Of a stretch of 64,000 nucleotides of DNA, positions 1 through 64,000 are shown one piece after another (the stretch's first letter is position 1; each line of letters opens with the position of its first letter). The DNA is taken from NCBI RefSeq assembly GCF_001278805.1, contig NZ_CP012602.1:4375501-4439500 (forward strand). Direction: 5' to 3'. Below the pieces are notes generated by a model. It made no database searches. It had not been told where the DNA came from and saw only the letters and a list, made by a program, of their open reading frames with translations. This stretch comes from Bacillus sp. FJAT-18017. GTDB lineage: Bacteria > Bacillota > Bacilli > Bacillales > Cytobacillaceae. The position numbers and the translations under genes were made by a program.

Positions 1-369
1 ACCATCGACACGCTTTCCCTGTACCATGTGAATTACCGCATCGAGGATTTCTTCATCCGTTCCTCCAGTGGTCATCTGAAGCGCATAATTTTTTGCCCTT
101 GCCCCTTCGCTAATCCCTTGAAGGACGACAGGGAAAAATGGGTTCTGAAAACCAACATCAGCGGATGGCATGATTACACCTATTGCCTGTGTTGACTGGC
201 TAGCCAGGCTCCTTGCGATAAAGTTTGGATGGTAGCCAAGCTTCTCCATAGCTTCTTTTACTTTTTGCTTTGTCTTCTCACTAATTCTGGGATTGTTGGC
301 AATTACCCTCGAAACCGTTGAAGGGGCCACATTTGCCATTTTGGCTACATCTTTAATTGTAACGGCCAT
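1..369 (-). CDS. malR: LacI-family transcriptional regulator, probable maltodextrin repressor (5' part, cut by window edge)
   Basis: The first 123 codons of a LacI/GalR repressor read leftward from an ATG at 367-369 and run off the left edge without a stop. A GGGGTG ribosome site lies just upstream. Residues 1-60 form the typical helix-turn-helix and hinge: TIKDVAKMANVAPSTVSRV, then a KVKEAMEKLGYHPNFIARSL stretch that ends the DNA-binding headpiece. The effector-binding core starts at about residue 65 (IGVIMPSA). It follows a GH31 glucosidase, an amylase and the malEFG importer on the same strand, so a role as maltose/maltodextrin repressor is inferred from position. Family membership is clear; the ligand is not shown by the sequence. 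Operators that fit this family sit before malE at 8461-8493. Confidence 0.9.
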   Translation of the reverse strand, partial: MAVTIKDVAKMANVAPSTVSRVIANNPRISEKTKQKVKEAMEKLGYHPNFIARSLASQSTQAIGVIMPSADVGFQNPFFPVVLQGISEGARAKNYALQMTTGGTDEEILDAVIHMVQGKRVDG

Positions 370-439
370 CTTACTCACCCCTTTCCAAAAGAAAATATCT
401 AAAAATACACTATTTGCTGACAATACTATTTTTCAATAA

Positions 440-2797
440 TTATAAACGAAATGCTATCGTTTTTGCCGTTTCTTCAAAGGATTTTTTTATCTGGCCATCC
501 AACTTCATTGAAACTTCACCTTCAATACCGTGGATAACCAATTCGATTTCATTCCAGACAGGTTTGAAGCTTCCATCGTCGGTAAATGAAACCGAAACGA
601 TATTATTCCTCTGCTCAAAGGCAAACCTGCGTTTTATATAGCATCCTTCTTCATAACTGAATGTACTGCCATCATCATCGTAAACTTCCAATTCACTAAA
701 AGAGCCTTCCTTATAATAAAGATGGATAATAAGCCGCTGATCTGGAAGAGATGCGGATAGCTTTGCATCCGTAAGCGCGAGAGCCGTTCCCTTTTTTATA
801 AAAATCGGAAGTGTTTCAATCCCGGCGCTTGCAAGATGATGTGTCCCGCCTTGAACAGGTTGGTCAGTCCAATAATCCACCCAATCTCCTTCTGGCAGGT
901 ACACAGCCCTGCAAACCGCTCCCGGCTGCATGACTGGTGCAATAATGACGTTGTTTCCAAGCATAAACTGGTCAGAAATATTCCAGGTTTGCGGGTCGTC
1001 CGGATATTCCATCAGCAACGGCCTCATGACAGGTACTCCCGTTGCGTTAGCCTCCGCAAACAAGGTGTAAAGCTGGGGCATCCACTCATAGCGAAGGCGG
1101 ATATAGCTCTTAATGATCTCTTCATATTTTTCCCCGAATGACCACGGCTCCTGCCTGACCGATCCAAGAACAGAATGATTCCTAAAGTAAGGAGTAAAAG
1201 CTCCCACCTGCATCCATCGTGTCAGGAGTTCTCCATTTGAATCGTGGGCAAACCCGCCAACATCCGGGCCGGCCAGCGGGACACCAGACAGGCCTAGATT
1301 CATGACCATAGGCAGAGACATTTGCAGATGCTCCCAAAAGCTGCGGTTATCCCCGGTCCAAACCGCGGCATAGCGCTGGATGCCGGCAAAGCCTGCTCTC
1401 GTCAGAACGAAGGTGCGCTTTCCCTTAAGCAGGTTTTTCATTCCATTATAAGTAGCTTCCGCCATCCTTAATCCGTACACATTATGAAGTTCTTTATGGG
1501 TTTTGGGGTTTCCATCGTTCTTATGGATGACATTCAGATCCATTGTTTTCGTCTCATTAAAAACCGCCGGCTCATTCATGTCGTTCCATATGCCTTCGAT
1601 TCCTTTTTCAGTATAGAAATTATGCAGCTCTCCCCACCAGTCACGAACCTTTTTCTCCGTAAAATCTGGGAATGCGCTTGTTCCTGGCCAAACATCGCCG
1701 AAGTAAATATCACCTTCAATGTATTTGCAGAACTGGTCCATCCGTACCCCTTCAGCATACACCCCATATTCAGGATCCTTTTTTACCCCGGGGTCTACAA
1801 TCGGGACAAGCTGGATGCCATCTTCCCGCAAATCATCAGCGAGTTTTTTCAAGTCTGGGAATCGCTCCTTGTCCGTTGTGAAAACTCTGTACTCATTCAT
1901 ATAATGTATATCAAGATAAATAGCATCGAGCGGAATGCCTTTTTCCTTAAAAAGCCGGGCAAGCCTTCTTACTTCCTGCTCGGATTCATAGCTATACCGG
2001 GATTGGTGATAGCCAATTGCCCATTTCGGCGGAAGCGGCATCCGCCCAGTCAATTTCGTATACTGTTCCATGACTTCTTTAGGCGTTGGCCCAGACAGTA
2101 TATAATAGTCAAGCTGTCCCCCTTCGGCAGCAAATGAATAAGTTTTTCCATCGGTACCAAGATCAAACAACGTTCTGAATGTATTATCAAAGTAAACACC
2201 AAACGTTTGGCCACCCGTTAAAACCATGAAAAATGGAATAGACTGATAGAGTGCATTTGTTTCAGGATTGTGTGGTGCAAAAACATCACTATTCCACATA
2301 ACAAGCTTCTCACCACGCTTGTTGAGATGGCCAGTTTTTTCGCCAAATCCATAAAACTGCGCATCTTCATTAAGCCTTTTCACACATTTAACTTCCTTAT
2401 TATAAGAAGTATACATTCCGCCTGGCGTTTCTTCGGCAAGCACTGCGCCGTTCGAGTCCTCAACCTTAATCCTCAGCGGCGATTTTTCTATGATAATTTT
2501 CAATTCTGGAGTAGATAAGTTAAAACGATCATCTTCCTCGTTAAAGGTTACGTTTGTTTCTTCGCCCTGGAAAGTTACGGCCGGACTTGTTTCCTCTGAA
2601 GCATTATCGGAAAAGTTGGCTATGACTCGTACAGTTTTTTCATTATAAAATTTAATTTTCACAAACCCATTTTCAGCCTTCATTTCAAGCCCATGCTTCA
2701 ATACTGTTTGCTCCACTACATTGCCGATATCGATGTTCTTAACAGCTAGTTCGGCCGTTTTCTTGCCTGGCTGTATTGCAAAACTTGTATCCAGCAT
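440..2797 (-). CDS. GH31 alpha-glucosidase
   Basis: A glycoside hydrolase family 31 enzyme of about 785 residues that releases glucose from the non-reducing ends of maltodextrins. The catalytic nucleophile motif WNDMNEPA is present (Asp at about residue 406), as is the acid/base motif WTGDNRS (Asp at about residue 483), followed by the family-typical LSGVPLAGPDVGGF. There is no signal peptide, so it should act in the cytoplasm on sugars brought in by MalEFG. An upstream TTG at 2812 is in frame, but GGGAG sits 8 bases before the ATG at 2797, which is the better start. It lies immediately downstream of the anchored amylase on the same strand and is the last catabolic gene before the regulator. 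Exact preference (maltose, isomaltose or longer dextrins) cannot be read from sequence. Confidence 0.92.
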   Translation of the reverse strand: MLDTSFAIQPGKKTAELAVKNIDIGNVVEQTVLKHGLEMKAENGFVKIKFYNEKTVRVIANFSDNASEETSPAVTFQGEETNVTFNEEDDRFNLSTPELKIIIEKSPLRIKVEDSNGAVLAEETPGGMYTSYNKEVKCVKRLNEDAQFYGFGEKTGHLNKRGEKLVMWNSDVFAPHNPETNALYQSIPFFMVLTGGQTFGVYFDNTFRTLFDLGTDGKTYSFAAEGGQLDYYILSGPTPKEVMEQYTKLTGRMPLPPKWAIGYHQSRYSYESEQEVRRLARLFKEKGIPLDAIYLDIHYMNEYRVFTTDKERFPDLKKLADDLREDGIQLVPIVDPGVKKDPEYGVYAEGVRMDQFCKYIEGDIYFGDVWPGTSAFPDFTEKKVRDWWGELHNFYTEKGIEGIWNDMNEPAVFNETKTMDLNVIHKNDGNPKTHKELHNVYGLRMAEATYNGMKNLLKGKRTFVLTRAGFAGIQRYAAVWTGDNRSFWEHLQMSLPMVMNLGLSGVPLAGPDVGGFAHDSNGELLTRWMQVGAFTPYFRNHSVLGSVRQEPWSFGEKYEEIIKSYIRLRYEWMPQLYTLFAEANATGVPVMRPLLMEYPDDPQTWNISDQFMLGNNVIIAPVMQPGAVCRAVYLPEGDWVDYWTDQPVQGGTHHLASAGIETLPIFIKKGTALALTDAKLSASLPDQRLIIHLYYKEGSFSELEVYDDDGSTFSYEEGCYIKRRFAFEQRNNIVSVSFTDDGSFKPVWNEIELVIHGIEGEVSMKLDGQIKKSFEETAKTIAFRL

Positions 2798-2814
2798 TAA
2801 CACCACTCCCAAAT

Positions 2815-4347
2815 TTAAACATTCTGTTGTTTTTTTCTACTTTTGATAAAAAGTAATGCCATACCCACACCTAAAATGGCTGCAAAACCGATTAAATAAG
2901 GCGTTCTATTAAAGCTCTCCTCTTCCAATGAATACATTTCAGCTCCTCCACTACCAACCGGGATGCTGTATCCATCGCTATCGGAAGAAATAGATTGATT
3001 GTCGAGTAATCCTTGGAGGGATTTGTTTTCACCCAGCTTTTCAATAGGAATTTTGACAGTTTGGTCACTGGATGTATTATTGATTGCTATAATAGTTGTT
3101 TCGGCATTGTATTGTCTTTTAAAAATTGCCATGCCGTCTTTCTCGTGTAACTTTTCCAGGGTTCCTCTTGTAAGAGAAACACGTTCTTTCCTGAGTTCCC
3201 CAAGCCGGGAAATATAGTCAATCAGTCCATTTTCAACAGTGAAATCCATTTCCCTGCGGTTGTCCGGATCATTCGTCCCATCCAAGGCTATTTCGCTGCC
3301 GTAGTAGATGATTGGGATTCCAGGTGCTGTATACATATAGGTAAGCGCAAGCTTCCAGCGGGAAACCGGGTCTTCCTTTGCCAGCAATGCTTCTCGTGTA
3401 AAACGGACCATGTCATGATTATCAATGAATGTTCCCATCAGAAATGGGTCTTCATACAATACTTTGTTTCTTGCGGCTGTTGAAAAAAGCCAGTCCAGCG
3501 TCTGATCCGGTTTGGCAAATGCCTCCCGAAGCTGCTCGTGAAGCGGGAAATCAACGAACCCATCAATCCCGGCCTTATCATATTGGGCGATATAATTCGG
3601 ATCATCCGTCCATACCTCGCCAATTAGATAGAAATCCTCTTTCTGTGCCTTTACCTCTTTTGAAAACTCTTCCCAGAAGCTGACGGGTACATGGCGGACC
3701 GTATCAAGGCGGTAGCCGTCTATCCCTGTTTCGGTAATCCACCATTTGGCCGCATCAAGCAAGTAGTTTTTTACAGCCGGATTATCTTGATTAAAATCCG
3801 GAAGATCATATAGCCAATTATTCTCAAGCTCCTCCTGGCTTTCCCAATTAACAATAGGTTTCTTGACATGGAACCAGCCTGCTTTATCAGGGTCGTTTTG
3901 CCATGGATGGCTTGGGCCGACATGGTTGACAACAAAATCAAGAATGATTTTGATATCACGCTTATGCGCTTCCTCTACCAGCTTCTTAAACTCACTAATC
4001 GTTCCGAAATGTTCATCGGTTTTGTAAAAATCATTAATCCAATAGCCATGGTAGCCACCGTCTTCATTATCAAAAACTGGTGTCAGCCAGATGGCTGTGA
4101 AACCCATATTCTTTATATAATCCAATTTGTCGATTATTCCTTTAAAGTCACCGCCATGATAAGCCTTTGGGTCATCAGGATTGGCATTAAAATCATTATT
4201 CGCATCACCGTTGCTGAACCTGTCAACCATCAGGAAGTAAATAGTCTCGTCCTGCCACTGCCTCTCAGCCTTTTCGGCAGCTTGAACCGGTAATGCACCA
4301 AGGGCAAAACAGATTGCCAATAGCAGAATTGCAGCTTTTTTCCCCAT
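2815..4347 (-). CDS. cell-surface GH13 alpha-amylase with C-terminal membrane anchor
   Basis: Extracellular alpha-amylase family protein of about 510 residues. A signal peptide (residues 1-23, ending VQAAEK) leads into a GH13 barrel. All catalytic positions are intact: DFVVNH (region I), GYRLDTVRH with nucleophile Asp215, LIGEVW with acid/base Glu244, and FIDNHD with Asp312. A beta-sandwich domain C follows from about residue 400. The C-terminus has one hydrophobic segment (about residues 481-500) and a basic tail (KSRKKQQNV), so the enzyme is probably tethered to the outer membrane face and feeds dextrins to MalE. AGGAG lies 7 bases before the ATG at 4347; the longer in-frame version lacks a good ribosome site and would bury the signal peptide. 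It is a paralog of the gene at 8818-10356, which has lost its catalytic residues. Confidence 0.93.
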   Translation of the reverse strand: MGKKAAILLLAICFALGALPVQAAEKAERQWQDETIYFLMVDRFSNGDANNDFNANPDDPKAYHGGDFKGIIDKLDYIKNMGFTAIWLTPVFDNEDGGYHGYWINDFYKTDEHFGTISEFKKLVEEAHKRDIKIILDFVVNHVGPSHPWQNDPDKAGWFHVKKPIVNWESQEELENNWLYDLPDFNQDNPAVKNYLLDAAKWWITETGIDGYRLDTVRHVPVSFWEEFSKEVKAQKEDFYLIGEVWTDDPNYIAQYDKAGIDGFVDFPLHEQLREAFAKPDQTLDWLFSTAARNKVLYEDPFLMGTFIDNHDMVRFTREALLAKEDPVSRWKLALTYMYTAPGIPIIYYGSEIALDGTNDPDNRREMDFTVENGLIDYISRLGELRKERVSLTRGTLEKLHEKDGMAIFKRQYNAETTIIAINNTSSDQTVKIPIEKLGENKSLQGLLDNQSISSDSDGYSIPVGSGGAEMYSLEEESFNRTPYLIGFAAILGVGMALLFIKSRKKQQNV

Positions 4348-4521
4348 AGTGTTTCTCCTCTTTTTGCGCAACTTGTATGAACGTGAAATGCTTGGGAAAT
4401 TCAAAGATCCTTGTTTTTTCATTCAGAAATATGCTTTAAAAAAGGGAAGGAGGCTTCCCCCCTTCCCTACGTGTTTTCCATTAAAGGTGCCGGGCAGCCT
4501 AACACTTATCGGCTAGCCTTA

Positions 4522-5364
4522 TTACCCTTTTGTTCCGCCTGCTGTCAGGCCGGATACGAAGAAACGCTGGAAGGACAGGAACAATATCGCGATCGGTACC
4601 GCAATTAGTACAGCCCCGGCTGCAAATGTTGTAAACTCGGCGCCAAATTGCTTGGCAACCATGTCGTAAAGCCCAACAGCAAGGGTATATTTTGTTTCTG
4701 TCCTAAGCAGGATACTCGCGATGATAAAGTCACCGAATGGGGCAATAAAAGCGAAAAGAGCAACAACTGCAATAATTGGAGTTGCCAGCGGCATAACAAT
4801 CTGGGCGAAAATTCTCATATGGCCCGCACCGTCAATTTTCGCTGATTCATCCAGCTCTTTCGGAATGGTGTCAAGATAGCCTTTCATCAACCAAGTATTC
4901 ATTGGAATCTGTCCACCGGCATAGACCAGTACAAGCCCAAGATGTGTATCCAAAAGCCCTGTCAGCTGTGCCAGGATGAAGATAGCTATCAGTGCTGCAA
5001 AGTTTGGAATCATCTGCAGGACAAGGAAAGTCATTAAGCTGTTTTTCCTTCCGACAAACCGGTAGCGGGAGAACGAGTAGGCGGTAAAGCTGACAAGCAC
5101 AACCGTAAGCACCATTGTCATTACACTAACCTTCAATGAATTCCAGTACCAGTACAGGTAATTGCTTTGACTTAGATCGAACAGCTCGCGATAGTGTGCA
5201 GTGGTCGCGTTTTTCGGGATAATCGATGATCCTGAAAGACTCTGGCCTGGATTGAAGGATGAACCGACAATCCATGCGAGCGGGTACAATATGATTGCAA
5301 ACATAATTGCAACGACTAAATACGTTAGGGATAAACGGATTATTTTTTGTTTTTTCATATTCAT
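4522..5364 (-). CDS. malG: maltodextrin ABC transporter permease MalG
   Basis: Inner-membrane permease of the carbohydrate uptake-1 ABC family, about 280 residues with six predicted membrane segments. The EAA-loop motif that contacts the ATPase is visible as ELDESAKIDGAGHMRIFAQIVMP at about residues 170-190. It pairs with MalF, whose stop is only two bases upstream of the MalG start (TAG, CT, ATG), so the two are translationally linked. No ATPase gene is in the window; in Bacillus such importers share the general ATPase MsmX, which is an inference here. A second ATG lies two codons in. Orthologous to MdxG/MalG by appearance. Confidence 0.93.
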   Translation of the reverse strand: MNMKKQKIIRLSLTYLVVAIMFAIILYPLAWIVGSSFNPGQSLSGSSIIPKNATTAHYRELFDLSQSNYLYWYWNSLKVSVMTMVLTVVLVSFTAYSFSRYRFVGRKNSLMTFLVLQMIPNFAALIAIFILAQLTGLLDTHLGLVLVYAGGQIPMNTWLMKGYLDTIPKELDESAKIDGAGHMRIFAQIVMPLATPIIAVVALFAFIAPFGDFIIASILLRTETKYTLAVGLYDMVAKQFGAEFTTFAAGAVLIAVPIAILFLSFQRFFVSGLTAGGTKG

Positions 5365-5366
5365 AG

Positions 5367-6647
5367 CTACATCATATCCTCTTCCTGGAATGACTTCGTT
5401 TTCTTAAACTGCCATACTGCTACTGTAATGACAAGAATGGATAACAGAAGTGTAATGGCTGCCGCTTTTGAATACTGCGCTGATGTCATTGTCAGGCGGT
5501 AAATCCAAGAAATCAAAATATCGGTACCACCGGCATTCTGGCCTGTGATTGCAGGGCCTCCGCCATTGAACAGATAAATGATATTAAAGTTATTGAAATT
5601 AAACGTGTATTGCGTAATCAGAATAGGCGCGGTCGCAAACAATACAAGCGGAAGTGTGATGTTCCTAAACTTCTGCCAGATGGTTGCCCCATCAACAGTT
5701 GCCGCTTCGTACAGTTCGTTCGGGATAGCCTGGAGCACTCCGGTTGTCATTGCAAAGATGAATGGGAAGCCCAGCCATGTCTGGATCAGAATCAATGCGA
5801 GCCTGGTGAAGAATGGCTCAGTCATCCAAGGAACATTTTCGATTCCAAAGAATGCTAGAATATGAAGGTTGATTGTACCGAATGATTCATTGAACATACC
5901 CGCGAAAACGAGGATAGAAACGAAAGCAGGTACCGCCCAAGGCAAGATAAACACAGTACGAATGATTGCTTTGCCTTTCAAGTCCTTTTGGTTGATCAGA
6001 ATTGCCAGGAAAATTCCCAATGCAACCTGGAAGGTCGTGGCAATGAATGTCCAGACAATCGTCCAGCCAAATACGGAGAAGAATGTCTGTCTCCAAATAT
6101 CAACTTTGAAAATATCAAAAAAGTTTTTAAATCCTACCCAATCGACTAGCTTTGCAGGAGGCGAATGATAAAGGTCATAGTTTGTGAATGCAAGCAGCAC
6201 GACAAAAATAATCGGGAAAATAACCACGAACACCAACAGCATAAATCCCGGTGACATAATCAGGTATGGGAAACCATTGTCGATCAGATTTTTGTATTGC
6301 TCCCTGAATGTGCTGATCGGTTCATTTTGATCCCGTCTTTTTCCTATTTTATAAGCATCATTCAGGTTGAAGATATAAAAGGCTAGCCCGAAAACGGTAA
6401 CAATAATGGCAAGGATGCCATAAACCATATAAAATATCGAATGATGTTCAAATGGAATTTCGCCGAGAGTGAAAATCCCCCAAAAACCGTAATTCAGTAA
6501 ATTTCCGAATACAATAAAGAATGATGCTGCCAGGATAAGGAAAGCACTTCCCTTAAGGGCCTGTTTATTGTAAAACTGGCCTAACCCCGGAATAATTGAT
6601 AATAGTAGTGCGTTTTTGCGGTGCTTGGTTGAATAGGAATCAGACAT
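5367..6647 (-). CDS. malF: maltodextrin ABC transporter permease MalF
   Basis: Permease partner of MalG, about 426 residues. The N-terminal part (about residues 10-105) holds an extra hydrophobic module starting LLSIIPGLGQFYNKQALKG, which resembles the TM2-type GLGQFYN motif and precedes the usual six-helix permease core; as far as I recall, MalF/MdxF proteins of Bacillus often carry such an extension. The EAA loop is visible as ELYEAATVDGATIWQKFRNITLP near residue 300. The start at 6647 is supported by GGGG and AGAGG just upstream. It is separated from malE by a 470-base gap containing a terminator-like hairpin and a repeat element, which should lower permease expression relative to the binding protein. 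Confidence 0.93.
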   Translation of the reverse strand: MSDSYSTKHRKNALLLSIIPGLGQFYNKQALKGSAFLILAASFFIVFGNLLNYGFWGIFTLGEIPFEHHSIFYMVYGILAIIVTVFGLAFYIFNLNDAYKIGKRRDQNEPISTFREQYKNLIDNGFPYLIMSPGFMLLVFVVIFPIIFVVLLAFTNYDLYHSPPAKLVDWVGFKNFFDIFKVDIWRQTFFSVFGWTIVWTFIATTFQVALGIFLAILINQKDLKGKAIIRTVFILPWAVPAFVSILVFAGMFNESFGTINLHILAFFGIENVPWMTEPFFTRLALILIQTWLGFPFIFAMTTGVLQAIPNELYEAATVDGATIWQKFRNITLPLVLFATAPILITQYTFNFNNFNIIYLFNGGGPAITGQNAGGTDILISWIYRLTMTSAQYSKAAAITLLLSILVITVAVWQFKKTKSFQEEDMM

Positions 6648-6667
6648 CCTCTATTCCCCTTTCTTTT

Positions 6668-6850
6668 TCTCTAAGGCAATGTTAAACGACTTTGTATAAT
6701 GTTTGATTTCCGCTCCAGGCGCTTCGCTTTCCACGGGCGGCCTGGGAGCCTCCTCGGCGCGAGCGCCTGTGGGGTCTCCCACTGACCTTTTTTCCCGTAG
6801 GAGTCTTCGCGCCTTCCGCTTCAATCAACTCTGTAAAAATAAAAATCCCA
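6668..6850. repeat. dispersed GC-rich Bacillaceae intergenic element
   Basis: A GC-rich block, unlike its AT-rich surroundings, begins GTTTGATTTCCGCTCCAGGC at about 6700 and closes with CGCCTTCCGCTTCAATCAAC at about 6830. Its ends are imperfect inverted copies of one another (TTGATTTCCGCTCCA against TCCGCTTCAATCAA). It has no plausible reading frame. I recall near-identical blocks being common between genes in many Bacillaceae genomes. A collapsed version that keeps only the ends lies near 50876-50910 in this window. Confidence 0.6.
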
Positions 6851-6992
6851 TATAACATAACCTTCTCTAATTACTGCTTACTAGACTTGAATCTTCGTAG
6901 TAAAGACTCAAGCTCTGCCGAAGTGGCTTTCTGGTGATTTTCCTGCGGGCAAGGCCAACCCGGGGCGTCCAAACTGTTTTCAAGTTCAGAGG

Positions 6993-7031
6993 CTTGTTCA
7001 GAAAAAGAAGTTACTTCTTTTTCTCAACAAG
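6993..7031. repeat. 18-bp inverted repeat in the malE-malF gap
   Basis: CTTGTTCAGAAAAAGAAG at 6993-7010 and CTTCTTTTTCTCAACAAG at 7014-7031 are reverse complements with one mismatch, around a 3-base loop. The stem is strong but lacks a following T run, so it is more likely an mRNA-stabilising or end-processing stem, or an end of the adjacent repeat element, than a classical terminator. Confidence 0.7.
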
Positions 7032-7061
7032 CAGCTGAGGAATATTCTGGGATTGCTATTT

Positions 7062-7103
7062 TCTTAAAAAGATAGCAGTATCCCCTTGCAAGGGGATACC
7101 GCT
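7062..7103 (-). terminator. partial terminator between malE and malF
   Basis: On the minus strand the stem GTATCCCC/GGGGATAC (7078-7099), extended by AGC/GCT with one mismatch, is followed by TATCTTTTT. It lies 16 bases past the malE stop. A terminator here would give high MalE with lower MalF/MalG through partial read-through, the usual arrangement for binding-protein importers. Confidence 0.8.
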
Positions 7104-7118
7104 ATTCTGCTAAAAACA

Positions 7119-8393
7119 TTACTTAGAGTGATTAGCCTCAATGTTTTTGTTGATTTGGTCAACTGCAGACTTCATTGCAGCGTCTGGCTTACTCTTGCCA
7201 GTTGCGATTGTTTGAAGTGCATCAGCCATTGGCTTCCAAACTTCTCCCATTTCCGGAATGTTTGGCATTGGGATAGCAACTTGTGTTTGAAGGGCAACAG
7301 CTTGTGCACCCGGGTCATTCTTAATTGCTTCATCTTCAACAAGCGCTACGTTTGTTGGAACTTCGGCAGTTTGTTCAAAACGGTATTTTGCATTTTCATC
7401 GTTCGTGATGAACTCAAGGAATTTAGTTGCATACTCTTTGTTTTTGGAGTGGGCAGATACGTGCCAGCCTTTAACGCCCATGAATGTAGTCATAGGAGTT
7501 CCATCAGCAAACTTTGGCAGTGGAGCAATACCGATATCAATGCCTGCATCCTTATAAGGGCCGAACGACCAAGGTCCGTTCATAACCGCATAAGCATTTC
7601 CATCCTGGAACAATCCATCCATTGCAGAACCGCCGGACTCACCAACGATACCTGCAGGGAATAGCTTTTCAGAATACCATTTAGAGATATACTCGGCACC
7701 TTTGATTGCGCCTTCGTTAGCAAGGCCTACATCCTTAGGGTCAAGAGTGCCATTGTTGTCATTAAATACATAACCGCCGTTGCCGCCGATTACAGCATGT
7801 GCAAAGTAGTAGTTATCCCAAAGAGCTAGGAAACCGTACTTGCCGCCTTTAGTGTTTGCTTTTGCAAAATCATAAAGATCTTCCATTGTTGCAGGAACTT
7901 CAGTCATAAGCGCTTTATTGTAAACGAGAACTGGTGTTTCAGCTGATTTTGGCAGTCCATAAAGTTTGCCATCATATGTTTGGGCAGCAATGGATGATTC
8001 AGAGAAAGTTCCCTTTACAGCATCACTGACTTCAAGTGGGGCAATGAGGCCTTCAGTAGCTACCTGGCCGATTTGGTCATGCGGAAGAGTCACGATGTCC
8101 GGGCCAGTTCCAGCAGGGCCGTCAAGGCGAAGCTGGTCACGCATTTTAGTTGCCATCTCTACTTCTTTGAATTCAATCTTAACGCCTTCTTTTGCTTCGA
8201 AATCTGCAGCTACCTTTTTAAGCCAGCCGGATTTATCTTTATCTTCCCAAACAACTAGCTTTTCAGGCTTTTCAGATGCTTCTTCCTTCTTCTTGCCAGT
8301 GTCTGTGCCTCCGGTTGATTCTTTAGGTCCGCAAGCTGCTAGGGCGCCGAGAACAAGAACAACCATTAAAAGCATGGATAAAGCTTTTTTCAT
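7119..8393 (-). CDS. malE: maltodextrin-binding lipoprotein MalE
   Basis: Extracytoplasmic solute-binding protein of about 424 residues. The N-terminus is a lipoprotein signal peptide with lipobox LAAC and lipidated Cys21, so it is tethered to the outer face of the membrane. The mature part has the family-1 binding fold, with KLVVWEDKDKSGWLKKVAADFE near residue 44 and NGPWSF further on, typical of MalE/MdxE. GGAGGGG lies 6 bases before the ATG. It is the first gene of the malEFG run and is followed by a terminator-like stem. The upstream promoter carries two operators at 8461-8493, so transcription is probably controlled by the LacI-type repressor and/or CcpA. Confidence 0.95.
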   Translation of the reverse strand: MKKALSMLLMVVLVLGALAACGPKESTGGTDTGKKKEEASEKPEKLVVWEDKDKSGWLKKVAADFEAKEGVKIEFKEVEMATKMRDQLRLDGPAGTGPDIVTLPHDQIGQVATEGLIAPLEVSDAVKGTFSESSIAAQTYDGKLYGLPKSAETPVLVYNKALMTEVPATMEDLYDFAKANTKGGKYGFLALWDNYYFAHAVIGGNGGYVFNDNNGTLDPKDVGLANEGAIKGAEYISKWYSEKLFPAGIVGESGGSAMDGLFQDGNAYAVMNGPWSFGPYKDAGIDIGIAPLPKFADGTPMTTFMGVKGWHVSAHSKNKEYATKFLEFITNDENAKYRFEQTAEVPTNVALVEDEAIKNDPGAQAVALQTQVAIPMPNIPEMGEVWKPMADALQTIATGKSKPDAAMKSAVDQINKNIEANHSK

Positions 8394-8460
8394 TTGAACC
8401 CCTCCTGGAATTTCTTCCTATGTTTTAATAGATTGTCCAACCATTTTCTCAGGGATAGAA

Positions 8461-8493
8461 TTAAAACGGTTACATTTAGTGAAAACGATTGCA
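8461..8493. promoter_or_regulatory. tandem LacI/CcpA-type operators of malE
   Basis: TTAAAACGGTTACA (8461-8474) and TGAAAACGATTGCA (8480-8493) each match the cre-type consensus TGWAANCGNTNWCA at all but one position. They are 19 bases apart in the same orientation. Both lie downstream of the expected transcription start, where a bound repressor would block elongation. The sites could serve MalR, CcpA or both; the sequence does not decide. A partial third copy, sharing CGATTGCACAA, lies at about 8691-8701. Confidence 0.75.
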
Positions 8494-8506
8494 CAACTTA
8501 TTTTTA

Positions 8507-8534
8507 ATTATAGAGCATTTGGACGATTTGACAA
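8507..8534 (-). promoter_or_regulatory. sigma-A promoter of malE
   Basis: On the minus strand TTGTCA (8529-8534) and TATAAT (8507-8512) are separated by 16 bases. The start point would be near 8500, placing the operators at about +8 to +40. A second TATAAT (8732-8737) with a cre-like half site downstream of it (about 8687-8700) may be an additional upstream promoter, but its -35 is poor. Confidence 0.8.
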
Positions 8535-8770
8535 CTAATTTTTTTAAAAAATGTTATCTTTTTACTATAGTTAGAATATTCATTTTAATTTTGTAATAGT
8601 ATAAACTCACTATTAACAGGAACTTTTTTTCAAATTCAATATAAATCATCAGGCTACCAAGCACAAAATGCATCACATATTGTTAGGCACGCGATTGCAC
8701 AAAATTTTTAAATCTTGAATACAATTTATCTATTATACTAACGAAAGCGATGCTGTATTACTAAGTGATA

Positions 8771-8800
8771 TAAATAAAGGGCGACCCTCCTGGATCGCCC
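8771..8800 (-). terminator. terminator of the second amylase gene
   Basis: On the minus strand GGGCGATCC-AGGA-GGGTCGCCC (8779-8800) is followed by TTTATTTATA. It sits 18 bases past the stop of the gene at 8818-10356 and separates it from the malE promoter. Confidence 0.88.
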
Positions 8801-8817
8801 CCACCTTGCTGTATTGA

Positions 8818-10356
8818 TTATTCCTGATTAATTTTCTTCCTGCTCCGTTTTGCAAGGATAATTAAAAACACCGCAAATCCTATCCAGACAAGTGCAACAG
8901 AACCCATCAAGGCCAAATTCAGTCCTTGCTTTTCAGACAGGGCATATACTTCACTTTCCTCACGGTCAAGAATAAGCGTATAGCCTTCATCGCTTCCTTC
9001 CGACTCATCGCCCTTCAGCAAGCCTCTCAGCTCCATTCCCTCACTTTTAACCTGATCGGGTGAAAGCTTTATTTCCCTGGTTTTACTCGAGTTATTTATG
9101 GCAATGATCGTTGTTTCATCCTCAAATACTCTTTTGAAAACAGCGATTCCATCCTGCTCATACAGCTTTTCCATTGTCCCTCTAGTAAGCGAAGGCAGCA
9201 TTTGCCGCAAATCACTCAATTTACCGATGTGGTCTATCAATTCTTTGTCAGACCGGAAATTCATTAGCTTCCGATTGTCCGGTGCCTCTCCCCCATCAAG
9301 GGCGATTTCACTCCCATAGTAGACAATCGGAATGCCCGGTGTTGTATACATATACGTGAGCGCCTGCTTCCAGGGAGTGCCCGGGAAGATATTATTTGAA
9401 ATGATTTCCCTTGTAAACCTGACTGTATCCTGATGATCCATGAAGGTCCCAGTCTCATAAGGATTATCGCTGTTGCCTTGAGCTTTTTCCCATTTTGTAA
9501 AAATACCGCCTAGGTCCCCATCAGGCTGTGAGAACGCCTTCCTAATTTCATTAAAGGAAGTATAGTCATAGTATCCATTAAAACCAGCATTTCTGTATTC
9601 TTTAAGAAGTTCAGAGTCCGATGTACCAAAATCGGCAATCAGGTAGACATTCTCCTTTTCAGTCTTTACCGCTTTTGAAAACTCACTCCAGAAGTCAGCG
9701 GGTACTTTATCAGCAGAACTTAACCGGTAACCGTCAATATCCGTTTCGGAAATCCACCACTTCCCAGCATCAATCAAGTAAGCTTGAACATCTGGATTTT
9801 CATGGGCCAGGTCAGGAAGGCCATCCTGCCAGCCATTCAACTGCTGTTGCCGGCTGCCATCGCTTCCCGCCTCTTGTTCAGCATGAAACCAGTCTTGCCC
9901 TTTTTCCTGAACAAGCTTGCTGTTTTTGCCAACATTGTTTGCCGGAAAATCAATTATTACTTTCATATCGAGGCTATGTGCCTCGCTGACAAGCTCTTTA
10001 AACTTTTTTACAGAACCGAAATGCTCTTCCGTTTTAAAATAATCGTCCACCCAATAACCGTGGTAGCCATTTTCCACATTATCAAAAATCGGTGAGAGCA
10101 TAATGGCTGTAAATCCCATATCCTTTATGTAGCCAAGACGATCAATAATTCCCTGGAAGTCGCCTCCGTTATAAGCGAGGGGATCTTTTGCATTTATGCC
10201 AGCAGTATCCTTGCTGCTATTGTTAAAGCGGTCTATCATAATCGAATATACCATTTCGTCCTGCCAAAGCCTTTCTTCTCTTTCCATTCCTTGTACCGGC
10301 AATGCCCATATAAGCAGAAACGGTATCAGGAAGCATGCCGCCATTTTGCCTTTCAT
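8818..10356 (-). CDS. membrane-anchored GH13 amylase homolog lacking catalytic residues (probable pseudoenzyme)
   Basis: About 512 residues: signal peptide (1-23), GH13-like barrel, domain C, and a C-terminal hydrophobic anchor followed by KRSRKKINQE. It aligns along its whole length with the active amylase at 2815-4347, with long stretches shared (WQDE, GGDF, GIID, MGFTAI, GYHGYW, TYMYTTPGIPIVYYGSEIALDG). The four GH13 signature regions are broken: DFPANN replaces DFVVNH; GYRLSSADK has Ser213 where the nucleophile Asp should be; LIADFG has Asp242 instead of the acid/base Glu; FMDHQD keeps Asp310 but changes the preceding NH to HQ. The reading frame is intact with its own terminator, so it looks maintained rather than decaying. 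It is unlikely to hydrolyse starch; carbohydrate capture, sensing, or partnering the active enzyme are inferences. Confidence 0.88.
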   Translation of the reverse strand: MKGKMAACFLIPFLLIWALPVQGMEREERLWQDEMVYSIMIDRFNNSSKDTAGINAKDPLAYNGGDFQGIIDRLGYIKDMGFTAIMLSPIFDNVENGYHGYWVDDYFKTEEHFGSVKKFKELVSEAHSLDMKVIIDFPANNVGKNSKLVQEKGQDWFHAEQEAGSDGSRQQQLNGWQDGLPDLAHENPDVQAYLIDAGKWWISETDIDGYRLSSADKVPADFWSEFSKAVKTEKENVYLIADFGTSDSELLKEYRNAGFNGYYDYTSFNEIRKAFSQPDGDLGGIFTKWEKAQGNSDNPYETGTFMDHQDTVRFTREIISNNIFPGTPWKQALTYMYTTPGIPIVYYGSEIALDGGEAPDNRKLMNFRSDKELIDHIGKLSDLRQMLPSLTRGTMEKLYEQDGIAVFKRVFEDETTIIAINNSSKTREIKLSPDQVKSEGMELRGLLKGDESEGSDEGYTLILDREESEVYALSEKQGLNLALMGSVALVWIGFAVFLIILAKRSRKKINQE

Positions 10357-10421
10357 GTGTCCATCCCCTTATTTTCAGGCAGTTGAACTGCCAATATTTA
10401 TTAAAAAAGGTCTTATTCTCC

Positions 10422-10470
10422 CATAGTATTTTACCATACTATGAACCTTTGTCACTTTCGCTTAAAATTG
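10422..10470 (-). promoter_or_regulatory. candidate promoter with palindrome for the amylase homolog
   Basis: On the minus strand GTGACA, 16 bases, then TAAAAT form a plausible sigma-A promoter. The -10 lies in the spacer of a 22-base palindrome, CATAGTAT-6-ATACTATG (10422-10443), which could be an operator. It does not resemble the LacI-type sites before malE. On the plus-strand side, the near-palindrome CTAAAGCCGTTTAG (10477-10490) is another possible site, in the leader of the cyclomaltodextrinase gene. Confidence 0.45.
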
Positions 10471-10526
10471 ATTTTTCTAAAGCCGTTTAGTACCCTAAAT
10501 CTATTGGTAATAAGTATGTAGTTTAA

Positions 10527-12308
<1,782 letters not shown>

Positions 12309-12515
12309 ATTGAACCTTCCATCAGTAGGACTATTGTCCATTCCCTACTGATGTACTACTCTAGCTTTTACAGTGAGTTTGCTAGTGAGTCTCCGAGTAG
12401 CACTAGTGATTAGTTGCCATGTTCAACATGCATCTAGTAAAAAAGAGTACCTTCGGGAAATAGCACTTTTAGTACTACTAGTTTTCCAGTGGGTTCCTTT
12501 GAATAGGATAAATCA
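12309..12515. other. intergenic stretch with a copy of a repeat motif
   Basis: No gene is visible. The sequence GTCTCCGAGTAGCACTAGTG (about 12390-12409) closely matches GTCTCTGAGTAGTACTAGTG inside the 131-bp repeats at 43050-43440, and AGTACTACTAG occurs near 12470. This suggests the motif is dispersed in the genome. Confidence 0.5.
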
Positions 12516-12544
12516 CAAACGCCAACCGTTTCGGTTGGCGTTTG
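12516..12544. terminator. bidirectional terminator between cyclomaltodextrinase and asnO
   Basis: CAAACGCCAACCG (12516-12528) and CGGTTGGCGTTTG (12532-12544) form a perfect 13-bp stem with a 3-base loop between two converging genes. The flanks give short T runs in both directions. Confidence 0.85.
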
Positions 12545-12570
12545 AATATTTCCTCGGAAATTGTTGAAAA

Positions 12571-14418
12571 TTAGCATTCTACTACATTTACATTATACTT
12601 CTTGAACCAGGAATGCATCTGGACGAAGTGAGCCAGCAGCTGCGGGCCTGCCATCAATTGGCCGAAGAATGGTTCCGTAAAAGAATTACCCCCGCTCTCT
12701 ACCAAATCCTTAAGCTGTTTTTTATCAAAAAATTCATATAAAGCAGATGACCTGTCGGAAAGAGCTTCATTTGCAAGTTTTTGGACAGCCTCTGTATATG
12801 CCGGATGATGCGTCTTTGGATATGGACTCTTTTTCCGATAAAGGACATCAGCGGGGAGAATTCCGTCCATTGCCTTCCGAAGGATTCCCTTCTCACGATT
12901 GCCATGCATTTTCATTTCCCACGGGATGTTCCATACATATTCCACCAGCCGATGGTCCGCAAATGGAACACGCACTTCAAGGCTCGCTCCCATACTCATC
13001 CGATCCTTCCTGTCGAGCAGCGCTGTCATGAACCAGACCATATTCAGGTAAAATAATTGCCGCCTCCTCGCATCCTCCTTGCTTTCTCCTTCAAGTGCCG
13101 GCGTTTCCTTGACAGTATCCAAATACCTTTCCATTAAATAATCATTGATTTTCAACTTTTTCCGCCAACCTTCTTTTAGGAGCGAAAGCCTCATCTCGGT
13201 TGAGCGCATCCATGGAAATCCTTCGCGCTCAAAGTCTGCTTTTCGATGGAACCAGGGGTACCCGCCAAAAATCTCATCTGCACATTCCCCCGACAAACTT
13301 ACGGTGTACTCTTTCTTTATCTCACGGCAAAACCATAGCAATGATGAATCAATATCCGCCATTCCTGGGAGGTCACGGACCTCCATTGCCTCTTTTAGCT
13401 CTTCTGCTAATTGTTTCTGGGAAATGATGCTCTTAACATGCTGTGTCTGAAAGGAGCTGCTCATCAGGTTAATCCAGAACTCGTCAGAATCGGGCTGAAA
13501 TTCATTGGATGCAAAGAAATACTGATTGTCTTCATAGTCAATCGAAAAAGTTCGGAGCGGGGCAAGATTTGTTCCTTGATACTCGTTGGCAGCAATTGCG
13601 GTAATGATGCTTGAGTCAAGCCCTCCGGAGAGGAACGTGCAAAGCGGCACATCGGACACAAGCTGCCGTTTCACGGCATCATCAACAAGAAAACTCACCT
13701 TTTCCGCAGTTTCATCCAAACTTTCCGAATGCGTTTGGCTTTTCACATTCCAGTACCGCCAAAGCTTCAAGCCGTTCCGGGAATATGTGAGCGCGTGGCC
13801 GGGCCGCAGCTCCTTGATTCCCTTGAATACGCCCGCACCCGGCGTTCTGGATGGAGCCATACCAAATAGTTCAGCAAGCCCTTCCCGATCCAGTTCTGCT
13901 TTCATCTCGGGATGAGCGAGCAGAGCCTTAAGCTCAGAGCCGAAAATAAAGCCCTGCTTTTCACTATAAAATGCTGGCTTCACTCCCAGCCTGTCACGTG
14001 CAAAAAATAATTTTTCCGCGGCGCTGTCCCAAACTCCAAAGGCAAATATTCCATTCAGCCTGTCAACGCACTCTTCTTTCCACTCCATATAAGAAGCAAG
14101 CAGCACTTCTGTATCAGAATGGCCACTAAAAGAATATCCTTTAAGGAGGAGTTCTCTACGCAAATCTTCTGTGTTGTAAAGTTCACCATTGTAGCAAATT
14201 GTATAGGTGCCACCAGCGCCTTTTTTGGTCATCGGCTGCCTGCCACCAACGAGATCCACTACCGCGAGGCGCTTATGGCCAAATCCGGCGTGGCGATCGG
14301 TCCAAATATTTGTGTCATCCGGACCTCGTTTTGATAATGTATCTGTCATTTTTTCAAGAATTATTTTCTCTTTTTCCATATCCCGACGAAAATCAACCCA
14401 GCCGGCAATCCCGCACAT
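12571..14418 (-). CDS. asnO: asparagine synthetase (glutamine-hydrolysing), AsnO type
   Basis: Makes asparagine from aspartate, glutamine and ATP. At 615 residues it matches the length of B. subtilis AsnO. The N-terminal glutaminase domain begins with Met-Cys2-Gly-Ile-Ala, Cys2 being the nucleophile that frees ammonia; the synthetase domain has the ATP pyrophosphatase motif LSGGLDSS at about residue 263 and SGECADEIFGGYPWF further on. GGAGGAG precedes the ATG. Its neighbours yisN, yisL and yisK occur in the same order in B. subtilis, which identifies it as asnO (yisO), the sporulation-linked paralog, rather than asnB or asnH. The function in spore formation is known for B. subtilis and inferred here. 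Confidence 0.9.
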   Translation of the reverse strand: MCGIAGWVDFRRDMEKEKIILEKMTDTLSKRGPDDTNIWTDRHAGFGHKRLAVVDLVGGRQPMTKKGAGGTYTICYNGELYNTEDLRRELLLKGYSFSGHSDTEVLLASYMEWKEECVDRLNGIFAFGVWDSAAEKLFFARDRLGVKPAFYSEKQGFIFGSELKALLAHPEMKAELDREGLAELFGMAPSRTPGAGVFKGIKELRPGHALTYSRNGLKLWRYWNVKSQTHSESLDETAEKVSFLVDDAVKRQLVSDVPLCTFLSGGLDSSIITAIAANEYQGTNLAPLRTFSIDYEDNQYFFASNEFQPDSDEFWINLMSSSFQTQHVKSIISQKQLAEELKEAMEVRDLPGMADIDSSLLWFCREIKKEYTVSLSGECADEIFGGYPWFHRKADFEREGFPWMRSTEMRLSLLKEGWRKKLKINDYLMERYLDTVKETPALEGESKEDARRRQLFYLNMVWFMTALLDRKDRMSMGASLEVRVPFADHRLVEYVWNIPWEMKMHGNREKGILRKAMDGILPADVLYRKKSPYPKTHHPAYTEAVQKLANEALSDRSSALYEFFDKKQLKDLVESGGNSFTEPFFGQLMAGPQLLAHFVQMHSWFKKYNVNVVEC

Positions 14419-14503
14419 ACTTCCACTCCTCCGCCACGGTTCCCTAATTAAGCCATTGGGAACTCGGATTCACTCTATCTTCAATCTATTTTTGAGTGGT
14501 TAT

Positions 14504-14511
14504 AGTGTATG
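14504..14511 (-). promoter_or_regulatory. possible sigma-E -10 element of asnO
   Basis: On the minus strand CATACACT matches the sigma-E -10 consensus CATACAMT exactly, 86 bases before the asnO start. The -35 region at the expected distance is poor, so this is tentative. It agrees with the mother-cell expression known for B. subtilis asnO. Confidence 0.4.
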
Positions 14512-14616
14512 CAGGTTTTAAAGATGGGTTAATTGTCCCGGGAATTATTAAAAGGAGTTATAAAAGGGAGTGTTTATGTCTACAAAGGAAATAGCACCAT
14601 TCACGGAGGTAAAGTG

Positions 14617-15183
14617 ATGAATCGACAGCAGCGCGAAAAAATATACGAAGACCAGGAAAGAGCCTATACCGAAGGGTCAGTTGAACAAATAAATGGCCAA
14701 TGGGTGTTTTTTGATGAAGAAACGGAAGAAGCCTCGCTGCTTGATGACTATCTGCTTCAGGAAGTGGAAGTATTGAAATTGAACCGTTGGAAAAAAGGGT
14801 TATTGGTTGAGCCAGGTAAAATTACGTTCAATGACGATAGCCTGTTGCTCCGCGACCATGACCAGATCAGGGTGAGGAAGCATTTAATCTATTCACTTGA
14901 AAGACTGCTCGAACAAATTAATGACGACGCATTCTTCCAATTTATCACTACTCTCAACTCACTTAACTTTTCTATCTTTGATTGCCTGTATTGCTATAAC
15001 CACCTGAATTTTTTAAATGACCAAACCAAACGGAATGGCGTCAATATTATGATTTTTGATAATCAGGACGAGATTTGCAGTGTCCAGCATCATTTCACCT
15101 ATTATGAAAAGGAAAGTGACCGGTTCGAGTTTACCCTCAACACCGGAAAAAGGCTTATAATTGAAAAGCTTGCATCCCCATAG
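14617..15183 (+). CDS. yisN: YisN-like protein of unknown function
   Basis: About 188 residues, acidic N-terminus, no signal peptide or membrane segment. The start is set by GGAGGT six bases before the ATG at 14617. I recognise it mainly by position (between asnO and yisL, as yisN in B. subtilis) and by the MNRQQREKIYEDQERAYTEGSVE opening; I think the family is DUF2777 but am not sure. The middle part is polar and rich in Asp and Glu, and the C-terminal half contains several aromatic residues (FDCLYCYNHLNF). It is divergent from asnO and convergent with yisL, with a shared terminator after it. No biochemical role can be assigned. Confidence 0.7.
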   Translation: MNRQQREKIYEDQERAYTEGSVEQINGQWVFFDEETEEASLLDDYLLQEVEVLKLNRWKKGLLVEPGKITFNDDSLLLRDHDQIRVRKHLIYSLERLLEQINDDAFFQFITTLNSLNFSIFDCLYCYNHLNFLNDQTKRNGVNIMIFDNQDEICSVQHHFTYYEKESDRFEFTLNTGKRLIIEKLASP

Positions 15184-15201
15184 GAATCTTCCTGGAAACA
15201 C

Positions 15202-15227
15202 AAAAAGCTGCCGAATGGCAGCTTTTT
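15202..15227. terminator. bidirectional terminator between yisN and yisL
   Basis: AAAAAGCTGCC (15202-15212), loop GAAT, GGCAGCTTTTT (15217-15227): a perfect stem with T runs for both converging genes. Confidence 0.92.
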
Positions 15228-15239
15228 GATTTCATCGAA

Positions 15240-15581
15240 TTACATTGGGAGGTTATATCCCAAAAGTAAAACAAGCACAAATGCAATCAAAAATTGAATC
15301 CAAAGAACCTTGGCTTCTTGCTTTTTGCCTGTCTTAATTAGCAACATTTCCATGCTAGCAATGACCCAAAGCCCGACTGCTGTTTTAAGGATATAAAGAA
15401 GTCCAATTTTGGTTACTGAGAATAAGAGCATGAATCCAGTAATTAGGATAAGAATATATACTACCCTTAAAATCATATGGGTAATTTTTGCTCCCTTTTC
15501 TTTTCCACCTTTATACAGGTAAAGCGCAACGAAAAATAAAATCGCACCTAGAACCCACGTTGTAATATGAGCGTGTGTCAA
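15240..15581 (-). CDS. yisL: YisL family membrane protein (UPF0344)
   Basis: A 113-residue integral membrane protein with four hydrophobic segments. The N-terminus MTHAHITTWVLGAILFFVALYLY and the KITHMILRVVYILILITGF block are characteristic of the YisL/UPF0344 family. It starts with TTG, preceded by GAGGAGGG. Function unknown; the family is recognised by sequence and by its place next to yisK and yisN. Confidence 0.88.
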   Translation of the reverse strand: MTHAHITTWVLGAILFFVALYLYKGGKEKGAKITHMILRVVYILILITGFMLLFSVTKIGLLYILKTAVGLWVIASMEMLLIKTGKKQEAKVLWIQFLIAFVLVLLLGYNLPM

Positions 15582-15674
15582 ACCGTTTCCCTCCTCTATC
15601 TATTTCGCACTTATCATACCATAGCCACAGTGTAAATCCTAAAAATTAAGAGAAATTTAATAACTATATGACTA

Positions 15675-16568
15675 CTAAGATACAGTGTTTTTCAATACCC
15701 CGATTCCTTCTATTGTAATCTCAATTGTATCTCCAGACTTAAGGAACTTAGGCGGCTTGAAGCCTTTACCAACACCAGCTGGCGTGCCTGTCGCAATGAT
15801 GTCCCCAGGTTCAAGTGTCATCCCCTTCGAAAGATCCGCAATCAGCTGTTCAATCGGGAAAATCAAATGCTTTGTGTTGGAATCCTGTCTTATTTCTCCG
15901 TTTACCTTTGTCTGTATATCGAGGTTCCCATGATGAGGAATTTCATCCTTCGTAACAATCCATGGTCCCATTGGAGCTGAACCGTCGAGCCCTTTCCCAA
16001 GAAAGTACTGCTTATGCCGACTTTGCAAGTCGCGGGCTGTGACATCGTTCAAAATTGTATAGCCGAATACATAGTCCATTGCATCTTCCTTTGCAATTCC
16101 CGTTCCCTTTTTACCGATAATGACAGCCAGTTCCCCTTCATAATCAAGCTGGTCAGTAATTTCTGAATGAGATGGGATTCCTTTATCAGGTCCAATAACT
16201 GCTGTTGGAGGCTTTGTAAACACCATGACATGCTCCGGTATATCATCCGCGCTTCCCATTTCAATCGCATGCTCGGCATAGTTCTTGCCAATGCAAATGA
16301 TATTCTTGGCTGGCCGTGTTATTGGGGCAAGAAGTTCAACGTCGCTAATTGGAATCCAAAGCGCCTTCGCTTCCTCCACACTTTCAGCCCACTGCGCGAA
16401 GGACTGTGCTTTTTCGAAAAAAGCAGTTCCTTCTAAGCAACCTATGAGTGTGGGCGGAAACTCTACTCCTCTAGATGATGCCTCCTTAAGGGGCAAAACA
16501 GCCTGCCCATCCCCGCTAACCAAAACGGCAAGCTTTTCTTTCTTATGTATTACTGTTCCAAGTTTCAT
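15675..16568 (-). CDS. yisK: fumarylacetoacetate hydrolase-fold protein YisK
   Basis: About 297 residues, FAH superfamily. The C-terminal two thirds hold the fold's signature: KNIICIGKNYAEHAIEMG, DYEGELAVIIGKKG, FGYTILNDVTARDLQ and GDIIATGTPAGVGKG, with the acidic metal ligands (Glu in YEGEL, Asp in NDVTARD). The N-terminal part is a smaller domain typical of YisK-like proteins. B. subtilis YisK is reported to have oxaloacetate decarboxylase activity and to associate with the cell-wall elongation machinery; whether this holds here is inference. AAGGAG precedes the ATG. Confidence 0.87.
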   Translation of the reverse strand: MKLGTVIHKKEKLAVLVSGDGQAVLPLKEASSRGVEFPPTLIGCLEGTAFFEKAQSFAQWAESVEEAKALWIPISDVELLAPITRPAKNIICIGKNYAEHAIEMGSADDIPEHVMVFTKPPTAVIGPDKGIPSHSEITDQLDYEGELAVIIGKKGTGIAKEDAMDYVFGYTILNDVTARDLQSRHKQYFLGKGLDGSAPMGPWIVTKDEIPHHGNLDIQTKVNGEIRQDSNTKHLIFPIEQLIADLSKGMTLEPGDIIATGTPAGVGKGFKPPKFLKSGDTIEITIEGIGVLKNTVS

Positions 16569-16606
16569 TCATTATCGCTCCTTCCATCCACTTTATTTAA
16601 GTATAC

Positions 16607-16640
16607 AAAAAGAGCCCCTCCAGCAAAAAGGAAAGGGCTT
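16607..16640 (-). terminator. terminator of the tad operon
   Basis: On the minus strand AGCCCTTTCC pairs with GGAGGGGCT around a T-rich loop and is followed by CTTTTTG, directly after the tadC stop. Confidence 0.75.
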
Positions 16641-16648
16641 GCATGTTT

Positions 16649-17566
16649 TTAAAAACCATTTAAAAACGAGATAACTACTGGTCCCAGAAGGACGATAAAC
16701 AAACTTGGGAATATAAACAAAACTAGCGGGAACAACATTTTTATTGGGGCCTTCATGGCAGCCTCTTCTGCCCTTTGTTTTCTCTGCTCCCGCACCTCGA
16801 CAGATTGGGCACGTAGGACCTGGACCATTCCTATCCCAAGTTTTTCAGCTTGGACAATGCTACTAATGAAGTTCTTTACTGAATCGACCCCTTCAAGTCT
16901 ATCGCGGATTCCTCCCAGAGCTTCTCTTCTTACCTTACCTAGGCGCATCTCTTCTAATGACCTTTGGAATTCATCGGAGAGAACTCCACTCCTTTTAGAA
17001 ACGAGTTTGGCAACTGCGGCATCAAAACCAAGTCCCGCTTCAAGACTGACCGTCAAAAGGTCAAGCGTGTCAGGCAGCTCCTTTAGCGCTAGCTTCTCAC
17101 GAGTTTTCGTTTTTTGTTTTAAATAGAAATGGGGCATAATTCCACCAAGTAACACCCCTGTAAGGACTGCAACAAAAATGGAGGATGAAGTAAGATTTAT
17201 TAGCAGACCATAGCCGGCAAATGCAAGTGGGAATCCGATGCTGCAAGCTGCCTGTAACAGCCTGAAGTCCACAGGTGTCATTCCGAATGGATTGCCTGCC
17301 CTTTGGAGCTTCATTTCTATTTTAGCTTCTTTCTCACCAGGCATTCTCTTTTTGAAGCTTTTTTTAAAGTCATTTAATACGGGCTTAAGGAATCTATGAT
17401 AAAAGGAATGCTGCTCCTCCTTAGCCGGAATGGATTCTATCGTTTCTTCGATCCCAGTGAGATAGTGTGCAACCCGTTTGTCTAACTGTTCTTTTTTCTT
17501 GGATTTTAAGGTGAGAATACTGTATGCCAAGAGGCTAACTGTCATGAAAAATGTAAGGTAAATCAA
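16649..17566 (-). CDS. tadC: Tad pilus platform protein TadC
   Basis: About 305 residues, type II secretion F (GspF) fold, with hydrophobic segments at the N-terminus, near residues 110-150 and at the C-terminus. It is the second of two tandem platform proteins that sit in the membrane around the TadA motor. Conserved stretches include LPDTLDLLTVSLEAGLGFD and the C-terminal EEAAMKAPIKMLFPLVLFIFP. The start is TTG, six bases after GAGGTG, which also spans the tadB stop (GAG GTG TAA), so tadB and tadC are tightly coupled. Last gene of the operon, followed by a terminator. Confidence 0.9.
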   Translation of the reverse strand: MIYLTFFMTVSLLAYSILTLKSKKKEQLDKRVAHYLTGIEETIESIPAKEEQHSFYHRFLKPVLNDFKKSFKKRMPGEKEAKIEMKLQRAGNPFGMTPVDFRLLQAACSIGFPLAFAGYGLLINLTSSSIFVAVLTGVLLGGIMPHFYLKQKTKTREKLALKELPDTLDLLTVSLEAGLGFDAAVAKLVSKRSGVLSDEFQRSLEEMRLGKVRREALGGIRDRLEGVDSVKNFISSIVQAEKLGIGMVQVLRAQSVEVREQRKQRAEEAAMKAPIKMLFPLVLFIFPSLFIVLLGPVVISFLNGF

Positions 17567-17569
17567 CTC

Positions 17570-18532
17570 TTACACCTCAATTTGCGTAATTTTATTAATA
17601 ACGATTAGACCAATTCCGCACGAGATGATGCCTGCCGCTACCATTCCGAGTCCTATCGGATGTTTGAACATTGGTCCGATATAGCCAGGGTCTATTAAAA
17701 AAAGAGCTCCACCTAACAGGAATGGCAGCAAGCCAATAACCATCCCTGACATCCGGCCCTGTGCTGTCAGTGTTTTGATTTGGCGCTGAATTTGCGTCCT
17801 GTCCCTGATTGTCTCAACTATTTTCTCCAAAACTGTGGCAAGGTTTCCGCCAACCTGACGCTGAATCAGGATAGCTTGAATCATTAAATCCAAATCATCG
17901 CTCGGCATCCGTTCCTTTAACTCATTCAATGCCTCTTCAATGCTGCTTCCATACTGCATTGATTTAATAACCAATTCAATTTCTTCCTTAATAGGTGACG
18001 ATGATTCCTCTGCAACAGATTTAAGTGCCTGAGGGAAACTAAAGCCTGCCCTTAGCGAGCCAATAATCGTGGTTATCATGTCGGAGAGGCCATCATTAAA
18101 TTTTTCAGTCCGCTCTTTTTCTTTTTTCTTTATGATAAATCCTGGCAACAAATATCCGGTTAAAGCACCAGGAATAAACCATATCCATTGTTCAAAAAGC
18201 AGAAATAGGAAAAAGCCTCCGAAAGCAGTTGTTATTAACTGAAAAGCCACAAACTCATCCGGCTTGAGGGGGACCCCAGACCTGGCAAGCATAGTTTCCA
18301 GTTTGTTTGTTTTCTGTTTTGTAACGAACTTCTTAGTGAGATTCTTTCTTGCTGCAGCGTACCGTGCAAATAAATTCATTTCATCATTGCTAATTTCAAT
18401 TTCTTCAGCCCCAGCCAAATATCGCTGCATTCTTTTTTCTATTCTTTGGTTCCGAAAGAAGATTAATTGAAAAATTCCATAAAAAACAATAAAAGAAGTA
18501 AATAGAATCAGTACAAGAAGTATAGCCTTCAT
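17570..18532 (-). CDS. tadB: Tad pilus platform protein TadB
   Basis: About 320 residues, GspF-type membrane platform protein of the Tad/Flp pilus. It has an N-terminal membrane segment, a central pair of helices (about residues 95-130) and two C-terminal helices. The family block FNDGLSDMITTIIGSLRAGFSFPQAL and QRQVGGNLATVLEKI are present. GGGGGAA precedes the ATG, and it begins two bases after the tadA stop. Confidence 0.92.
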   Translation of the reverse strand: MKAILLVLILFTSFIVFYGIFQLIFFRNQRIEKRMQRYLAGAEEIEISNDEMNLFARYAAARKNLTKKFVTKQKTNKLETMLARSGVPLKPDEFVAFQLITTAFGGFFLFLLFEQWIWFIPGALTGYLLPGFIIKKKEKERTEKFNDGLSDMITTIIGSLRAGFSFPQALKSVAEESSSPIKEEIELVIKSMQYGSSIEEALNELKERMPSDDLDLMIQAILIQRQVGGNLATVLEKIVETIRDRTQIQRQIKTLTAQGRMSGMVIGLLPFLLGGALFLIDPGYIGPMFKHPIGLGMVAAGIISCGIGLIVINKITQIEV

Positions 18533-18534
18533 TA

Positions 18535-19965
18535 TTATTCCCCCTGCTCAATAAATACACTTGGAGGGATATGAATTCCGGTATTTTCAAGCCTTTCATA
18601 AAACTTTGGCCGTACTCCGGTTGGTACAAGTCTCCCAATATACTTTCCCTGTTCATTTACGCCAATCTGCTGATAGACAAAAATATCTTGGAGAACAATA
18701 ACATCTCCTTCCATTCCTTGGACTTCTGTTATATGAGTGATTTTTCGAGACCCATCCTTTAGCCTTGTTTGCTGAATGATGACATCAAGGGCCCCGGAAA
18801 TTTGTTCTCGGATTGCCTTTATAGGAAGATCAACTCCCCCAAGCAATACCATTGTTTCTAGCCTTGATATCATGTCCCTCGGGGAATTTGAGTGACCAGT
18901 TGCAAGTGAACCGTCATGACCTGTGTTCATAGCCTGAAGCATATCGAGGGCTTCAGCCCCCCTTACTTCCCCGATTACTACCCGGTCGGGCCGCATCCTT
19001 AGTGAGTTTCTGACAAGGTCCCTAATTGTAATTGAACCTTTACCTTCAATATTCGGTGGCCTGGATTCCAATGAAACTACGTGGTCTTGACGCAGTTGAA
19101 GTTCAGCCGCATCCTCAATCGTTACAATACGTTCGTCGTTTGGGATAAAGTTGGAGAGCACATTTAATGTGGTCGTTTTTCCGGACCCTGTTCCTCCGCT
19201 AACAAAAATATTAAGACGGGCTTTGACACATGCATCAAGGAAAACAGCCATTTCTTTTGTAACCGTTCCAAAGTTTGTCAGGTCTTCAATTGTAAAAGGA
19301 TCCTTGGAAAACTTTCGGATAGTGATAGTCGGACCATTCAATGCAAGTGGAGGAATAATTGCATTTACACGGGAACCGTCGGGAAGCCTTGCATCCACCA
19401 TTGGTGAACTTTCATCAATTCTTCTCCCGATTGGCGCGACAATTTTTTCAATAACATTCATGACATGTTCATTATCCCGAAATTTAATATCACTAAGAAC
19501 AAGCTTCCCTTTCCGTTCACAATAAACCTGATGAGGCCCATTTACCATAATCTCGGATACTTCCTCATCTAGAAGCAAAGGGTTTATTGGCCCAAAGCCT
19601 GTCAGGTCATTGGTCAGTTCGGCTACGACTTTCTTACGATCAACCATCCCCCGGAAAGAATCATTATCCTTAATTGCCTCCATTGCCATTTCATCCAGCT
19701 TTACAACAATGGCTTCTACCTCTTCATCCTTTAATTCTTGCAGAATTCTTTTATGAAGAATACTTTTCAATTCCTGTTCCTTGTCATATTGTTTTTGGCG
19801 GATGGGTTCAATCTGGGACTCTTTTATCTCTTCTTTTGGAATGGTTTGTTCCCGCTTCTCTAATATGGTTGGGAGACTGTCTGGAGCAGCCACTTCCAAT
19901 GTAGCTGAAGACTCTTCTATCCTCGTGTTGCTATTTTTCTGATTTATACGGTCAAGCAGCTTCAT
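18535..19965 (-). CDS. tadA: Tad pilus assembly/secretion ATPase TadA (CpaF)
   Basis: About 476 residues, hexameric secretion ATPase that powers Flp pilus assembly. Walker A SGGTGSGKTTTLNVLS is at about residue 255, the Asp box and Walker B (RMRPDRVVIGEVRGAEALDMLQAMNTGHDGS) follow, and the His box is intact. The N-terminal domain carries the CpaF-type DLTGFGPINPLLLDEEVSEIMVNG. The first 60 residues are charged and variable. Its ATG overlaps the tadZ stop by four bases (ATGA). It is named by family; the Gram-positive Tad systems have no outer-membrane secretin and none is seen here. Confidence 0.95.
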   Translation of the reverse strand: MKLLDRINQKNSNTRIEESSATLEVAAPDSLPTILEKREQTIPKEEIKESQIEPIRQKQYDKEQELKSILHKRILQELKDEEVEAIVVKLDEMAMEAIKDNDSFRGMVDRKKVVAELTNDLTGFGPINPLLLDEEVSEIMVNGPHQVYCERKGKLVLSDIKFRDNEHVMNVIEKIVAPIGRRIDESSPMVDARLPDGSRVNAIIPPLALNGPTITIRKFSKDPFTIEDLTNFGTVTKEMAVFLDACVKARLNIFVSGGTGSGKTTTLNVLSNFIPNDERIVTIEDAAELQLRQDHVVSLESRPPNIEGKGSITIRDLVRNSLRMRPDRVVIGEVRGAEALDMLQAMNTGHDGSLATGHSNSPRDMISRLETMVLLGGVDLPIKAIREQISGALDVIIQQTRLKDGSRKITHITEVQGMEGDVIVLQDIFVYQQIGVNEQGKYIGRLVPTGVRPKFYERLENTGIHIPPSVFIEQGE

Positions 19966-20819
19966 TTGGTTACTCCTCCCTTCTTACGTTTCCATGGAAA
20001 TAGCGTTCTCGATTTGTTTTTTTTCTTCATCGTTTTTGGGATAGGAGATTGTGAAGCAATCATCTCCCCCATTTTAAACACCGCTTTAGCAATATCGGAT
20101 TTCGTATTGCTAATAACAAAAGGAATCCCTACATTTAAAGACCTAGAGCATATTTGAAAATCATTCGGGATATATATTGGGGCTCCTTCTCCCAGAATTT
20201 TGGCACCATCCTCAGCCTTAATGACACTTTCCATATTGGCCCTGTTGAGGATAACCCTGACTTTTTCCCGTATCCCCAGGATTCCCAACGTTTCCAATAA
20301 TAGTTTTGTATTTTTCATAGCAGCCATTTCAAGAGTGGTAACAACAAGAATTTCATCGGCTCTTTCTATTAAGCTGAGTGTATTCTCATTTAATCCTGCT
20401 CCTGTATCACAAACAACAAATTCATTCTTTTTTAATAAAAGATCAATGATCTTCAGACTCGCCTCTTTAGTAACAAGGTCTGCATACTCCGGCCTTTCTG
20501 GCGCAGGAAGTACACGAACCCCGCTCGGATGGACTGACATATATTCTTCCAATCTATTTTCATCAAGGCTAGTTATGCCCTCCACAGCCTCCTTGATTGT
20601 AAAAACGGGCTGCAAATCCATAGCCAGTGAAACATCACCAAATTGGAAGTCCCCGTCAAGTACTGCAACAGAATTATTCCCTTTTGATAAAGCAACGGCT
20701 AAATTGACGGAAAGGATGGTGCGGCCAATCCCGCCCTTTGCACTGCAGACTGCAATCACCCTTCCACGCGGGGGAGGAGTACCACCTTCTGTAGTTTTCA
20801 TTTCAATATTTCCTGCCAT
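19962..20819 (-). CDS. tadZ: TadZ/CpaE-like ParA-MinD family ATPase
   Basis: About 285 residues. The deviant Walker A CSAKGGIGRTILSVNLAVAL is near residue 27 and the MinD-like segments VAVLDGDFQFGDVSLAMDL and FVVCDTGAGLNE follow. The terminus is basic (KKKNKSRTLFPWKRKKGG). Such proteins position the pilus machine at the membrane or cell pole. There is no N-terminal receiver-like domain of the kind found in Caulobacter CpaE. The start at 20819 follows GGAAGGTG; an in-frame GTG at 20828 is less likely. Confidence 0.88.
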   Translation of the reverse strand: MAGNIEMKTTEGGTPPPRGRVIAVCSAKGGIGRTILSVNLAVALSKGNNSVAVLDGDFQFGDVSLAMDLQPVFTIKEAVEGITSLDENRLEEYMSVHPSGVRVLPAPERPEYADLVTKEASLKIIDLLLKKNEFVVCDTGAGLNENTLSLIERADEILVVTTLEMAAMKNTKLLLETLGILGIREKVRVILNRANMESVIKAEDGAKILGEGAPIYIPNDFQICSRSLNVGIPFVISNTKSDIAKAVFKMGEMIASQSPIPKTMKKKNKSRTLFPWKRKKGGVTK

Positions 20820-20838
20820 CCTCTTCACCTTCCATCAA

Positions 20839-21573
20839 CTAGCTTTCGTTTTCTTTATCCACTGGCGTCCCTTCATCATTCATAACAGGCCTGGTATGAA
20901 GAATAAAATGAATTTTCCCTTCTTCAGATGAATGAATAATTTTAAATGCATCATCTGGCTTTAATTCAAGGGTAACGGTGGTATATTCCTGATATTGCCC
21001 GTCAGCCCCTTCAGCATCTTTTGTATCTTCGGCCATAATCATCTTTCTGCCAACGGCCAGGACCCTAGCTTTTTTTAGCAATACTTTAGTCATCACCTTG
21101 GGCTTATCTATTTTGGCTTCCTGATCCTCTTTTGAAAAAATAACATCAACTAGATCTTCAGCCTCAATTAAATTTGAAACGGATTGATGTAAATTTACAG
21201 AAACAGAGACGGCCCTATAGCCTTCCCTTACCTTCCTCGAAACGTATACTTCCTCTTCTTTTTGTGAAATCAGCCTGTGGGCCAGGATTGGCTCGCCTTT
21301 CTGAATCATCGACTCGGCAAGCTTCCCCTCAGCTTCAGAGACATTATTTATGGATTTTGCAAGTAAATTATCCTCGGGAACCTGGACAACCTCCAGCATC
21401 TCAGCTGTTATTTTTTGATTTTTATTAATTGTCTCTTTCGCAACAATGATATCTGACATCGGTACAGCAGCTGTAGTCTCCTTTCCGTCTACCTGATTCA
21501 TATATTGAAAGAAAATGGCTGTAGTAATGATTCCCATGACAAGGGACAGCAGTAAAACCGTTTTTGATTTCAT
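20839..21573 (-). CDS. cpaB: CpaB/RcpC pilus assembly protein with SAF domain
   Basis: About 244 residues. An N-terminal membrane anchor (about residues 5-22) precedes an SAF domain (DIIVAKETINKNQKITAEMLEVVQVPED) and the RcpC/CpaB domain (VREGYRAVSVSVNLHQSVSNLIEAEDLVDVI). In Gram-negative Tad systems this protein works with the secretin; in Gram-positives it probably acts at the wall-facing side of the machine. The ATG at 21573 has an AGGTGG site; the tadG stop (TAG) overlaps that site. Confidence 0.88.
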   Translation of the reverse strand: MKSKTVLLLSLVMGIITTAIFFQYMNQVDGKETTAAVPMSDIIVAKETINKNQKITAEMLEVVQVPEDNLLAKSINNVSEAEGKLAESMIQKGEPILAHRLISQKEEEVYVSRKVREGYRAVSVSVNLHQSVSNLIEAEDLVDVIFSKEDQEAKIDKPKVMTKVLLKKARVLAVGRKMIMAEDTKDAEGADGQYQEYTTVTLELKPDDAFKIIHSSEEGKIHFILHTRPVMNDEGTPVDKENES

Positions 21574-21582
21574 TCTCTCCAC

Positions 21583-22488
21583 CTACTCTGTTAACCGGAT
21601 GCTATAAGCCCCTTTATCCGGGCTGCCTTCCCCGGTAAAACCTTTTCCGGTTCTTTTGATGAACATTCCGGTAATGGATGTGTCATTGCTAGACATTGGC
21701 TCAGTAATGTAAAAATAGGCAAAGCCAGTAACCTTCACTTGCTTTAACTGATTTGAATCGAATTGGTAAGGCTGATAAACCGGTATGAGAAGTACCCTTG
21801 AACATTTCTGATTTCTAAGGTCATCAACAGGAATTGAACAGCCATTGACTAGATCCTTTACTACAGAAATTGTTTTTCCGGCAATATTACCTGTTTGAGT
21901 GTTAAAAATATCACCTTGTTTTATTTCCTGCTGAAAGCCGTTACGGAGATTATTTTCATATATGTTCGCACCAGGGCCTTCTAGAGCAAGGACACCGAAG
22001 CTTCCGCTTACAGTCGAATCCGGTTCAATTTTCAAATGATATATTTTTTTATACTCAAGGGGGATACTTTCATCAATTCCTAGCGGGGCCGCTCCGACTG
22101 CTCGTCCCATTGGTTTGATTGAGGCAGAAGCCGCAGCCTTAACATCGACAATATCAAAGCCAAATAAACCTGCAAATGACGTTTTCGTCTTTTTGTTCAA
22201 GACAACACTTACTTTTTGATCCTTAATAACTGTTACACCCTCAAGAGAGCCTGTTTCGTTATGTGACACCAATATATCATTAACTATTCTTTTTACTTTT
22301 TCCTCCGAGGCGGTAAGCTCTTGAGCCCCTGATAAGGCTGCTGCATTTGCCACTTTTTGCAGTTTGCTTTTGTGCATATAAAGCATGCCGCCGTCAACAG
22401 CCAGACCTGTAACCCCAAGCAACCCTAATAGGATTAGTGCTGTAAGTACAGCTGCGTTGCCTTTTTCTCCCTTTATAAATTTCCTCAT
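21583..22488 (-). CDS. tadG: TadG-like minor pilin/assembly protein
   Basis: About 301 residues. The N-terminus is a prepilin-like or TadG-type leader, basic KFIKGEKGNAAV followed by a hydrophobic segment (LTALILLGLLGVTGLAVDGG), the signature of the TadG_N domain. The rest is an extracellular domain without an obvious von Willebrand A motif, smaller than many TadG proteins, with Cys residues (GCSIP, NQKCSR) that might form a disulfide. A GTG at 22491 is in frame, but GGGAG fits the ATG at 22488. It follows tadE by 10 bases. Confidence 0.82.
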   Translation of the reverse strand: MRKFIKGEKGNAAVLTALILLGLLGVTGLAVDGGMLYMHKSKLQKVANAAALSGAQELTASEEKVKRIVNDILVSHNETGSLEGVTVIKDQKVSVVLNKKTKTSFAGLFGFDIVDVKAAASASIKPMGRAVGAAPLGIDESIPLEYKKIYHLKIEPDSTVSGSFGVLALEGPGANIYENNLRNGFQQEIKQGDIFNTQTGNIAGKTISVVKDLVNGCSIPVDDLRNQKCSRVLLIPVYQPYQFDSNQLKQVKVTGFAYFYITEPMSSNDTSITGMFIKRTGKGFTGEGSPDKGAYSIRLTE

Positions 22489-22498
22489 CACTACTCCC

Positions 22499-22882
22499 TC
22501 ATTCTATCCGGATTGTTGAATCTGTTTCGGCGTATAAAGAATTTGGAAAGAGGCTTGAAACAAAGGGAGTATATAGCCTAAAAGGATATTTTAATCTAAC
22601 TGTCATATATTCCCCCGAACGCCTCACTGTACCGGATGGCGTGATGCTTATCTCTAATTTGGATGAGTCGCCTACTTGTACATAATTTTTCGCGAACTCG
22701 GTGATTTCGGTGTCGGTGGCTCCCAACCCGCCCTTGCGAACAGTCTCCTGCGCAGCCATATGAAGATGGGCATACATATACGTCAATCTACCGATATCAA
22801 AAATACCGGCAATCAGCATTAGAAGCAGCGGAAGAACAAGTGCTGTTTCAACTAACGATTGACCGCTTTCACCCTTCCTCAT
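22499..22882 (-). CDS. tadE: TadE-like pseudopilin
   Basis: About 127 residues. The N-terminus MRKGESGQSLVETALVLPLLLMLIAG is a TadE-type prepilin leader, with cleavage expected near Gly7/Gln8 and Glu at the +5 position, processed by TadV. The remainder is a small extracellular domain. The ATG overlaps the tadV stop by four bases (ATGA). Confidence 0.9.
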   Translation of the reverse strand: MRKGESGQSLVETALVLPLLLMLIAGIFDIGRLTYMYAHLHMAAQETVRKGGLGATDTEITEFAKNYVQVGDSSKLEISITPSGTVRRSGEYMTVRLKYPFRLYTPFVSSLFPNSLYAETDSTIRIE

Positions 22883-23397
22883 ATCATAATTCCGCCTTGG
22901 AAAAGTTGTATAATCGCCCCTACTGCAATCGCAACTCCGTACGGATATGTTATTTTCATTGTTTCACTATCTTGGTAGAGCGGGATATTTAGCCCCTTTA
23001 GCAATCCTATTAAAAAAAGATAGATTCCTTTCAGCCGTTGTTTCGCCCCTTTACGAAAGAAGATGATTAGAAACGCAAATATTCCACCGGCAAATGCCAT
23101 ATACAATGCAGAAAACAGAACAAACTGATATCCCATAAGCGCACCGATAACGGCGAGCAACTTTACGTCGCCTGCTCCCATACCACCCATTAGATAAGGA
23201 ATAAGCAGGATTGCAAGGCCTACGAGCAACCCGACGACGGTATCTCCAATTCCCCCCAAACCACCAGCGATGGCATTTACAAAAAATGCCACCATAAGGA
23301 ATGGAATTAGGACTTTATTATAAATCCGGCGCTCCCTAATGTCGGTTACAACGCAAATTATTAACAATAAAAACAGCAAAATTGCTTTTATCATCAT
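22879..23397 (-). CDS. tadV: prepilin peptidase TadV (CpaA)
   Basis: About 172 residues with six hydrophobic segments, an A24-family aspartic membrane peptidase that cleaves the Flp, TadE and TadG leaders. Both catalytic aspartates are visible: VVTDIRERRIYN near residue 20 and the GxGD motif in GGMGAGDVKLLAVIGA near residue 80. There is no N-methylase domain, as usual for TadV. The start at 23397 follows AGAGG; longer in-frame starts lack a ribosome site and would run through the pilin terminator. Confidence 0.92.
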   Translation of the reverse strand: MMIKAILLFLLLIICVVTDIRERRIYNKVLIPFLMVAFFVNAIAGGLGGIGDTVVGLLVGLAILLIPYLMGGMGAGDVKLLAVIGALMGYQFVLFSALYMAFAGGIFAFLIIFFRKGAKQRLKGIYLFLIGLLKGLNIPLYQDSETMKITYPYGVAIAVGAIIQLFQGGIMI

Positions 23398-23430
23398 ACA
23401 AACCTCTTTTCGGCTACTTCCTGATTGAAA

Positions 23431-23465
23431 AAAGCCCCACGTTTTTAATTCAAACGCAAGGCTTT
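23431..23465 (-). terminator. terminator-like stem after the flp pilin gene
   Basis: On the minus strand AAAGCC-TTGCGTTT pairs with AAACGTGGGGCTTT, followed by TTTC. Located between the pilin and the peptidase, it would cap most transcripts after the highly needed pilin and allow limited read-through. Confidence 0.7.
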
Positions 23466-23535
23466 CAACCGTCAATAGACAAAGCATTATAGAAATTATT
23501 TCTGCACTTTTCAAATTACAGAAAGCGAAATTGTT

Positions 23536-23706
23536 TTATCGACCTTGGATTGAAGTTAAAAGTTCATTAAACATACCTTCAATCTCGGTTCTAAATAATC
23601 CAAGTATTGCAACAACACCCAGTGCAATTACACCCAAAACCAAACCGTACTCAGTCATACCTTGTCCTTGTTCTTCTGTAAGCAATGCTTTCATTTTTTT
23701 CATCAT
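23536..23706 (-). CDS. flp: Flp-type major pilin
   Basis: A 56-residue type IVb prepilin. The Flp motif is present: Gly at -1, then QGMTEY with Glu at +5 and Tyr at +6, followed by the hydrophobic segment GLVLGVIALGVVAILGLF. The leader is short and basic/acidic (MMKKMKALLTEEQG). AAGGGAG lies before the ATG at 23706. It is the structural subunit of the Tad pilus and the second gene of the c-di-GMP riboswitch-controlled operon, followed by a terminator-like stem. Confidence 0.93.
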   Translation of the reverse strand: MMKKMKALLTEEQGQGMTEYGLVLGVIALGVVAILGLFRTEIEGMFNELLTSIQGR

Positions 23707-23740
23707 TCTCAAAAACTCCCTTATAATTTTATTTTTATAA

Positions 23741-24082
23741 TTAATTAATAGATAAATAATGACCAACTTTCAGTTCTGCATTCTGTATTGTCCCAGATGG
23801 AAGCTCGAGTACCGATTTTGCTTTTCGGTGTACTTTTCCAATCCTTGCAGGATTCATGGCTTCATCCAGTCCGACTATTTCGTTGTTTCCGTCCAAATAT
23901 ACAACGTCGATTGGATATTTCATGAAGAATGTGTGGATCGATTGGCAGGGCTTGATTAACAGGCCGTGTCCTGCGGGCAGACTTTTCGTAAACATGAGAC
24001 CCTTTAGCCTTTGAAAAAAACTATTGGCGCATGCAATGTTGTCTGCAATTTCCGTCCCGTTCGACAGATTCACGACCTTCAA
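23741..24082 (-). CDS. DUF192 family protein heading the tad operon
   Basis: About 113 residues. The DUF192 signature is clear: RLKGLMFTKSLPAGHGLLIKPCQSIHTFFMKYPIDVVYLDGNNEIV, then GKVHRKAKSVLELPSG. There is no signal peptide. The family is of unknown function, often linked to secreted or membrane-associated proteins, and recurs near tad loci. GGAGG sits directly against a GTG (24091) but 8 bases before the TTG at 24082, so TTG is the likely start. It is the first gene after the riboswitch terminator and ends 34 bases before flp. Confidence 0.88.
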   Translation of the reverse strand: MKVVNLSNGTEIADNIACANSFFQRLKGLMFTKSLPAGHGLLIKPCQSIHTFFMKYPIDVVYLDGNNEIVGLDEAMNPARIGKVHRKAKSVLELPSGTIQNAELKVGHYLSIN

Positions 24083-24097
24083 CAGTTTCACCTCCGG

Positions 24098-24135
24098 AAA
24101 AATAAAATGACCCCGCCTTTACCGAAAGGGGGATC
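24098..24135 (-). terminator. intrinsic terminator of the c-di-GMP riboswitch
   Basis: On the minus strand GATCCCCCTTT pairs with AAGGCGGGGTC (24109-24135; 11 positions, one mismatch, small loop), followed by ATTTTATTTTT (24098-24108). It lies between the aptamer and the first gene. Its left arm and loop contain CTTTCGGTAA, the exact complement of the aptamer 3' end. Confidence 0.85.
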
Positions 24136-24166
24136 ATGGGAAGACATACCTATGGTGCACCCTGAT

Positions 24167-24252
24167 CTTTCGGTAACTGGCTGGCATAGTACATAAGTAC
24201 CTTAGCCCCTGTAGCTTTGCGTCACTGATTTTCATCAGCTTTGCCTTTATCG
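24167..24252 (-). ncRNA. cyclic di-GMP-I (GEMM-I) riboswitch upstream of the tad pilus operon
   Basis: On the minus strand the GEMM-I core is clear: AAAGGCAAAGC, a P2 hairpin TGAT-GAAA-ATCA with the GNRA tetraloop, GACGCAAAGC, TACAGGGGCTAAGG, a P3 arm, then TGCCAGCCAGTTACCG. The closing P1 helix pairs CGATAA with TTACCG (one mismatch). The 3' strand TTACCGAAAG (24167-24176) is also perfectly complementary to CTTTCGGTAA inside the following terminator. Binding of c-di-GMP would hold this strand in P1 and free the terminator, so the element is predicted to be an OFF switch; that direction is an inference from pairing. Confidence 0.93.
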
Positions 24253-24405
24253 AGATACAGTGCAATTATTGTCGACTGTTCTCTTACACTCATAGTAAAT
24301 CGTTTATGGGGGTATTAGAATCAGACTTTTTCACCATTTTTCAAGAAAAATAACTAGTGAAAAACACCTATTTTATCTTAAAACCCTTAGAAATTCAATT
24401 GTTTG
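24253..24405. other. presumed promoter region of the riboswitch-tad transcript
   Basis: AT-rich sequence between the aptamer and the broken kinase gene. It should contain the tad promoter reading leftward. Minus-strand TTGAAA with TCTAAT 19 bases away is the best sigma-A-like pair and is weak; I could not assign a convincing promoter. Confidence 0.35.
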
Positions 24406-24875
24406 CTATTTGCTCTTTAAAATGTGGATATCATTACCAGTCTCCATACTAAGCTTTTCTAGCAATTCCGGCGCTTTTTTTCTATTAAATTCGGCAACCC
24501 ATTTAACAAATGCCCATTCGAGTCTTTCAGGACATCCTTCACCAATCTCAGGGTGTGATTTCCCATGGTACTGAATCCTTCTCCTAATAATCCCGTATAG
24601 GCAGCGGAGTGTTGAGTAATGAAGAAAGATAATTGTAACTGCCTTTTCCAGCCGGGCGTCCATTGTTCAACTGATGTTTCCATCAATAATCCAACAATCC
24701 TCTGCTAGGATACTATTTTGGATTTGCTGAAATTCTTCCCTGCGGGTAGGCATCCAACCCGGCTTCCAAAATAACGTGTCTAGATGATGCACTGGAATAG
24801 CAAACTTTCTGCCGAGTTCTTTGGCAAGAGTACTTTGACCGGCTCGCCGCTTCCGATAATCATAATTTTCTTCAT
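24406..24875 (-). pseudogene. broken P-loop kinase (FlaR/adenylate kinase-like topology modulation family)
   Basis: The gene opens at an ATG (24875) reading MKKIMIIGSG, but one base is missing in the Walker A codons: restoring a G gives GSGGAGQSTLAKELG. The later frame continues IPVHHLDTLFWKPGWMPTRREEF and WIIDGNIS, then meets an in-frame TGA at 24664-24666 where the family has Gly (GTMD), and resumes TMDARLEKAVTIIF, RRRIQYHGKSHPEIGEGCPERLEWAFVKWV. Two independent lesions indicate a pseudogene, unless both are sequence errors. The start overlaps the DUF418 stop (ATGA). Intact relatives are about 170 residues and have an uncertain function. Confidence 0.85.
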
Positions 24876-26056
24876 GCCCGCTCCCCCTTGAGTATTCTTT
24901 GCCAGGATAAATACGTAAAACTTCTCCAAACCCATTCAACCGGACCAAACCTGAATTTCTTCAGCCATATCCTGCTTAAAAACACCTGAAGCAAATAAAC
25001 TGCTATAACAATCAATACACCTTGAAAAAGTGTTACCTTTCCGTAAAGCCCAAGGCCATATCCATAAAAGATAATCGTCGATACTAAGGATTGGAACAAA
25101 TAGTTGGACATGGACATCCGTCCGACATTTGAAATAAGCCCTTTCCCAGCGCCTCTTTTTTCAGTATAAAGTGCCACAAGCCCTGCATAGGCGAATGCCA
25201 GTAGAGGCCCGCCAAAGAAATCCTGGAAAAATTCAGCCGGATAGCTGCCAGGTATAAAATAAGGAAGCTGCTTAATTAGCAAGCCGATGAATAAAGCTGT
25301 AAAGGTCACTATCCTCAATTTATTTAACTGTTTAGACGCTTCTTCAAGCCACTTTAATTTTGAAATCGCCGCTCCTATCAGGAACAGCGGAAGAAGTGAA
25401 AACAGCAAAATTGGAGCTGTTTCAGGATTGTTGTTGGAAAGCCACTCTTCCGTTCTCATCCCGGTTATTTCAAGGAAAGAGCCTTGCCCATAGATGCTTA
25501 ACGCCTTTTCCGCTTCTTCCGGCTCATATGAAACGGCAGCCCCAGGACTAAATAAATGGGCCACCACTAACAACAAGCCCAGCATAAGGTTAGGAATGGC
25601 ATACATACCAATCCCCACAGCGAGCAACGCCTTTCCACTCAAGCGAAGAAAAGATAATGATAAAAATCCGATGACTGCGTATGTAATTAAAATATCGCCT
25701 GGCCAGATAATGAAGGCGTGGATAACTCCCACAACTAATAAGAACAATAATCTTCTTAAAGAAACGCTGGAAAAACTGCCACCCCTTTCAAGTACGCGCT
25801 CCCTTGTCAATGCGAGTCCAAAGCCGAACAGCATTGAGAAAAGCGGATAGAAGCTAGCCTGGGCAAATATATCAATTCCGATATAGACAATTCGGTCAAG
25901 ACCGCTATCCCACCATTCCAAAGGATCAATGAACATGAATGGAGAATGGAAAGACATCATGTTAACGAAATAGATTCCGAGAATCGCCAGTCCTCTCATT
26001 GCATCCAATGATGCTATTCTCCCTTTTTCACCTGTAGGCCCCACTAAGTCTTTCAT
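24872..26056 (-). CDS. DUF418 family membrane protein
   Basis: About 394 residues with roughly ten hydrophobic segments. It opens with RIASLDAMRGLAILGIYFVNMMSFHSP, typical of YeiB/DUF418 proteins related to acyltransferase-3-like membrane proteins, and ends with the DUF418 domain (GRMSMSNYLFQSLVSTIIFYGYGLGLYG, PVEWVWRSFTY). The start at 26056 is set by AAGGAG 8 bases upstream; longer in-frame forms would run into gerPA on the other strand. It is divergent from the gerP operon. Role unknown, possibly transport or surface modification. Confidence 0.85.
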   Translation of the reverse strand: MKDLVGPTGEKGRIASLDAMRGLAILGIYFVNMMSFHSPFMFIDPLEWWDSGLDRIVYIGIDIFAQASFYPLFSMLFGFGLALTRERVLERGGSFSSVSLRRLLFLLVVGVIHAFIIWPGDILITYAVIGFLSLSFLRLSGKALLAVGIGMYAIPNLMLGLLLVVAHLFSPGAAVSYEPEEAEKALSIYGQGSFLEITGMRTEEWLSNNNPETAPILLFSLLPLFLIGAAISKLKWLEEASKQLNKLRIVTFTALFIGLLIKQLPYFIPGSYPAEFFQDFFGGPLLAFAYAGLVALYTEKRGAGKGLISNVGRMSMSNYLFQSLVSTIIFYGYGLGLYGKVTLFQGVLIVIAVYLLQVFLSRIWLKKFRFGPVEWVWRSFTYLSWQRILKGERA

Positions 26057-26149
26057 CCATCCATCTCCTTGCAGCTTCATTAATAAGTTTTCATTATACC
26101 GGAAAAAACATCCATTGGAACACCTTAGTAAAAATCGGGCAAATTGCTC

Positions 26150-26176
26150 ACATATAATGCCCATGTACATAGGATA
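26150..26176 (+). promoter_or_regulatory. sigma-K type promoter of the gerP operon
   Basis: AC at 26150-26151, a 16-base spacer, and CATAGGATA at 26168-26176 fit the sigma-K consensus (AC, N16-17, CATANNNTA). In B. subtilis gerP is transcribed late in the mother cell by sigma-K with GerE control, so the match is expected. Confidence 0.7.
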
Positions 26177-26207
26177 AAAAGGAGAATGATGAAAAAGGGT
26201 GTATTCC

Positions 26208-26429
26208 ATGCCAGCAATTGTTGGAGTAGTCCAGGTCATTTCACTTGGAAGCAGTTCAATTTTCAATATCGGTGATGTATATAGCATATCCCCGGTTTCA
26301 AACGCAAAGACGTTTGCAGGTGCCGGCTCGTTCAACACAGGCGATGCCATTCATAACTTAAACCATATTAGCTCTACAAATGTTCACGAAACTGATGGAA
26401 TTGACCAGCCAATTGCATTCAATGTCTAG
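26208..26429 (+). CDS. gerPA: spore germination protein GerPA
   Basis: A 73-residue coat-associated protein needed for germinants to pass the coat. The GerPA/GerPF family pattern is clear: MPAIVGVVQVISLGSSSIFNIGDVYSISP, then KTFAGAGSFNTGD and DGIDQPIAFN. AAGGGTG precedes the ATG; the in-frame GTG three codons earlier is less likely. First gene of the six-gene operon. Confidence 0.93.
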   Translation: MPAIVGVVQVISLGSSSIFNIGDVYSISPVSNAKTFAGAGSFNTGDAIHNLNHISSTNVHETDGIDQPIAFNV

Positions 26430-26440
26430 GGGGCGGGTAA

Positions 26441-26677
26441 ATGAATATCTATATCCAACAGTCCATTACTATCCAAAGCATTAGGATTGGAGGGATTTCG
26501 AATTCCTCCGTCTTCCAAATCGGCAGTTCAGGCATCATTAAACCAGCTTCCCATTTGTCCAATACAGGCGGCTTTACGGGCCCGGCCCCCAAAACTCAAA
26601 AGCCGTTCCAACTGGCACCGCAACAGGATTCAGGCGGACAGCTGCCTTTAACACAAACACCAGCAGTTCCGCTTTAA
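26441..26677 (+). CDS. gerPB: spore germination protein GerPB
   Basis: A 78-residue member of the GerPB family: MNIYIQQSITIQSIRIGGISNSSVFQIGSSGIIKP, followed by a Gly/Pro-rich tail. GGGGGCGGG precedes the ATG. Its place as second gene, before gerPC, agrees with the family. It acts with the other GerP proteins in coat permeability. Confidence 0.92.
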   Translation: MNIYIQQSITIQSIRIGGISNSSVFQIGSSGIIKPASHLSNTGGFTGPAPKTQKPFQLAPQQDSGGQLPLTQTPAVPL

Positions 26678-26711
26678 ATTTTGAGTTAGACAGCAAAAGC
26701 GAGGTGTAACC

Positions 26712-27395
26712 ATGGATTTTTATCAGGCCCTTCAATGGATGCAGGGACAATTGCACATTCTCAGCCAAAAAATTGCCAATTTGGAGGAATCACTCCGCTG
26801 CGCTGAAGAGGAGATTAGACTTCTGAAGGATAAGCCTTCTATCCAGGTTGGCACCATTCAATATAAATTTGACCAGCTTAAAGTTGAAACACTTGAAGGC
26901 ACCTTAAGTATTGGCCTAAATCCGAAGGACCTTCAGGGGATTGAGGAAATGGCGATTTCCGAGGGCCAAAATGGTTATCCGGGTCAGCCTGGGTCTCCAC
27001 AGGGTATGGCACCTCAGGACCAGCAGCCATTCGAAGGAAATCCCGGATATAACCCACAACCAATTCAGCCCATGGATCCAACCAACTTCATGCAGAGAAT
27101 TACAGAAATTACTGATGCAATCCATACGTATCTCGAGCAAGAGCTTCCATCCAGACTTGGGCATCTCCAGGAAGAATTGGGGCTTCCCCAATTGGATAAC
27201 TATCTTTCATTTATAACTAGTGACGTAAAGAAACAGCTTCCCGGCAGAATTGAATCACATATAAGACGAGCAAGTGCCTCTGGTATAGAGGTTGATAGTG
27301 AAATAGTGATCGCTGCTTTGAAACAGGAAATTGAAAACGGCATCCGGTCATTTCTGACAAATCTGCCCGATCAAATGAAAGGCGGGTCCTTATGA
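26712..27395 (+). CDS. gerPC: spore germination protein GerPC
   Basis: About 227 residues, the largest GerP protein. The N-terminal helix (YQALQWMQGQLHILSQKIANLEESLRCAEEEIRLLKDK) looks like a coiled coil; the centre is Pro/Gln-rich (about residues 95-130) and the C-terminus helical. GAGGTG precedes the ATG. Its TGA overlaps the gerPD ATG (ATGA). Confidence 0.93.
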   Translation: MDFYQALQWMQGQLHILSQKIANLEESLRCAEEEIRLLKDKPSIQVGTIQYKFDQLKVETLEGTLSIGLNPKDLQGIEEMAISEGQNGYPGQPGSPQGMAPQDQQPFEGNPGYNPQPIQPMDPTNFMQRITEITDAIHTYLEQELPSRLGHLQEELGLPQLDNYLSFITSDVKKQLPGRIESHIRRASASGIEVDSEIVIAALKQEIENGIRSFLTNLPDQMKGGSL

Positions 27396-27574
27396 TTTTT
27401 CAAGTTTATAATAGAGAACTTTCTGTGGGCAGTATTAAAGTATTGGGCGTGTCTAGCTCCTCGATTCTTTTGGTGGGGGATGCGCAAACAATCCAGCTTG
27501 CCTCCGCTTTTGATACACCTGCGGAATCATTGATTATTGGTCCATTCGTCCCTCTTGCCCCTGAGGGAAGCTAA
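27392..27574 (+). CDS. gerPD: spore germination protein GerPD
   Basis: A 60-residue protein, MIFQVYNRELSVGSIKVLGVSSSSILLVGDAQTIQLAS, matching the GerPD family. It is coupled at both ends: ATGA with gerPC and TAATG with gerPE. Confidence 0.92.
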   Translation: MIFQVYNRELSVGSIKVLGVSSSSILLVGDAQTIQLASAFDTPAESLIIGPFVPLAPEGS

Positions 27575-27954
27575 TGTTACAACGGTCATCCTCCGTAAAA
27601 AGCATTATTGTTGAATCAGTTCAATATTCCTCCTTGGTTCAGCTAGGAGACACTTCAATTATTAATGGTTTTTCTAGAGCAATCGCTGTCCAGAGGGAGA
27701 GAGAACTTTTTTATGGCAACGAAGGGGAATTTGCTAGCTTTCCTGTATTTTCTAAAGAAATTCCACTTCCGCTATTAAACGAGCCGATTCAAATTCTTTC
27801 ATTTAATGAAAATCCAATTATTAAAGTCGGATCCATAAAAATAAACGGTATTTCGTCAAGCTCCTTCCTCCATGTTGGTAATGTTAATCACATTAGCCTG
27901 GAGGGAAGAGTAAAACATATCCGCCAGCTTGAAGAGCGCGATGGTTACCAGTAA
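27574..27954 (+). CDS. gerPE: spore germination protein GerPE
   Basis: About 126 residues with two similar halves (SVKSIIVESVQYSSLVQLGDTSIING and KVGSIKINGISSSSFLHVGNVNHISL), which points to an internal duplication of the same small strand-rich unit found in GerPB and GerPD. It starts by TAATG overlap with gerPD. Confidence 0.92.
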   Translation: MLQRSSSVKSIIVESVQYSSLVQLGDTSIINGFSRAIAVQRERELFYGNEGEFASFPVFSKEIPLPLLNEPIQILSFNENPIIKVGSIKINGISSSSFLHVGNVNHISLEGRVKHIRQLEERDGYQ

Positions 27955-27994
27955 GACAGAAAGAGCAAACTTAATAAAAAAGTGAGGCGATTTA

Positions 27995-28213
27995 ATGCCA
28001 GCACTCATTGGCCCTATTCACATCAACAATGTCAGTGGAGGAACAGTTCACTTTGGTGACGCCCTAAATATTTCACCAAAAAGCTCTTCAAAATCCTTTA
28101 CAGGAGCAGGCAGTGCCAACACCGGTGTGTTAATCGGAACAGGAAGTGCTGTAAGCGGCACAAACGTCTTGGATACAAAATTGCTCGACCAACCTATGAC
28201 AGGAAACAAATAA
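27995..28213 (+). CDS. gerPF: spore germination protein GerPF
   Basis: A 72-residue paralog of GerPA: MPALIGPIHINNVSGGTVHFGDALNISPKSSSKSFTGAGSANTG, ending DQPMTGNK. Last gene of the operon, followed at once by a long perfect palindrome terminator. Confidence 0.94.
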   Translation: MPALIGPIHINNVSGGTVHFGDALNISPKSSSKSFTGAGSANTGVLIGTGSAVSGTNVLDTKLLDQPMTGNK

Positions 28214-28241
28214 ATGGCATGAACCAATTGGTTCATGCCAT
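28214..28241. terminator. bidirectional terminator between gerPF and yisB
   Basis: A perfect 28-base palindrome, ATGGCATGAACC-AATT-GGTTCATGCCAT, begins right after the gerPF stop and touches the yisB stop; CTTTTTC follows on the plus strand. Confidence 0.85.
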
Positions 28242-28534
28242 TACCTTTTTCTTCTGGCCGACTTGCTTACTTTCGGAAGGCGGCTAGCTGGCTGTTTCTT
28301 TATCCATTTCAGAAATTTCGCTATCTCAGGATCATACCTCAATCGCTCAATTGTATTTAACCGCACTGCCAGTTCCTCATTCGGATAGAGCGCGTGTATC
28401 TGCTTATGGCATGCTTTGCACAGATCAGCAGTTGGCATGAAGGTTCCGCCCATCTCCCTTGGTGTCAGGTGATGAACCGTTGTTTCAACATCCTTACGCA
28501 AGCAAAGCTCGCATTGGCCGATTGCAGATTTCAT
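28241..28534 (-). CDS. yisB: HNH endonuclease-like protein YisB
   Basis: About 97 residues. HNH features: CELCLRKD, HHLTPREMGG, and LCKACHKQIHALYPNEELA, giving two zinc-binding Cys pairs and the catalytic His pair. The C-terminus is very basic (KKQPASRLPKVSKSARRKR). GGAGG lies six bases before the ATG at 28534. It sits between gerP and addA as in B. subtilis, where sbcD and sbcC also occur between addA and yisB; those are absent here. Substrate unknown. Confidence 0.87.
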   Translation of the reverse strand: MKSAIGQCELCLRKDVETTVHHLTPREMGGTFMPTADLCKACHKQIHALYPNEELAVRLNTIERLRYDPEIAKFLKWIKKQPASRLPKVSKSARRKR

Positions 28535-28559
28535 CACACGCCTCCATCCTTATGACTTA

Positions 28560-31500
28560 CTACAAGCCTTCCCTTTCAAGCTTTAATATATGGGCTCCAT
28601 CAAAGAAAAACAGATACCGTTCATCAACTTGGCGGCGCCAGATTTTTTCAAGCGCTTTGGTGTAAAGCTCAATCTGCAGCCTGTAACGCTCTTCAAGGAT
28701 TGGAGCCGCACCTGCCCAGCCGCTATGGAAGCGGCCAGTAATCCGATCGGATTTGAAATCAAGCATAACAAGCCCCTGGCTATCTTCAAATACGCAGTCA
28801 ATAATACCCTGGATGAAAATTTGCTCATTTTCATCTTTCCAGCCGGGATAAACCTCATGCGCCTGAAGTGAAGCGGTGAACGGAACCTCCCGATAAAGTT
28901 TGTCGGCTGAAATCATCCGTTTTCCAATTTCGGTTTCAAAAAAGCGGACAACAAGCTGCGGGTCGATGACTTCGGCCTGTTCCTCGGTAAGAAATTCTTG
29001 TGAAACCATACGCTTAACGAGCTCTCTCACGGATTCATCCGTAATTGGTTCTGCAAGATTAACGTGCTGCATAACACTGTGAAGAGCTGTGCCTCGTTCA
29101 GCAGGGCTAAGGGACTTTTCCTGCATGAACCTCGGTCTGTCAAGGATCGTCTTTCTCGTTTTCCTAAGGATTTCAGTACCACTTTGCTCATCAGCAATTT
29201 CCCGGTTGCGCTTCATTTCCGATACGGTCTGTTTCGCCCTGTGGCTGGAGGCATCTTTAAAGGCATACTCCCAGGTTAGCCTGCCGACGACTTCTGTTTC
29301 CTTTTCTGACGTAATCGGGACAGGGCGCATCTCCTTGACTGCTTCAAGCATACCGTCATTTTCCAGGCTGTTTTGTTCCGTCTCCAGCTGGATGTCGTCA
29401 GCTTCAATTATGGCCACTGCCCATTTGGAAGAATCCCTGCATATGCTTTCATCCACCTCAGGGCCAATCTCCTTTCTGCGCAGCTGAAGGCAATCGGCAT
29501 GGCGGACAAGCGCTGGACCTATCCAGTCAAAATAGCCATTGGCAGCGGCCCTTTCGGAGTCACTGAGCAGCCAGTCGCGATGGACGGCAATATCTTCCCA
29601 TTGTTCAAGCTTTTTGTTTACATCCTTGATGGTCGCAACCATATAGAGCTTTTCTTTTGCACGTGTCATCGCTACATATAGGACGCGCATTTCCTCAGCA
29701 AGCATTTCCATTCTCTTTTTCCGCTTAAAAGCAAGCTGCGGGAGTGATGGGTAGGCAATCCGCTTATCAGGATTGATGTGTTTTGTGGCAAACCCGAATT
29801 CCTTGTCAAGCATATAGGAACTGCGGATATCCATCATGTTGAAATTCCTGCCTAGTCCCGCAATGAATACAGCGGGGAATTCGAGCCCCTTGCTTGAGTG
29901 GATTGTCATAATCCGGATAACATCTTCCTGTTCACCCAGCGCCCTCGCCGCACCTAGGTCATCTCCCCGGTCCATCATCCGTTCAATGAATCTCAGGAAC
30001 CTGAACAATCCCCGGAAGGAAGTCTCTTCATATTGTCTTGCCCTGTCATAAAGGGCGCGCAGGTTTGCCTGGCGCTGTTTTCCACCCGGCAATCCTCCAG
30101 CAAAGTCATAAAAGCCTGTATCGCGGTAGAGCTGCCAAATCAGTTCCGAAAGCGAGCCTTGTCTTGCCAGTGACCGCCAGTCTTCAAGACGTTGACTGAA
30201 GCGGCAGATTTTCTCATGCAGCTCCTCACGCCCTGGTGGAGAGGCTTGTTTGCAGAAAGACACCACACTGTCCCAGTAGGAGCCTTTTTTATCCTGGATT
30301 TTTATAAAGGCGAGCTCTTCTTCATTTAATCCAATAATTGGAGAGCGCAGTACCGCAGCAAGCGGAACATCTTGATACGGGTTATCAATGACCCTTAACA
30401 AAGACATCATGATTGCGACTTCAGTTGCCTGAAAGTAGCCTGTCGACAAATTCGCGTAGATTGGCAGACCTTGCTGTTTGAACTCCTCCATGATTTGCGG
30501 CGCCCATGTCATTGAGCGGAGCAGGATAACGATGTCACGATAACGGATGGGCCTTGATGTGTCTGTTTTTGCATCGTAGACAGGCCGGCCTGATGAAATC
30601 ATTTCCTTAATTTTCGCAGCCATCACCCTGGCCTCAAGCTGCGATTGCTCAAGATCTTCAGCATCAAGCAACTCACCATCAAACTCTTCCACTGTGTCTT
30701 CTTTATCGCTTTTTGCGCCTTGATCTATGACGAGTAACTCAACCGGGAATGGCTCCGCAGGATACTTCGCGCCCTCCTTGAGTTCAGCTGACTCATCATA
30801 GACAATCTCGCCAACTTTTTCACCCATGATTTGCCTGAACAGATAATTGGTCGCATCCAGGACTTCCCGGCGGCTCCGGAAGTTTCGGGCAAGATCAATC
30901 CGCAAGCCTTCGGATAAGGTACCTTCCTTTGAAAAACGGTTATACTTTCCAAGGAACAAATTGGGCTCAGCAAGCCGGAACCGATAGATGGATTGCTTGA
31001 CATCGCCGACCATAAACAGGTTGCCTGATTGTCCATGGCCTCCGGAAACGAGCTGCAGGATCGTTTCCTGGACCATATTTGTATCCTGGTATTCATCAAC
31101 CAGAACTTCACGGAACCGCTCCTTGTAGGCAAGTGCCGCTGCTGATGGAATCCTGACCCCTTCTTCGGTTTCCCCTTGCCCAAGGATATCAAGGCAATAA
31201 TGCTCAAGGTCAGAGAAATCGACCAAACCTCTTTCCCTCTTGGCTGCTTCAAACCGGACGGCAAATTTCGCCACGAGCGAAACCAGTGTTTCAATGACCG
31301 GCTTCATATCAGCCATGTCCCGCAGGAAGCTTTCAGGCCTTCTTGAAAAAAGTTCATCTCGAAGGTCGTTGACAATTTTTTTAGCCTTATCTCTGAACTT
31401 ACCGGCTTTTTTCTTTAATTCATCATCAACTGTTCCCTTCCTGATCGAACTTGCCTTAGCAAAGGTATAGGATTGCATGGCCGCGTAGAGGGCATCCCAT

Positions 31501-32333
31501 GAATCGCTCACTGCAAGCATTGTGTCAATCAGGTTTATATCCTGGAGAAAGGCCTCGGCATGGGGCGCCGGCCCGTCAGGAAGCTTTGAAACCGCCAAAG
31601 CCTTTTCCGCAAAATGCCTCGCGCTCCTCAGTTGAAGCTTAATGTCGAACAAAAGTGAGTCAATGAAGGGCAGTTCCTCTACCTTTGATGTATTTGAAGT
31701 ATCGTACATTGATACGATTGCCTCAAGATAGCGTGCAGGATTTGGATTTGATCGTGCAAAATCAAACATGTCCGAAACGATTTCCAGAAGTGCTTCGTCA
31801 GTCCTGTCCGATGTAAACGTGTCAACAAGACGGAAAAATGGTTCATTGCCCTTTGTGCCATATTCCTCTTCAAGCATTGCGTCCATCACTTCATCCCTTA
31901 AAAGCTGGGCTTCTGTGTCATCGGCAATCCGGAAACCGGGGTCAACATCTATCAGGTAATAATATTTCCTGACAACATCGAGGCAGAAGGAGTGAAGTGT
32001 TGATATAGACGCTTTGTTCAGCAGGCTGAACTGCTTGCGAAGATGGCGGGATTCCGGATTTTCATTTATCGCCTTTTCAAGCGCATCACCAATTCGGTGG
32101 CGCATTTCAGCAGCAGACGCATTGGTGAACGTTACGACAAGAAGCTGATCAACATCAATCGGATCGTCTGGTGAAATGATTTTACTGATAATCCTTTCGA
32201 CGAGGACAGCAGTTTTTCCAGAACCTGCTGCTGCCGCAACCAGGATATCGGTATCACCAGCCATAATGGCCTTCCACTGGTCATTCGTCCATTTTAGCCC
32301 TTGTGGCATCGGCGGTATGACAACCTTACTCAT
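28560..32333 (-). CDS. addA: ATP-dependent helicase/nuclease subunit AddA
   Basis: About 1257 residues, a typical length. It is a UvrD-like 3'-5' helicase with a RecB-type nuclease, processing double-strand breaks for recombination together with AddB. Visible motifs: Walker A AAAGSGKTAVLVERI near residue 34, VDEYQDTN, GDVKQSIYRFR, IHSSKGLEFPAVF, VAMTRAKEKLY, and the C-terminal nuclease motif MLDFKSDR near residue 1190. Its ATG overlaps the addB stop by eight bases, so the two are translated together. Confidence 0.97.
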   Translation of the reverse strand: MSKVVIPPMPQGLKWTNDQWKAIMAGDTDILVAAAAGSGKTAVLVERIISKIISPDDPIDVDQLLVVTFTNASAAEMRHRIGDALEKAINENPESRHLRKQFSLLNKASISTLHSFCLDVVRKYYYLIDVDPGFRIADDTEAQLLRDEVMDAMLEEEYGTKGNEPFFRLVDTFTSDRTDEALLEIVSDMFDFARSNPNPARYLEAIVSMYDTSNTSKVEELPFIDSLLFDIKLQLRSARHFAEKALAVSKLPDGPAPHAEAFLQDINLIDTMLAVSDSWDALYAAMQSYTFAKASSIRKGTVDDELKKKAGKFRDKAKKIVNDLRDELFSRRPESFLRDMADMKPVIETLVSLVAKFAVRFEAAKRERGLVDFSDLEHYCLDILGQGETEEGVRIPSAAALAYKERFREVLVDEYQDTNMVQETILQLVSGGHGQSGNLFMVGDVKQSIYRFRLAEPNLFLGKYNRFSKEGTLSEGLRIDLARNFRSRREVLDATNYLFRQIMGEKVGEIVYDESAELKEGAKYPAEPFPVELLVIDQGAKSDKEDTVEEFDGELLDAEDLEQSQLEARVMAAKIKEMISSGRPVYDAKTDTSRPIRYRDIVILLRSMTWAPQIMEEFKQQGLPIYANLSTGYFQATEVAIMMSLLRVIDNPYQDVPLAAVLRSPIIGLNEEELAFIKIQDKKGSYWDSVVSFCKQASPPGREELHEKICRFSQRLEDWRSLARQGSLSELIWQLYRDTGFYDFAGGLPGGKQRQANLRALYDRARQYEETSFRGLFRFLRFIERMMDRGDDLGAARALGEQEDVIRIMTIHSSKGLEFPAVFIAGLGRNFNMMDIRSSYMLDKEFGFATKHINPDKRIAYPSLPQLAFKRKKRMEMLAEEMRVLYVAMTRAKEKLYMVATIKDVNKKLEQWEDIAVHRDWLLSDSERAAANGYFDWIGPALVRHADCLQLRRKEIGPEVDESICRDSSKWAVAIIEADDIQLETEQNSLENDGMLEAVKEMRPVPITSEKETEVVGRLTWEYAFKDASSHRAKQTVSEMKRNREIADEQSGTEILRKTRKTILDRPRFMQEKSLSPAERGTALHSVMQHVNLAEPITDESVRELVKRMVSQEFLTEEQAEVIDPQLVVRFFETEIGKRMISADKLYREVPFTASLQAHEVYPGWKDENEQIFIQGIIDCVFEDSQGLVMLDFKSDRITGRFHSGWAGAAPILEERYRLQIELYTKALEKIWRRQVDERYLFFFDGAHILKLEREGL

Positions 32334-35300
32334 TTTCGTTTACCTCCTTCCGGATCAACTCAATTGCATCCTTGTCGTTCTTCGGAACAAGCCTGCGGAA
32401 TTTCGAACCCTCAATCGATTCATCGAATTGGCAGACAGGCTTATAGGAACAGAACTGGCATGGATTTTTATCCTTCATCCTGTACGGATCTATCCCAACT
32501 TCTCCAGAAATAATCGCGTTACCTGTATCTTCGTATACTTTACGGACAAATTTCCGTAAATCCTGAATTTCATCAGCTGTGGCCGTTTTTGAACCGCTCC
32601 TGATTGAGCCGTCTGCTTTAATGCCCGCGGAAATGATATGGGACGTGCCGGTCTCAAGGCTCTTATCCATAAGCCTGATAACTTCCGCATCCTCAAGGAC
32701 AAGGCCGCTCATTTTGAACTGTTTAAGTATCTCCTGCTCAAGCTCGTCTTCGTCCATATTTTTCTTGGCTGAAATCATCGGGTTATGGACGTGGAAATAG
32801 AACACCCCTGCCGGCTCGGCATCCCTTCTCGTAAGCTCGGCTGAATTCGAAATGGCAATATCGAGATAGGTGAGCATCTGCAATGCTATACCGTAGTAAA
32901 CTTCGGAGAGATTTAATCCCCTGCTGCTGGACTTGTAATCAATGACCCTTAAGAACAGCTCACCGTTTTTCCCTTCGCCGCTGTCGATCCGGTCAATCCG
33001 GCCTGCAAGCTCCATCCTGCGGCCATTTTTCAGACCAAATGTCAACGGAGGCAGCTGCCCGCCGCGGCCAAAGCCCACTTCAAGGCCGATTGGTTCAAAT
33101 TCACTCAGTTTTGAATGCTCGCTTAAGACTAGCGACGCCCTGGTGATAATTTGTTCAAGTTTTCTTTTAATATAGTGATGCCTCTCTGAACTTAGCAATA
33201 TCTCATTCTGAAGCCTTGGGGCAATTGCCTCAACAGCCTGTTTTGCCAGCCTTTCGCATTGTCCCCTGGAAAGCTGGGCCCAGGCAATGTTCTGTTCTTT
33301 GACTGTTTCTGCTATATACTTTAATGCCGCATGAAACAGCTCGCCAATGTCCGGTGCCTCCAGCCGGTAAATCTGTCTGTCGCGAAGCTTCAGGCCATGC
33401 TGGATGTAATGAGAGAACGGGCAGCTGTTGAATAGCTCCATTCTTGAAACACTTCCCTGGATATCTTCTCCGTACAGCTCTTCGGCAAGGTCCGGCGGCA
33501 GGCTGACTGTCCTGTTTGTGTAAAAAAGGCTTGATAGAACTGAGCGTGCCCGGTCTCTCCAGACCGGATTTTCAGCAAAATAATTATAAACATCCCACCA
33601 GAATGTATATACCGGGTAATTTCTTTGCTTCTGCTGAAGCTGTGAAGTGAGGTATGACAATGCTGTGCCCTTGTTTGAGACGAAGGCAAGCTGTTCGTCT
33701 TCAAGCTGGTCAGCAGGGTCTGCAGCATACATGCATTCCCTCGCATCCGGAAACAAATCTTTTATCCTCGAAATATAGGAAGATGGGATAAGCGATTTAC
33801 CTTCCGCGTTCGCTAGCGGATAGCTCACATAAAGCGCATCAGCCGGTGTTACAAATGCCTTGTATGCCAGGAAGTTTTCATCAAGAAGGCGCTCGGTGCT
33901 GCTAGGCCCGAGTTTCAGCCCTGCACCAAGAAGCAGCTGCCTTTCGGTGTCGCCGATTATGCCGTCGTCACTGATTTTTGCAGGAAGAACACCTTCATTC
34001 AAACCTATGACAAAGGCAACCTTGATTTCTGCCAATCTTGATTTATCAAGATTGGCCACCATGACCTGATCAATAGCCGGGGGAATCAAAGAGAATTCAA
34101 GTGCTTCTATCCCCGCATCCAGAATCGTTGCAAACTGCTGGGAAGTGACTTTTTCATTCCCCAGCATTTCGACATACTGGTCCAGGAGGTCGATGACCGC
34201 GTTCCATACCTGGTCATGCTCTCGTCCCTTAATCAAGTTCCCTTCCCTCTCAGCTTCAGCCTTCCATCTTTCAAGCTTTGCAGGAATGTCGAGTTCTTCT
34301 AACAGCAAATAAACCGCTTCGCACATTTTCCGTCCCGAGTCGGCTCTTTTCAGGCGCCTTGACAGCCTCATCAGTGGAGCCGAAATAATCAGCCGAAGCT
34401 CATTCAACTCCCGTTCAATCCTGATTTCCTCATCAGTCTGTGTTTGTGAAATAAACTCGAGTCCGCGCACTCTTCTGTATTTCCAGCGGTCCTTCTTTGT
34501 CCATTTGCTTCCCTGGATACCATGTGACAGGACATAATTCTCAAGCCTGTCCATCTGCCTGCGCGTGAAATCCGCATTGATTTCCAACGGGAAAAGCAGT
34601 TCGGTTTTGACTGCGCGAAAAACAGGCTCATAACGCCAATTGCCATTTACAGTTTCAAGCGCGGAGCGGATAAACTCGACAAGCGGATGGTTAAGCATCG
34701 TCCGCTTCTGGTCTATGAAATAAGGAATCTCGTAATCAAAGAATACCGGATCAATTGTTTCATGATATTCACGGCCGTTCCGGACAAGCACAGCGATATC
34801 TTTGTACCGGTATCCCTTTTCCCTTGTAAGAGTCCTGATTTCCCTCGCAATTCCTTCAATTTCCGCCCTGCGGTTTACTGCCTGGATGATGGTTACATCG
34901 GGTACTCCATCAAAAGTAGATGCTGGCCGGGAATCAAACTGAGCTTCAAGGTGCCGAAGCGACGGATTATTAAAGCGCTTTTGGCCTCCGAGGATAACCG
35001 GCTCTTCCATTTCAATATTTTCGCTTCTTGCCAGATCAAAGAAGGTCTTGCAAGCATTCCCCGACATCCTGAATAAATTCAGCTCATCCGGGGCCCTATC
35101 CGGACACGGCTTATCAAGGGTCAATGTGACCGTCACCCTTTTACACACCTTCAGGAGCTCACCGATAACCCTGTACTCCTGCGGCGTAAAGCTGTAAAAG
35201 CCGTCAATATAAATTTCGGCATCCTTCAAGTAAGCGGACTGGGCAGTCTTCTCGGCCAGAAGGTGGAAATAATCCTCCGAATCTATGTACTTTCCGGATG

Positions 35301-35823
35301 CTGCCTCTTCAAAATGTTTATAAATGATTTCCAAATCGTGCATTTTATCCGCCAGTGATTTAGCATCAGTGCGGTTGGCATTCATCTGGGAACGCCCTTC
35401 AGCAAGCGTTTCAGGATCTATTAAATATCGTTTAAACTCAATGAGCATGTCTTCAACCTGAGAGATGAAGCCATTTTTATCCGCTGCGCGGCGAAACAGG
35501 ATTAATTGGTCTTTTTGCTCTTCGATAATTTTCCGGATCAGCATGTTCAATCCGACACTGCTTAAATGGTATCGGCTTGAGCCCCCGGTTTCTCCAAGTA
35601 CTCTCCAGGCGAGCCTTGAAAAACTATAAACCTGGGCACGGATCATACCTCCAATTGCCTCGTCTGTTGCCAGCCTGTACTCCGACAAGAACGTCATTTG
35701 CTCTGGAACAAGATATATGATTGCGGGCCCCTCCGGACTCTCGATCAGCTTAGATTTAATTTCATCCAGGCAGGTCAGTGTCTTCCCGCTCCCGGCTCTT
35801 CCAATCAGCATTCGTAGCGACAT
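32326..35823 (-). CDS. addB: ATP-dependent helicase/nuclease subunit AddB
   Basis: About 1165 residues. Walker A GRAGSGKT lies at residues 8-15, and the inactive-helicase core follows. The C-terminal nuclease domain has RVIDYKSS and an iron-sulfur cluster set of four cysteines: one in NSCPFSH near residue 797 and three in CQFCSYKPVC near residue 1125. These are the marks of AddB rather than RexB. GGAGG precedes the ATG. First gene of the addBA pair. Confidence 0.96.
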   Translation of the reverse strand: MSLRMLIGRAGSGKTLTCLDEIKSKLIESPEGPAIIYLVPEQMTFLSEYRLATDEAIGGMIRAQVYSFSRLAWRVLGETGGSSRYHLSSVGLNMLIRKIIEEQKDQLILFRRAADKNGFISQVEDMLIEFKRYLIDPETLAEGRSQMNANRTDAKSLADKMHDLEIIYKHFEEAASGKYIDSEDYFHLLAEKTAQSAYLKDAEIYIDGFYSFTPQEYRVIGELLKVCKRVTVTLTLDKPCPDRAPDELNLFRMSGNACKTFFDLARSENIEMEEPVILGGQKRFNNPSLRHLEAQFDSRPASTFDGVPDVTIIQAVNRRAEIEGIAREIRTLTREKGYRYKDIAVLVRNGREYHETIDPVFFDYEIPYFIDQKRTMLNHPLVEFIRSALETVNGNWRYEPVFRAVKTELLFPLEINADFTRRQMDRLENYVLSHGIQGSKWTKKDRWKYRRVRGLEFISQTQTDEEIRIERELNELRLIISAPLMRLSRRLKRADSGRKMCEAVYLLLEELDIPAKLERWKAEAEREGNLIKGREHDQVWNAVIDLLDQYVEMLGNEKVTSQQFATILDAGIEALEFSLIPPAIDQVMVANLDKSRLAEIKVAFVIGLNEGVLPAKISDDGIIGDTERQLLLGAGLKLGPSSTERLLDENFLAYKAFVTPADALYVSYPLANAEGKSLIPSSYISRIKDLFPDARECMYAADPADQLEDEQLAFVSNKGTALSYLTSQLQQKQRNYPVYTFWWDVYNYFAENPVWRDRARSVLSSLFYTNRTVSLPPDLAEELYGEDIQGSVSRMELFNSCPFSHYIQHGLKLRDRQIYRLEAPDIGELFHAALKYIAETVKEQNIAWAQLSRGQCERLAKQAVEAIAPRLQNEILLSSERHHYIKRKLEQIITRASLVLSEHSKLSEFEPIGLEVGFGRGGQLPPLTFGLKNGRRMELAGRIDRIDSGEGKNGELFLRVIDYKSSSRGLNLSEVYYGIALQMLTYLDIAISNSAELTRRDAEPAGVFYFHVHNPMISAKKNMDEDELEQEILKQFKMSGLVLEDAEVIRLMDKSLETGTSHIISAGIKADGSIRSGSKTATADEIQDLRKFVRKVYEDTGNAIISGEVGIDPYRMKDKNPCQFCSYKPVCQFDESIEGSKFRRLVPKNDKDAIELIRKEVNENE

Positions 35824-35969
35824 TGCTCATCCTCCGTCCTTTTTCTGCATACTCACTATTTTACCACAAAAAGGGTACAAATGTTTGCATTACGCTATCC
35901 TGTTTGATACCAAATACTAGGATATTAAAATCCAAACCAAACCGCTATTTCCTCAATCGCTGCCAACAC

Positions 35970-35996
35970 AAAAAACCCAGCCACAGCCGGGTTTTA
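35970..35996 (-). terminator. terminator of the yhjE-sipV pair
   Basis: On the minus strand AACCCGGC-TGT-GGCTGGGTT is followed by a T run (TTTTTTG). It ends the signal peptidase transcript 15 bases past the stop. Confidence 0.88.
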
Positions 35997-36010
35997 AATC
36001 AATATACTAT

Positions 36011-36562
36011 TTAGGGAGAAATTGCGACATCCTGGATTGGCCAATACAATAGATTTACCTTTCCAACCACCTGTTCAACGGGAATAAAACCAAAATGGCG
36101 GCTATCCCAACTTTCGAGGCGATTATCGCCCATAACAAATAGCTTCCCTTTAGGTACCTTCTGTTTGCCAGTCAAGTCCGTCAAGGTGAAATCCCCTGTC
36201 AGCGGCTGTCCAGGATGCACTTGCCTGAACCTGTCCAGAAAAGGCTCCTCGTATTCCTTCCCGTTAATATAAAGCCTGTCATCCTTATATTCAATCTGAT
36301 CACCAGGCAATCCGATAATCCGTTTGACATAATCTTCACGCTCATTAGCATGGAAAACGATTACGTCAAACCGTCCCAGGTCCCCTATTTGATAACCGAT
36401 CTTATTGACCACAAGCTTATTTCCATCCTTCAACGTCGGCATCATTGATTCTCCTTCAACCACATAATTAGAAAAGAAGAAGGACCTAATGAAAATAAAT
36501 ATGACCATACCGACAGCAAAGGCTTTTAGCCATTCAAATGCTTCCTTTTTCCAGCCTGTCAA
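36011..36562 (-). CDS. sipV: type I signal peptidase (SipS/SipV type)
   Basis: About 183 residues. One N-terminal membrane segment (about 13-31) is followed by the catalytic domain outside the cell. Catalytic Ser39 is in VEGESMMPTL and Lys80 in EDYVKRIIGLPGDQI; the box E motif GDNRLESWDSRHFG is intact. It removes signal peptides from secreted proteins, which here would include the amylases. It begins with TTG after GGGGGCGA. Pairing with yhjE identifies it with sipV of B. subtilis. Confidence 0.9.
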   Translation of the reverse strand: MTGWKKEAFEWLKAFAVGMVIFIFIRSFFFSNYVVEGESMMPTLKDGNKLVVNKIGYQIGDLGRFDVIVFHANEREDYVKRIIGLPGDQIEYKDDRLYINGKEYEEPFLDRFRQVHPGQPLTGDFTLTDLTGKQKVPKGKLFVMGDNRLESWDSRHFGFIPVEQVVGKVNLLYWPIQDVAISP

Positions 36563-36583
36563 CTTAATCGCCCCCGCGCAAAA

Positions 36584-37192
36584 TCAATCCTGCTTTTCGC
36601 TGGCAATCGTCAATCTTCGTTCAATCTGTTTCCCTGCCAGCCACAGGATGAAAATGACTATCAACACAATGAGTGTTCTGAGCGGCTGAGTGAATAGGGA
36701 ACGAATATCAGCTCCGATAAAGCTAATCATAAAAATCATCGCCATTTTTCCGGCAACAACAGCGAGCATATACTGCTTGGTGCTGACGTTTGAAAGGCCG
36801 GCGACAATATTAACGACCGCTGAAGGAGTAAATGGAAAACAAAGCAGCAAAAACAATGGGCCAAATCCATGCCGTTCCACCCACTTCATCAACTTTCTGA
36901 CAGTTGAATGCTTTTGCAGAAATGACAGGAACCGCCTTTGTCCGTACTTCCGAAATAGGAAGAATACAAGAAATGCCCCAATGCACGCTCCTACCCAAGA
37001 GTATAAAAAGCCAAGCCATAAGCCAAAAGCACTTGCATTGGCCATGACAAATAGAAACAAAGGCAGAAATGGCAGAAACGCCTCAAGCATTGGTAATACA
37101 ATCCCAGGTATAGGCCCGAAAGACTTGTATTCACGGATCAATTCCATGATATTCTCAAGTGTAAACCATGATTTTAATAATTCAGCATCCAT
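36584..37192 (-). CDS. yhjE: TVP38/TMEM64 (VTT domain) membrane protein YhjE
   Basis: About 202 residues with several membrane helices. The VTT/SNARE-associated core is visible: PGIVLPMLEAFLPFLPLFLFVMANASAFG, GACIGAFLVFFLFRKYGQRR, and GFGPLFLLLCFPFTPSAVVNIVAGLSN. AAGGAG precedes the ATG. Members of this superfamily act in lipid scrambling or transport; the precise role here is unknown. Upstream partner of sipV, as in B. subtilis. Confidence 0.87.
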   Translation of the reverse strand: MDAELLKSWFTLENIMELIREYKSFGPIPGIVLPMLEAFLPFLPLFLFVMANASAFGLWLGFLYSWVGACIGAFLVFFLFRKYGQRRFLSFLQKHSTVRKLMKWVERHGFGPLFLLLCFPFTPSAVVNIVAGLSNVSTKQYMLAVVAGKMAMIFMISFIGADIRSLFTQPLRTLIVLIVIFILWLAGKQIERRLTIASEKQD

Positions 37193-37310
37193 TTGAAACT
37201 CCTTATTGCCAGCTTTCTTTTTTATATCCTTTTTGGGGCATATTTAATCTTTTTTAAAAAAACTTAACCATTTTGTAATATCGTTTTTAATTCATCACAA
37301 CTTCTAACGC

Positions 37311-38246
37311 CTATTTTTGGATGAATTCATGAAGGGCTTGTTTGTTTTTTTCCAAATCCAGTTGCAGGACCAACCCATCGCCGCTTACTCTTGCATCGGT
37401 GTAACCGTTCTTGACGGGAATTCGAAGAGTTTCGATAGTACCTCTCCCGCCTTTCACAAAATCCATTGCCATAGAAATCATATCGCCCGTGTTCACATTT
37501 GTGTTGACAAAGGGCTGGACGACCCCAATCAGTTTTGGCAGCTTGGGAAGCATTTCAATGCTGGACAATTCCCCAGCTACCTTGCTCACGACTTTCTGCT
37601 GGCGTTCGACCCGGCCAAAATCGCCGACTGCATCTTGCCTAAATCTGACGTAGCCAAGTAAATGTTTCCCATCGAGTCTTTGTACGCCTGGCTCAAGTGT
37701 GACCCCAATGTACTTTTCCATTCTTTTCTCCACATCAATTTCTACACCTTCGGGGAATGCTTCATCAATAAGCTGGACGAACCCCTCAAAATCCACAATC
37801 GCATAATATTGCAAATCAATATCAAAGTTTTCCTTAATGGTTTGCCGCATCAACTCCGGGCCGCCCTCAAGAAAGGCCCTGTTAATTTTATGCTTACCGT
37901 GTCCTGGTATTTCCACATAACTGTCCCGCATTATCGATGTTAGCTTATATGTGCCTTTGTCCTCATTGTAATGGGCAATCATGATCATATCCGCCCTGGA
38001 GTTTTCATCTCCGCGTGCGTCGCTGCCCAATAGAAGGATATTCGTTCCCCCATACTGGTCTTTTTTACCGGAAAATTTATATTCTACTTTTTCTTTATTG
38101 CCGATTTTCTCTAACGATTGATTGACGCCCTGCCTATATTGAATATACGAATATGCGGCAATACTAACAAAAAGAAGGAGCAGGACGGTTAAAAACGGCT
38201 TCCAAAAACGCTTCTTTTTTTGACCGTGCCTCTGTTCATACCTCAT
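37311..38246 (-). CDS. LytR-CpsA-Psr (LCP) family cell-wall glycopolymer ligase
   Basis: About 311 residues. A basic N-terminus and one membrane helix (about 14-32) place the LCP domain outside. Motifs: NILLLGSDARGDENSRADMIMIAHYN (the Asp/Arg-rich pyrophosphate site), TSIMRDSYVEIPGHGKHKINRAF, and HLLGYVRFRQDAVGDFGRVERQQ. Such enzymes transfer teichoic acid or other polymers from lipid carriers to peptidoglycan. GGTGGGG precedes the ATG. B. subtilis has three paralogs (TagT, TagU, TagV) and I cannot tell which one this matches. Confidence 0.9.
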   Translation of the reverse strand: MRYEQRHGQKKKRFWKPFLTVLLLLFVSIAAYSYIQYRQGVNQSLEKIGNKEKVEYKFSGKKDQYGGTNILLLGSDARGDENSRADMIMIAHYNEDKGTYKLTSIMRDSYVEIPGHGKHKINRAFLEGGPELMRQTIKENFDIDLQYYAIVDFEGFVQLIDEAFPEGVEIDVEKRMEKYIGVTLEPGVQRLDGKHLLGYVRFRQDAVGDFGRVERQQKVVSKVAGELSSIEMLPKLPKLIGVVQPFVNTNVNTGDMISMAMDFVKGGRGTIETLRIPVKNGYTDARVSGDGLVLQLDLEKNKQALHEFIQK

Positions 38247-38388
38247 TAAGACCCCACCATTCCAGAAAAATGATTGTCTCCCTTATTAGGGGCTATAGGT
38301 CCATTCTATCAATTATTGTTGCTGTTTGCCTAATTTAGGCGAATGATGGCAGATTCAGGCATGTTTATGTTAAAGGCCTTCAATGGCA

Positions 38389-38410
38389 AAAGCCGCAAAT
38401 GTGCGGCTTT
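38389..38410 (-). terminator. terminator of the yuxL-like gene
   Basis: AAAGCCGCA (38389-38397) and TGCGGCTTT (38402-38410) form a 9-bp stem just past the peptidase stop. The T run is short. Confidence 0.7.
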
Positions 38411-38421
38411 CTGCAATCTTC

Positions 38422-40404
38422 TTATTTTAGATATTGGTCAAACCAGTCGGCGATATAATTGAGCCGGGCAATTCTCAAATTGGGTTTACCGCTCCTTGAT
38501 AGCTCATGGTTAGATTCAGGAAAGCGAACGAATTTAGCATCTTTGCCAAGCCGCTTCATTGCGATGAAAAGCTGCTCGGCCTGCTCGATTGGACACCGGT
38601 AATCTTTTTCGCTATGGAGAATCAATAAAGGTGTTTCAATATTTTTCACATAGGCAAGCGGCGAATGTTTCCATAGCTTCTCAATATCCTCAAGACCGGA
38701 ACCGATTTGCCATTCGGTGAAATAGTAGCCAATATCGCTGACACCGTAAAAGCTGACCCAGTTTGAAATCGAACGCTGTGTCACAGCAGCCTTAAAGCGG
38801 TTTGTCTGTCCGACTATCCAATTCGTCATGAAGCCGCCATAGCTTCCTCCGGTTACGCCCAGCCTGTTTTCATCGATAAAATCATATGTTTCAAGTGCAT
38901 AATCAACTGCCGCCATTACATCCTGGTAATCTCCGCCGCCATAGTCGCCGCGCACTGCATTAACATGCTCTTGGCCATAGCCATGGCTTCCACGAGGATT
39001 TATGTAAAGAACAGCATATCCTCTCGAAGAAAGGATCTGGAATTCATTCATATAGGAGTTCCCATACATTGCATGCGGTCCGCCATGGATTTCAAGGACA
39101 AGCGGATATTTTTTTCCTTCCTCAAAGCCTGCCGGTTTCATGATCCAGCCGTTCAGGAAGTGGCCTTCACTTCCTTCAAACGTGAGCGGCTCCGCTTTTG
39201 AGAGAGTCCTCCCCGTAAGGAATGACTCATTTACAGACGTCAGCCTTGTGAGGGTGCCATCCGTTATCGTGAGCATAAACAAATCCCCTGGCTCGTGCGG
39301 CTTGCTGATGGCAACTGCAGCCCGCTGGTTTTTACTGTCGACTGACAGGCCATATACATGCTGGTCGCCAAGCAGCGCAGGGTACAATTCGCCTTCTGTA
39401 TTTCCATAATAAACAACCGTATTGCCAAGGTCGCTTGCGATAAAATAAAAGCTGGTGTTATCGTCAGCCCAGATAAAGCCGGGCGACACTGCACCCTGGT
39501 GGAAATCGGCAGCTACGGTATCACTAGCCGTGGCGTCAAGCCCCTCAGTCATGCAGGTAAATACCTTTGTTTCCAAGTCATACACCCAGACGCGAGCGAG
39601 TGTTGCATTTTGGAACGTTCTCCCCTGGCCAATCAATCCAAGCTTCCGGCCATCCGGAGACCAGGATGCCTGCCAGAATGAAACTTCCCCTGTCTCCAGC
39701 TGTGTTAATTCCGCTGTTTCAATATTGAAAAGATATAGCCCGAGCGTAAAAGATTGATCCTTGTCTTCGGTGAGATCAGCACCTATTGCCAATGTTTTGC
39801 CGTCCGGCGACCAGCAGTGGAGGTGATAATCTTCCTTACCGTCGGTCAATTGGCTGACTTCACCTGTCTCTACATCAACAACCGCAATTTGCGAATAATC
39901 CCCCTTCCAGAATCCGGAAGAATCGGACTTGTATTTCATTTTCGTTACTTCAAGAGGCTCTAATTCCTTTTCCTTTTTCTCTTCTTGCTTGTCAGTTGCT
40001 TTCTTTCCTGTTTCAACCGACACCTGAAAGGCAATCCTGGTACCATCGGGTGACCATACCGGTCTGCCTGCGCCATTTTCAAGGTCGGTCAGCATTCTCG
40101 CTTCCCCTCCAGCTGCGTTGACAATATATAATTGATTTTTGCCGCTTCGGTTTGAAACAAAAGCCAGCTTTGTCCCATCTGGTGACCAGCGTGGCGAATG
40201 ATTCCTATGCTTTCCATAAGTCCATTGAACAGGACCGGCTTGTCCCTCCGTGCCCACTATAAAAATATTTGAGTAATACTCTTTCTTTTCACTGCATATT
40301 CCGGTTTCTGTATAGGCGCATAGCGTCCCATCTGGTGAAAGCTGCGGGTCAACCGCCGATTTCAGTTCAACTAAATCCTCTGATTTAATGCCTGTAAAGC
40401 CCAT
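38422..40404 (-). CDS. yuxL: S9 family peptidase, YuxL-like
   Basis: About 660 residues. The N-terminal half is a beta-propeller with repeated WSPDG units (at least five). The C-terminal alpha/beta hydrolase has GVTGGSYGGFMTNW with the catalytic Ser near residue 520, and RFPESNHELSRSG with the catalytic His near the end. There is no signal peptide, so it is a cytosolic acylaminoacyl- or oligopeptidase. GAAGGTGGG precedes the ATG. The symbol is based on overall similarity to B. subtilis YuxL; position is not conserved with that gene as far as I recall. Confidence 0.87.
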   Translation of the reverse strand: MGFTGIKSEDLVELKSAVDPQLSPDGTLCAYTETGICSEKKEYYSNIFIVGTEGQAGPVQWTYGKHRNHSPRWSPDGTKLAFVSNRSGKNQLYIVNAAGGEARMLTDLENGAGRPVWSPDGTRIAFQVSVETGKKATDKQEEKKEKELEPLEVTKMKYKSDSSGFWKGDYSQIAVVDVETGEVSQLTDGKEDYHLHCWSPDGKTLAIGADLTEDKDQSFTLGLYLFNIETAELTQLETGEVSFWQASWSPDGRKLGLIGQGRTFQNATLARVWVYDLETKVFTCMTEGLDATASDTVAADFHQGAVSPGFIWADDNTSFYFIASDLGNTVVYYGNTEGELYPALLGDQHVYGLSVDSKNQRAAVAISKPHEPGDLFMLTITDGTLTRLTSVNESFLTGRTLSKAEPLTFEGSEGHFLNGWIMKPAGFEEGKKYPLVLEIHGGPHAMYGNSYMNEFQILSSRGYAVLYINPRGSHGYGQEHVNAVRGDYGGGDYQDVMAAVDYALETYDFIDENRLGVTGGSYGGFMTNWIVGQTNRFKAAVTQRSISNWVSFYGVSDIGYYFTEWQIGSGLEDIEKLWKHSPLAYVKNIETPLLILHSEKDYRCPIEQAEQLFIAMKRLGKDAKFVRFPESNHELSRSGKPNLRIARLNYIADWFDQYLK

Positions 40405-40628
40405 TCAAGTTCCCACCTTCTTTGTTGGTTACAAAATTATTTCGACAACAGAAATAGTTTTCCTGCAAAAATAATTCGTAATTTTAAATTTTTCTGCATA
40501 CTCTAACAGAAAATAACTATAACGGAAGTGAATCAAGATATATTTATCATTTCCTTATTGCGAATTCATCTTGAATTTCGTATGATAAATACGAACAAGT
40601 GTTCCGTTTTTTTGGAGGAGGTGCCCAG

Positions 40629-41072
40629 ATGACAAGAATACCTGAAAAAGACCGTGATATCATGGAACTGGCCATTTATTTGCCAATGGTACTGACAATT
40701 CTTAACAGAGATCTAGGTGTTATTGAAAATAGCCCATTCAAGCTTAAAAAGCCTTATAAGGAATTCGTTGAGGAAACAATGAAGGCTGTCCAGAAAGAAC
40801 TTTCCGGGGTAAAAGCATACATGAAGGCAAACAATCTAAAGGTGATGGAGACAAAACGGGACGAGGCATTTACCATGTTCCTGTTTATTTACAATGGCTA
40901 CGAAGAATACCATAACTACTTTAATCCCCGCATCCGAAATAGGGTACAGGAATTAATGGAGTATTATTTTATTGGCAGGCATCATTCTGGCGAAGAGGCG
41001 GCAGCCAAACAGCATACCGGGAGCCCATCCGTCCAAGGGCCAACCAAGTCAGGAATTTCAAGGGCTAAATAG
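40629..41072 (+). CDS. yhjD: YhjD-like hypothetical protein
   Basis: About 147 residues, no signal peptide. The start at 40629 is fixed by GGAGGAGGTG; the upstream in-frame ATG lacks such a site. The opening MTRIPEKDRDIMELAIYLPMVLTILNRD and the block FKLKKPYKEFVEETMKAVQKEL recall a small family represented by YhjD near comK in B. subtilis. The middle is helical, and the last 25 residues are polar and low in complexity. Function unknown. Convergent with comK. Confidence 0.65.
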   Translation: MTRIPEKDRDIMELAIYLPMVLTILNRDLGVIENSPFKLKKPYKEFVEETMKAVQKELSGVKAYMKANNLKVMETKRDEAFTMFLFIYNGYEEYHNYFNPRIRNRVQELMEYYFIGRHHSGEEAAAKQHTGSPSVQGPTKSGISRAK

Positions 41073-41080
41073 TTGGAGAT

Positions 41081-41641
41081 CTATTCAATAAACTGGCCAT
41101 ATTTACGATGCTGTTCAGACGCTTCAAGGTGTCTCGGTCTATGGACTACATAATATGATTTTCGTTCCATTTGTTCAATGCGCTGCATAAGTTTTGTTCT
41201 GAGCAGGGCTGTTCGCAGAAGCTGATTTTTGAAGGAACTATAGGATACTGGAAGCGGATAGGACTGCTTGTTTTGAAATGTCACAACTGTATCGCCAACC
41301 GCGGTTCGTTCATGGTCCATAACATGTTCATGGGATATCCAGATACATTCAGGGCGGCTTGGCGATGTTGTAGGGAAAAGGTAAATGAAATTAGTGGGGT
41401 CAACAACTATGGGGACTTTGTGGGTAATACCGATCAATTGCCTCGTTCCTTCCCGCCTGCCGTCAAAGGAACTCCCGAAATACTCGCAGCTTTTCCTGAC
41501 AATTTCAAGCGGCTTGAATGGAGAGATGAATTCATCTTCGAGTTCGAAAATTTGTGAATACACCTTGCTGCCATATACAAATGGCTTAATAAACATTGTG
41601 CACGGGTTAATCTCGTATTCTTCTATTTGCTTCTGTTTCAC
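41081..41641 (-). CDS. comK: competence transcription factor ComK
   Basis: About 186 residues, master activator of DNA uptake genes in Bacillus. Conserved ComK blocks are visible: PLEIVRKSCEYFGSSFDGRREGT, IVVDPTNFIYLFPTTSPSRPECIWISH, VTFQNKQSYPLPVSYSSFKNQLLRTALLRTK. It starts with GTG after GAGGAG. The C-terminus carries HRKYGQFIE rather than the longer tail of B. subtilis ComK, so control by MecA/Clp may differ. Divergent from the IDEAL-domain gene across an AT-rich 194-base region with A-tract/T-tract palindromes of the type bound by ComK. Confidence 0.92.
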   Translation of the reverse strand: MKQKQIEEYEINPCTMFIKPFVYGSKVYSQIFELEDEFISPFKPLEIVRKSCEYFGSSFDGRREGTRQLIGITHKVPIVVDPTNFIYLFPTTSPSRPECIWISHEHVMDHERTAVGDTVVTFQNKQSYPLPVSYSSFKNQLLRTALLRTKLMQRIEQMERKSYYVVHRPRHLEASEQHRKYGQFIE

Positions 41642-41746
41642 ACTTTCAGCTCCTCGCTATTATAGATACTTGTCCATCATATCATTTCTTTTCCAAAATC
41701 TATCAATACTGAAAGAAAGTTGCGAATTTATACACAATATCTATTT

Positions 41747-41777
41747 AAAAATATTTTTCTGAAAATTAAAAATAATT
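41747..41777. promoter_or_regulatory. possible ComK-type AT boxes between comK and the IDEAL gene
   Basis: AAAAATATTTTT (41747-41758) and AAAATTAAAAATAATT (41762-41777) resemble the AAAAN5TTTT boxes recognised by ComK but match imperfectly (spacing 4 instead of 5, or incomplete T tract). They abut the -35 of the plus-strand promoter at 41780. Tentative. Confidence 0.4.
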
Positions 41778-41779
41778 AG

Positions 41780-41808
41780 TTGATTTTGGTCCCCCCAACC
41801 AATATAAT
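41780..41808 (+). promoter_or_regulatory. sigma-A promoter of the IDEAL-domain gene
   Basis: TTGATT (41780-41785), a 17-base spacer, and TATAAT (41803-41808), giving a leader of about 20 bases before the ATG at 41836. Confidence 0.75.
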
Positions 41809-41835
41809 AAAAAAAAGCAGCAGGGGGGATTAAAA

Positions 41836-42069
41836 ATGAACGAAAAATCCTATACGGAATTAATGAAAATCGGCGCCATGAAAAAGGAAAAGGCTGAAGG
41901 ATCACTCCAGGAAATGTATGTTGAGATGCTGCTGAATGAAATCCAGCTAAACATTGAAAAGGAAAAATTGATGAAAAAGATCGATGAGTCACTGGAACAG
42001 CGCAACAAACTTGTATTTCTGGACTTAACAGGAAGCCTGAAGGAGCTGAACAAACGATACGGAGCATAA
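41836..42069 (+). CDS. small IDEAL-domain protein
   Basis: A 77-residue protein, mostly helical and charged. The C-terminal segment KKIDESLEQRNKLVFLDLTGSLKELNKRYG fits the IDEAL domain, a short helical hairpin found alone or at the C-terminus of UPF0302 proteins such as YpiB. GGGGGGA precedes the ATG and a good sigma-A promoter lies upstream. It faces away from comK, and a terminator follows. Function unknown; the shared regulatory region suggests co-regulation with competence, which is an inference. Confidence 0.8.
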   Translation: MNEKSYTELMKIGAMKKEKAEGSLQEMYVEMLLNEIQLNIEKEKLMKKIDESLEQRNKLVFLDLTGSLKELNKRYGA

Positions 42070-42098
42070 AAGGCAGCCAATTTAGAGTAAAAACGTAA

Positions 42099-42128
42099 AT
42101 CCGCCTCAGGATTGGGGCGGATTTTTTC
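42099..42128 (+). terminator. terminator of the IDEAL-domain gene
   Basis: ATCCGCC (42099-42105) and GGCGGAT (42116-42122), 10-base loop, followed by TTTTTTC. Confidence 0.88.
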
Positions 42129-42212
42129 TGACCTTTTAGTAGCTTATACTGAATGACAGGCACTAAACTACGAAGTGCCATTCCCGCAAGTGATTAATTT
42201 TTGTCTATAAGA

Positions 42213-42881
42213 TCATTTACTGTTCAGCGGCAATATGATTTCTTTGTCTTCATTCCTCGCCGAGTTTACAAGAGTTGAGACCTCGTAAAAATCAATTTTA
42301 TTAGATGGAAACGGTGTAAGCAGTGACGTTAATTCAAGCGGGTTGTCTACTGCCGGGTCTAGCCAAATTTTCTGCTGCTCCGGTTCAAGGATTGCTGGCA
42401 TTCTATCATGGATGGCGGCTGTTTTTTCGTTTGCCTCTGTCGTAATGATCGTGCATGAAAAAATGGTTTTTCCATCCTTGTCCCAGCGGTCAAAGAGACC
42501 CGCAAAAGCAAACGGGACTGTTTCCTTGCTGACAAACCGGTAAGGCTGCTTGGTTTTCCCCTCCCGCTTCCATTCAAAGTAGCCATCCGCGGGGATTAGG
42601 CATCTTCTCGTCTTCAATGGATTTTTAAAACTTGGCTTCTCATGGACTGATTCAGCCCGGGCATTGATCATTTTATAGCCTATTTTTTCGTCGTTTGCCC
42701 AATATGGAATCAGACCCCAGCGAAAATCCATCCCAACCCGCTTGCCGCCTCTGTTTACGATCGCAAGGATGTTTGTTCCCGGCGCAATATTGTAACGCGG
42801 GTTCAAATCCCCGTCAAACTCGAAATCAAACTGCTGCATTAACGAATATACCTCAGTAATAAGCGAGAAACGTCCGCACAT
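42213..42881 (-). CDS. SRAP domain protein (YedK/HMCES family)
   Basis: About 222 residues. Cys2 in MCGRF is the catalytic residue that becomes exposed when Met1 is removed and forms a stable crosslink with abasic sites in single-stranded DNA. Other conserved parts: NPRYNIAPGTNILAIV (Asn active-site region), RWGLIPYWA, NARAESVHEKPSFK, RCLIPADGYFEWKR and AAIHDRMPAIL with the catalytic His. Length is normal. The role is protection of abasic sites during replication, known for the family. GGGGATGAGG precedes the ATG. Confidence 0.93.
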   Translation of the reverse strand: MCGRFSLITEVYSLMQQFDFEFDGDLNPRYNIAPGTNILAIVNRGGKRVGMDFRWGLIPYWANDEKIGYKMINARAESVHEKPSFKNPLKTRRCLIPADGYFEWKREGKTKQPYRFVSKETVPFAFAGLFDRWDKDGKTIFSCTIITTEANEKTAAIHDRMPAILEPEQQKIWLDPAVDNPLELTSLLTPFPSNKIDFYEVSTLVNSARNEDKEIILPLNSK

Positions 42882-42944
42882 GGTACCTCATCCCCCATTC
42901 ATGTTGCAAAAATTTTAACATGAATAAGTCCGAGAATGAAAGAA

Positions 42945-42967
42945 AACCCCTTTAGTGATGAGGGGTT
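42945..42967 (-). terminator. weak terminator-like hairpin
   Basis: Minus-strand AACCCCT, 9-base loop, AGGGGTT, then TTC and TTTC. It is the first terminator-like stem reached by transcripts of the M14 gene after they pass the 131-bp repeats. Confidence 0.5.
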
Positions 42968-43049
42968 CAATCTCTTTCCACTAACCCAGTGCATGAATGT
43001 TGGCGGAGTGGGTTTGGTTCCAATAAGCATCTCTAAATTAATTCTCCAA

Positions 43050-43440
43050 TCACACTTTTTCACCAAATACTTGAATCAGTCATAACACTTTTCACTAGCC
43101 GGTCTCTGAGTAGTACTAGTAAACCCGAGGTGAAAAATGGTACTACTCAGAGTAGTACTAGAAATGACTATGCCGCCACATCACACTTTTTCACCAAACA
43201 CACGGATCTGTCATAGTACTTTTCACTAGCCGGTCTCTGAGTAGTACTAGTGAACCCGAGGTGAAAAATGGTACTACTCAGAGTAGTGCTAGAAATGACT
43301 ATGCCGCCGTATAACACTTATTCACCAAATACATGAATCAGTCATAGACTTTTCACTAGCCGGTCTCTGAGTAGTACTAGTGAACTCGAGATGATAAATA
43401 GTAATACTCAAAGTAAAACTAAAAACAACTCTTAGCGGTA
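43050..43440. repeat. three tandem 131-bp repeats with internal hairpins
   Basis: Units begin TCACACTTTTTCACCAAA at 43050 and 43181, and TAACACTTATTCACC at 43312. Units 1 and 2 are nearly identical, unit 3 is diverged at its 3' half. Each of the first two contains CTCTGAGTAGTAC and its exact reverse complement GTACTACTCAGAG, 23 bases apart (43104-43116 and 43140-43152 in unit 1). Unit 3 has lost the right arm. No reading frame is supported. Confidence 0.9.
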
Positions 43441-43480
43441 GCAGCTTTCGTTAACTATGCTGAACCCAGTAGACGACCTT

Positions 43481-44671
43481 TTACAAATACAACCCCGCAA
43501 GGAAGATTCCAAGGCTTTCTTCATAAATCTCATTGAATTGGGCAAGTGGCAGAGGATTTACCCCGCTGCCAAGCTCGACCGTAAAGCCAGGCCGGCGCCA
43601 ATCCTGGATGAACCAATCCTTGTAGCCTGCATAGCTCTCAATGGTTTTAACAGGTTCATAGCCGCTAACTCTTGCAAACTCATTGACCATTGTCTCGGAT
43701 ACAGGCGGCTCCAGATTCTCAAATCCCCAATAAATGACCTGCCCCTGAGTGTGAAAAGCTAGCACTCTTGCAAAATCACGCCTTCTCGTCAGATTCGCCA
43801 TCGCAATAACTTCAGGCTCGGACAACGGGCTTTCCCCACCGTAATCCCTCGGTCCCGGCACTTTTGGATTCCGTGCCCGCTCAAGTTCCCATCTCGCCGG
43901 GAACTGGTCATTCAAATCGACGCCTCGCAAATTCGCCTTCCAATTGGAGAAATCCGTACTACCATTGTTCCAGCCAACCACCCTGCTGTACCACGGGTCA
44001 TTTGGCGGCAGCCCGTTGATGACCAGATGAACACCATCCGGATTGACCATTGGAACGAGCGAAAGAGTCGACTGACGATACAATGGAAAAACCGAAAGGC
44101 CGCGGATTCCTGTTTGGTTTGTAAGTGCCAATAAATAGTCATTCAAAAAGATCATTAGAACAGGCGTCGTAATCCATTCATTTGCGTGAAAGGATCCATT
44201 ATAATGAACCCGCTTGTTGCCATTGCCAATCAGCACCTCGGGGAGGCTCCTGCCGGCGACCGAATTGCCAATTGAAGAAACGCGGAAAAAAGGATAGACA
44301 TTTTGCAGCCTTGAAAGATCGTTCATCATCGCTCCATGGTCATACTCACGCCTGCCCTGGACAAGTCTCCATGTAATCCTGAGCGGAAGGAAAATGGTCT
44401 GTCCGACTAGAAGCCGGTTCGGATTCAAGCCTGGATTTACAAGCAGGATGGCATCAAGTGAAAGGTTTCTGCTCTGTGCAATTCGCCATAACGTATCTCC
44501 TGTCCTGATCTGATACCCGGTGGCAACAAAGCCTGGAATCCTGATTCTTTGCCCTACAGACAGGGCATCTGTGTTTATCCCTCTATTCGAGTCAACAATA
44601 AGCTGCAGGGTAATTCTAAAAAGCTGGCTGTAATACCAAAGTGTATCGCCTCTCCTTACCGTTACGTCCAT
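43481..44671 (-). CDS. LysM-M14 peptidase, gamma-D-glutamyl-diaminopimelate endopeptidase-like
   Basis: About 396 residues. Two LysM repeats come first (VTVRRGDTLWYYSQLFRITLQLIVDSN, YQIRTGDTLWRIAQSRNLSLDAILLVNPG), followed by a zinc carboxypeptidase fold: GSFHANEW (zinc His and Glu), GVDLNDQFPA, AFHTQGQVIYW (third zinc ligand) and FTVELG with the catalytic Glu. The arrangement is that of endopeptidase I, which cleaves peptidoglycan stem peptides. It has no signal peptide, like the Lysinibacillus sphaericus enzyme involved in sporulation. The start at 44671 follows AGGTGGGGAG; the longer frame starting at 44695 is less likely. Confidence 0.9.
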   Translation of the reverse strand: MDVTVRRGDTLWYYSQLFRITLQLIVDSNRGINTDALSVGQRIRIPGFVATGYQIRTGDTLWRIAQSRNLSLDAILLVNPGLNPNRLLVGQTIFLPLRITWRLVQGRREYDHGAMMNDLSRLQNVYPFFRVSSIGNSVAGRSLPEVLIGNGNKRVHYNGSFHANEWITTPVLMIFLNDYLLALTNQTGIRGLSVFPLYRQSTLSLVPMVNPDGVHLVINGLPPNDPWYSRVVGWNNGSTDFSNWKANLRGVDLNDQFPARWELERARNPKVPGPRDYGGESPLSEPEVIAMANLTRRRDFARVLAFHTQGQVIYWGFENLEPPVSETMVNEFARVSGYEPVKTIESYAGYKDWFIQDWRRPGFTVELGSGVNPLPLAQFNEIYEESLGIFLAGLYL

Positions 44672-44836
44672 GCCTCTCCCCACCTTTAAAAACATGCATT
44701 CCCCAAACTATATGTGTGGATTTCGCGAATTATCCCCCTCTATACAAGCAGTACGCCCCCCCACCCCGGGCTTGAATGCATTCCGGCATGCCGGTATGCA
44801 ACAGTCAGTTACGTTCAGTTTTTCTGTCGGATTGGT
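44672..44836. other. intergenic, no gene seen
   Basis: Contains a C-rich stretch (CCCCCCCACCCCGGGC) and the short inverted repeat CATTCCGGCATGCCGGTATG, but no supported gene. Confidence 0.5.
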
Positions 44837-44941
44837 TATGTATCACTTTCTCTGATTTACGGATCACTTTTCAAGATTTATGGAACACTTTCTGCGTTTT
44901 ATGCGCACTTCTTGTTCTGCCGTGTTATGGCGTTCACTTTA
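44837..44941. repeat. 21-bp tandem repeats (4-5 copies)
   Basis: Degenerate units of exactly 21 bases start at 44837, 44858, 44879 and 44900, with a weaker fifth at 44921. The shared pattern is TAYGGAYCACTTTYTNNGATT. Open frames through the array are short and lack ribosome sites. Confidence 0.8.
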
Positions 44942-45015
44942 TCCTAGTTACGAATCTGGCATAGTCAGGTTTTTTTCTAAAATAGAAAAAGGCCGAGTTA
45001 GCCCCGGCCCAAACG

Positions 45016-46290
45016 TTATTCGTTCTTCTTATGCTGGATTTCATATTCCTCCAGCATGGTAATGCGCTCTAGCATGGTTGGATGCCCATATCGAAATACT
45101 TTGACCAGAAATGGAGGGTTTACCTGACTGAGCCCGCTGCGGGTCAGTTCCTGGAAGCTGCCGATTGCTGCCTGAGGGTTTTTGGTCATTTTGATCGCAT
45201 ACGTATCCGCCCTGTTTTCCTGATAACGTGAAACTGCATTTGAGACGGGGCTTGAAATGAACATCAGCATCGACAGGATGACGAGGATGAGCGGCAGGCT
45301 TCGAATATCATCGGCTGATGAAATCTTCAATTCCCTGCCCCATTTTTCAAGGACCCGCTTCATAATGACCTGAACAAGATATAGACCGAGAAGCGACAGA
45401 AGCAAGTATCCGGCTATTCCAATATACAGATGCTTCTCGACATAGTGGGCCATTTCATGCGCCATAATGAACAGAATTTGGTCATCATCAAGGCGGTTCA
45501 GAGTTGTATCCCAAAGGACAATTCGCGAATTGGACCCAATTCCGTTAACGTAGGCATTCATTGCGTTCGTTTTTTCCGCCATATTCACTTCGTAAACATG
45601 CTCGGCGGGTATATGGGCCTGGCTTGCCAGATTAAGGATTTTGGCTTCGAGATCTTTGTTTTTAAGCGGATAGAAATCGTTATATAACGGATCAATGATC
45701 ACAGGCTGCAGGAACATCATGAATAGCGTAAACGGAATGGTCAGAAGCCAGGCTGGAAGCCACCAGCGCTTTGGAAATTTTTTTAACAGAAAGTAAAGTA
45801 CCGGGATGATAATCAATAAGGTTGCATAGTTGACCCAAAAATCAATCAGTTCATCCTTCATCCAGGATGGAGCGGTTTGGGTTGAAATATTATAGGTCCG
45901 TGACAGCTTGTAGCCAATAAAGCTTAGTGGAAGCGCGGCTGCATACCCTGCCAGCGAAAACCAGAACAAGTAAATCGGTGTTCTCAGAAACTTTCTTGGA
46001 GCGGATTCTTCAGCCCAGCGTTTAAAGCAGGTATTGAGCCCTGTTAGCATAATTAAAATGTAAAATAGCCATTCCCATGAGGATGCCAGGAAAAACAGCA
46101 TATTTCTTATCTTTGAATACTCTTCAGTCAATTCAAGTTCGCGTCCATTCAGGAATGTCGCGGGGTCCGCACTTGTCCCCTGGTATTCAAACGGAAGGGC
46201 AGAACTTGAAAAATGGAACAAGTACCAATAAAAGAAAAGCCCGTAGAGCGCAAAAGCCAGGATTGCAAATGCCCCCATCTTCCTTGCCAT
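45016..46290 (-). CDS. yhfN: M48 family zinc metalloprotease YhfN (Ste24/CAAX protease-like)
   Basis: About 424 residues with around seven membrane segments. The zinc motif HEMAHYVEKH lies near residue 279, and the third ligand is in NAVSRYQENRADTYAIKM. The arrangement (long N-terminal membrane part, HEXXH between helices) is that of Ste24-type membrane proteases. AAGGAGG precedes the ATG. Its position between lcfB and comK matches yhfN in B. subtilis. Substrates unknown; the class is linked to membrane protein quality control. Confidence 0.9.
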   Translation of the reverse strand: MARKMGAFAILAFALYGLFFYWYLFHFSSSALPFEYQGTSADPATFLNGRELELTEEYSKIRNMLFFLASSWEWLFYILIMLTGLNTCFKRWAEESAPRKFLRTPIYLFWFSLAGYAAALPLSFIGYKLSRTYNISTQTAPSWMKDELIDFWVNYATLLIIIPVLYFLLKKFPKRWWLPAWLLTIPFTLFMMFLQPVIIDPLYNDFYPLKNKDLEAKILNLASQAHIPAEHVYEVNMAEKTNAMNAYVNGIGSNSRIVLWDTTLNRLDDDQILFIMAHEMAHYVEKHLYIGIAGYLLLSLLGLYLVQVIMKRVLEKWGRELKISSADDIRSLPLILVILSMLMFISSPVSNAVSRYQENRADTYAIKMTKNPQAAIGSFQELTRSGLSQVNPPFLVKVFRYGHPTMLERITMLEEYEIQHKKNE

Positions 46291-46449
46291 AGTGTGTCCT
46301 CCTTTTTGTACAGCCTCTCTCTTATTAGTTTAGTATAAAAGTCTTTGTTTAGAACGAGGTTCCCCTCAACTTTAGGGACATGTTCCAATTATTCCAGAAA
46401 AAGCAGCCTGACATACAGAAGAAAAACCGTTCCCACTATGGAACGGCAT

Positions 46450-46755
46450 CTAAAGGATTCCTGATATGACGGACAGGACAGCAATGCTTCCAATCACAAC
46501 AACAATTACATTCGCCCCAAGGAACGCTATGATAAACGCCGAGGCTGCACCAATCAGACCAAATCTCAAATCTTCATGGATTGATAGAATCCCTGGAAAA
46601 ATCAGCGCTCCAAGTGTTGCGAATGGAACATTTTTCAGAATCCCCTGCAGGAAAGGCGGAAGTTCCTTTCCCTTAAAAAGGACAAATGGCAGCATTCTCG
46701 GAATGTAGGTAACAATCCCCATTCCGATGATCATCCAAACGATTTCACTTTTCAT
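46450..46755 (-). CDS. azlD: branched-chain amino acid exporter small subunit AzlD
   Basis: About 101 residues with three to four membrane segments. GMGIVTYIPRMLPFVLF is the family opening. It overlaps azlC by 11 bases, so the two are co-translated and form the two-part AzlCD exporter. Confidence 0.92.
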   Translation of the reverse strand: MKSEIVWMIIGMGIVTYIPRMLPFVLFKGKELPPFLQGILKNVPFATLGALIFPGILSIHEDLRFGLIGAASAFIIAFLGANVIVVVIGSIAVLSVISGIL

Positions 46756-47479
46756 CGCTGGCCACCCTCTTTCCCCTTACATATACGATAGCTTCAGCAA
46801 TGAATGCAGAAAGCAGTGTCGCAGTAACAATCGACCAACCGGCTTCAAGCACCCCGGCCATTGTGAAGATAGTATTGAAGGCGGCAGCCATTGCAGCCAG
46901 ATATACAACCTTCGCATTGCCTTTCATCGAAGGAACCAGAAGACCGATAAACATTGCATACAAAGCGACAGCCATTCCATCCTGGAGTGTTTGCGGAAGA
47001 TTGGAGCCAATCACATGGCCGATTGCTGAAAAAACTACCCAGCTCGCATAAGAAATGAGAATAAGGCCGAACATATACCCCTTCCTGACCTCCCCTTCCT
47101 TCGTTGCGGCAACCGAAAAGGTTTCATCAGTCAAACCAAAGGAATAAATGGCTTTCGCACCAATATCACCCTCAGGCGTTTTTTCATTCAAGGAAGTTGC
47201 CATCAGAAAGTGCCTGATATTAAGAATGAACGTAGTCAGGACAATTTCAAAGATACCAGTCCCTAGACTTAAAAGGCTTAGTGATATGTATTGGGCTGCT
47301 CCTGCAAAGACTATCAGGCTCATCAACAGTGTCTCGCTTATTGATAGTCCCGCTGATTTTGCCAAAAGCCCGAACGTTAGTGCAATCGGAAAATAGCCGA
47401 TTGCGATACTGATGCCTGCCTGCAGACCGGATCTAAAATCTGTTGAATCAGTCATTTTTCCTGCTACTGTTTCTGCCAT
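46745..47479 (-). CDS. azlC: branched-chain amino acid exporter large subunit AzlC
   Basis: About 244 residues with several membrane helices. Typical blocks: GLQAGISIAIGYFPIALTFGLLAKSAGLS, LIVFAGAAQYISLSLLSLGTG, ILNIRHFLMATSL and FGLTDETFSVA. The start at 47479 follows AAGGGGG; an upstream in-frame start (47548) is unlikely. It exports branched-chain amino acids or analogues with AzlD. No regulator (AzlB) gene is adjacent. Confidence 0.92.
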   Translation of the reverse strand: MAETVAGKMTDSTDFRSGLQAGISIAIGYFPIALTFGLLAKSAGLSISETLLMSLIVFAGAAQYISLSLLSLGTGIFEIVLTTFILNIRHFLMATSLNEKTPEGDIGAKAIYSFGLTDETFSVAATKEGEVRKGYMFGLILISYASWVVFSAIGHVIGSNLPQTLQDGMAVALYAMFIGLLVPSMKGNAKVVYLAAMAAAFNTIFTMAGVLEAGWSIVTATLLSAFIAEAIVYVRGKRVASDEK

Positions 47480-47669
47480 TTTCCATCCCCCTTGCCATGC
47501 AAAATCTCTATAAGGATAGATTTTACCAAAAATTCTGTCGTTCGGCATCTATATTTTACGGGTTATGAAGTTTTCCCATGTTCCGCAGTATAATGGAATG
47601 TGGGGATGGGTAGGCTGCTTTCCCCATTCCTCTACGGTAATTCGCCTTACACTGTCGGCGGACCGGGTC

Positions 47670-47786
47670 TGTCCTGAATATGCGAAAATCTGTCCTGAAT
47701 CGTTTGGGAAATGTCTTGAATCATCCGGGAAATGTCCTGAATATCTTGAAATCTGTCCTGTATATTAAAAAAGTTGTCCTGATCGG
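47670..47786. repeat. 21-bp tandem repeats (5.5 copies)
   Basis: Units begin with TGTCCTGAAT (one TGTCTTGAAT, one TGTCCTGTAT) at 47670, 47691, 47712, 47733, 47754 and 47775, exactly 21 bases apart. One frame reads as CPEY/CPES heptads and is linked to an ATG at 47565, but it has no ribosome site. The preceding stretch 47480-47669 shows nothing else. Confidence 0.85.
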
Positions 47787-47828
47787 TTTAGTGGCAACTA
47801 CCATTCAATGCTTATCGAAAATATTAAT

Positions 47829-47911
47829 ATGTCCTTGAACGAGCGTTTGAAGGACATAACGCGTCTCGAAATGTAAAAATGTCCCTGAGCATACCCGCTC
47901 AAGGACATTTC
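47829..47911 (-). terminator. two hairpins downstream of the enoyl-CoA hydratase gene
   Basis: AAATGTCC-TTGAGC...GCTCAGGGACATTT (about 47874-47911) forms a long stem past the hydratase stop, and TATGTCCTT...AAGGACATA (47829-47859) a second. Both contain GTCC/GGAC like the 21-bp repeats next to them. Confidence 0.6.
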
Positions 47912-47978
47912 GATGTTGTCGGGAAGGAAAAATCCCCTCCCTGTTCGCCAGCCTCTAAATAAATCAAAAATACCAAAC

Positions 47979-48755
47979 TTACTTTCCCTTAAAGTTTGGC
48001 TTTCGCTTTTCACTAAATGCAACAAGCGCTTCTACCCTGTCCTCGGTCGGGATCAATTCCTCGTAAGCTTCCCGCTCGATTTTCAGCCCAGTCTGCAAAT
48101 CAGTTTCCATTCCCCGTTTGATGGCGAACTTTGCCTGTCTTAAAGCAATCGGGCCGTTCCCCAAAAGCCTCTCGGCGAATTCAAGACTCGACTCCATCAC
48201 TTTGCCTTCCTCCGCAAGCCTGGTCAGCAGCCCATATTGGTCTGCTTCTCCTGCTGTAAGCCTGTGGGCGCCAAGAATAAGTTCCAGAGCCTTAGCCTGT
48301 CCAATCAGCCTTGGCAGGCGCTGTGTACCGCCAGCTCCGGGGATGATTGCAAGACTCGTCTCGGTCAACCCGAGCTGGATGCCCTGTTCGGCAATCCGGA
48401 AGTCACATGCCAATGCGAGCTCCATACCACCGCCAAATGCGTACCCGTTAATGGCAGCAATTGTTGGCTGTGGCATCCCATCGACAAGATTAAAGACTTC
48501 ACTTATTTTTCCGACGTTCCGTAAAACCTGCTCGACGCTCAGTGTTTTCCTTTCCTTCAAGTCAGCACCTACGCTGAAAGCCTTCTCTCCAGCCCCTGTA
48601 AAAATGACTACCCTGATGGTCTGGTCGGCACTTACCTCCTCAACTACTTCCTGAAGCCGGAGAAGGGTTTCATAATTGAAAGCATTCATTGCTTGTGGCC
48701 TATTAATCGTTATAATCGCAATGTAATTTTTTTTCTCCAACAAAATCAGATCCAA
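47979..48755 (-). CDS. enoyl-CoA hydratase/isomerase family protein
   Basis: About 258 residues, crotonase fold. Oxyanion-hole and active-site segments are present: AFSVGADLKERK, INGYAFGGGMELALACDFRIAE, and TSLAIIPGAGGTQRLPRLIG with the usual Glu positions altered to the order seen in AUH/YhaR-like hydratases. It starts with TTG seven bases after GAGGTG. It follows lcfB on the same strand, so it probably works in fatty-acid beta-oxidation; a methylglutaconyl-CoA hydratase role is also possible. Confidence 0.87.
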   Translation of the reverse strand: MDLILLEKKNYIAIITINRPQAMNAFNYETLLRLQEVVEEVSADQTIRVVIFTGAGEKAFSVGADLKERKTLSVEQVLRNVGKISEVFNLVDGMPQPTIAAINGYAFGGGMELALACDFRIAEQGIQLGLTETSLAIIPGAGGTQRLPRLIGQAKALELILGAHRLTAGEADQYGLLTRLAEEGKVMESSLEFAERLLGNGPIALRQAKFAIKRGMETDLQTGLKIEREAYEELIPTEDRVEALVAFSEKRKPNFKGK

Positions 48756-48869
48756 TCTTTAACACCTCTATTCTTTACAGTGGAAAGGGCAGGTTTCATC
48801 TCCCGCCCCTTGTTACTTTATTTCCTCTTAAGCTCACTTAGTCAAACGTTCTCGTTACTAACCTCTTCT

Positions 48870-50438
48870 TTACTTCTTTGCTGCTTCAGCCACCTGGGTA
48901 CGCAGCGCCCTGCGCAGAATCTTCCCAGTCGTATTCTTCGGAAGTTCTTCCAGGAATTCAATTGTTTTCGGCACTTTATACTTAGCCAGGTGGGCGGCAC
49001 AAAACTCGCGAAGTTCCTCTTCACCCAGCGCCGGATTTTTAGTTACAACATAGGCGACAACAGCCTCGCCGAAGTCAGGGTCAGGGACACCAAGGACCGC
49101 GGCTTCAACAATTCCGGGATGGTCGAATAGAACCTCTTCAACTTCACGGGGATACACATTGTAGCCTCCGACGAGGACCATATCCTTTTTCCGGTCAACG
49201 ATGTAGAAGTAGCCCTCTTCATCCATCCTGGCCAGGTCTCCTGTATACAGCCAACCGTCCTTGATAGCCGCAGCAGTTTCTTCCGGCATCTTGTAATAGC
49301 CTTTCATCACGTTCGGGCCGCGGACAATCAGTTCACCGACCTGCCCCGGGGGTAAGTCCTCGCCAAGTTCATTGACCACCCTATTCTCGACATTGAGAAT
49401 TGAAGTGCCAATCGAACCCGGCTTCCTTTCACGGTCAAGCGGATTGAAGCAGGTAACCGGTGATGCTTCGGACAAGCCATAGCCTTCAGAAATCCTGACA
49501 TTGAATGTTTTTTCAAAATTATACAAGAGAGCAACCGGCATCGATGCTCCTCCTGATACAGAAAGCCGTAAATGCTTAAAGTCCTCAACATTGCCGCCAG
49601 CTCCAGCGAATTGGAGAAGGAAGTTGTACATGGTCGGTACTCCAGCAAAAATCGTTGCCTCGTAATCACGAGCCAAATCATAAATTTCCTTCGGGCTAAA
49701 GCGAGGCGCAATCAGCATCGTCGCTCCCCTCATTAGCGGAGCATTCAAAGCAACCGTCAGGCAAAAAACATGAAACATCGGAAGCGTCGTAATAATTCGG
49801 TCGTTTTCATCCATTTTTAAATAATTGCCGACATCAATAGCATTGCTGTAAATATTTTTGTGCGTCAGCATAGCCCCCTTAGGCTTTCCCGTTGTTCCTG
49901 AGGTATACAAAATAATTGCCGTATCGTCTTCGGCAAGGTTGGGGCCTATGTAATCAAGACGGCCAGAGGCCAGCACTTCTGTAAACGGTTTCAATTTTGG
50001 GTAAATTGATAACTCCTCAGCTTTTATTCCCGCAGCTTCAGGCTGATTGGAGTCACATATGATATAATGTTCAATTTTAGGTAGAAGGTTGTGGGATTTC
50101 TCCGCGACCGGCAGCAGCAAGTCCAATGATACAACTGCCTTTACATCTCCATTTGTAAGGATATAACCGATTTCATCAGCACTATAGAGCGGATTGACCG
50201 GAATGACGGTGGCACCGAGCCGAAGTGCACCATAGAGGCTGATAACAAAATATGGCGAATTGCCTAGCAGAAGGGCAATATTATCCCCTTTTTCAACCCC
50301 CAGCTGCTCAAGGCCCGACGCAAATTTCGTAATGGCGGCATCCAGCTCCCCATAGGCAGTCGGTTTTCCCATGAAATAGTATGCTGGCTTGCCAGGTACA
50401 GTCTGAGCTGTCTCATGCAACTTTGCTGATATGTTCAA
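48870..50438 (-). CDS. lcfB: long-chain fatty-acid-CoA ligase LcfB
   Basis: About 522 residues, ANL adenylation family. Motifs: [22 protein letters not shown] (P-loop A3), [13 protein letters not shown] (A5), [42 protein letters not shown] (A7-A8) and the C-terminal Lys in [10 protein letters not shown] (A10). It activates fatty acids to acyl-CoA for degradation. It starts with TTG after AAGGGGG. A perfect FadR-type palindrome lies 26 bases before the start, so expression is probably induced by long-chain acyl-CoA. Matches yhfL/lcfB by position. Confidence 0.93.
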
Positions 50439-50463
50439 CTCCTTTTCCCCCTTGTTCGAAAAA

Positions 50464-50481
50464 TGAATGACCGTTCATTCA
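50464..50481. promoter_or_regulatory. FadR (TetR family) operator before lcfB
   Basis: TGAATGACCGTTCATTCA is an 18-bp palindrome that matches the Bacillus FadR box TGAATGA-N4-TCATTCA at every conserved position. It lies between the expected promoter and the TTG start of lcfB. Confidence 0.85.
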
Positions 50482-50685
50482 CTGTTCTTTAAAATTTAAA
50501 ATATTCTAAATACATTATAGAGCCACCGCCAACCCCCTTCAAGTTTAAGCCAACCAAATTTAATATATAAAGAGAATGACTGCTTATTGAAAAATCGACA
50601 CTAGCTAAGATTAGCAGTGTGTAAGTCTGAAAGTGGGCAGTTCATCTTTATTTGCAAAAATTCACTCGGGTTTGCCTGGAAGCTA

Positions 50686-50841
50686 TTGGTGACGTTTCTC
50701 CTTAGATCCTGCTTCCAAATGTCACCAAGACGCTCTATTGGTTACATTTCACCTTACATCTTCTCTCAAAATGTTACCAATACACCTTGTTGGTTACATT
50801 TCTCCCCTAAATCTATTCCAAAATGTAATCAAGATTCGACT
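50686..50841. repeat. three 52-bp tandem repeats, each a hairpin
   Basis: Units start TTGGTGAC or TTGGTTAC at 50686, 50738 and 50790, exactly 52 bases apart. Within each, TGGTTACATTT near the start pairs with AAATGTTACCA (or a close variant) about 20 bases later. No coding frame is supported. Confidence 0.88.
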
Positions 50842-50859
50842 TTCCATTTCTTTTTACAA

Positions 50860-50999
50860 GGCTATGTTAAAACAATGTTGTTGATTTCCGCTCCAACCAA
50901 CAATGCTAATAGATCAAAAATAGCTACTAACACAGCTTTTTACAAAAAAAGCTTCCCAAAAAGGTCGCAAGCTCAATGACCTGTTGGAAAGCCTTTTTA
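50860..50999. other. intergenic with collapsed repeat-element ends and lplJ terminator
   Basis: AAGGCTATGTTAAAACAATGTTGTTGATTTCCGCTCCAACCAAC resembles both ends of the element at 6668-6850 with the GC-rich middle missing. Near 50944-50998 AAAAAAGCTTCCCAAAAAGG and CCTGTTGGAAAGCCTTTTT form the likely lplJ terminator. Confidence 0.5.
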
Positions 51000-51989
51000 T
51001 TAATATACTAGACCAATGAACTCTTCCTTTGTCACGTTGCCGAAGTAGTGCTTGATATCAACATCTTCCAGAGCTTTTTCAATCTCCGAGCGCTCATAGC
51101 GGATGCCTTTCAGCTTCTTTTCAATCTCATTAACATCGCCAACTCCAAAGAAATCGCCATAAATTTTACAGTTTTCAATCTTACCTTTGTCAACTTCGAG
51201 CCTAAGGTCGATTGACCCGACAGGGAAACGATGTGAACGCTGCAGATTGAACTTAGGGGACTTGCCATAATTCCAATCCCAATTCTGGTAGCGTTCCTTG
51301 GAAAGTTGATGGATTTTTTCCCAATCGCTATCGGTTAGTTTATATTCCGGAATATGATCGGCACCATCAAAGATATAGTTCAATAGCAGCGAGCGGAATT
51401 CCTCCATAGTAATTTTCTTGTCCAGAAACTCGGAAATATTGGCTACCCGGCTGCGGACAGACTTAATGCCCTTGGATTCAATCTTGTCCTTTTTCACCTT
51501 TAAGGCAGAAACAACGGCATCAATTTCCGAATCCAGCATGAGCGTGCCGTGGCTGAACATCCTGCCTCGAGTTGAGAACATCGCATTTCCTGAGATTTTC
51601 CGGCCATCAACGACCAGATCATTCCTGCCGCTTAATTCAGCATTAACACCAAGCCGGTTAAGTGCCGCGACAACAGGCTCAGTGAACTTCCTGAAGTTAT
51701 GGAAGCTTTCACCATCGTCTTTCGTGATGAAGCTGAAATTCAGGTTGCCTAGATCGTGATAGACAGCCCCTCCGCCTGAAAGCCTGCGTACTACATGGAT
51801 TCCGTTTGCCTCTACATAATCTGTATTAATTTCTTCAACGGTGTTTTGGTTTTTTCCGATGATAATCGATGGCCCATTTATGTAAAATAGTAAGTACGTT
51901 TCGTTGATGTCGAGGTTTTTTAAGGCGTATTCCTCAATCGCCAAATTGATTCGGGGATCTGTGATACCCTGATTATCGATAAACAGCAT
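51000..51989 (-). CDS. lplJ: lipoate-protein ligase LplJ
   Basis: About 329 residues. It activates lipoate with ATP and attaches it to E2/GcvH proteins. The signature RRLSGGGAVYHDLGNLNFSFI is present, with INLAIEEYALKNLD, GRNDLVVDGRKISGNAMFSTRGRMFSHGTLM, and the C-terminal accessory domain. The sequence is nearly colinear with B. subtilis LplJ. GGAG lies 7 bases before the ATG at 51989; the ATG two codons earlier is too close to it. Confidence 0.95.
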   Translation of the reverse strand: MLFIDNQGITDPRINLAIEEYALKNLDINETYLLFYINGPSIIIGKNQNTVEEINTDYVEANGIHVVRRLSGGGAVYHDLGNLNFSFITKDDGESFHNFRKFTEPVVAALNRLGVNAELSGRNDLVVDGRKISGNAMFSTRGRMFSHGTLMLDSEIDAVVSALKVKKDKIESKGIKSVRSRVANISEFLDKKITMEEFRSLLLNYIFDGADHIPEYKLTDSDWEKIHQLSKERYQNWDWNYGKSPKFNLQRSHRFPVGSIDLRLEVDKGKIENCKIYGDFFGVGDVNEIEKKLKGIRYERSEIEKALEDVDIKHYFGNVTKEEFIGLVY

Positions 51990-52030
51990 GTACATTCTCC
52001 TTTTTCAGCCTAAAAAGGCTAGCATCATAA

Positions 52031-52765
52031 TTAGATTTCTACAGCCATGAATTCGTATGCCAGGCTGATAGGCCCGTCCCATTCTTCAGAGGCCTGAGTA
52101 ACTAGGTCATCAATATTTCCATAATGGGGAAGATGTGTGAGAATGAGGTTCTTGACTTCGGCCCTGCGAGCGAAGATTCCGCATTCCTTACTATTCATAT
52201 GGCCGGCACCTTTACCTGATTGATTTGAGTAAAAATTACATTCCGAAAGTAGCACATCCGCATGCCTGGAAAACTCCACAAACTCCTCCTTAAAGGAGCT
52301 GTCAGCAGTATAGACGAAGGACTTTCCGCCCGCCTCAAATCTCATTGCATAGCAAGGTACGGGATGATCAGTTTTAAGGAAGATCACTTTGAATGGCCCA
52401 ATTTCCAAGGTCCGAGTTGGGTCATAGGCAACACCTCTGGTCTTATCATCATGTGTCAGCTTGGCGAATTCAGCCTGGTCCTCCCTATGCGCGTAAATAG
52501 GCAGAACTGGCAGCTTGCCAACAAGGAAGCTTTGAATCAGCCTGGCATGGTAAAGAACCCCAATATCCGCAATATGGTCAGGATGGTAATGCGACAGGAT
52601 AACCGCATCCAGCTCCTCCGGTTTTACAACATGAGGCATCTTGGCAAGTACACCGCTGCCGCAATCAATTAGCAGCTTGAACCCGTCATGCTCCAATAAA
52701 TACCCTGAGCTTGCTCCGTCCTTTTTTGGGTATCCGCCCCAAAAACCTATCACCGTTAGTTTCAT
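52031..52765 (-). CDS. yhfI: metallo-beta-lactamase fold hydrolase YhfI
   Basis: About 244 residues. The zinc motif LSHYHPDHIADIG (HxHxDH type) is near residue 60, followed by further ligands in FVYTADSSF and LLSECNFY and the C-terminal ILTHLPH. It is similar to RNase Z-like or phosphodiesterase members, but there is no exosite arm. The start at 52765 follows GAGGTGGG. Substrate unknown. Neighbour of lplJ, as in B. subtilis. Confidence 0.88.
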   Translation of the reverse strand: MKLTVIGFWGGYPKKDGASSGYLLEHDGFKLLIDCGSGVLAKMPHVVKPEELDAVILSHYHPDHIADIGVLYHARLIQSFLVGKLPVLPIYAHREDQAEFAKLTHDDKTRGVAYDPTRTLEIGPFKVIFLKTDHPVPCYAMRFEAGGKSFVYTADSSFKEEFVEFSRHADVLLSECNFYSNQSGKGAGHMNSKECGIFARRAEVKNLILTHLPHYGNIDDLVTQASEEWDGPISLAYEFMAVEI

Positions 52766-52919
52766 TTGTTCCCACCTCGTTTGAATAGGATTCACTTAGT
52801 ATTAACTATACTGAAAATATCAATCTTTTTCATGCTTTGGACCTGCAAAAACGGAACCCCTTGTGGAGCTCAACGTAGATATGTTTTATAAGAAAATCTT
52901 GCCACTTTTCAAAACACCT

Positions 52920-52950
52920 ATAAAAAACCCGCGCCGATGTGGAGCGGGTG
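52920..52950 (-). terminator. terminator of the hemEHY operon
   Basis: Minus-strand ACCCGC, 11-base loop, GCGGGT, followed by TTTTTTA, about 100 bases after the hemY stop. Confidence 0.88.
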
Positions 52951-53052
52951 CAGTAAATCATGTTATATAAAATGAACCAACTAATTTAATTGCAACTCCA
53001 GGCGTTGCCACATTCCGGGCAGGCTGGCGCAGCCCTCTTTCAATTAAAGAGT

Positions 53053-54495
53053 TTAGTCCATCCTATTTTTGTTTTCGAATCCTAAAAAGTTCAAAACATC
53101 CCTGACGGCAGCTTCTCCCTGGTCGATGCAATCCGGGAGCCCGACTCCTTCATAGGAGGCTCCGGCCAAAAATACGCCAGGAAGCTCATCTGCGATTGAT
53201 TCCTTCAACGTTTGCAGCCTCTGCTTATGGCCGACCGTATATTGTGGCATCGAATCCTTCCAGCGGGAGATGATTACAAATTCGGGTTTTGCTTGAATAT
53301 TCATCGCTTTTCTCAAGTCTTCGAGGACAATCTCTGTAATTTTGTCATCGGATAAATCGACTACTGTATCATCTCCAGCCCGACCGACATAGCAGCGCAA
53401 TAGTGCTTTCCCTTCCGGTGCAGCATGTGCCCACTTTTTGTGAGTCCACGTACAGGCCGTAATAGAATAATCACCATTCCTGGAAACCAGAAATCCAGTA
53501 CCATTAATATCGTCCTTAATCACACTTTCCGGAAATGCCATCGCTACTGTCGCAACAGAGGTAGACGGCATGCTTTTCCACGGTTCAAAAAAACTATATG
53601 CTGAAAAAATTGAATGGGCGACGTGGTGAGGCACCGCCGAAATAATGCAATCTGCAATCAGAGGTTCCCCGTTAAAAAGATTTATTTCATAATATCCGTC
53701 TTCTTTGACGACATTCTTGACTTTGTACCCTTTTAGGACAGTGTTTGGATTGAGTTTTGACTCAATTGCATCAGCAAACGACTGGAATCCGGTACGAAAT
53801 GCCAGGAATCCTCCGCCTTTATTTTTGGAGCCTTGCTGACTTTGCGGCGTCTTCGGTGCAGGTGTTGTCTTTTTCATCCCAACAATCAAACTTCGGTGAT
53901 TTTGCTCCACCTCATAAAATTGCGGGAAGGTAGACATCAGACTTAGTTGATAAATATCTCCAGCGTAAATCCCCGACAGGAGCGGTTCAATCAGGTTTTC
54001 GACAACCTCTCCGCCGAGCCGCCTTTTAAAAAATTTTCCCAGTGATTGGTCTTTGCCCTCGGGTGACTTTGGCAAAATGAAATCGGCCGCAGCCCTGAGC
54101 TTCCCTGGAACAGAAAACAAACCAGTTGTAAGAAAAGGCGCTATCTGAGTCGGTATGCCCATGATGGAGCCCCCCGGCATCGGGTGGAGCTTATCATTCA
54201 CGAGTACATACGATTGTCCAGTGGAATTGCTGACCAGCTTATCGTCCATCCCAACTTCAGCCGCAAGTCGCGACATACTGGTTTTGCGAGCCAGAAACGA
54301 ATCTGGCCCCCGCTCAATTACGAAGCCATCCCGGACTACTGTCTGCATTTTTCCGCCAAGACGGTGAGACGCCTCTATGAGGAAAACCTCTACAGGCAAT
54401 TCCAGCTCCCGGACGGCTTTCTGAAGATAGTAAGCTGCCGTAAGGCCCGCGATTCCACCTCCCATGATGATTACTCTTTTCTTGGCTTGCTCCAC
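53053..54495 (-). CDS. hemY: coproporphyrinogen III oxidase CgoX (HemY)
   Basis: About 480 residues, FAD enzyme of the Gram-positive coproporphyrin-dependent haem pathway. The FAD-binding motif IIMGGGIAGLTAAYYLQ is at the N-terminus (residues 9-25), then RLGGKMQTVVRDGFVIERGPDSFL; the C-terminal FAD segment reads GVFLAGASYEGVGLPDCIDQG. It starts with GTG after GAGGCG. It is the third gene of hemE-hemH-hemY, following hemH by 24 bases. Confidence 0.95.
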   Translation of the reverse strand: MEQAKKRVIIMGGGIAGLTAAYYLQKAVRELELPVEVFLIEASHRLGGKMQTVVRDGFVIERGPDSFLARKTSMSRLAAEVGMDDKLVSNSTGQSYVLVNDKLHPMPGGSIMGIPTQIAPFLTTGLFSVPGKLRAAADFILPKSPEGKDQSLGKFFKRRLGGEVVENLIEPLLSGIYAGDIYQLSLMSTFPQFYEVEQNHRSLIVGMKKTTPAPKTPQSQQGSKNKGGGFLAFRTGFQSFADAIESKLNPNTVLKGYKVKNVVKEDGYYEINLFNGEPLIADCIISAVPHHVAHSIFSAYSFFEPWKSMPSTSVATVAMAFPESVIKDDINGTGFLVSRNGDYSITACTWTHKKWAHAAPEGKALLRCYVGRAGDDTVVDLSDDKITEIVLEDLRKAMNIQAKPEFVIISRWKDSMPQYTVGHKQRLQTLKESIADELPGVFLAGASYEGVGLPDCIDQGEAAVRDVLNFLGFENKNRMD

Positions 54496-54519
54496 ATCTA
54501 TCGCCTCATTTATTGAATG

Positions 54520-55455
54520 TTATTGGCCCCCGAGTTTTTTCAAAATCACTTCGGATAGGGCATCTATGAACTCTGGCTGGCTGTTCGGCATGTCTGGGCG
54601 ATAATAGGCAGCGCCTACTTCATCGCAGACTACTTTGCATTCGTAATCGTTATCATAAAGTACTTCAAGATGCTCGGCAACGAAACCGGCAGGAACATAG
54701 ACAAACGCTTTGTAGCCATGTTCGGCATGAAGCTCCCGTGTCAGGTCCTGTACATCAGGTCCAAGCCATGGCTCCGGAGTCTGGCCGGCACTTTGCCAGC
54801 CGACTGCATACTCCTTTATACCCGCTTCCCTGGCAATCAAATCTGCAGTCTCCTTCAGCTGGTTTGGATATGGATCGCCAAATTGAAGAATTTTTTCAGG
54901 AAGGCTGTGTGCCGATACAATAAGAATTGCATGATCCCTCTGATCCCCAGGCATACCTGCAAATGTATTCCTCACACGGTCCGCCCAGTACGTGATGAAC
55001 TTCGGCTCTTCATACCAGCTTTCAACAGAAACAATAGTCGGGCCGCCAATCTTTTCAGCCTCTTCCTTTGCGCGTCCATTATAGGATTTCACACTGAACG
55101 TTGAAAAGTGGGGAGCGAGCACGATGCTTACAGCTTCCTCTATGCCATCTGCATGCATTTGCTGGACTGCGTCTTCAATGAACGGATCGATATGCTTAAG
55201 CCCAAGATACATTTTGAACTCAATTTCATCCTGGATTTCATTTAAGCGTGCTTCAAGCCCTCTTGCCTGCCTTTCTGTTATATCGGCCAATGGTGAAATA
55301 CCGCCAATCGCCTCATACCGGCTCCGTAAATCCTCCAGCATTTCCTCAGAAGGCTTTCGGCCATGGCGAATATGAGTATAATAGCGTTCAAGATCATTTA
55401 ATGTATGGGGTGTTCCGTAGGCCATTACAAGTAGGCCCATTCTCTTTCTTTCCAT
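54520..55455 (-). CDS. hemH: coproporphyrin III ferrochelatase CpfC (HemH)
   Basis: About 311 residues, inserts iron into coproporphyrin III. Conserved parts: [50 protein letters not shown] (metal-site His), SAHSLPEKI and the metal-binding Glu in [20 protein letters not shown]. It aligns almost residue for residue with the B. subtilis enzyme. The start at 55455 follows GAGGTG; three extra upstream codons are unlikely. Confidence 0.96.
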
Positions 55456-55606
55456 TCTCCACACCTCTTAGTATTCCCAGGCATTCCCGGGCGTCTCTTT
55501 TAAGTATTTTTAACCTTAAACGGCAGGGATTTCTCCCTGCCGATGTGAGTTCAATACTATTTTGCCAAATATCCGGCCACTATACCACTATTTAGATTCG
55601 TTCTAA

Positions 55607-56650
55607 TTAACGGCTGAGTTTAGAAGCTGAATATTCGTGGACGAAGCTAGTCAATTTTTTCAAAACTTCAGGATTAACTGAAGGGAATACCCCGTGGCCA
55701 AGGTTGAAGATATAGCCAGGCTGCGCCATTCCTTGATCAAGGATTGCCTTCGTCCGTTCTTCAATAACTTCCCATGGAGCAAGCAGGATTGCCGGGTCAA
55801 GATTGCCCTGAACCGTTTTATTGATTCCCATAGCCCTTGCCTCGCTGATTGGCAGCCGCCAGTCAAGGCCGACAACATCAACCGGAAGATCGTGCCATTC
55901 CAGTGCGAGATGGCTCGCGCCGACGCCGAACATGATTAAAGGTATATTCTCTTCACGGAGCTCGGTGAAAATTCTATTCATGACAGGCTTAATGAATATG
56001 CGGTAATCTTCAACATTCAATGCTCCAACCCAGGAGTCGAAAATCTGGATTGCGCGGGCTCCTGCTTTAATCTGGGACTTCACGTACGTAATCGTTGTCT
56101 CTGCCAGTTTGTCCATCAGGGCGAACCAAGCCTTTGGCTCAGCATACATGAACGATTTTGTTTTATTATAGTTTTTGGATGGGCCGCCTTCGATCATATA
56201 GCTGGCCAGCGTGAACGGTGCACCTGAGAAGCCAATCAACGGGACAGAAAGCTGTTCCTCCGTCAAAAGCTTGATCGTTTCAAGAACATATGGAACATCC
56301 TGTTCAGGATTAAGTTCGCCAAGCTTTTCAACATCCGCAAGCGAGGTGATTGGATTTGAAATAACAGGCCCAATTCCTGCTTTAATATCTACATCCACAC
56401 CTAATGCAGGCAGTGGAGTCATAATATCTTTATACAGAATGGCAGCGTCAACATTGTACTGCTCAACTGGAAGCCTTGTTACATAGGCGCAAAGCTCAGG
56501 CTGATGGGTGATTTCAAACAGGGAGTATTTCTCCTTGATCGCCCGGTATTCAGGCTGTGAACGTCCTGCCTGGCGCATATACCAGACCGGTACATGGTCA
56601 GTCTTTTCACCTCTCGCTGCCTTCAAAAATGTTTCGTTGATCTCTCTCAT
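55607..56650 (-). CDS. hemE: uroporphyrinogen decarboxylase HemE
   Basis: About 347 residues. It converts uroporphyrinogen III to coproporphyrinogen III. Signature [16 protein letters not shown] (Arg pair) is at residues 24-39, and the second, [17 protein letters not shown], at about residue 145; the catalytic Asp is in [14 protein letters not shown]. The start at 56650 is preceded by AAAGGTGG. First gene of the hem operon, divergent from hmoB. Confidence 0.96.
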
Positions 56651-56886
56651 TGCAGTTCCACCTTTCAAGACGTATCTCTCAACATTGTAATATAATCACG
56701 GTAAAAATAGAAATCATCTAAATTTCATAACTGTTTCAACTATATCTATAAATTTCAGGCGTGCATAGGGAACGGTACCAACTGTCAAAAAAAAGTCGTT
56801 TTTAAGTTTGCAAGTCTGTAACTTAAGGGGAAGATACAAGTGAGCCTTTATAACCGTATCCAAAATATATAAAAAGGAGAGATTGC

Positions 56887-57375
56887 ATGAACATTTATAT
56901 TACAGCGGGAACCTACGATTTTCTTGAAAAACTGGCAGAAAAACATGGAGGCGAGCACATGGTACTGATGTCCGGGGAGGAGGGGGCATTGCTACTTCAT
57001 GAAACTCCGGGAGAGACAGTCTTCAATTCTCCAAGAAAATATGAAGTGCTCGAAGCTGTTGGGGCAATTGAAGGCGAAGGCCTTGTTATCATGAACAATA
57101 TTCCTGTTACCGACGAGGGTAGACCCGGCTTTGAATACCGCTTTAAAAACCGTGCTGGCAAAATTGAGAATACAAAAGGATTCAAGGCGCTTCGGGTCCT
57201 TCGTCCACTTGGTTCAAATACCTATGTAATTTTAACAGTTTGGGAGGATGAAGAAGCATTCCATTACTGGAAGGAATCCGACGACTTTAGCCAGGGCCAT
57301 GGGAATGGCGGGTCCGGAAACGCTTCAAACATCTTTGCAGGCCAATCGTATGTATCACGTTATACAATCGGATAG
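56887..57375 (+). CDS. hmoB: haem-degrading monooxygenase HmoB (YhgC)
   Basis: About 162 residues. The C-terminal half is an antibiotic-biosynthesis-monooxygenase (ABM) domain: FKALRVLRPLGSNTYVILTVWEDEEAFHYWKESDDF, with the N-terminal extension found in YhgC/HmoB and not in the shorter IsdG/HmoA. It degrades haem to release iron. AAGGAG precedes the ATG. Divergent from hemE, with a terminator right after it; placing a haem-breakdown gene against the synthesis operon matches B. subtilis. Confidence 0.9.
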   Translation: MNIYITAGTYDFLEKLAEKHGGEHMVLMSGEEGALLLHETPGETVFNSPRKYEVLEAVGAIEGEGLVIMNNIPVTDEGRPGFEYRFKNRAGKIENTKGFKALRVLRPLGSNTYVILTVWEDEEAFHYWKESDDFSQGHGNGGSGNASNIFAGQSYVSRYTIG

Positions 57376-57387
57376 TAAGGTGTAAAG

Positions 57388-57412
57388 AGCAGGCATCGGG
57401 CCTGCTTTTTTT
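57388..57412 (+). terminator. terminator of hmoB
   Basis: AGCAGGC, loop ATCGG, GCCTGCT, followed by TTTTTTT. Confidence 0.92.
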
Positions 57413-57537
57413 CATGAAAAATACAGCTGAATTACCTGCAGCACTTCCCCCTTTTCCTTTCACCCATTCCCTGCTTTTTCATATCCTGTAGTACATCTCG
57501 CCCAATTTGGGCGGGGCACGAAGGGAGGATTCCTTAT

Positions 57538-58935
57538 ATGCTTGTAGAGCTTACTGCTCTCCATTGGATATATGTTGTTTTTATAGGCCTTATTATTGGT
57601 TTTATGGTTATGAGGCGTGATACAACGCTAGTTTGTATCGCGGGCATCTTCCTCATCGCCCTCTCTGCGACGGGGTCCCTAAGCGGCTCAGTCAGCAGTA
57701 TTTTTAACAGTTTCATTTATGCAATCACTGAGCTCCTGTCGACCATCTTGATCATTTCAATCATTGTTGGAATGAGCAAAACGCTGACGACTACAGGAAT
57801 TAACGATGTCATGATTTCCCCTTTTACAAAGCTGATTAAAAACCCAACACTCGCATACTGGACAATCGGGATTCTTATGATGCTGATTTCCTGGTTCTTC
57901 TGGCCATCCCCGGCTGTTGCGCTCCTCGGCGCAGTCCTTCTGCCGGTTGCTATAAGGGCTGGCTTGCCTGCTTTAGGAGTCGCCATGGCTATGAACTTGT
58001 TTGGACATGGAATTGCCCTTTCCGGTGACTTTGTCATCCAGGCAGCACCGAAGTTGACAGCCGATGCCGCTGGGCTGTCAGTTGGTGAAGTCATAAATGC
58101 CAGCATTCCACTCGTCTTTGTTATGGGTGCTGTCACAACCCTGGCAGCTTTCTATTTTATAAAAAGAGATATGAGGCTAGGTAAACTGACTCATTCAACC
58201 GGCTTGACTGGCGGAAAGGAAGAAGTAACGAAAGCGGATCCAACGTTGTTGTCTCACGGCCAAAAGCGACTATTCGCCTTACTCATCCCCCTTTTGTTTG
58301 CGATTGATGTCGCAGCAATGTACATGCTGAATCTTCAGGGAGGAGACGCGACAGCGCTTCTCGGCGGAACTTCCGTATTGATCCTTCTCGCCATTACACT
58401 GACAGCACACAAGAACAAAGGCCTTGAAAAAACAACTCAGTATCTAATTGATGGATTTGTATTCGGATTTAAAGTTTTCGGACCCGTCATTCCAATTGCA
58501 GCTTTCTTTTACCTTGGTGACTCTGGCTTTGGAAAAATCATTGGTGATTATCTTCCGAAGGCATCGCAGGGGATTGTCAACGACCTCGGTGTTGCATTGG
58601 CCGGAGTTGTTCCTCTCACAAAAGAAATTGCGGCTGTCACCTTAACTGCTGTTGGTGCCATCACAGGACTTGATGGCTCAGGCTTCTCGGGAGTCTCGCT
58701 TGCTGGATCAGTTGCCGGACTGTTCGCAGTTGCCATTGGCAAAGGCGCAGCCACACTGACCGCACTTGGCCAGATTGCCGCCATCTGGGTCGGCGGCGGA
58801 ACACTTGTCCCATGGGCCCTCATCCCTGCCGCTGCGATTTGTAATGTTGACCCGTTCGAGCTGGCAAGAAGAAACCTTCTCCCAGTCACAATCGGTCTCA
58901 TCGTTACAACCATTGTCGCGATGTTCCTTATATAG
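57538..58935 (+). CDS. yhfA: YhfA-like membrane transporter
   Basis: About 465 residues with around twelve hydrophobic segments. It resembles the YhfA/DcuC-GntP type of anion permeases: IGLIIGFMVMRRD, WFFWPSPAVALLGAVLLPVAIRAGLPALGVAMAMNLFGHGIALSGDFVIQAAPK in the first half, and LTAVGAITGLDGSGFSGVSLAGSVAG in the second. GGAGG precedes the ATG. It is flanked by terminators and stands alone. Substrate unknown, probably a carboxylate. Confidence 0.82.
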   Translation: MLVELTALHWIYVVFIGLIIGFMVMRRDTTLVCIAGIFLIALSATGSLSGSVSSIFNSFIYAITELLSTILIISIIVGMSKTLTTTGINDVMISPFTKLIKNPTLAYWTIGILMMLISWFFWPSPAVALLGAVLLPVAIRAGLPALGVAMAMNLFGHGIALSGDFVIQAAPKLTADAAGLSVGEVINASIPLVFVMGAVTTLAAFYFIKRDMRLGKLTHSTGLTGGKEEVTKADPTLLSHGQKRLFALLIPLLFAIDVAAMYMLNLQGGDATALLGGTSVLILLAITLTAHKNKGLEKTTQYLIDGFVFGFKVFGPVIPIAAFFYLGDSGFGKIIGDYLPKASQGIVNDLGVALAGVVPLTKEIAAVTLTAVGAITGLDGSGFSGVSLAGSVAGLFAVAIGKGAATLTALGQIAAIWVGGGTLVPWALIPAAAICNVDPFELARRNLLPVTIGLIVTTIVAMFLI

Positions 58936-58966
58936 AAAAAACAGCCTTTAGGGGCTGTTTTTTTCT
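58936..58966 (+). terminator. terminator of yhfA
   Basis: AAAAACAGCC, a short loop, GGCTGTTTTTTT, starting directly after the stop codon. Confidence 0.92.
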
Positions 58967-59092
58967 ATGTCACCATGTGAGTCGGAACTATGAATAACGG
59001 CGATAAATTGCTGGATGAATAAAAAAACTGACTCTCCTTTAAATAAGAAGTTTTGTCCTTAATCGATTAGGAGCAAAGTAACTTAAGCGGAG

Positions 59093-59270
59093 ATTTTTCG
59101 GTTTAATGGCGAATGGAGTTTCGTATCGGTGAAAATAAGCGGAGTTTTTCCGACTATGCAAAGCAAAAGCCCCTATTTTCATATATTTTGAGTATATAGA
59201 CGGAATCTCTCCGTCTATATTATCTTAAATCAATGCTTTTAATTAATTAAGCGGAATCCTTCCGTCTATT
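59093..59270. repeat. cluster of GCGGA/TCCGC-type inverted repeats
   Basis: Four related units: TAAGCGGAGATTTTTCGGTTT (59093), TAAGCGGAGTTTTTCCGACTAT (59136), ATATAGACGGA-ATCTC-TCCGTCTATAT (59194-59220, an 11-bp perfect stem) and TAAGCGGAATCCTTCCGTCTAT (about 59249). Each is a small hairpin with GGA/TCC arms. The rest of the 58967-59328 gap shows no gene. Confidence 0.75.
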
Positions 59271-59328
59271 TACCGGCTCGGGTACTTAACCTGTGCCCCA
59301 TCTTTTGCAGGGCAGCAAGCTAAGTGTT

Positions 59329-59979
59329 CTATTTCCTGCTCGTCGTCCTAAGCTGTGGATACCTCTTTCGGAGCGCTTCATAGACATACACCCAAAAAGC
59401 TGTCCAGATAAATCCAAACGCATATCCGCCAAGAACATCAGATGGATAATGCACATTTAAAATCACCCTGCTAGCACCGATTAGGAAAATGATACTCCCG
59501 GCACCCAGGGCAATCCACCTTCTAGCAGATGGACTGTCATATTCCTTCATTAAAAAATAGGCAATGGATAAATACAAAATTGATCCAACCATCGCGTGGC
59601 CGCTTGGGAAACTCAGGCTGTTCACCTCGACCATATGCTCCAACGGCGGACGCTCGCGGCCGATTAGATTCTTTAGTAATTTATTGGCCTCATTTCCGAG
59701 TACTACACTAAGCGCAAGAATGCCCATCCCAAAAAAATCCCACTTTTTCACCAAAAGCCAGCCAAGCATCAGGAGTCCGACAATACCAATTCCCTGCTTA
59801 TCTCCAAGCTCAGTTATTGCCCCAAAAATAGGGTTAAGGGAATCAGGCACAAGTGAGAACAGAGCTGAAATCGATTCATCAATAAGCAGAGGCCGATTTT
59901 GATTAATTCCTATTAATAGGAATAATAAAGCTGCGATTGACACGACTATACCAATAAATAGAGTCCTGCGTTTTGACAT
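59329..59979 (-). CDS. PAP2 family phosphatase
   Basis: About 216 residues with six membrane segments. All three PAP2 signature motifs are present: KNLIGRERPP, SFPSGHAMVG and SRVILNVHYPSDVLGG. It acts on lipid pyrophosphates or phosphates at the outer membrane face, for example undecaprenyl pyrophosphate. GGGGAG is 8 bases before the ATG at 59979; the ATG at 60006 overlaps the ecsC stop and has no ribosome site. It may be co-transcribed after ecsC. Confidence 0.9.
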   Translation of the reverse strand: MSKRRTLFIGIVVSIAALLFLLIGINQNRPLLIDESISALFSLVPDSLNPIFGAITELGDKQGIGIVGLLMLGWLLVKKWDFFGMGILALSVVLGNEANKLLKNLIGRERPPLEHMVEVNSLSFPSGHAMVGSILYLSIAYFLMKEYDSPSARRWIALGAGSIIFLIGASRVILNVHYPSDVLGGYAFGFIWTAFWVYVYEALRKRYPQLRTTSRK

Positions 59980-60005
59980 GGACCATTCTCCCCTAGTTCT
60001 GTTCA

Positions 60006-60731
60006 TTACAAACCAGCTGGCTTTTCATTCATCAGCCTGAGCCGATACGCATTCATCGCAGTCGCACCAAGATGGCCGAGAAGCCTGTTATTGGCCACCG
60101 CGCCAACAACGGCTCCAATTCCCGGAACTAGCTGAAGCATTTTTGCCAGGTCAATATAATCTCGATACTCCTGCTGGAATTCCCTCCAGTCCATATCCGC
60201 AACCGTCCTCTTCCTCTCCTCCCAGTTGTCGATAATATCGAGGGTCTCGAAGCGCGTCTCATCACTTGAAAAGGCGAGAAGGAATACATGGAGAATAAAT
60301 AGCCTTTCTTCATAATCATCGGTGTCAAAACCGTATACTGAAGCAATTTCAAACAGGAACTTCATCTTTATTGTCAAAAGAAGCGGGAAATCCGCCAGTC
60401 CTAGCAGAAGGCCTCCGGCTCCGGTCCCAGCCCCTTCAATCATTGCTGTTTTTTGATATACATTTATCTTTCTTTTCGCTTCCTCATCCATTTCCTTTAA
60501 TACTGGACTTGGATAAACCGGTTTTCTTGTTGTAAATCCGGAACCGGTAAGGGTGGTTTTTACCATTCCTTTAATGGCTTCAGTTAGTGCGTTATGGACT
60601 TTTTCAGGTATTAAGCCGTTAATTTTCGTCTGGGCTTTTTTGGATAGTCGGTTAAAAAGGCCGGATCGTGCGGAAAGCTTCCATTTCCATTCCTGTACTT
60701 CTCCATACACCTTTTGTTCGTATTCAGTCAT
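60006..60731 (-). CDS. ecsC: EcsC family protein
   Basis: About 241 residues. The EcsC domain is clear: YEQKVYGEVQEWKWKLSARSGLFNRLSKKAQTKINGLIPEK, KTAMIEGAGTGAGGLLLGLADFPLLLTIKMKFLFEIASVYGFD and QLVPGIGAVVGAVANNRLL, with two hydrophobic stretches. The function is unknown. The ATG at 60731 follows AAAGGTG; the GTG at 60740 is less likely. It is separated from ecsB by a terminator-like stem. Confidence 0.92.
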   Translation of the reverse strand: MTEYEQKVYGEVQEWKWKLSARSGLFNRLSKKAQTKINGLIPEKVHNALTEAIKGMVKTTLTGSGFTTRKPVYPSPVLKEMDEEAKRKINVYQKTAMIEGAGTGAGGLLLGLADFPLLLTIKMKFLFEIASVYGFDTDDYEERLFILHVFLLAFSSDETRFETLDIIDNWEERKRTVADMDWREFQQEYRDYIDLAKMLQLVPGIGAVVGAVANNRLLGHLGATAMNAYRLRLMNEKPAGL

Positions 60732-60815
60732 TAGCCCCACACCTTTACTTAGTTAAGTACGTGTTTTACGTAGCTTTCCAACCAACGGTTTCAAAAAAAC
60801 GTCTTTTTTTATAAA

Positions 60816-60849
60816 AAAGTGAAAGCGCATGTAACTGTGCTTTCACTTT
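60816..60849 (-). terminator. terminator-like stem between ecsB and ecsC
   Basis: AAAGTGAAAGC (60816-60826) and GCTTTCACTTT (60839-60849) form a perfect 11-bp stem followed on the minus strand by a T run (TTTTTTAT). It would reduce ecsC expression relative to ecsAB. Confidence 0.8.
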
Positions 60850-60857
60850 CTTATAAG

Positions 60858-62069
60858 TTATTTTTTCAGCCTCCTGGCACTATAAAAGCGAACAAAAGCG
60901 TAGGTGAAAACTGCGCCAGAAACTGCTGCAGCAAGTCCAACAAAATAATTACCCGAAACAAATAGGGCAATCACAAAGAAAGCTGTCTGAACACCAAGGA
61001 CTAGTCCCAGCAAATGCTGAAATGCCGAGGTCAAGATTGTTTTGGGGAACGGGTAAAGTTCCACTAAAAAATTGTTCTGGTAATGTGAGGCCAGAGGCAT
61101 GAGCTGAAAGCCGGTTAAATAAAGGAATAAAAGTGCAAGAAAGATTTGTGCCGGTCCATATGTAATAAACCATATGCCAAGGATGCCAATGACGGTCAGC
61201 CTTACCGATAGTCCAAGATAATCTCCTGAACGCAAATAGGTCCTCGATAATAAATATAATTGGGCATTCTCCTGGCTATATTTTATCCTGGCAAGCAGGA
61301 AATCAAGCCATCTTCGCCTCTTTACGCTTTCCTTTATAGCTGGGACATCCGTAAACATATTTGCAAGCCGGTAAAAAGCATTCATCCTTTTTTCTTCACC
61401 AGCAATCAATGTCTCCCACTTCAGTCCTCTTTGCCTGGAAGCTGAGACAAAATAACCGAGATAGGCAAGCATCAGACCGGCAACTGGAAGGAGGAATAAC
61501 CATCCATCCCAGCTAAATAGGAGATAGGCAAACGCTGTATTTACAAAGAACCTGACTATGCGTTCAATTGGCAGTTTAGTGTTCTCGCCCAGAAAGGATG
61601 CCTTCCACTCTGCTGCAATGTTCCATGCCTTGGCCGCAAGCAATATCGCTAAAATAGGCAGGAACATTCCAAAGCCAACATCGCCCGTTTTGGCAAGCAA
61701 CGGCATGAAAATTGCCAGAAGGAGCAGAATGACGTATGCCTGAATCACACCGCTAACGATTGCCGAGCGGAAAAAGTAGCCCCTGAGTTTTTCCTCTACG
61801 GGGATCAGGAATATTTTATCCGGTTCCTTCAGAAAATTGTAGACAGGGCTTAGTGTAAGAATGAAACCAAATACTACTGCCATAATCCATTCTGAAGGAA
61901 AACCTGTATCCAGCGTCTTGAGCCACTCCTGATAATAAAATGCCGCGGTACCAATCAAGAACAGGAGAACAATAACCAGGTGACCATTAAATATATATTT
62001 CAGGTACCGGCTCATGTCTTTCATGCGCTGGCCGGCCCTCTCTTTCCAAAGCTTATTGCCGTCAAACAT
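60858..62069 (-). CDS. ecsB: ABC transporter permease EcsB
   Basis: About 403 residues with around ten membrane segments. The N-terminal RMKDMSRYLKYIFNGHLVIVLLF and PLASHYQNNFLVELYPFP near the C-terminus are typical of EcsB. With EcsA it forms an exporter that, in B. subtilis, affects secretion, competence and intramembrane proteolysis by RasP, probably by removing peptides. It overlaps ecsA by eight bases. Confidence 0.94.
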   Translation of the reverse strand: MFDGNKLWKERAGQRMKDMSRYLKYIFNGHLVIVLLFLIGTAAFYYQEWLKTLDTGFPSEWIMAVVFGFILTLSPVYNFLKEPDKIFLIPVEEKLRGYFFRSAIVSGVIQAYVILLLLAIFMPLLAKTGDVGFGMFLPILAILLAAKAWNIAAEWKASFLGENTKLPIERIVRFFVNTAFAYLLFSWDGWLFLLPVAGLMLAYLGYFVSASRQRGLKWETLIAGEEKRMNAFYRLANMFTDVPAIKESVKRRRWLDFLLARIKYSQENAQLYLLSRTYLRSGDYLGLSVRLTVIGILGIWFITYGPAQIFLALLFLYLTGFQLMPLASHYQNNFLVELYPFPKTILTSAFQHLLGLVLGVQTAFFVIALFVSGNYFVGLAAAVSGAVFTYAFVRFYSARRLKK

Positions 62070-62802
62070 GACTTTCTTCCTTTGTTAACTGAATATAAAT
62101 ATCATCCAATGTTGCACCTGGCATTGAAAATTCGGACCTTAATTCTTCAAGTGTTCCCTTTGCACGAATTTTCCCCTCATGCAAGATGACAAAACGGTCA
62201 CAATATCGCTCGGCGGTTGCCAGAATATGCGTAGACATCAAAATGCCTGCGCCTTCTTCTTTCATTTTCCTCATAAGGTCAAGCAACGATTGAATACCGA
62301 GTGGATCAAGCCCAACGAAAGGTTCATCGACGATATAAAGCGATGGCTGAACAAGGAATGCGCACATAATCATCGCCTTTTGCTTCATCCCCTTTGAAAA
62401 ATGGGCAGGGAACCATTTTAGGCGCTTCTCCATTCGGAATTCCTTGAGCAATACCGGCATTCTCTCCTTGAATTGTCTGCGATCTAGGCCATAGGCCATC
62501 GCAGTTAATTCCAAATGCTCCTCAAGAGTGAGTTCCTCATACAGGATCGGTGTTTCAGGAATGAAGGTGAATTCCCTGCGGTATGCCTCCTTCCCTTCAA
62601 GAAAGGATTTCCCGTTTATGTTAATTTCACCCGAATGTGGCTCCATCAGGCCAATAACATGCTTAATGGTTGTACTTTTTCCGGCACCGTTCAACCCGAT
62701 TAGCCCAACCAATTCACCAGCTTCCACTTCAAACGATACATCTTTTAAAACGGGGTTTTTCGTATATCCCCCAGTCAAATGTTGAATTGATAATAACGTC
62801 AT
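62062..62802 (-). CDS. ecsA: ABC transporter ATPase EcsA
   Basis: About 246 residues. Walker A GLNGAGKSTTIKHVIGLM is near residue 35, the signature motif is the variant FSKGMKQKAMIM, Walker B is LYIVDEPFVGLDPLG, and the switch His is in LMSTHILATAERYCD. It is divergent from hit across a 950-base gap of repeats. Confidence 0.95.
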   Translation of the reverse strand: MTLLSIQHLTGGYTKNPVLKDVSFEVEAGELVGLIGLNGAGKSTTIKHVIGLMEPHSGEININGKSFLEGKEAYRREFTFIPETPILYEELTLEEHLELTAMAYGLDRRQFKERMPVLLKEFRMEKRLKWFPAHFSKGMKQKAMIMCAFLVQPSLYIVDEPFVGLDPLGIQSLLDLMRKMKEEGAGILMSTHILATAERYCDRFVILHEGKIRAKGTLEELRSEFSMPGATLDDIYIQLTKEESHV

Positions 62803-63333
62803 GGCAAACGCCCTTCCTTACTTAAGGTTCTTTATATTTTAGCAAAAATTCCTCGATTTGCGAATGATTGTCCGTATTTTACACAAGCAATGGAAAGTGA
62901 TTCCAATCATACTTTCCACACTTTCGGAAATTCTAATCTATGAAGGGGAACAACCAGCGATTGTGAAGAGGGGTGTCTGTCAAAGACAGTTTCCATTCAA
63001 TAAAAGCTGCTTCTCATGACGTTCCAAATGAGGGGATGGTTGTTTTGCACAGGCCACACTTGTCTAGCATGCACCGGACTGCTTGACCTGCAAGCAGCAT
63101 TTTCTAAAAAAATGAGGTGTTTACCAAAGAACCATCAGACTGACTTATATGTTGCCACACAACTATAAAAGTTTGGGGATGGTTAGCTTGGACGAAGTTA
63201 CGATATGCCTGGACATTTCATTTCAATGCTAAATGAGGTGTTTGTCAAAGAAAATTCCTGATTGAACGCAAACAGAGATTACCCCTTCAACTGGGCGGGA
63301 ACCAAACGTGTTCCTGCCCTGTTTAATGTTAAG
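62803..63333. repeat. ecsA-hit gap, degenerate GAGGTGTTT..CAAAG repeats
   Basis: No gene is supported. The phrase AATGAGGTGTTTACCAAAGAA (63111) recurs as AAATGAGGTGTTTGTCAAAGAA (63231) and, more weakly, GAGGGGTGTCTGTCAAAGACA (about 62967). AATGAGGGGATGGTT (about 63028) and GTTTGGGGATGGTTAG (about 63170) form a second pair. The spacing is about 120-140 bases, suggesting a decayed tandem array. Confidence 0.55.
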
Positions 63334-63615
63334 GGGCGGAGCTTCGCATGGATATGACTTGGAATCAAAGTGTATCGTGATATTGATTTTAGATTTTGAA
63401 CTTATTCTTCCTCGCTTCTCTCCACCGCCTTTCTGATTGGGCGGAGCTTCGCATGGATATGACTTGGAATCAAAGTATATAGTGCTATTCATTTTCGTTT
63501 TTTGAATAAATTTTCCCTGGCTTCTCTCCACGGCCTTTTTGATTGGGCGGAGCTTCGCATGGATATGACTTGGAATCAAAGTGTATAGTGCTATTCATTT
63601 TCGTTTTTTGAAAAG
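63334..63615. repeat. three tandem 106-bp repeats
   Basis: GGGCGGAGCTTCGCATGGAT starts each unit at 63334, 63439 and 63545, continuing ATGACTTGGAATCAAAGT. Units 2 and 3 also share ATAGTGCTATTCATTTTCGTTTTTTGAA; the third is cut short. A minus-strand frame through them is open only because of the periodicity and has no ribosome site. Confidence 0.9.
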
Positions 63616-63714
63616 CCAAGCCACCTGCCATCGTTTTACTCTTTACCAAAAAATTGATTTAAATTGAAATCTACCACAATGCTTGTTATTCATTTCTCTA
63701 TTAGGTTGAAACTG

Positions 63715-63723
63715 TGCTAAAAT
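63715..63723 (+). promoter_or_regulatory. extended -10 promoter of hit
   Basis: TGCTAAAAT is an extended -10 element about 32 bases before the hit start. No good -35 is visible. Confidence 0.5.
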
Positions 63724-63754
63724 ACGGGCAAAACCGTTGAAAGGCAGTGAGAAA

Positions 63755-64000
63755 ATGGATAACTGTATTTTTTGCAAAATTGTTAAAGGCGAAATCCCAT
63801 CATCAAAGGTTTATGAGGATGAGCATATCCTTGCATTTCTCGATATAAGCCAGGTTACGAAAGGCCATACCCTTGTCATCCCAAAAGTACATAAGGAAAA
63901 TATCTTCGAGCTTACACCCGAAATCGCGGCCAATTTGTATAGCAAGGTCCCTGCAATCGCCAATGCGCTAAAGGAAGAATTCAACCCGGTCGGTCTGAAT
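63755..64000 (+). CDS. hit: HIT family protein Hit (5' part, cut by window edge)
   Basis: The first 82 codons of a histidine-triad nucleotide-binding protein, running off the right edge. It opens MDNCIFCKIVKGEIPSSKVYEDEHILAFLD with the zinc-type CxxC, then GHTLVIPKVHKENI. The HIT motif itself lies beyond the edge. The family hydrolyses dinucleotides or nucleoside phosphoramidates. Divergent from ecsA, as in B. subtilis. Confidence 0.93.
   Translation, partial: MDNCIFCKIVKGEIPSSKVYEDEHILAFLDISQVTKGHTLVIPKVHKENIFELTPEIAANLYSKVPAIANALKEEFNPVGLN

Follow-up and report, generated by a model that had tools for sequence, protein, structure and literature searches.

The gene at positions 8818 to 10356 of the window, by which we mean the whole stretch of 64,000 nucleotides analysed here, encodes a homolog of amylases in which, judging by alignment, two catalytic residues have been lost, namely the nucleophile and the acid/base. 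The product of this gene, which we call the pseudoamylase, is probably a selected, membrane-tethered, outward-facing and non-hydrolytic surface protein of the GH13_45 kind. In the sequences that we compared, its fold, anchor-like end and open frame are kept under purifying selection, and it persists in genomes without the canonical paralog and without the importer that accompany it in the window. We infer that a non-catalytic role of this protein outlives catalysis.

The protein and its locus

The pseudoamylase contains a GH13 barrel (Pfam PF00128, residues 39-358, 163 bits) and an amylase C domain (PF22026, 98 bits). Its signal-like start and TM-like end were called with a hydropathy scan, which is not a dedicated signal-peptide predictor and whose TM-like cut-off was reached by 3 of 1022 internal 45-mers. 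By the same scan, the C-terminal segment is present in all 84 degenerate and all 62 intact proteins of the survey described below, and the signal-like start in 82 and 61 of them, respectively. An earlier note on this DNA had described a full-length protein with signal peptide, GH13-like barrel, domain C and C-terminal anchor, and the Pfam and hydropathy results agree with this description. In the cell, the protein would accordingly be expected to be secreted and anchored in the membrane.

Genes resembling malE, malF and malG lie between the pseudoamylase gene and its paralog, on the same strand (see the table). The earlier note held that promoter and terminator were intact. Sites of both kinds are indeed present, but promoter-like sites are near chance level in the window (8 found versus 5.1 +/- 2.0 in shuffles); for terminator-like sites the numbers are 4 and 1.6 +/- 1.2. 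The upstream stretch of the gene is conserved in EB01 and largely so in FJAT-27225.

Features of the locus, with positions in the window
Feature	Positions	Strand	Basis or remarks
GH31 alpha-glucosidase-like gene, after the canonical paralog	440..2812	-	Profile matches
Canonical paralog, intact D/E/D triad, 510 aa	2815..4347	-	Pfam and alignment; predicted amylase
MalG-like importer permease	4522..5364	-	ORF; named by reading of the ORF
MalF-like importer permease	5367..6647	-	ORF; named by reading of the ORF; reference for MalF searches
MalE-like solute-binding protein	7119..8393	-	NCBIfam: GanS best (528 bits), MalE 224 bits, both below cut-offs
Terminator-like hairpin 3' of the pseudoamylase gene, 11 pairs	8777..8802	-	Pattern scan
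Pseudoamylase gene	8818..10356	-	GH13_45-like, 512 aa, open frame; S213/D242/D310 replacing D/E/D
TM-like C-terminal segment and positive tail of the pseudoamylase, about residues 480-512	8821..8919	-	Hydropathy scan
N-terminal signal-peptide-like segment of the pseudoamylase, residues 1 to about 23	10288..10356	-	Hydropathy scan; boundary by eye
Promoter-like site upstream of the pseudoamylase gene, GTGACA-16-TAAAAT	10428..10455	-	Pattern scan; near chance level
GH13 gene of the neopullulanase/maltogenic-amylase type, transcribed divergently from the pseudoamylase gene	10527..12308	+	Profile matches
Glutamine-dependent asparagine synthase-like gene (AsnB/AsnO kind)	12571..14418	-	ORF; named by reading of the ORF

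The divergent promoter region between the pseudoamylase and neopullulanase-type genes also holds a perfect inverted repeat, CATAGTAT-N6-ATACTATG, at 10422-10443, which overlaps the promoter-like -10 element. With up to 3 mismatches allowed, the window has no other match to this repeat (expectation 0.17, for a pattern chosen post hoc); the repeat is identical in EB01 and partial in FJAT-27225, and is perhaps an operator. Farther along the window, a gene run at 16649-20828 on the minus strand resembles parts of a Tad/Flp pilus (TadC-, TadB-, CpaF- and CpaE-like, by reading of the ORFs). Elsewhere in the window's genome, a frame of 1981 aa (G000:C1:1804448-1808104, plus strand) has two GH13-type matches, and might encode a large amylase or pullulanase.

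Catalytic site and known relatives

The pseudoamylase and the paralog are 46% identical (236 of 511 columns), and their alignment reproduces exactly the replacements named in the earlier note. D215 of the paralog, the nucleophile, is S213; E244, the acid/base, is D242; DFVVNH is DFPANN; and NHD is HQD, a change that leaves the third catalytic Asp (D310) in place. Where the classical GH13 machinery has an Asp nucleophile, a Glu acid/base and an Asp stabiliser, the pseudoamylase therefore has S213, D242 and D310, and it is predicted to be without amylase activity.

We also considered the sugar contacts, using the 13 that are named for TASKA in the portion of PMC4791539 available to us, which we transferred by hand via an alignment of the pseudoamylase to its solved relatives. 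The pseudoamylase keeps 5 of the 13 (Y101, W102, R211, D310 and R362), while the paralog has 11 of them, its two differences being P for Y143 and R for K216. The -1 platform, consisting of Y101, W102 and R211, is kept in all 8 orthologs from the window's genus, and the +1/+2 contacts are mostly gone.

As a baseline for retention, we used 116 positions that hardly vary among the 55 intact copies accompanied by mal genes. Mean retention of these positions is 0.78 in the window's genus, 0.83 in a genus that we refer to as genus 18, and 0.80 in other degenerate copies. With the triad counted, sugar contacts in the window's genus are retained less than other invariant positions (0.51 versus 0.80, p 0.016), and depletion is also seen in genus 18 and in the other degenerate copies (p 0.00015 in each), but this test is partly circular because the groups are defined by the triad. 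With the triad left out, depletion is not significant in the window's genus (0.69 versus 0.80, p 0.23, or 0.12 if the cut-off is loosened). Contacts are still less kept in genus 18, with p 0.023, and in the remaining degenerate copies, with p 0.002; across these two groups p ranges from 0.0003 to 0.023. The idea in the earlier note that change is concentrated in the signature regions therefore holds for this genus when the triad is counted, and lacks significance when it is left out. Besides the other triad positions, those most lost include W87, H142, E244, H311 and D360 (paralog numbers).

The nearest solved relatives are ASKA/TASKA and GTA (526, 520 and 501 bits), the next being a neopullulanase at 167 bits; together with the barrel and domain C, this places the pseudoamylase in the GH13_45 fold. 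It resembles ASKA/TASKA (PDB 5a2a-c), GTA (4e2o) and BaqA in its domains, Trp pair, LPDL motif and C-terminal segment. However, these proteins have a D/E/D triad and measured activity, whereas the pseudoamylase has S/D/D. The accessible parts of the literature give as GH13_45 features an adjacent Trp pair before CSR-II (PMC5347038, PMC11448133) and LPDlx in CSR-V (PMC11448133, PMC11239784). The pseudoamylase has KWWI at 199-202 and LPDLA at 180-184; in the survey, 75 of the 84 degenerate proteins and 54 of the 62 intact ones have WW at this place, and LPD occurs in 52 and 60 of them, respectively. The last 45 residues of the pseudoamylase include four aromatics (Y471, W491, F494 and F497), as counted rather than aligned with BmaN1; the C-terminal region of GH13_45 is described as having five conserved ones.

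GH13_45 proteins with aberrant triads have been in print since 2017. According to the sections that we could access, BmaN1 (Sarian et al. 2017, PMC5347038) has a K/E/H triad, a signal peptide and a C-terminal TM region, and is active at 8.4 U/mg; in PMC11448133 its activity is 1.54 U/mg, with a kcat of 255.8 per second. If U means micromole per minute, the two values in the latter paper, at least in its accessible part, disagree by more than 100-fold, and this mismatch bears on the claim that the enzyme is active with an aberrant triad. Sarian et al. (PMC5347038) also list seven sequences with irregular triads (Nos 28-34), which lie nearer to BaqA than to BmaN1 and are seen as intermediates. 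The pseudoamylase fits this description of irregular triads near BaqA, although the comparison is by description and not by sequence, and in the available text these seven sequences come without gene context, selection test, loss count or proposed role. GH13_45 is now said to include aberrant-triad proteins (PMC11239784, available in part). Within their accessible portions, a review of alpha-glucan enzymes (PMC11046441) does not name GH13_45 and PMC12695923 adds nothing further on its aberrant-triad members. Our literature search, whose range mostly excluded subscription journals, found no record of a selection test, of repeated triad loss or of a link to mal genes.

Selection and persistence within the genus

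The dN/dS of the pseudoamylase is 0.127 (0.064-0.233) against EB01, whose copy is 97% identical, and 0.103 (0.063-0.150) against FJAT-27225 (77%), a comparison in which synonymous sites are near saturation. The corresponding values for the paralog are 0.196 (0.106-0.324) and 0.091. Because the pseudoamylase's values of 0.10-0.13 are close to those of the canonical paralog, we conclude that the gene is not decaying. Importer and neighbour genes have lower values in several cases (0.014-0.084 in the EB01 pair), so the constraint on the pseudoamylase is real, but it is not the strongest of the locus.

All 8 genus genomes that we searched hold a copy of the pseudoamylase. Asp in place of Glu at 242 and the DFPAN motif occur in all 8 orthologs, but the other catalytic positions are more variable: at 213 there are five S, two D and one G, and at 310 two each of D, N and K, one G and one E. 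Position 214 is S in 6, D in 1 (EB01) and A in 1. Given this variation, no new fixed site is seen in this genus, and the earlier question of whether orthologs share the same replacements has the answer that they do so in part, throughout at 242 and DFPAN and irregularly at 213 and 310. Sequencing error is rejected as an explanation, since EB01 and FJAT-27225 also are without the acid/base Glu. The pseudoamylase thus combines replaced catalytic residues with a preserved frame and purifying selection, as would be expected of a selected pseudoenzyme. The dN/dS values, the orthologs and their shared replacements support the earlier view of a selected pseudoenzyme, in which inactivity is predicted from the residues.

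The irregular replacements at 213 and 310 might be taken to mean that the gene is slowly decaying on its way to being lost. We consider this most improbable, as the dN/dS is like that of the paralog and is not an order of magnitude above that of the neighbours. Moreover, all 142 loci that we read, which were picked from good matches, have an open frame of more than 440 aa, and in genus 18 new residues have become fixed, all 24 copies having P at 213 and E at 309. Stops had been flagged in some copies; the two whose coordinates were checked, in G096 and G153, lie at the natural C-terminus. Plain decay is therefore rejected on the basis of dN/dS and open frames. The earlier note had also suggested that the protein could work together with the active amylase at the MalE importer, and one form of this would be a helper that holds starch near the paralog and the importer. 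This suggestion fits the gene order in the window and two relatives, where the gene is directly upstream of malE and the paralog comes after malG. However, the paralog is found in only 3 of the 8 genus genomes and MalF, at E<=1e-120, in 4, such that the copy is kept in 5 genomes without the one and 4 without the other; L089 has mal genes and a pseudoamylase copy but no paralog. Helping the paralog at MalE cannot therefore be the general role, and we regard a helper function as very unlikely.

Since BmaN1 is reported active with its K/E/H triad in two papers, some residual activity of the pseudoamylase is conceivable, in which case it would be a hydrolase or transglycosylase, slowed or altered, whose catalytic set is unorthodox. 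The pseudoamylase shares with the BmaN1 group, as described in the accessible text, its GH13_45 character, a replaced triad, a signal-peptide-like start and a C-terminal TM-like region. It also keeps D310, R211, Y101, W102 and R362, and EB01 has an Asp at +1 of 213 (SD), like Asp203 of BmaN1 after Lys202. Nevertheless, the BmaN1-type triad of Lys-Asp, Glu and His is replaced in the pseudoamylase by S213-S214, D242 and D310. BmaN1 keeps its acid/base Glu231, which is Asp in 8 of 8 genus orthologs, while the Asp at +1 is present in 1 of 8 (EB01 only) and D310 is kept in 2 of 8. On balance, we judge such an activity to be unlikely.

Triad state, mal genes and a possible second function

A match at E<=1e-60 occurs in 170 of the 193 genomes of the window's family, and 7 of these have two (at most 7 candidates were scored per genome). 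For the order, we sampled 299 genomes, of which 180 match the paralog at E<=1e-60, although some of these matches may be other GH13 proteins. From among the matches listed, we hand-picked 140 stretches, mostly of 18 kb, for genus spread, weak matches included. Together with two named loci and the window, these stretches yielded 146 proteins, 62 with D/E/D and 84 without, which, being hand-picked, do not estimate prevalence. One triad residue is replaced in 21 of the degenerate proteins, two in 19 and three in 44. The count leaves out L001 and L002 (copies of L084 and L083) and ORFs of up to 440 aa, and L213-L216 were read for motifs only.

We scored a copy as having mal genes if ORFs within its stretch had their best match to the window's MalE and MalF at E<=1e-15; this definition may take in other sugar importers and overlooks mal genes that lie outside the stretch. 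Intact triads occur with such genes in 55 cases and without in 7, and degenerate triads with them in 10 and without in 74 (n=146). The ten degenerate copies adjoining mal genes are four of the window's genus and L050, L060, L099, L178, L186 and L192. The seven intact copies without mal genes in the stretch are L003, L056, L140, L145, L172, L173 and L193, of which L003 and L140 are near-copies that were both counted, and L056, L173 and L193 are altered next to the triad. Of the 61 degenerate copies in the window's family, 37 come from genomes without MalF (E<=1e-120), 17 from genomes with a MalF at another site, and 7 adjoin mal genes at their own locus. For 21 of the 23 intact copies the locus includes mal genes, and for the other 2 there are none. 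Given the exceptions and the 17 genomes with MalF elsewhere, the triad state is tied, though not strictly, to mal genes at the locus itself. For 56 of these 61 degenerate copies, there is no other match at E<=1e-60 in the same genome. An asparagine synthase gene lies upstream on the same strand in 49 of the 74 degenerate copies without mal genes, with a median gap of 178 bases.

Some individual loci deserve mention. L050 and L099, from genus g5 of the window's family, have D/E/Q and E/E/D triads beside apparently complete mal genes, and each is its genome's sole match at E<=1e-60. The genomes of L093 (G033) and L101 (G047) each have, besides an intact copy at a mal locus, a degenerate one in another place (N/G/H and N/D/H), and so contain paired copies like the window's, as separate cases.

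In a tree of 102 rows from which the signature columns were removed, supported branches force at least 10 triad changes and the best tree has 13, with the bootstrap not settled. Independent pairs in this tree associate intact triads with mal genes in 7.3 cases, with 0.0 against and 2.7 undecided (median p 0.016, range 0.008-0.125). A quick tree of all 146 rows forces 15 changes, with 9.5 pairs for and 0.3 against (median p 0.004). The smaller tree omits 44 rows: 19 of the 24 from genus 18, and 25 more that are mostly adjacent to rows that were retained. The omitted rows include the long branches L188 and L192, the latter being degenerate with mal genes and an exception to the link. The rows of 48- and 32-row trees were hand-picked. 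Local triad changes on supported branches are seen for L142 beside L133, L102 beside L100, L095 with L046/L053, and L181 beside L143. Free trees set the two copies of the tandem pair apart, but trees in which the genus copies are held together are not rejected (AU p 0.90; p 0.49), and in the former test the constrained tree gains 30.9 log units over the free one. Quick tree building with these rows therefore overlooks better trees, and the counts of changes are rough. Intact triads are spread over 25 family labels and degenerate ones over 10 (each set including one label that is an NCBI name), so losses are likelier than gains.

These patterns could be explained if anchored GH13_45 proteins also served a non-catalytic purpose on the outer side of the membrane. 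Where the importer was lost or moved, or a second copy was present, cleavage would no longer be needed from the gene, and the catalytic residues would drift while the scaffold was held. We tentatively propose, with somewhat more doubt than belief, that the anchored GH13_45 amylases of bacilli are two-function proteins, which cut starch and also perform a conserved non-catalytic surface job, and that loss of mal genes leaves a pure pseudoenzyme. In genus 18, where V, I or L stands at 242, the fixed new residues of the pseudo-triad suggest a settled new role (e.g., L057, L061-L064, L066 and L067). For the window's genus, the job might be to dock an alpha-glucan or other glycan, uncut, on the -1 platform, a specific proposal that we think is possible but rather doubtful. 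Capture or sensing of starch, as suggested in the earlier note, is likewise conceivable, with the -1 platform kept in all 8 orthologs but the +1/+2 contacts largely lost. As a guess, the second job could concern the envelope, or sporulation in view of the asparagine synthase neighbour. It is important to consider that several observations count against our preferred reading of a selected, non-hydrolytic surface protein: the reported activity of BmaN1, the ten degenerate copies beside mal genes, the retention of only 5 of 13 sugar contacts and the non-significant depletion outside the triad in this genus.

Many of the homologs are labelled alpha-amylase in the source, yet 84 of the 146 in our hand-picked set, which is no measure of prevalence, read without the classical triad. 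The recurrent loss of the triad also bears on the claim that aberrant-triad GH13_45 proteins are active. If the two-function proposal is true, conversion from enzyme to pseudoenzyme has occurred at least 10 times in this order, which would be among the more recurrent conversions of this kind. If loss of catalysis tracks loss of the linked importer while selection maintains the anchored fold, then a very well-studied fold would have an unrecognised function at the bacillus surface, and at least 10 natural replicates would be available for finding it.
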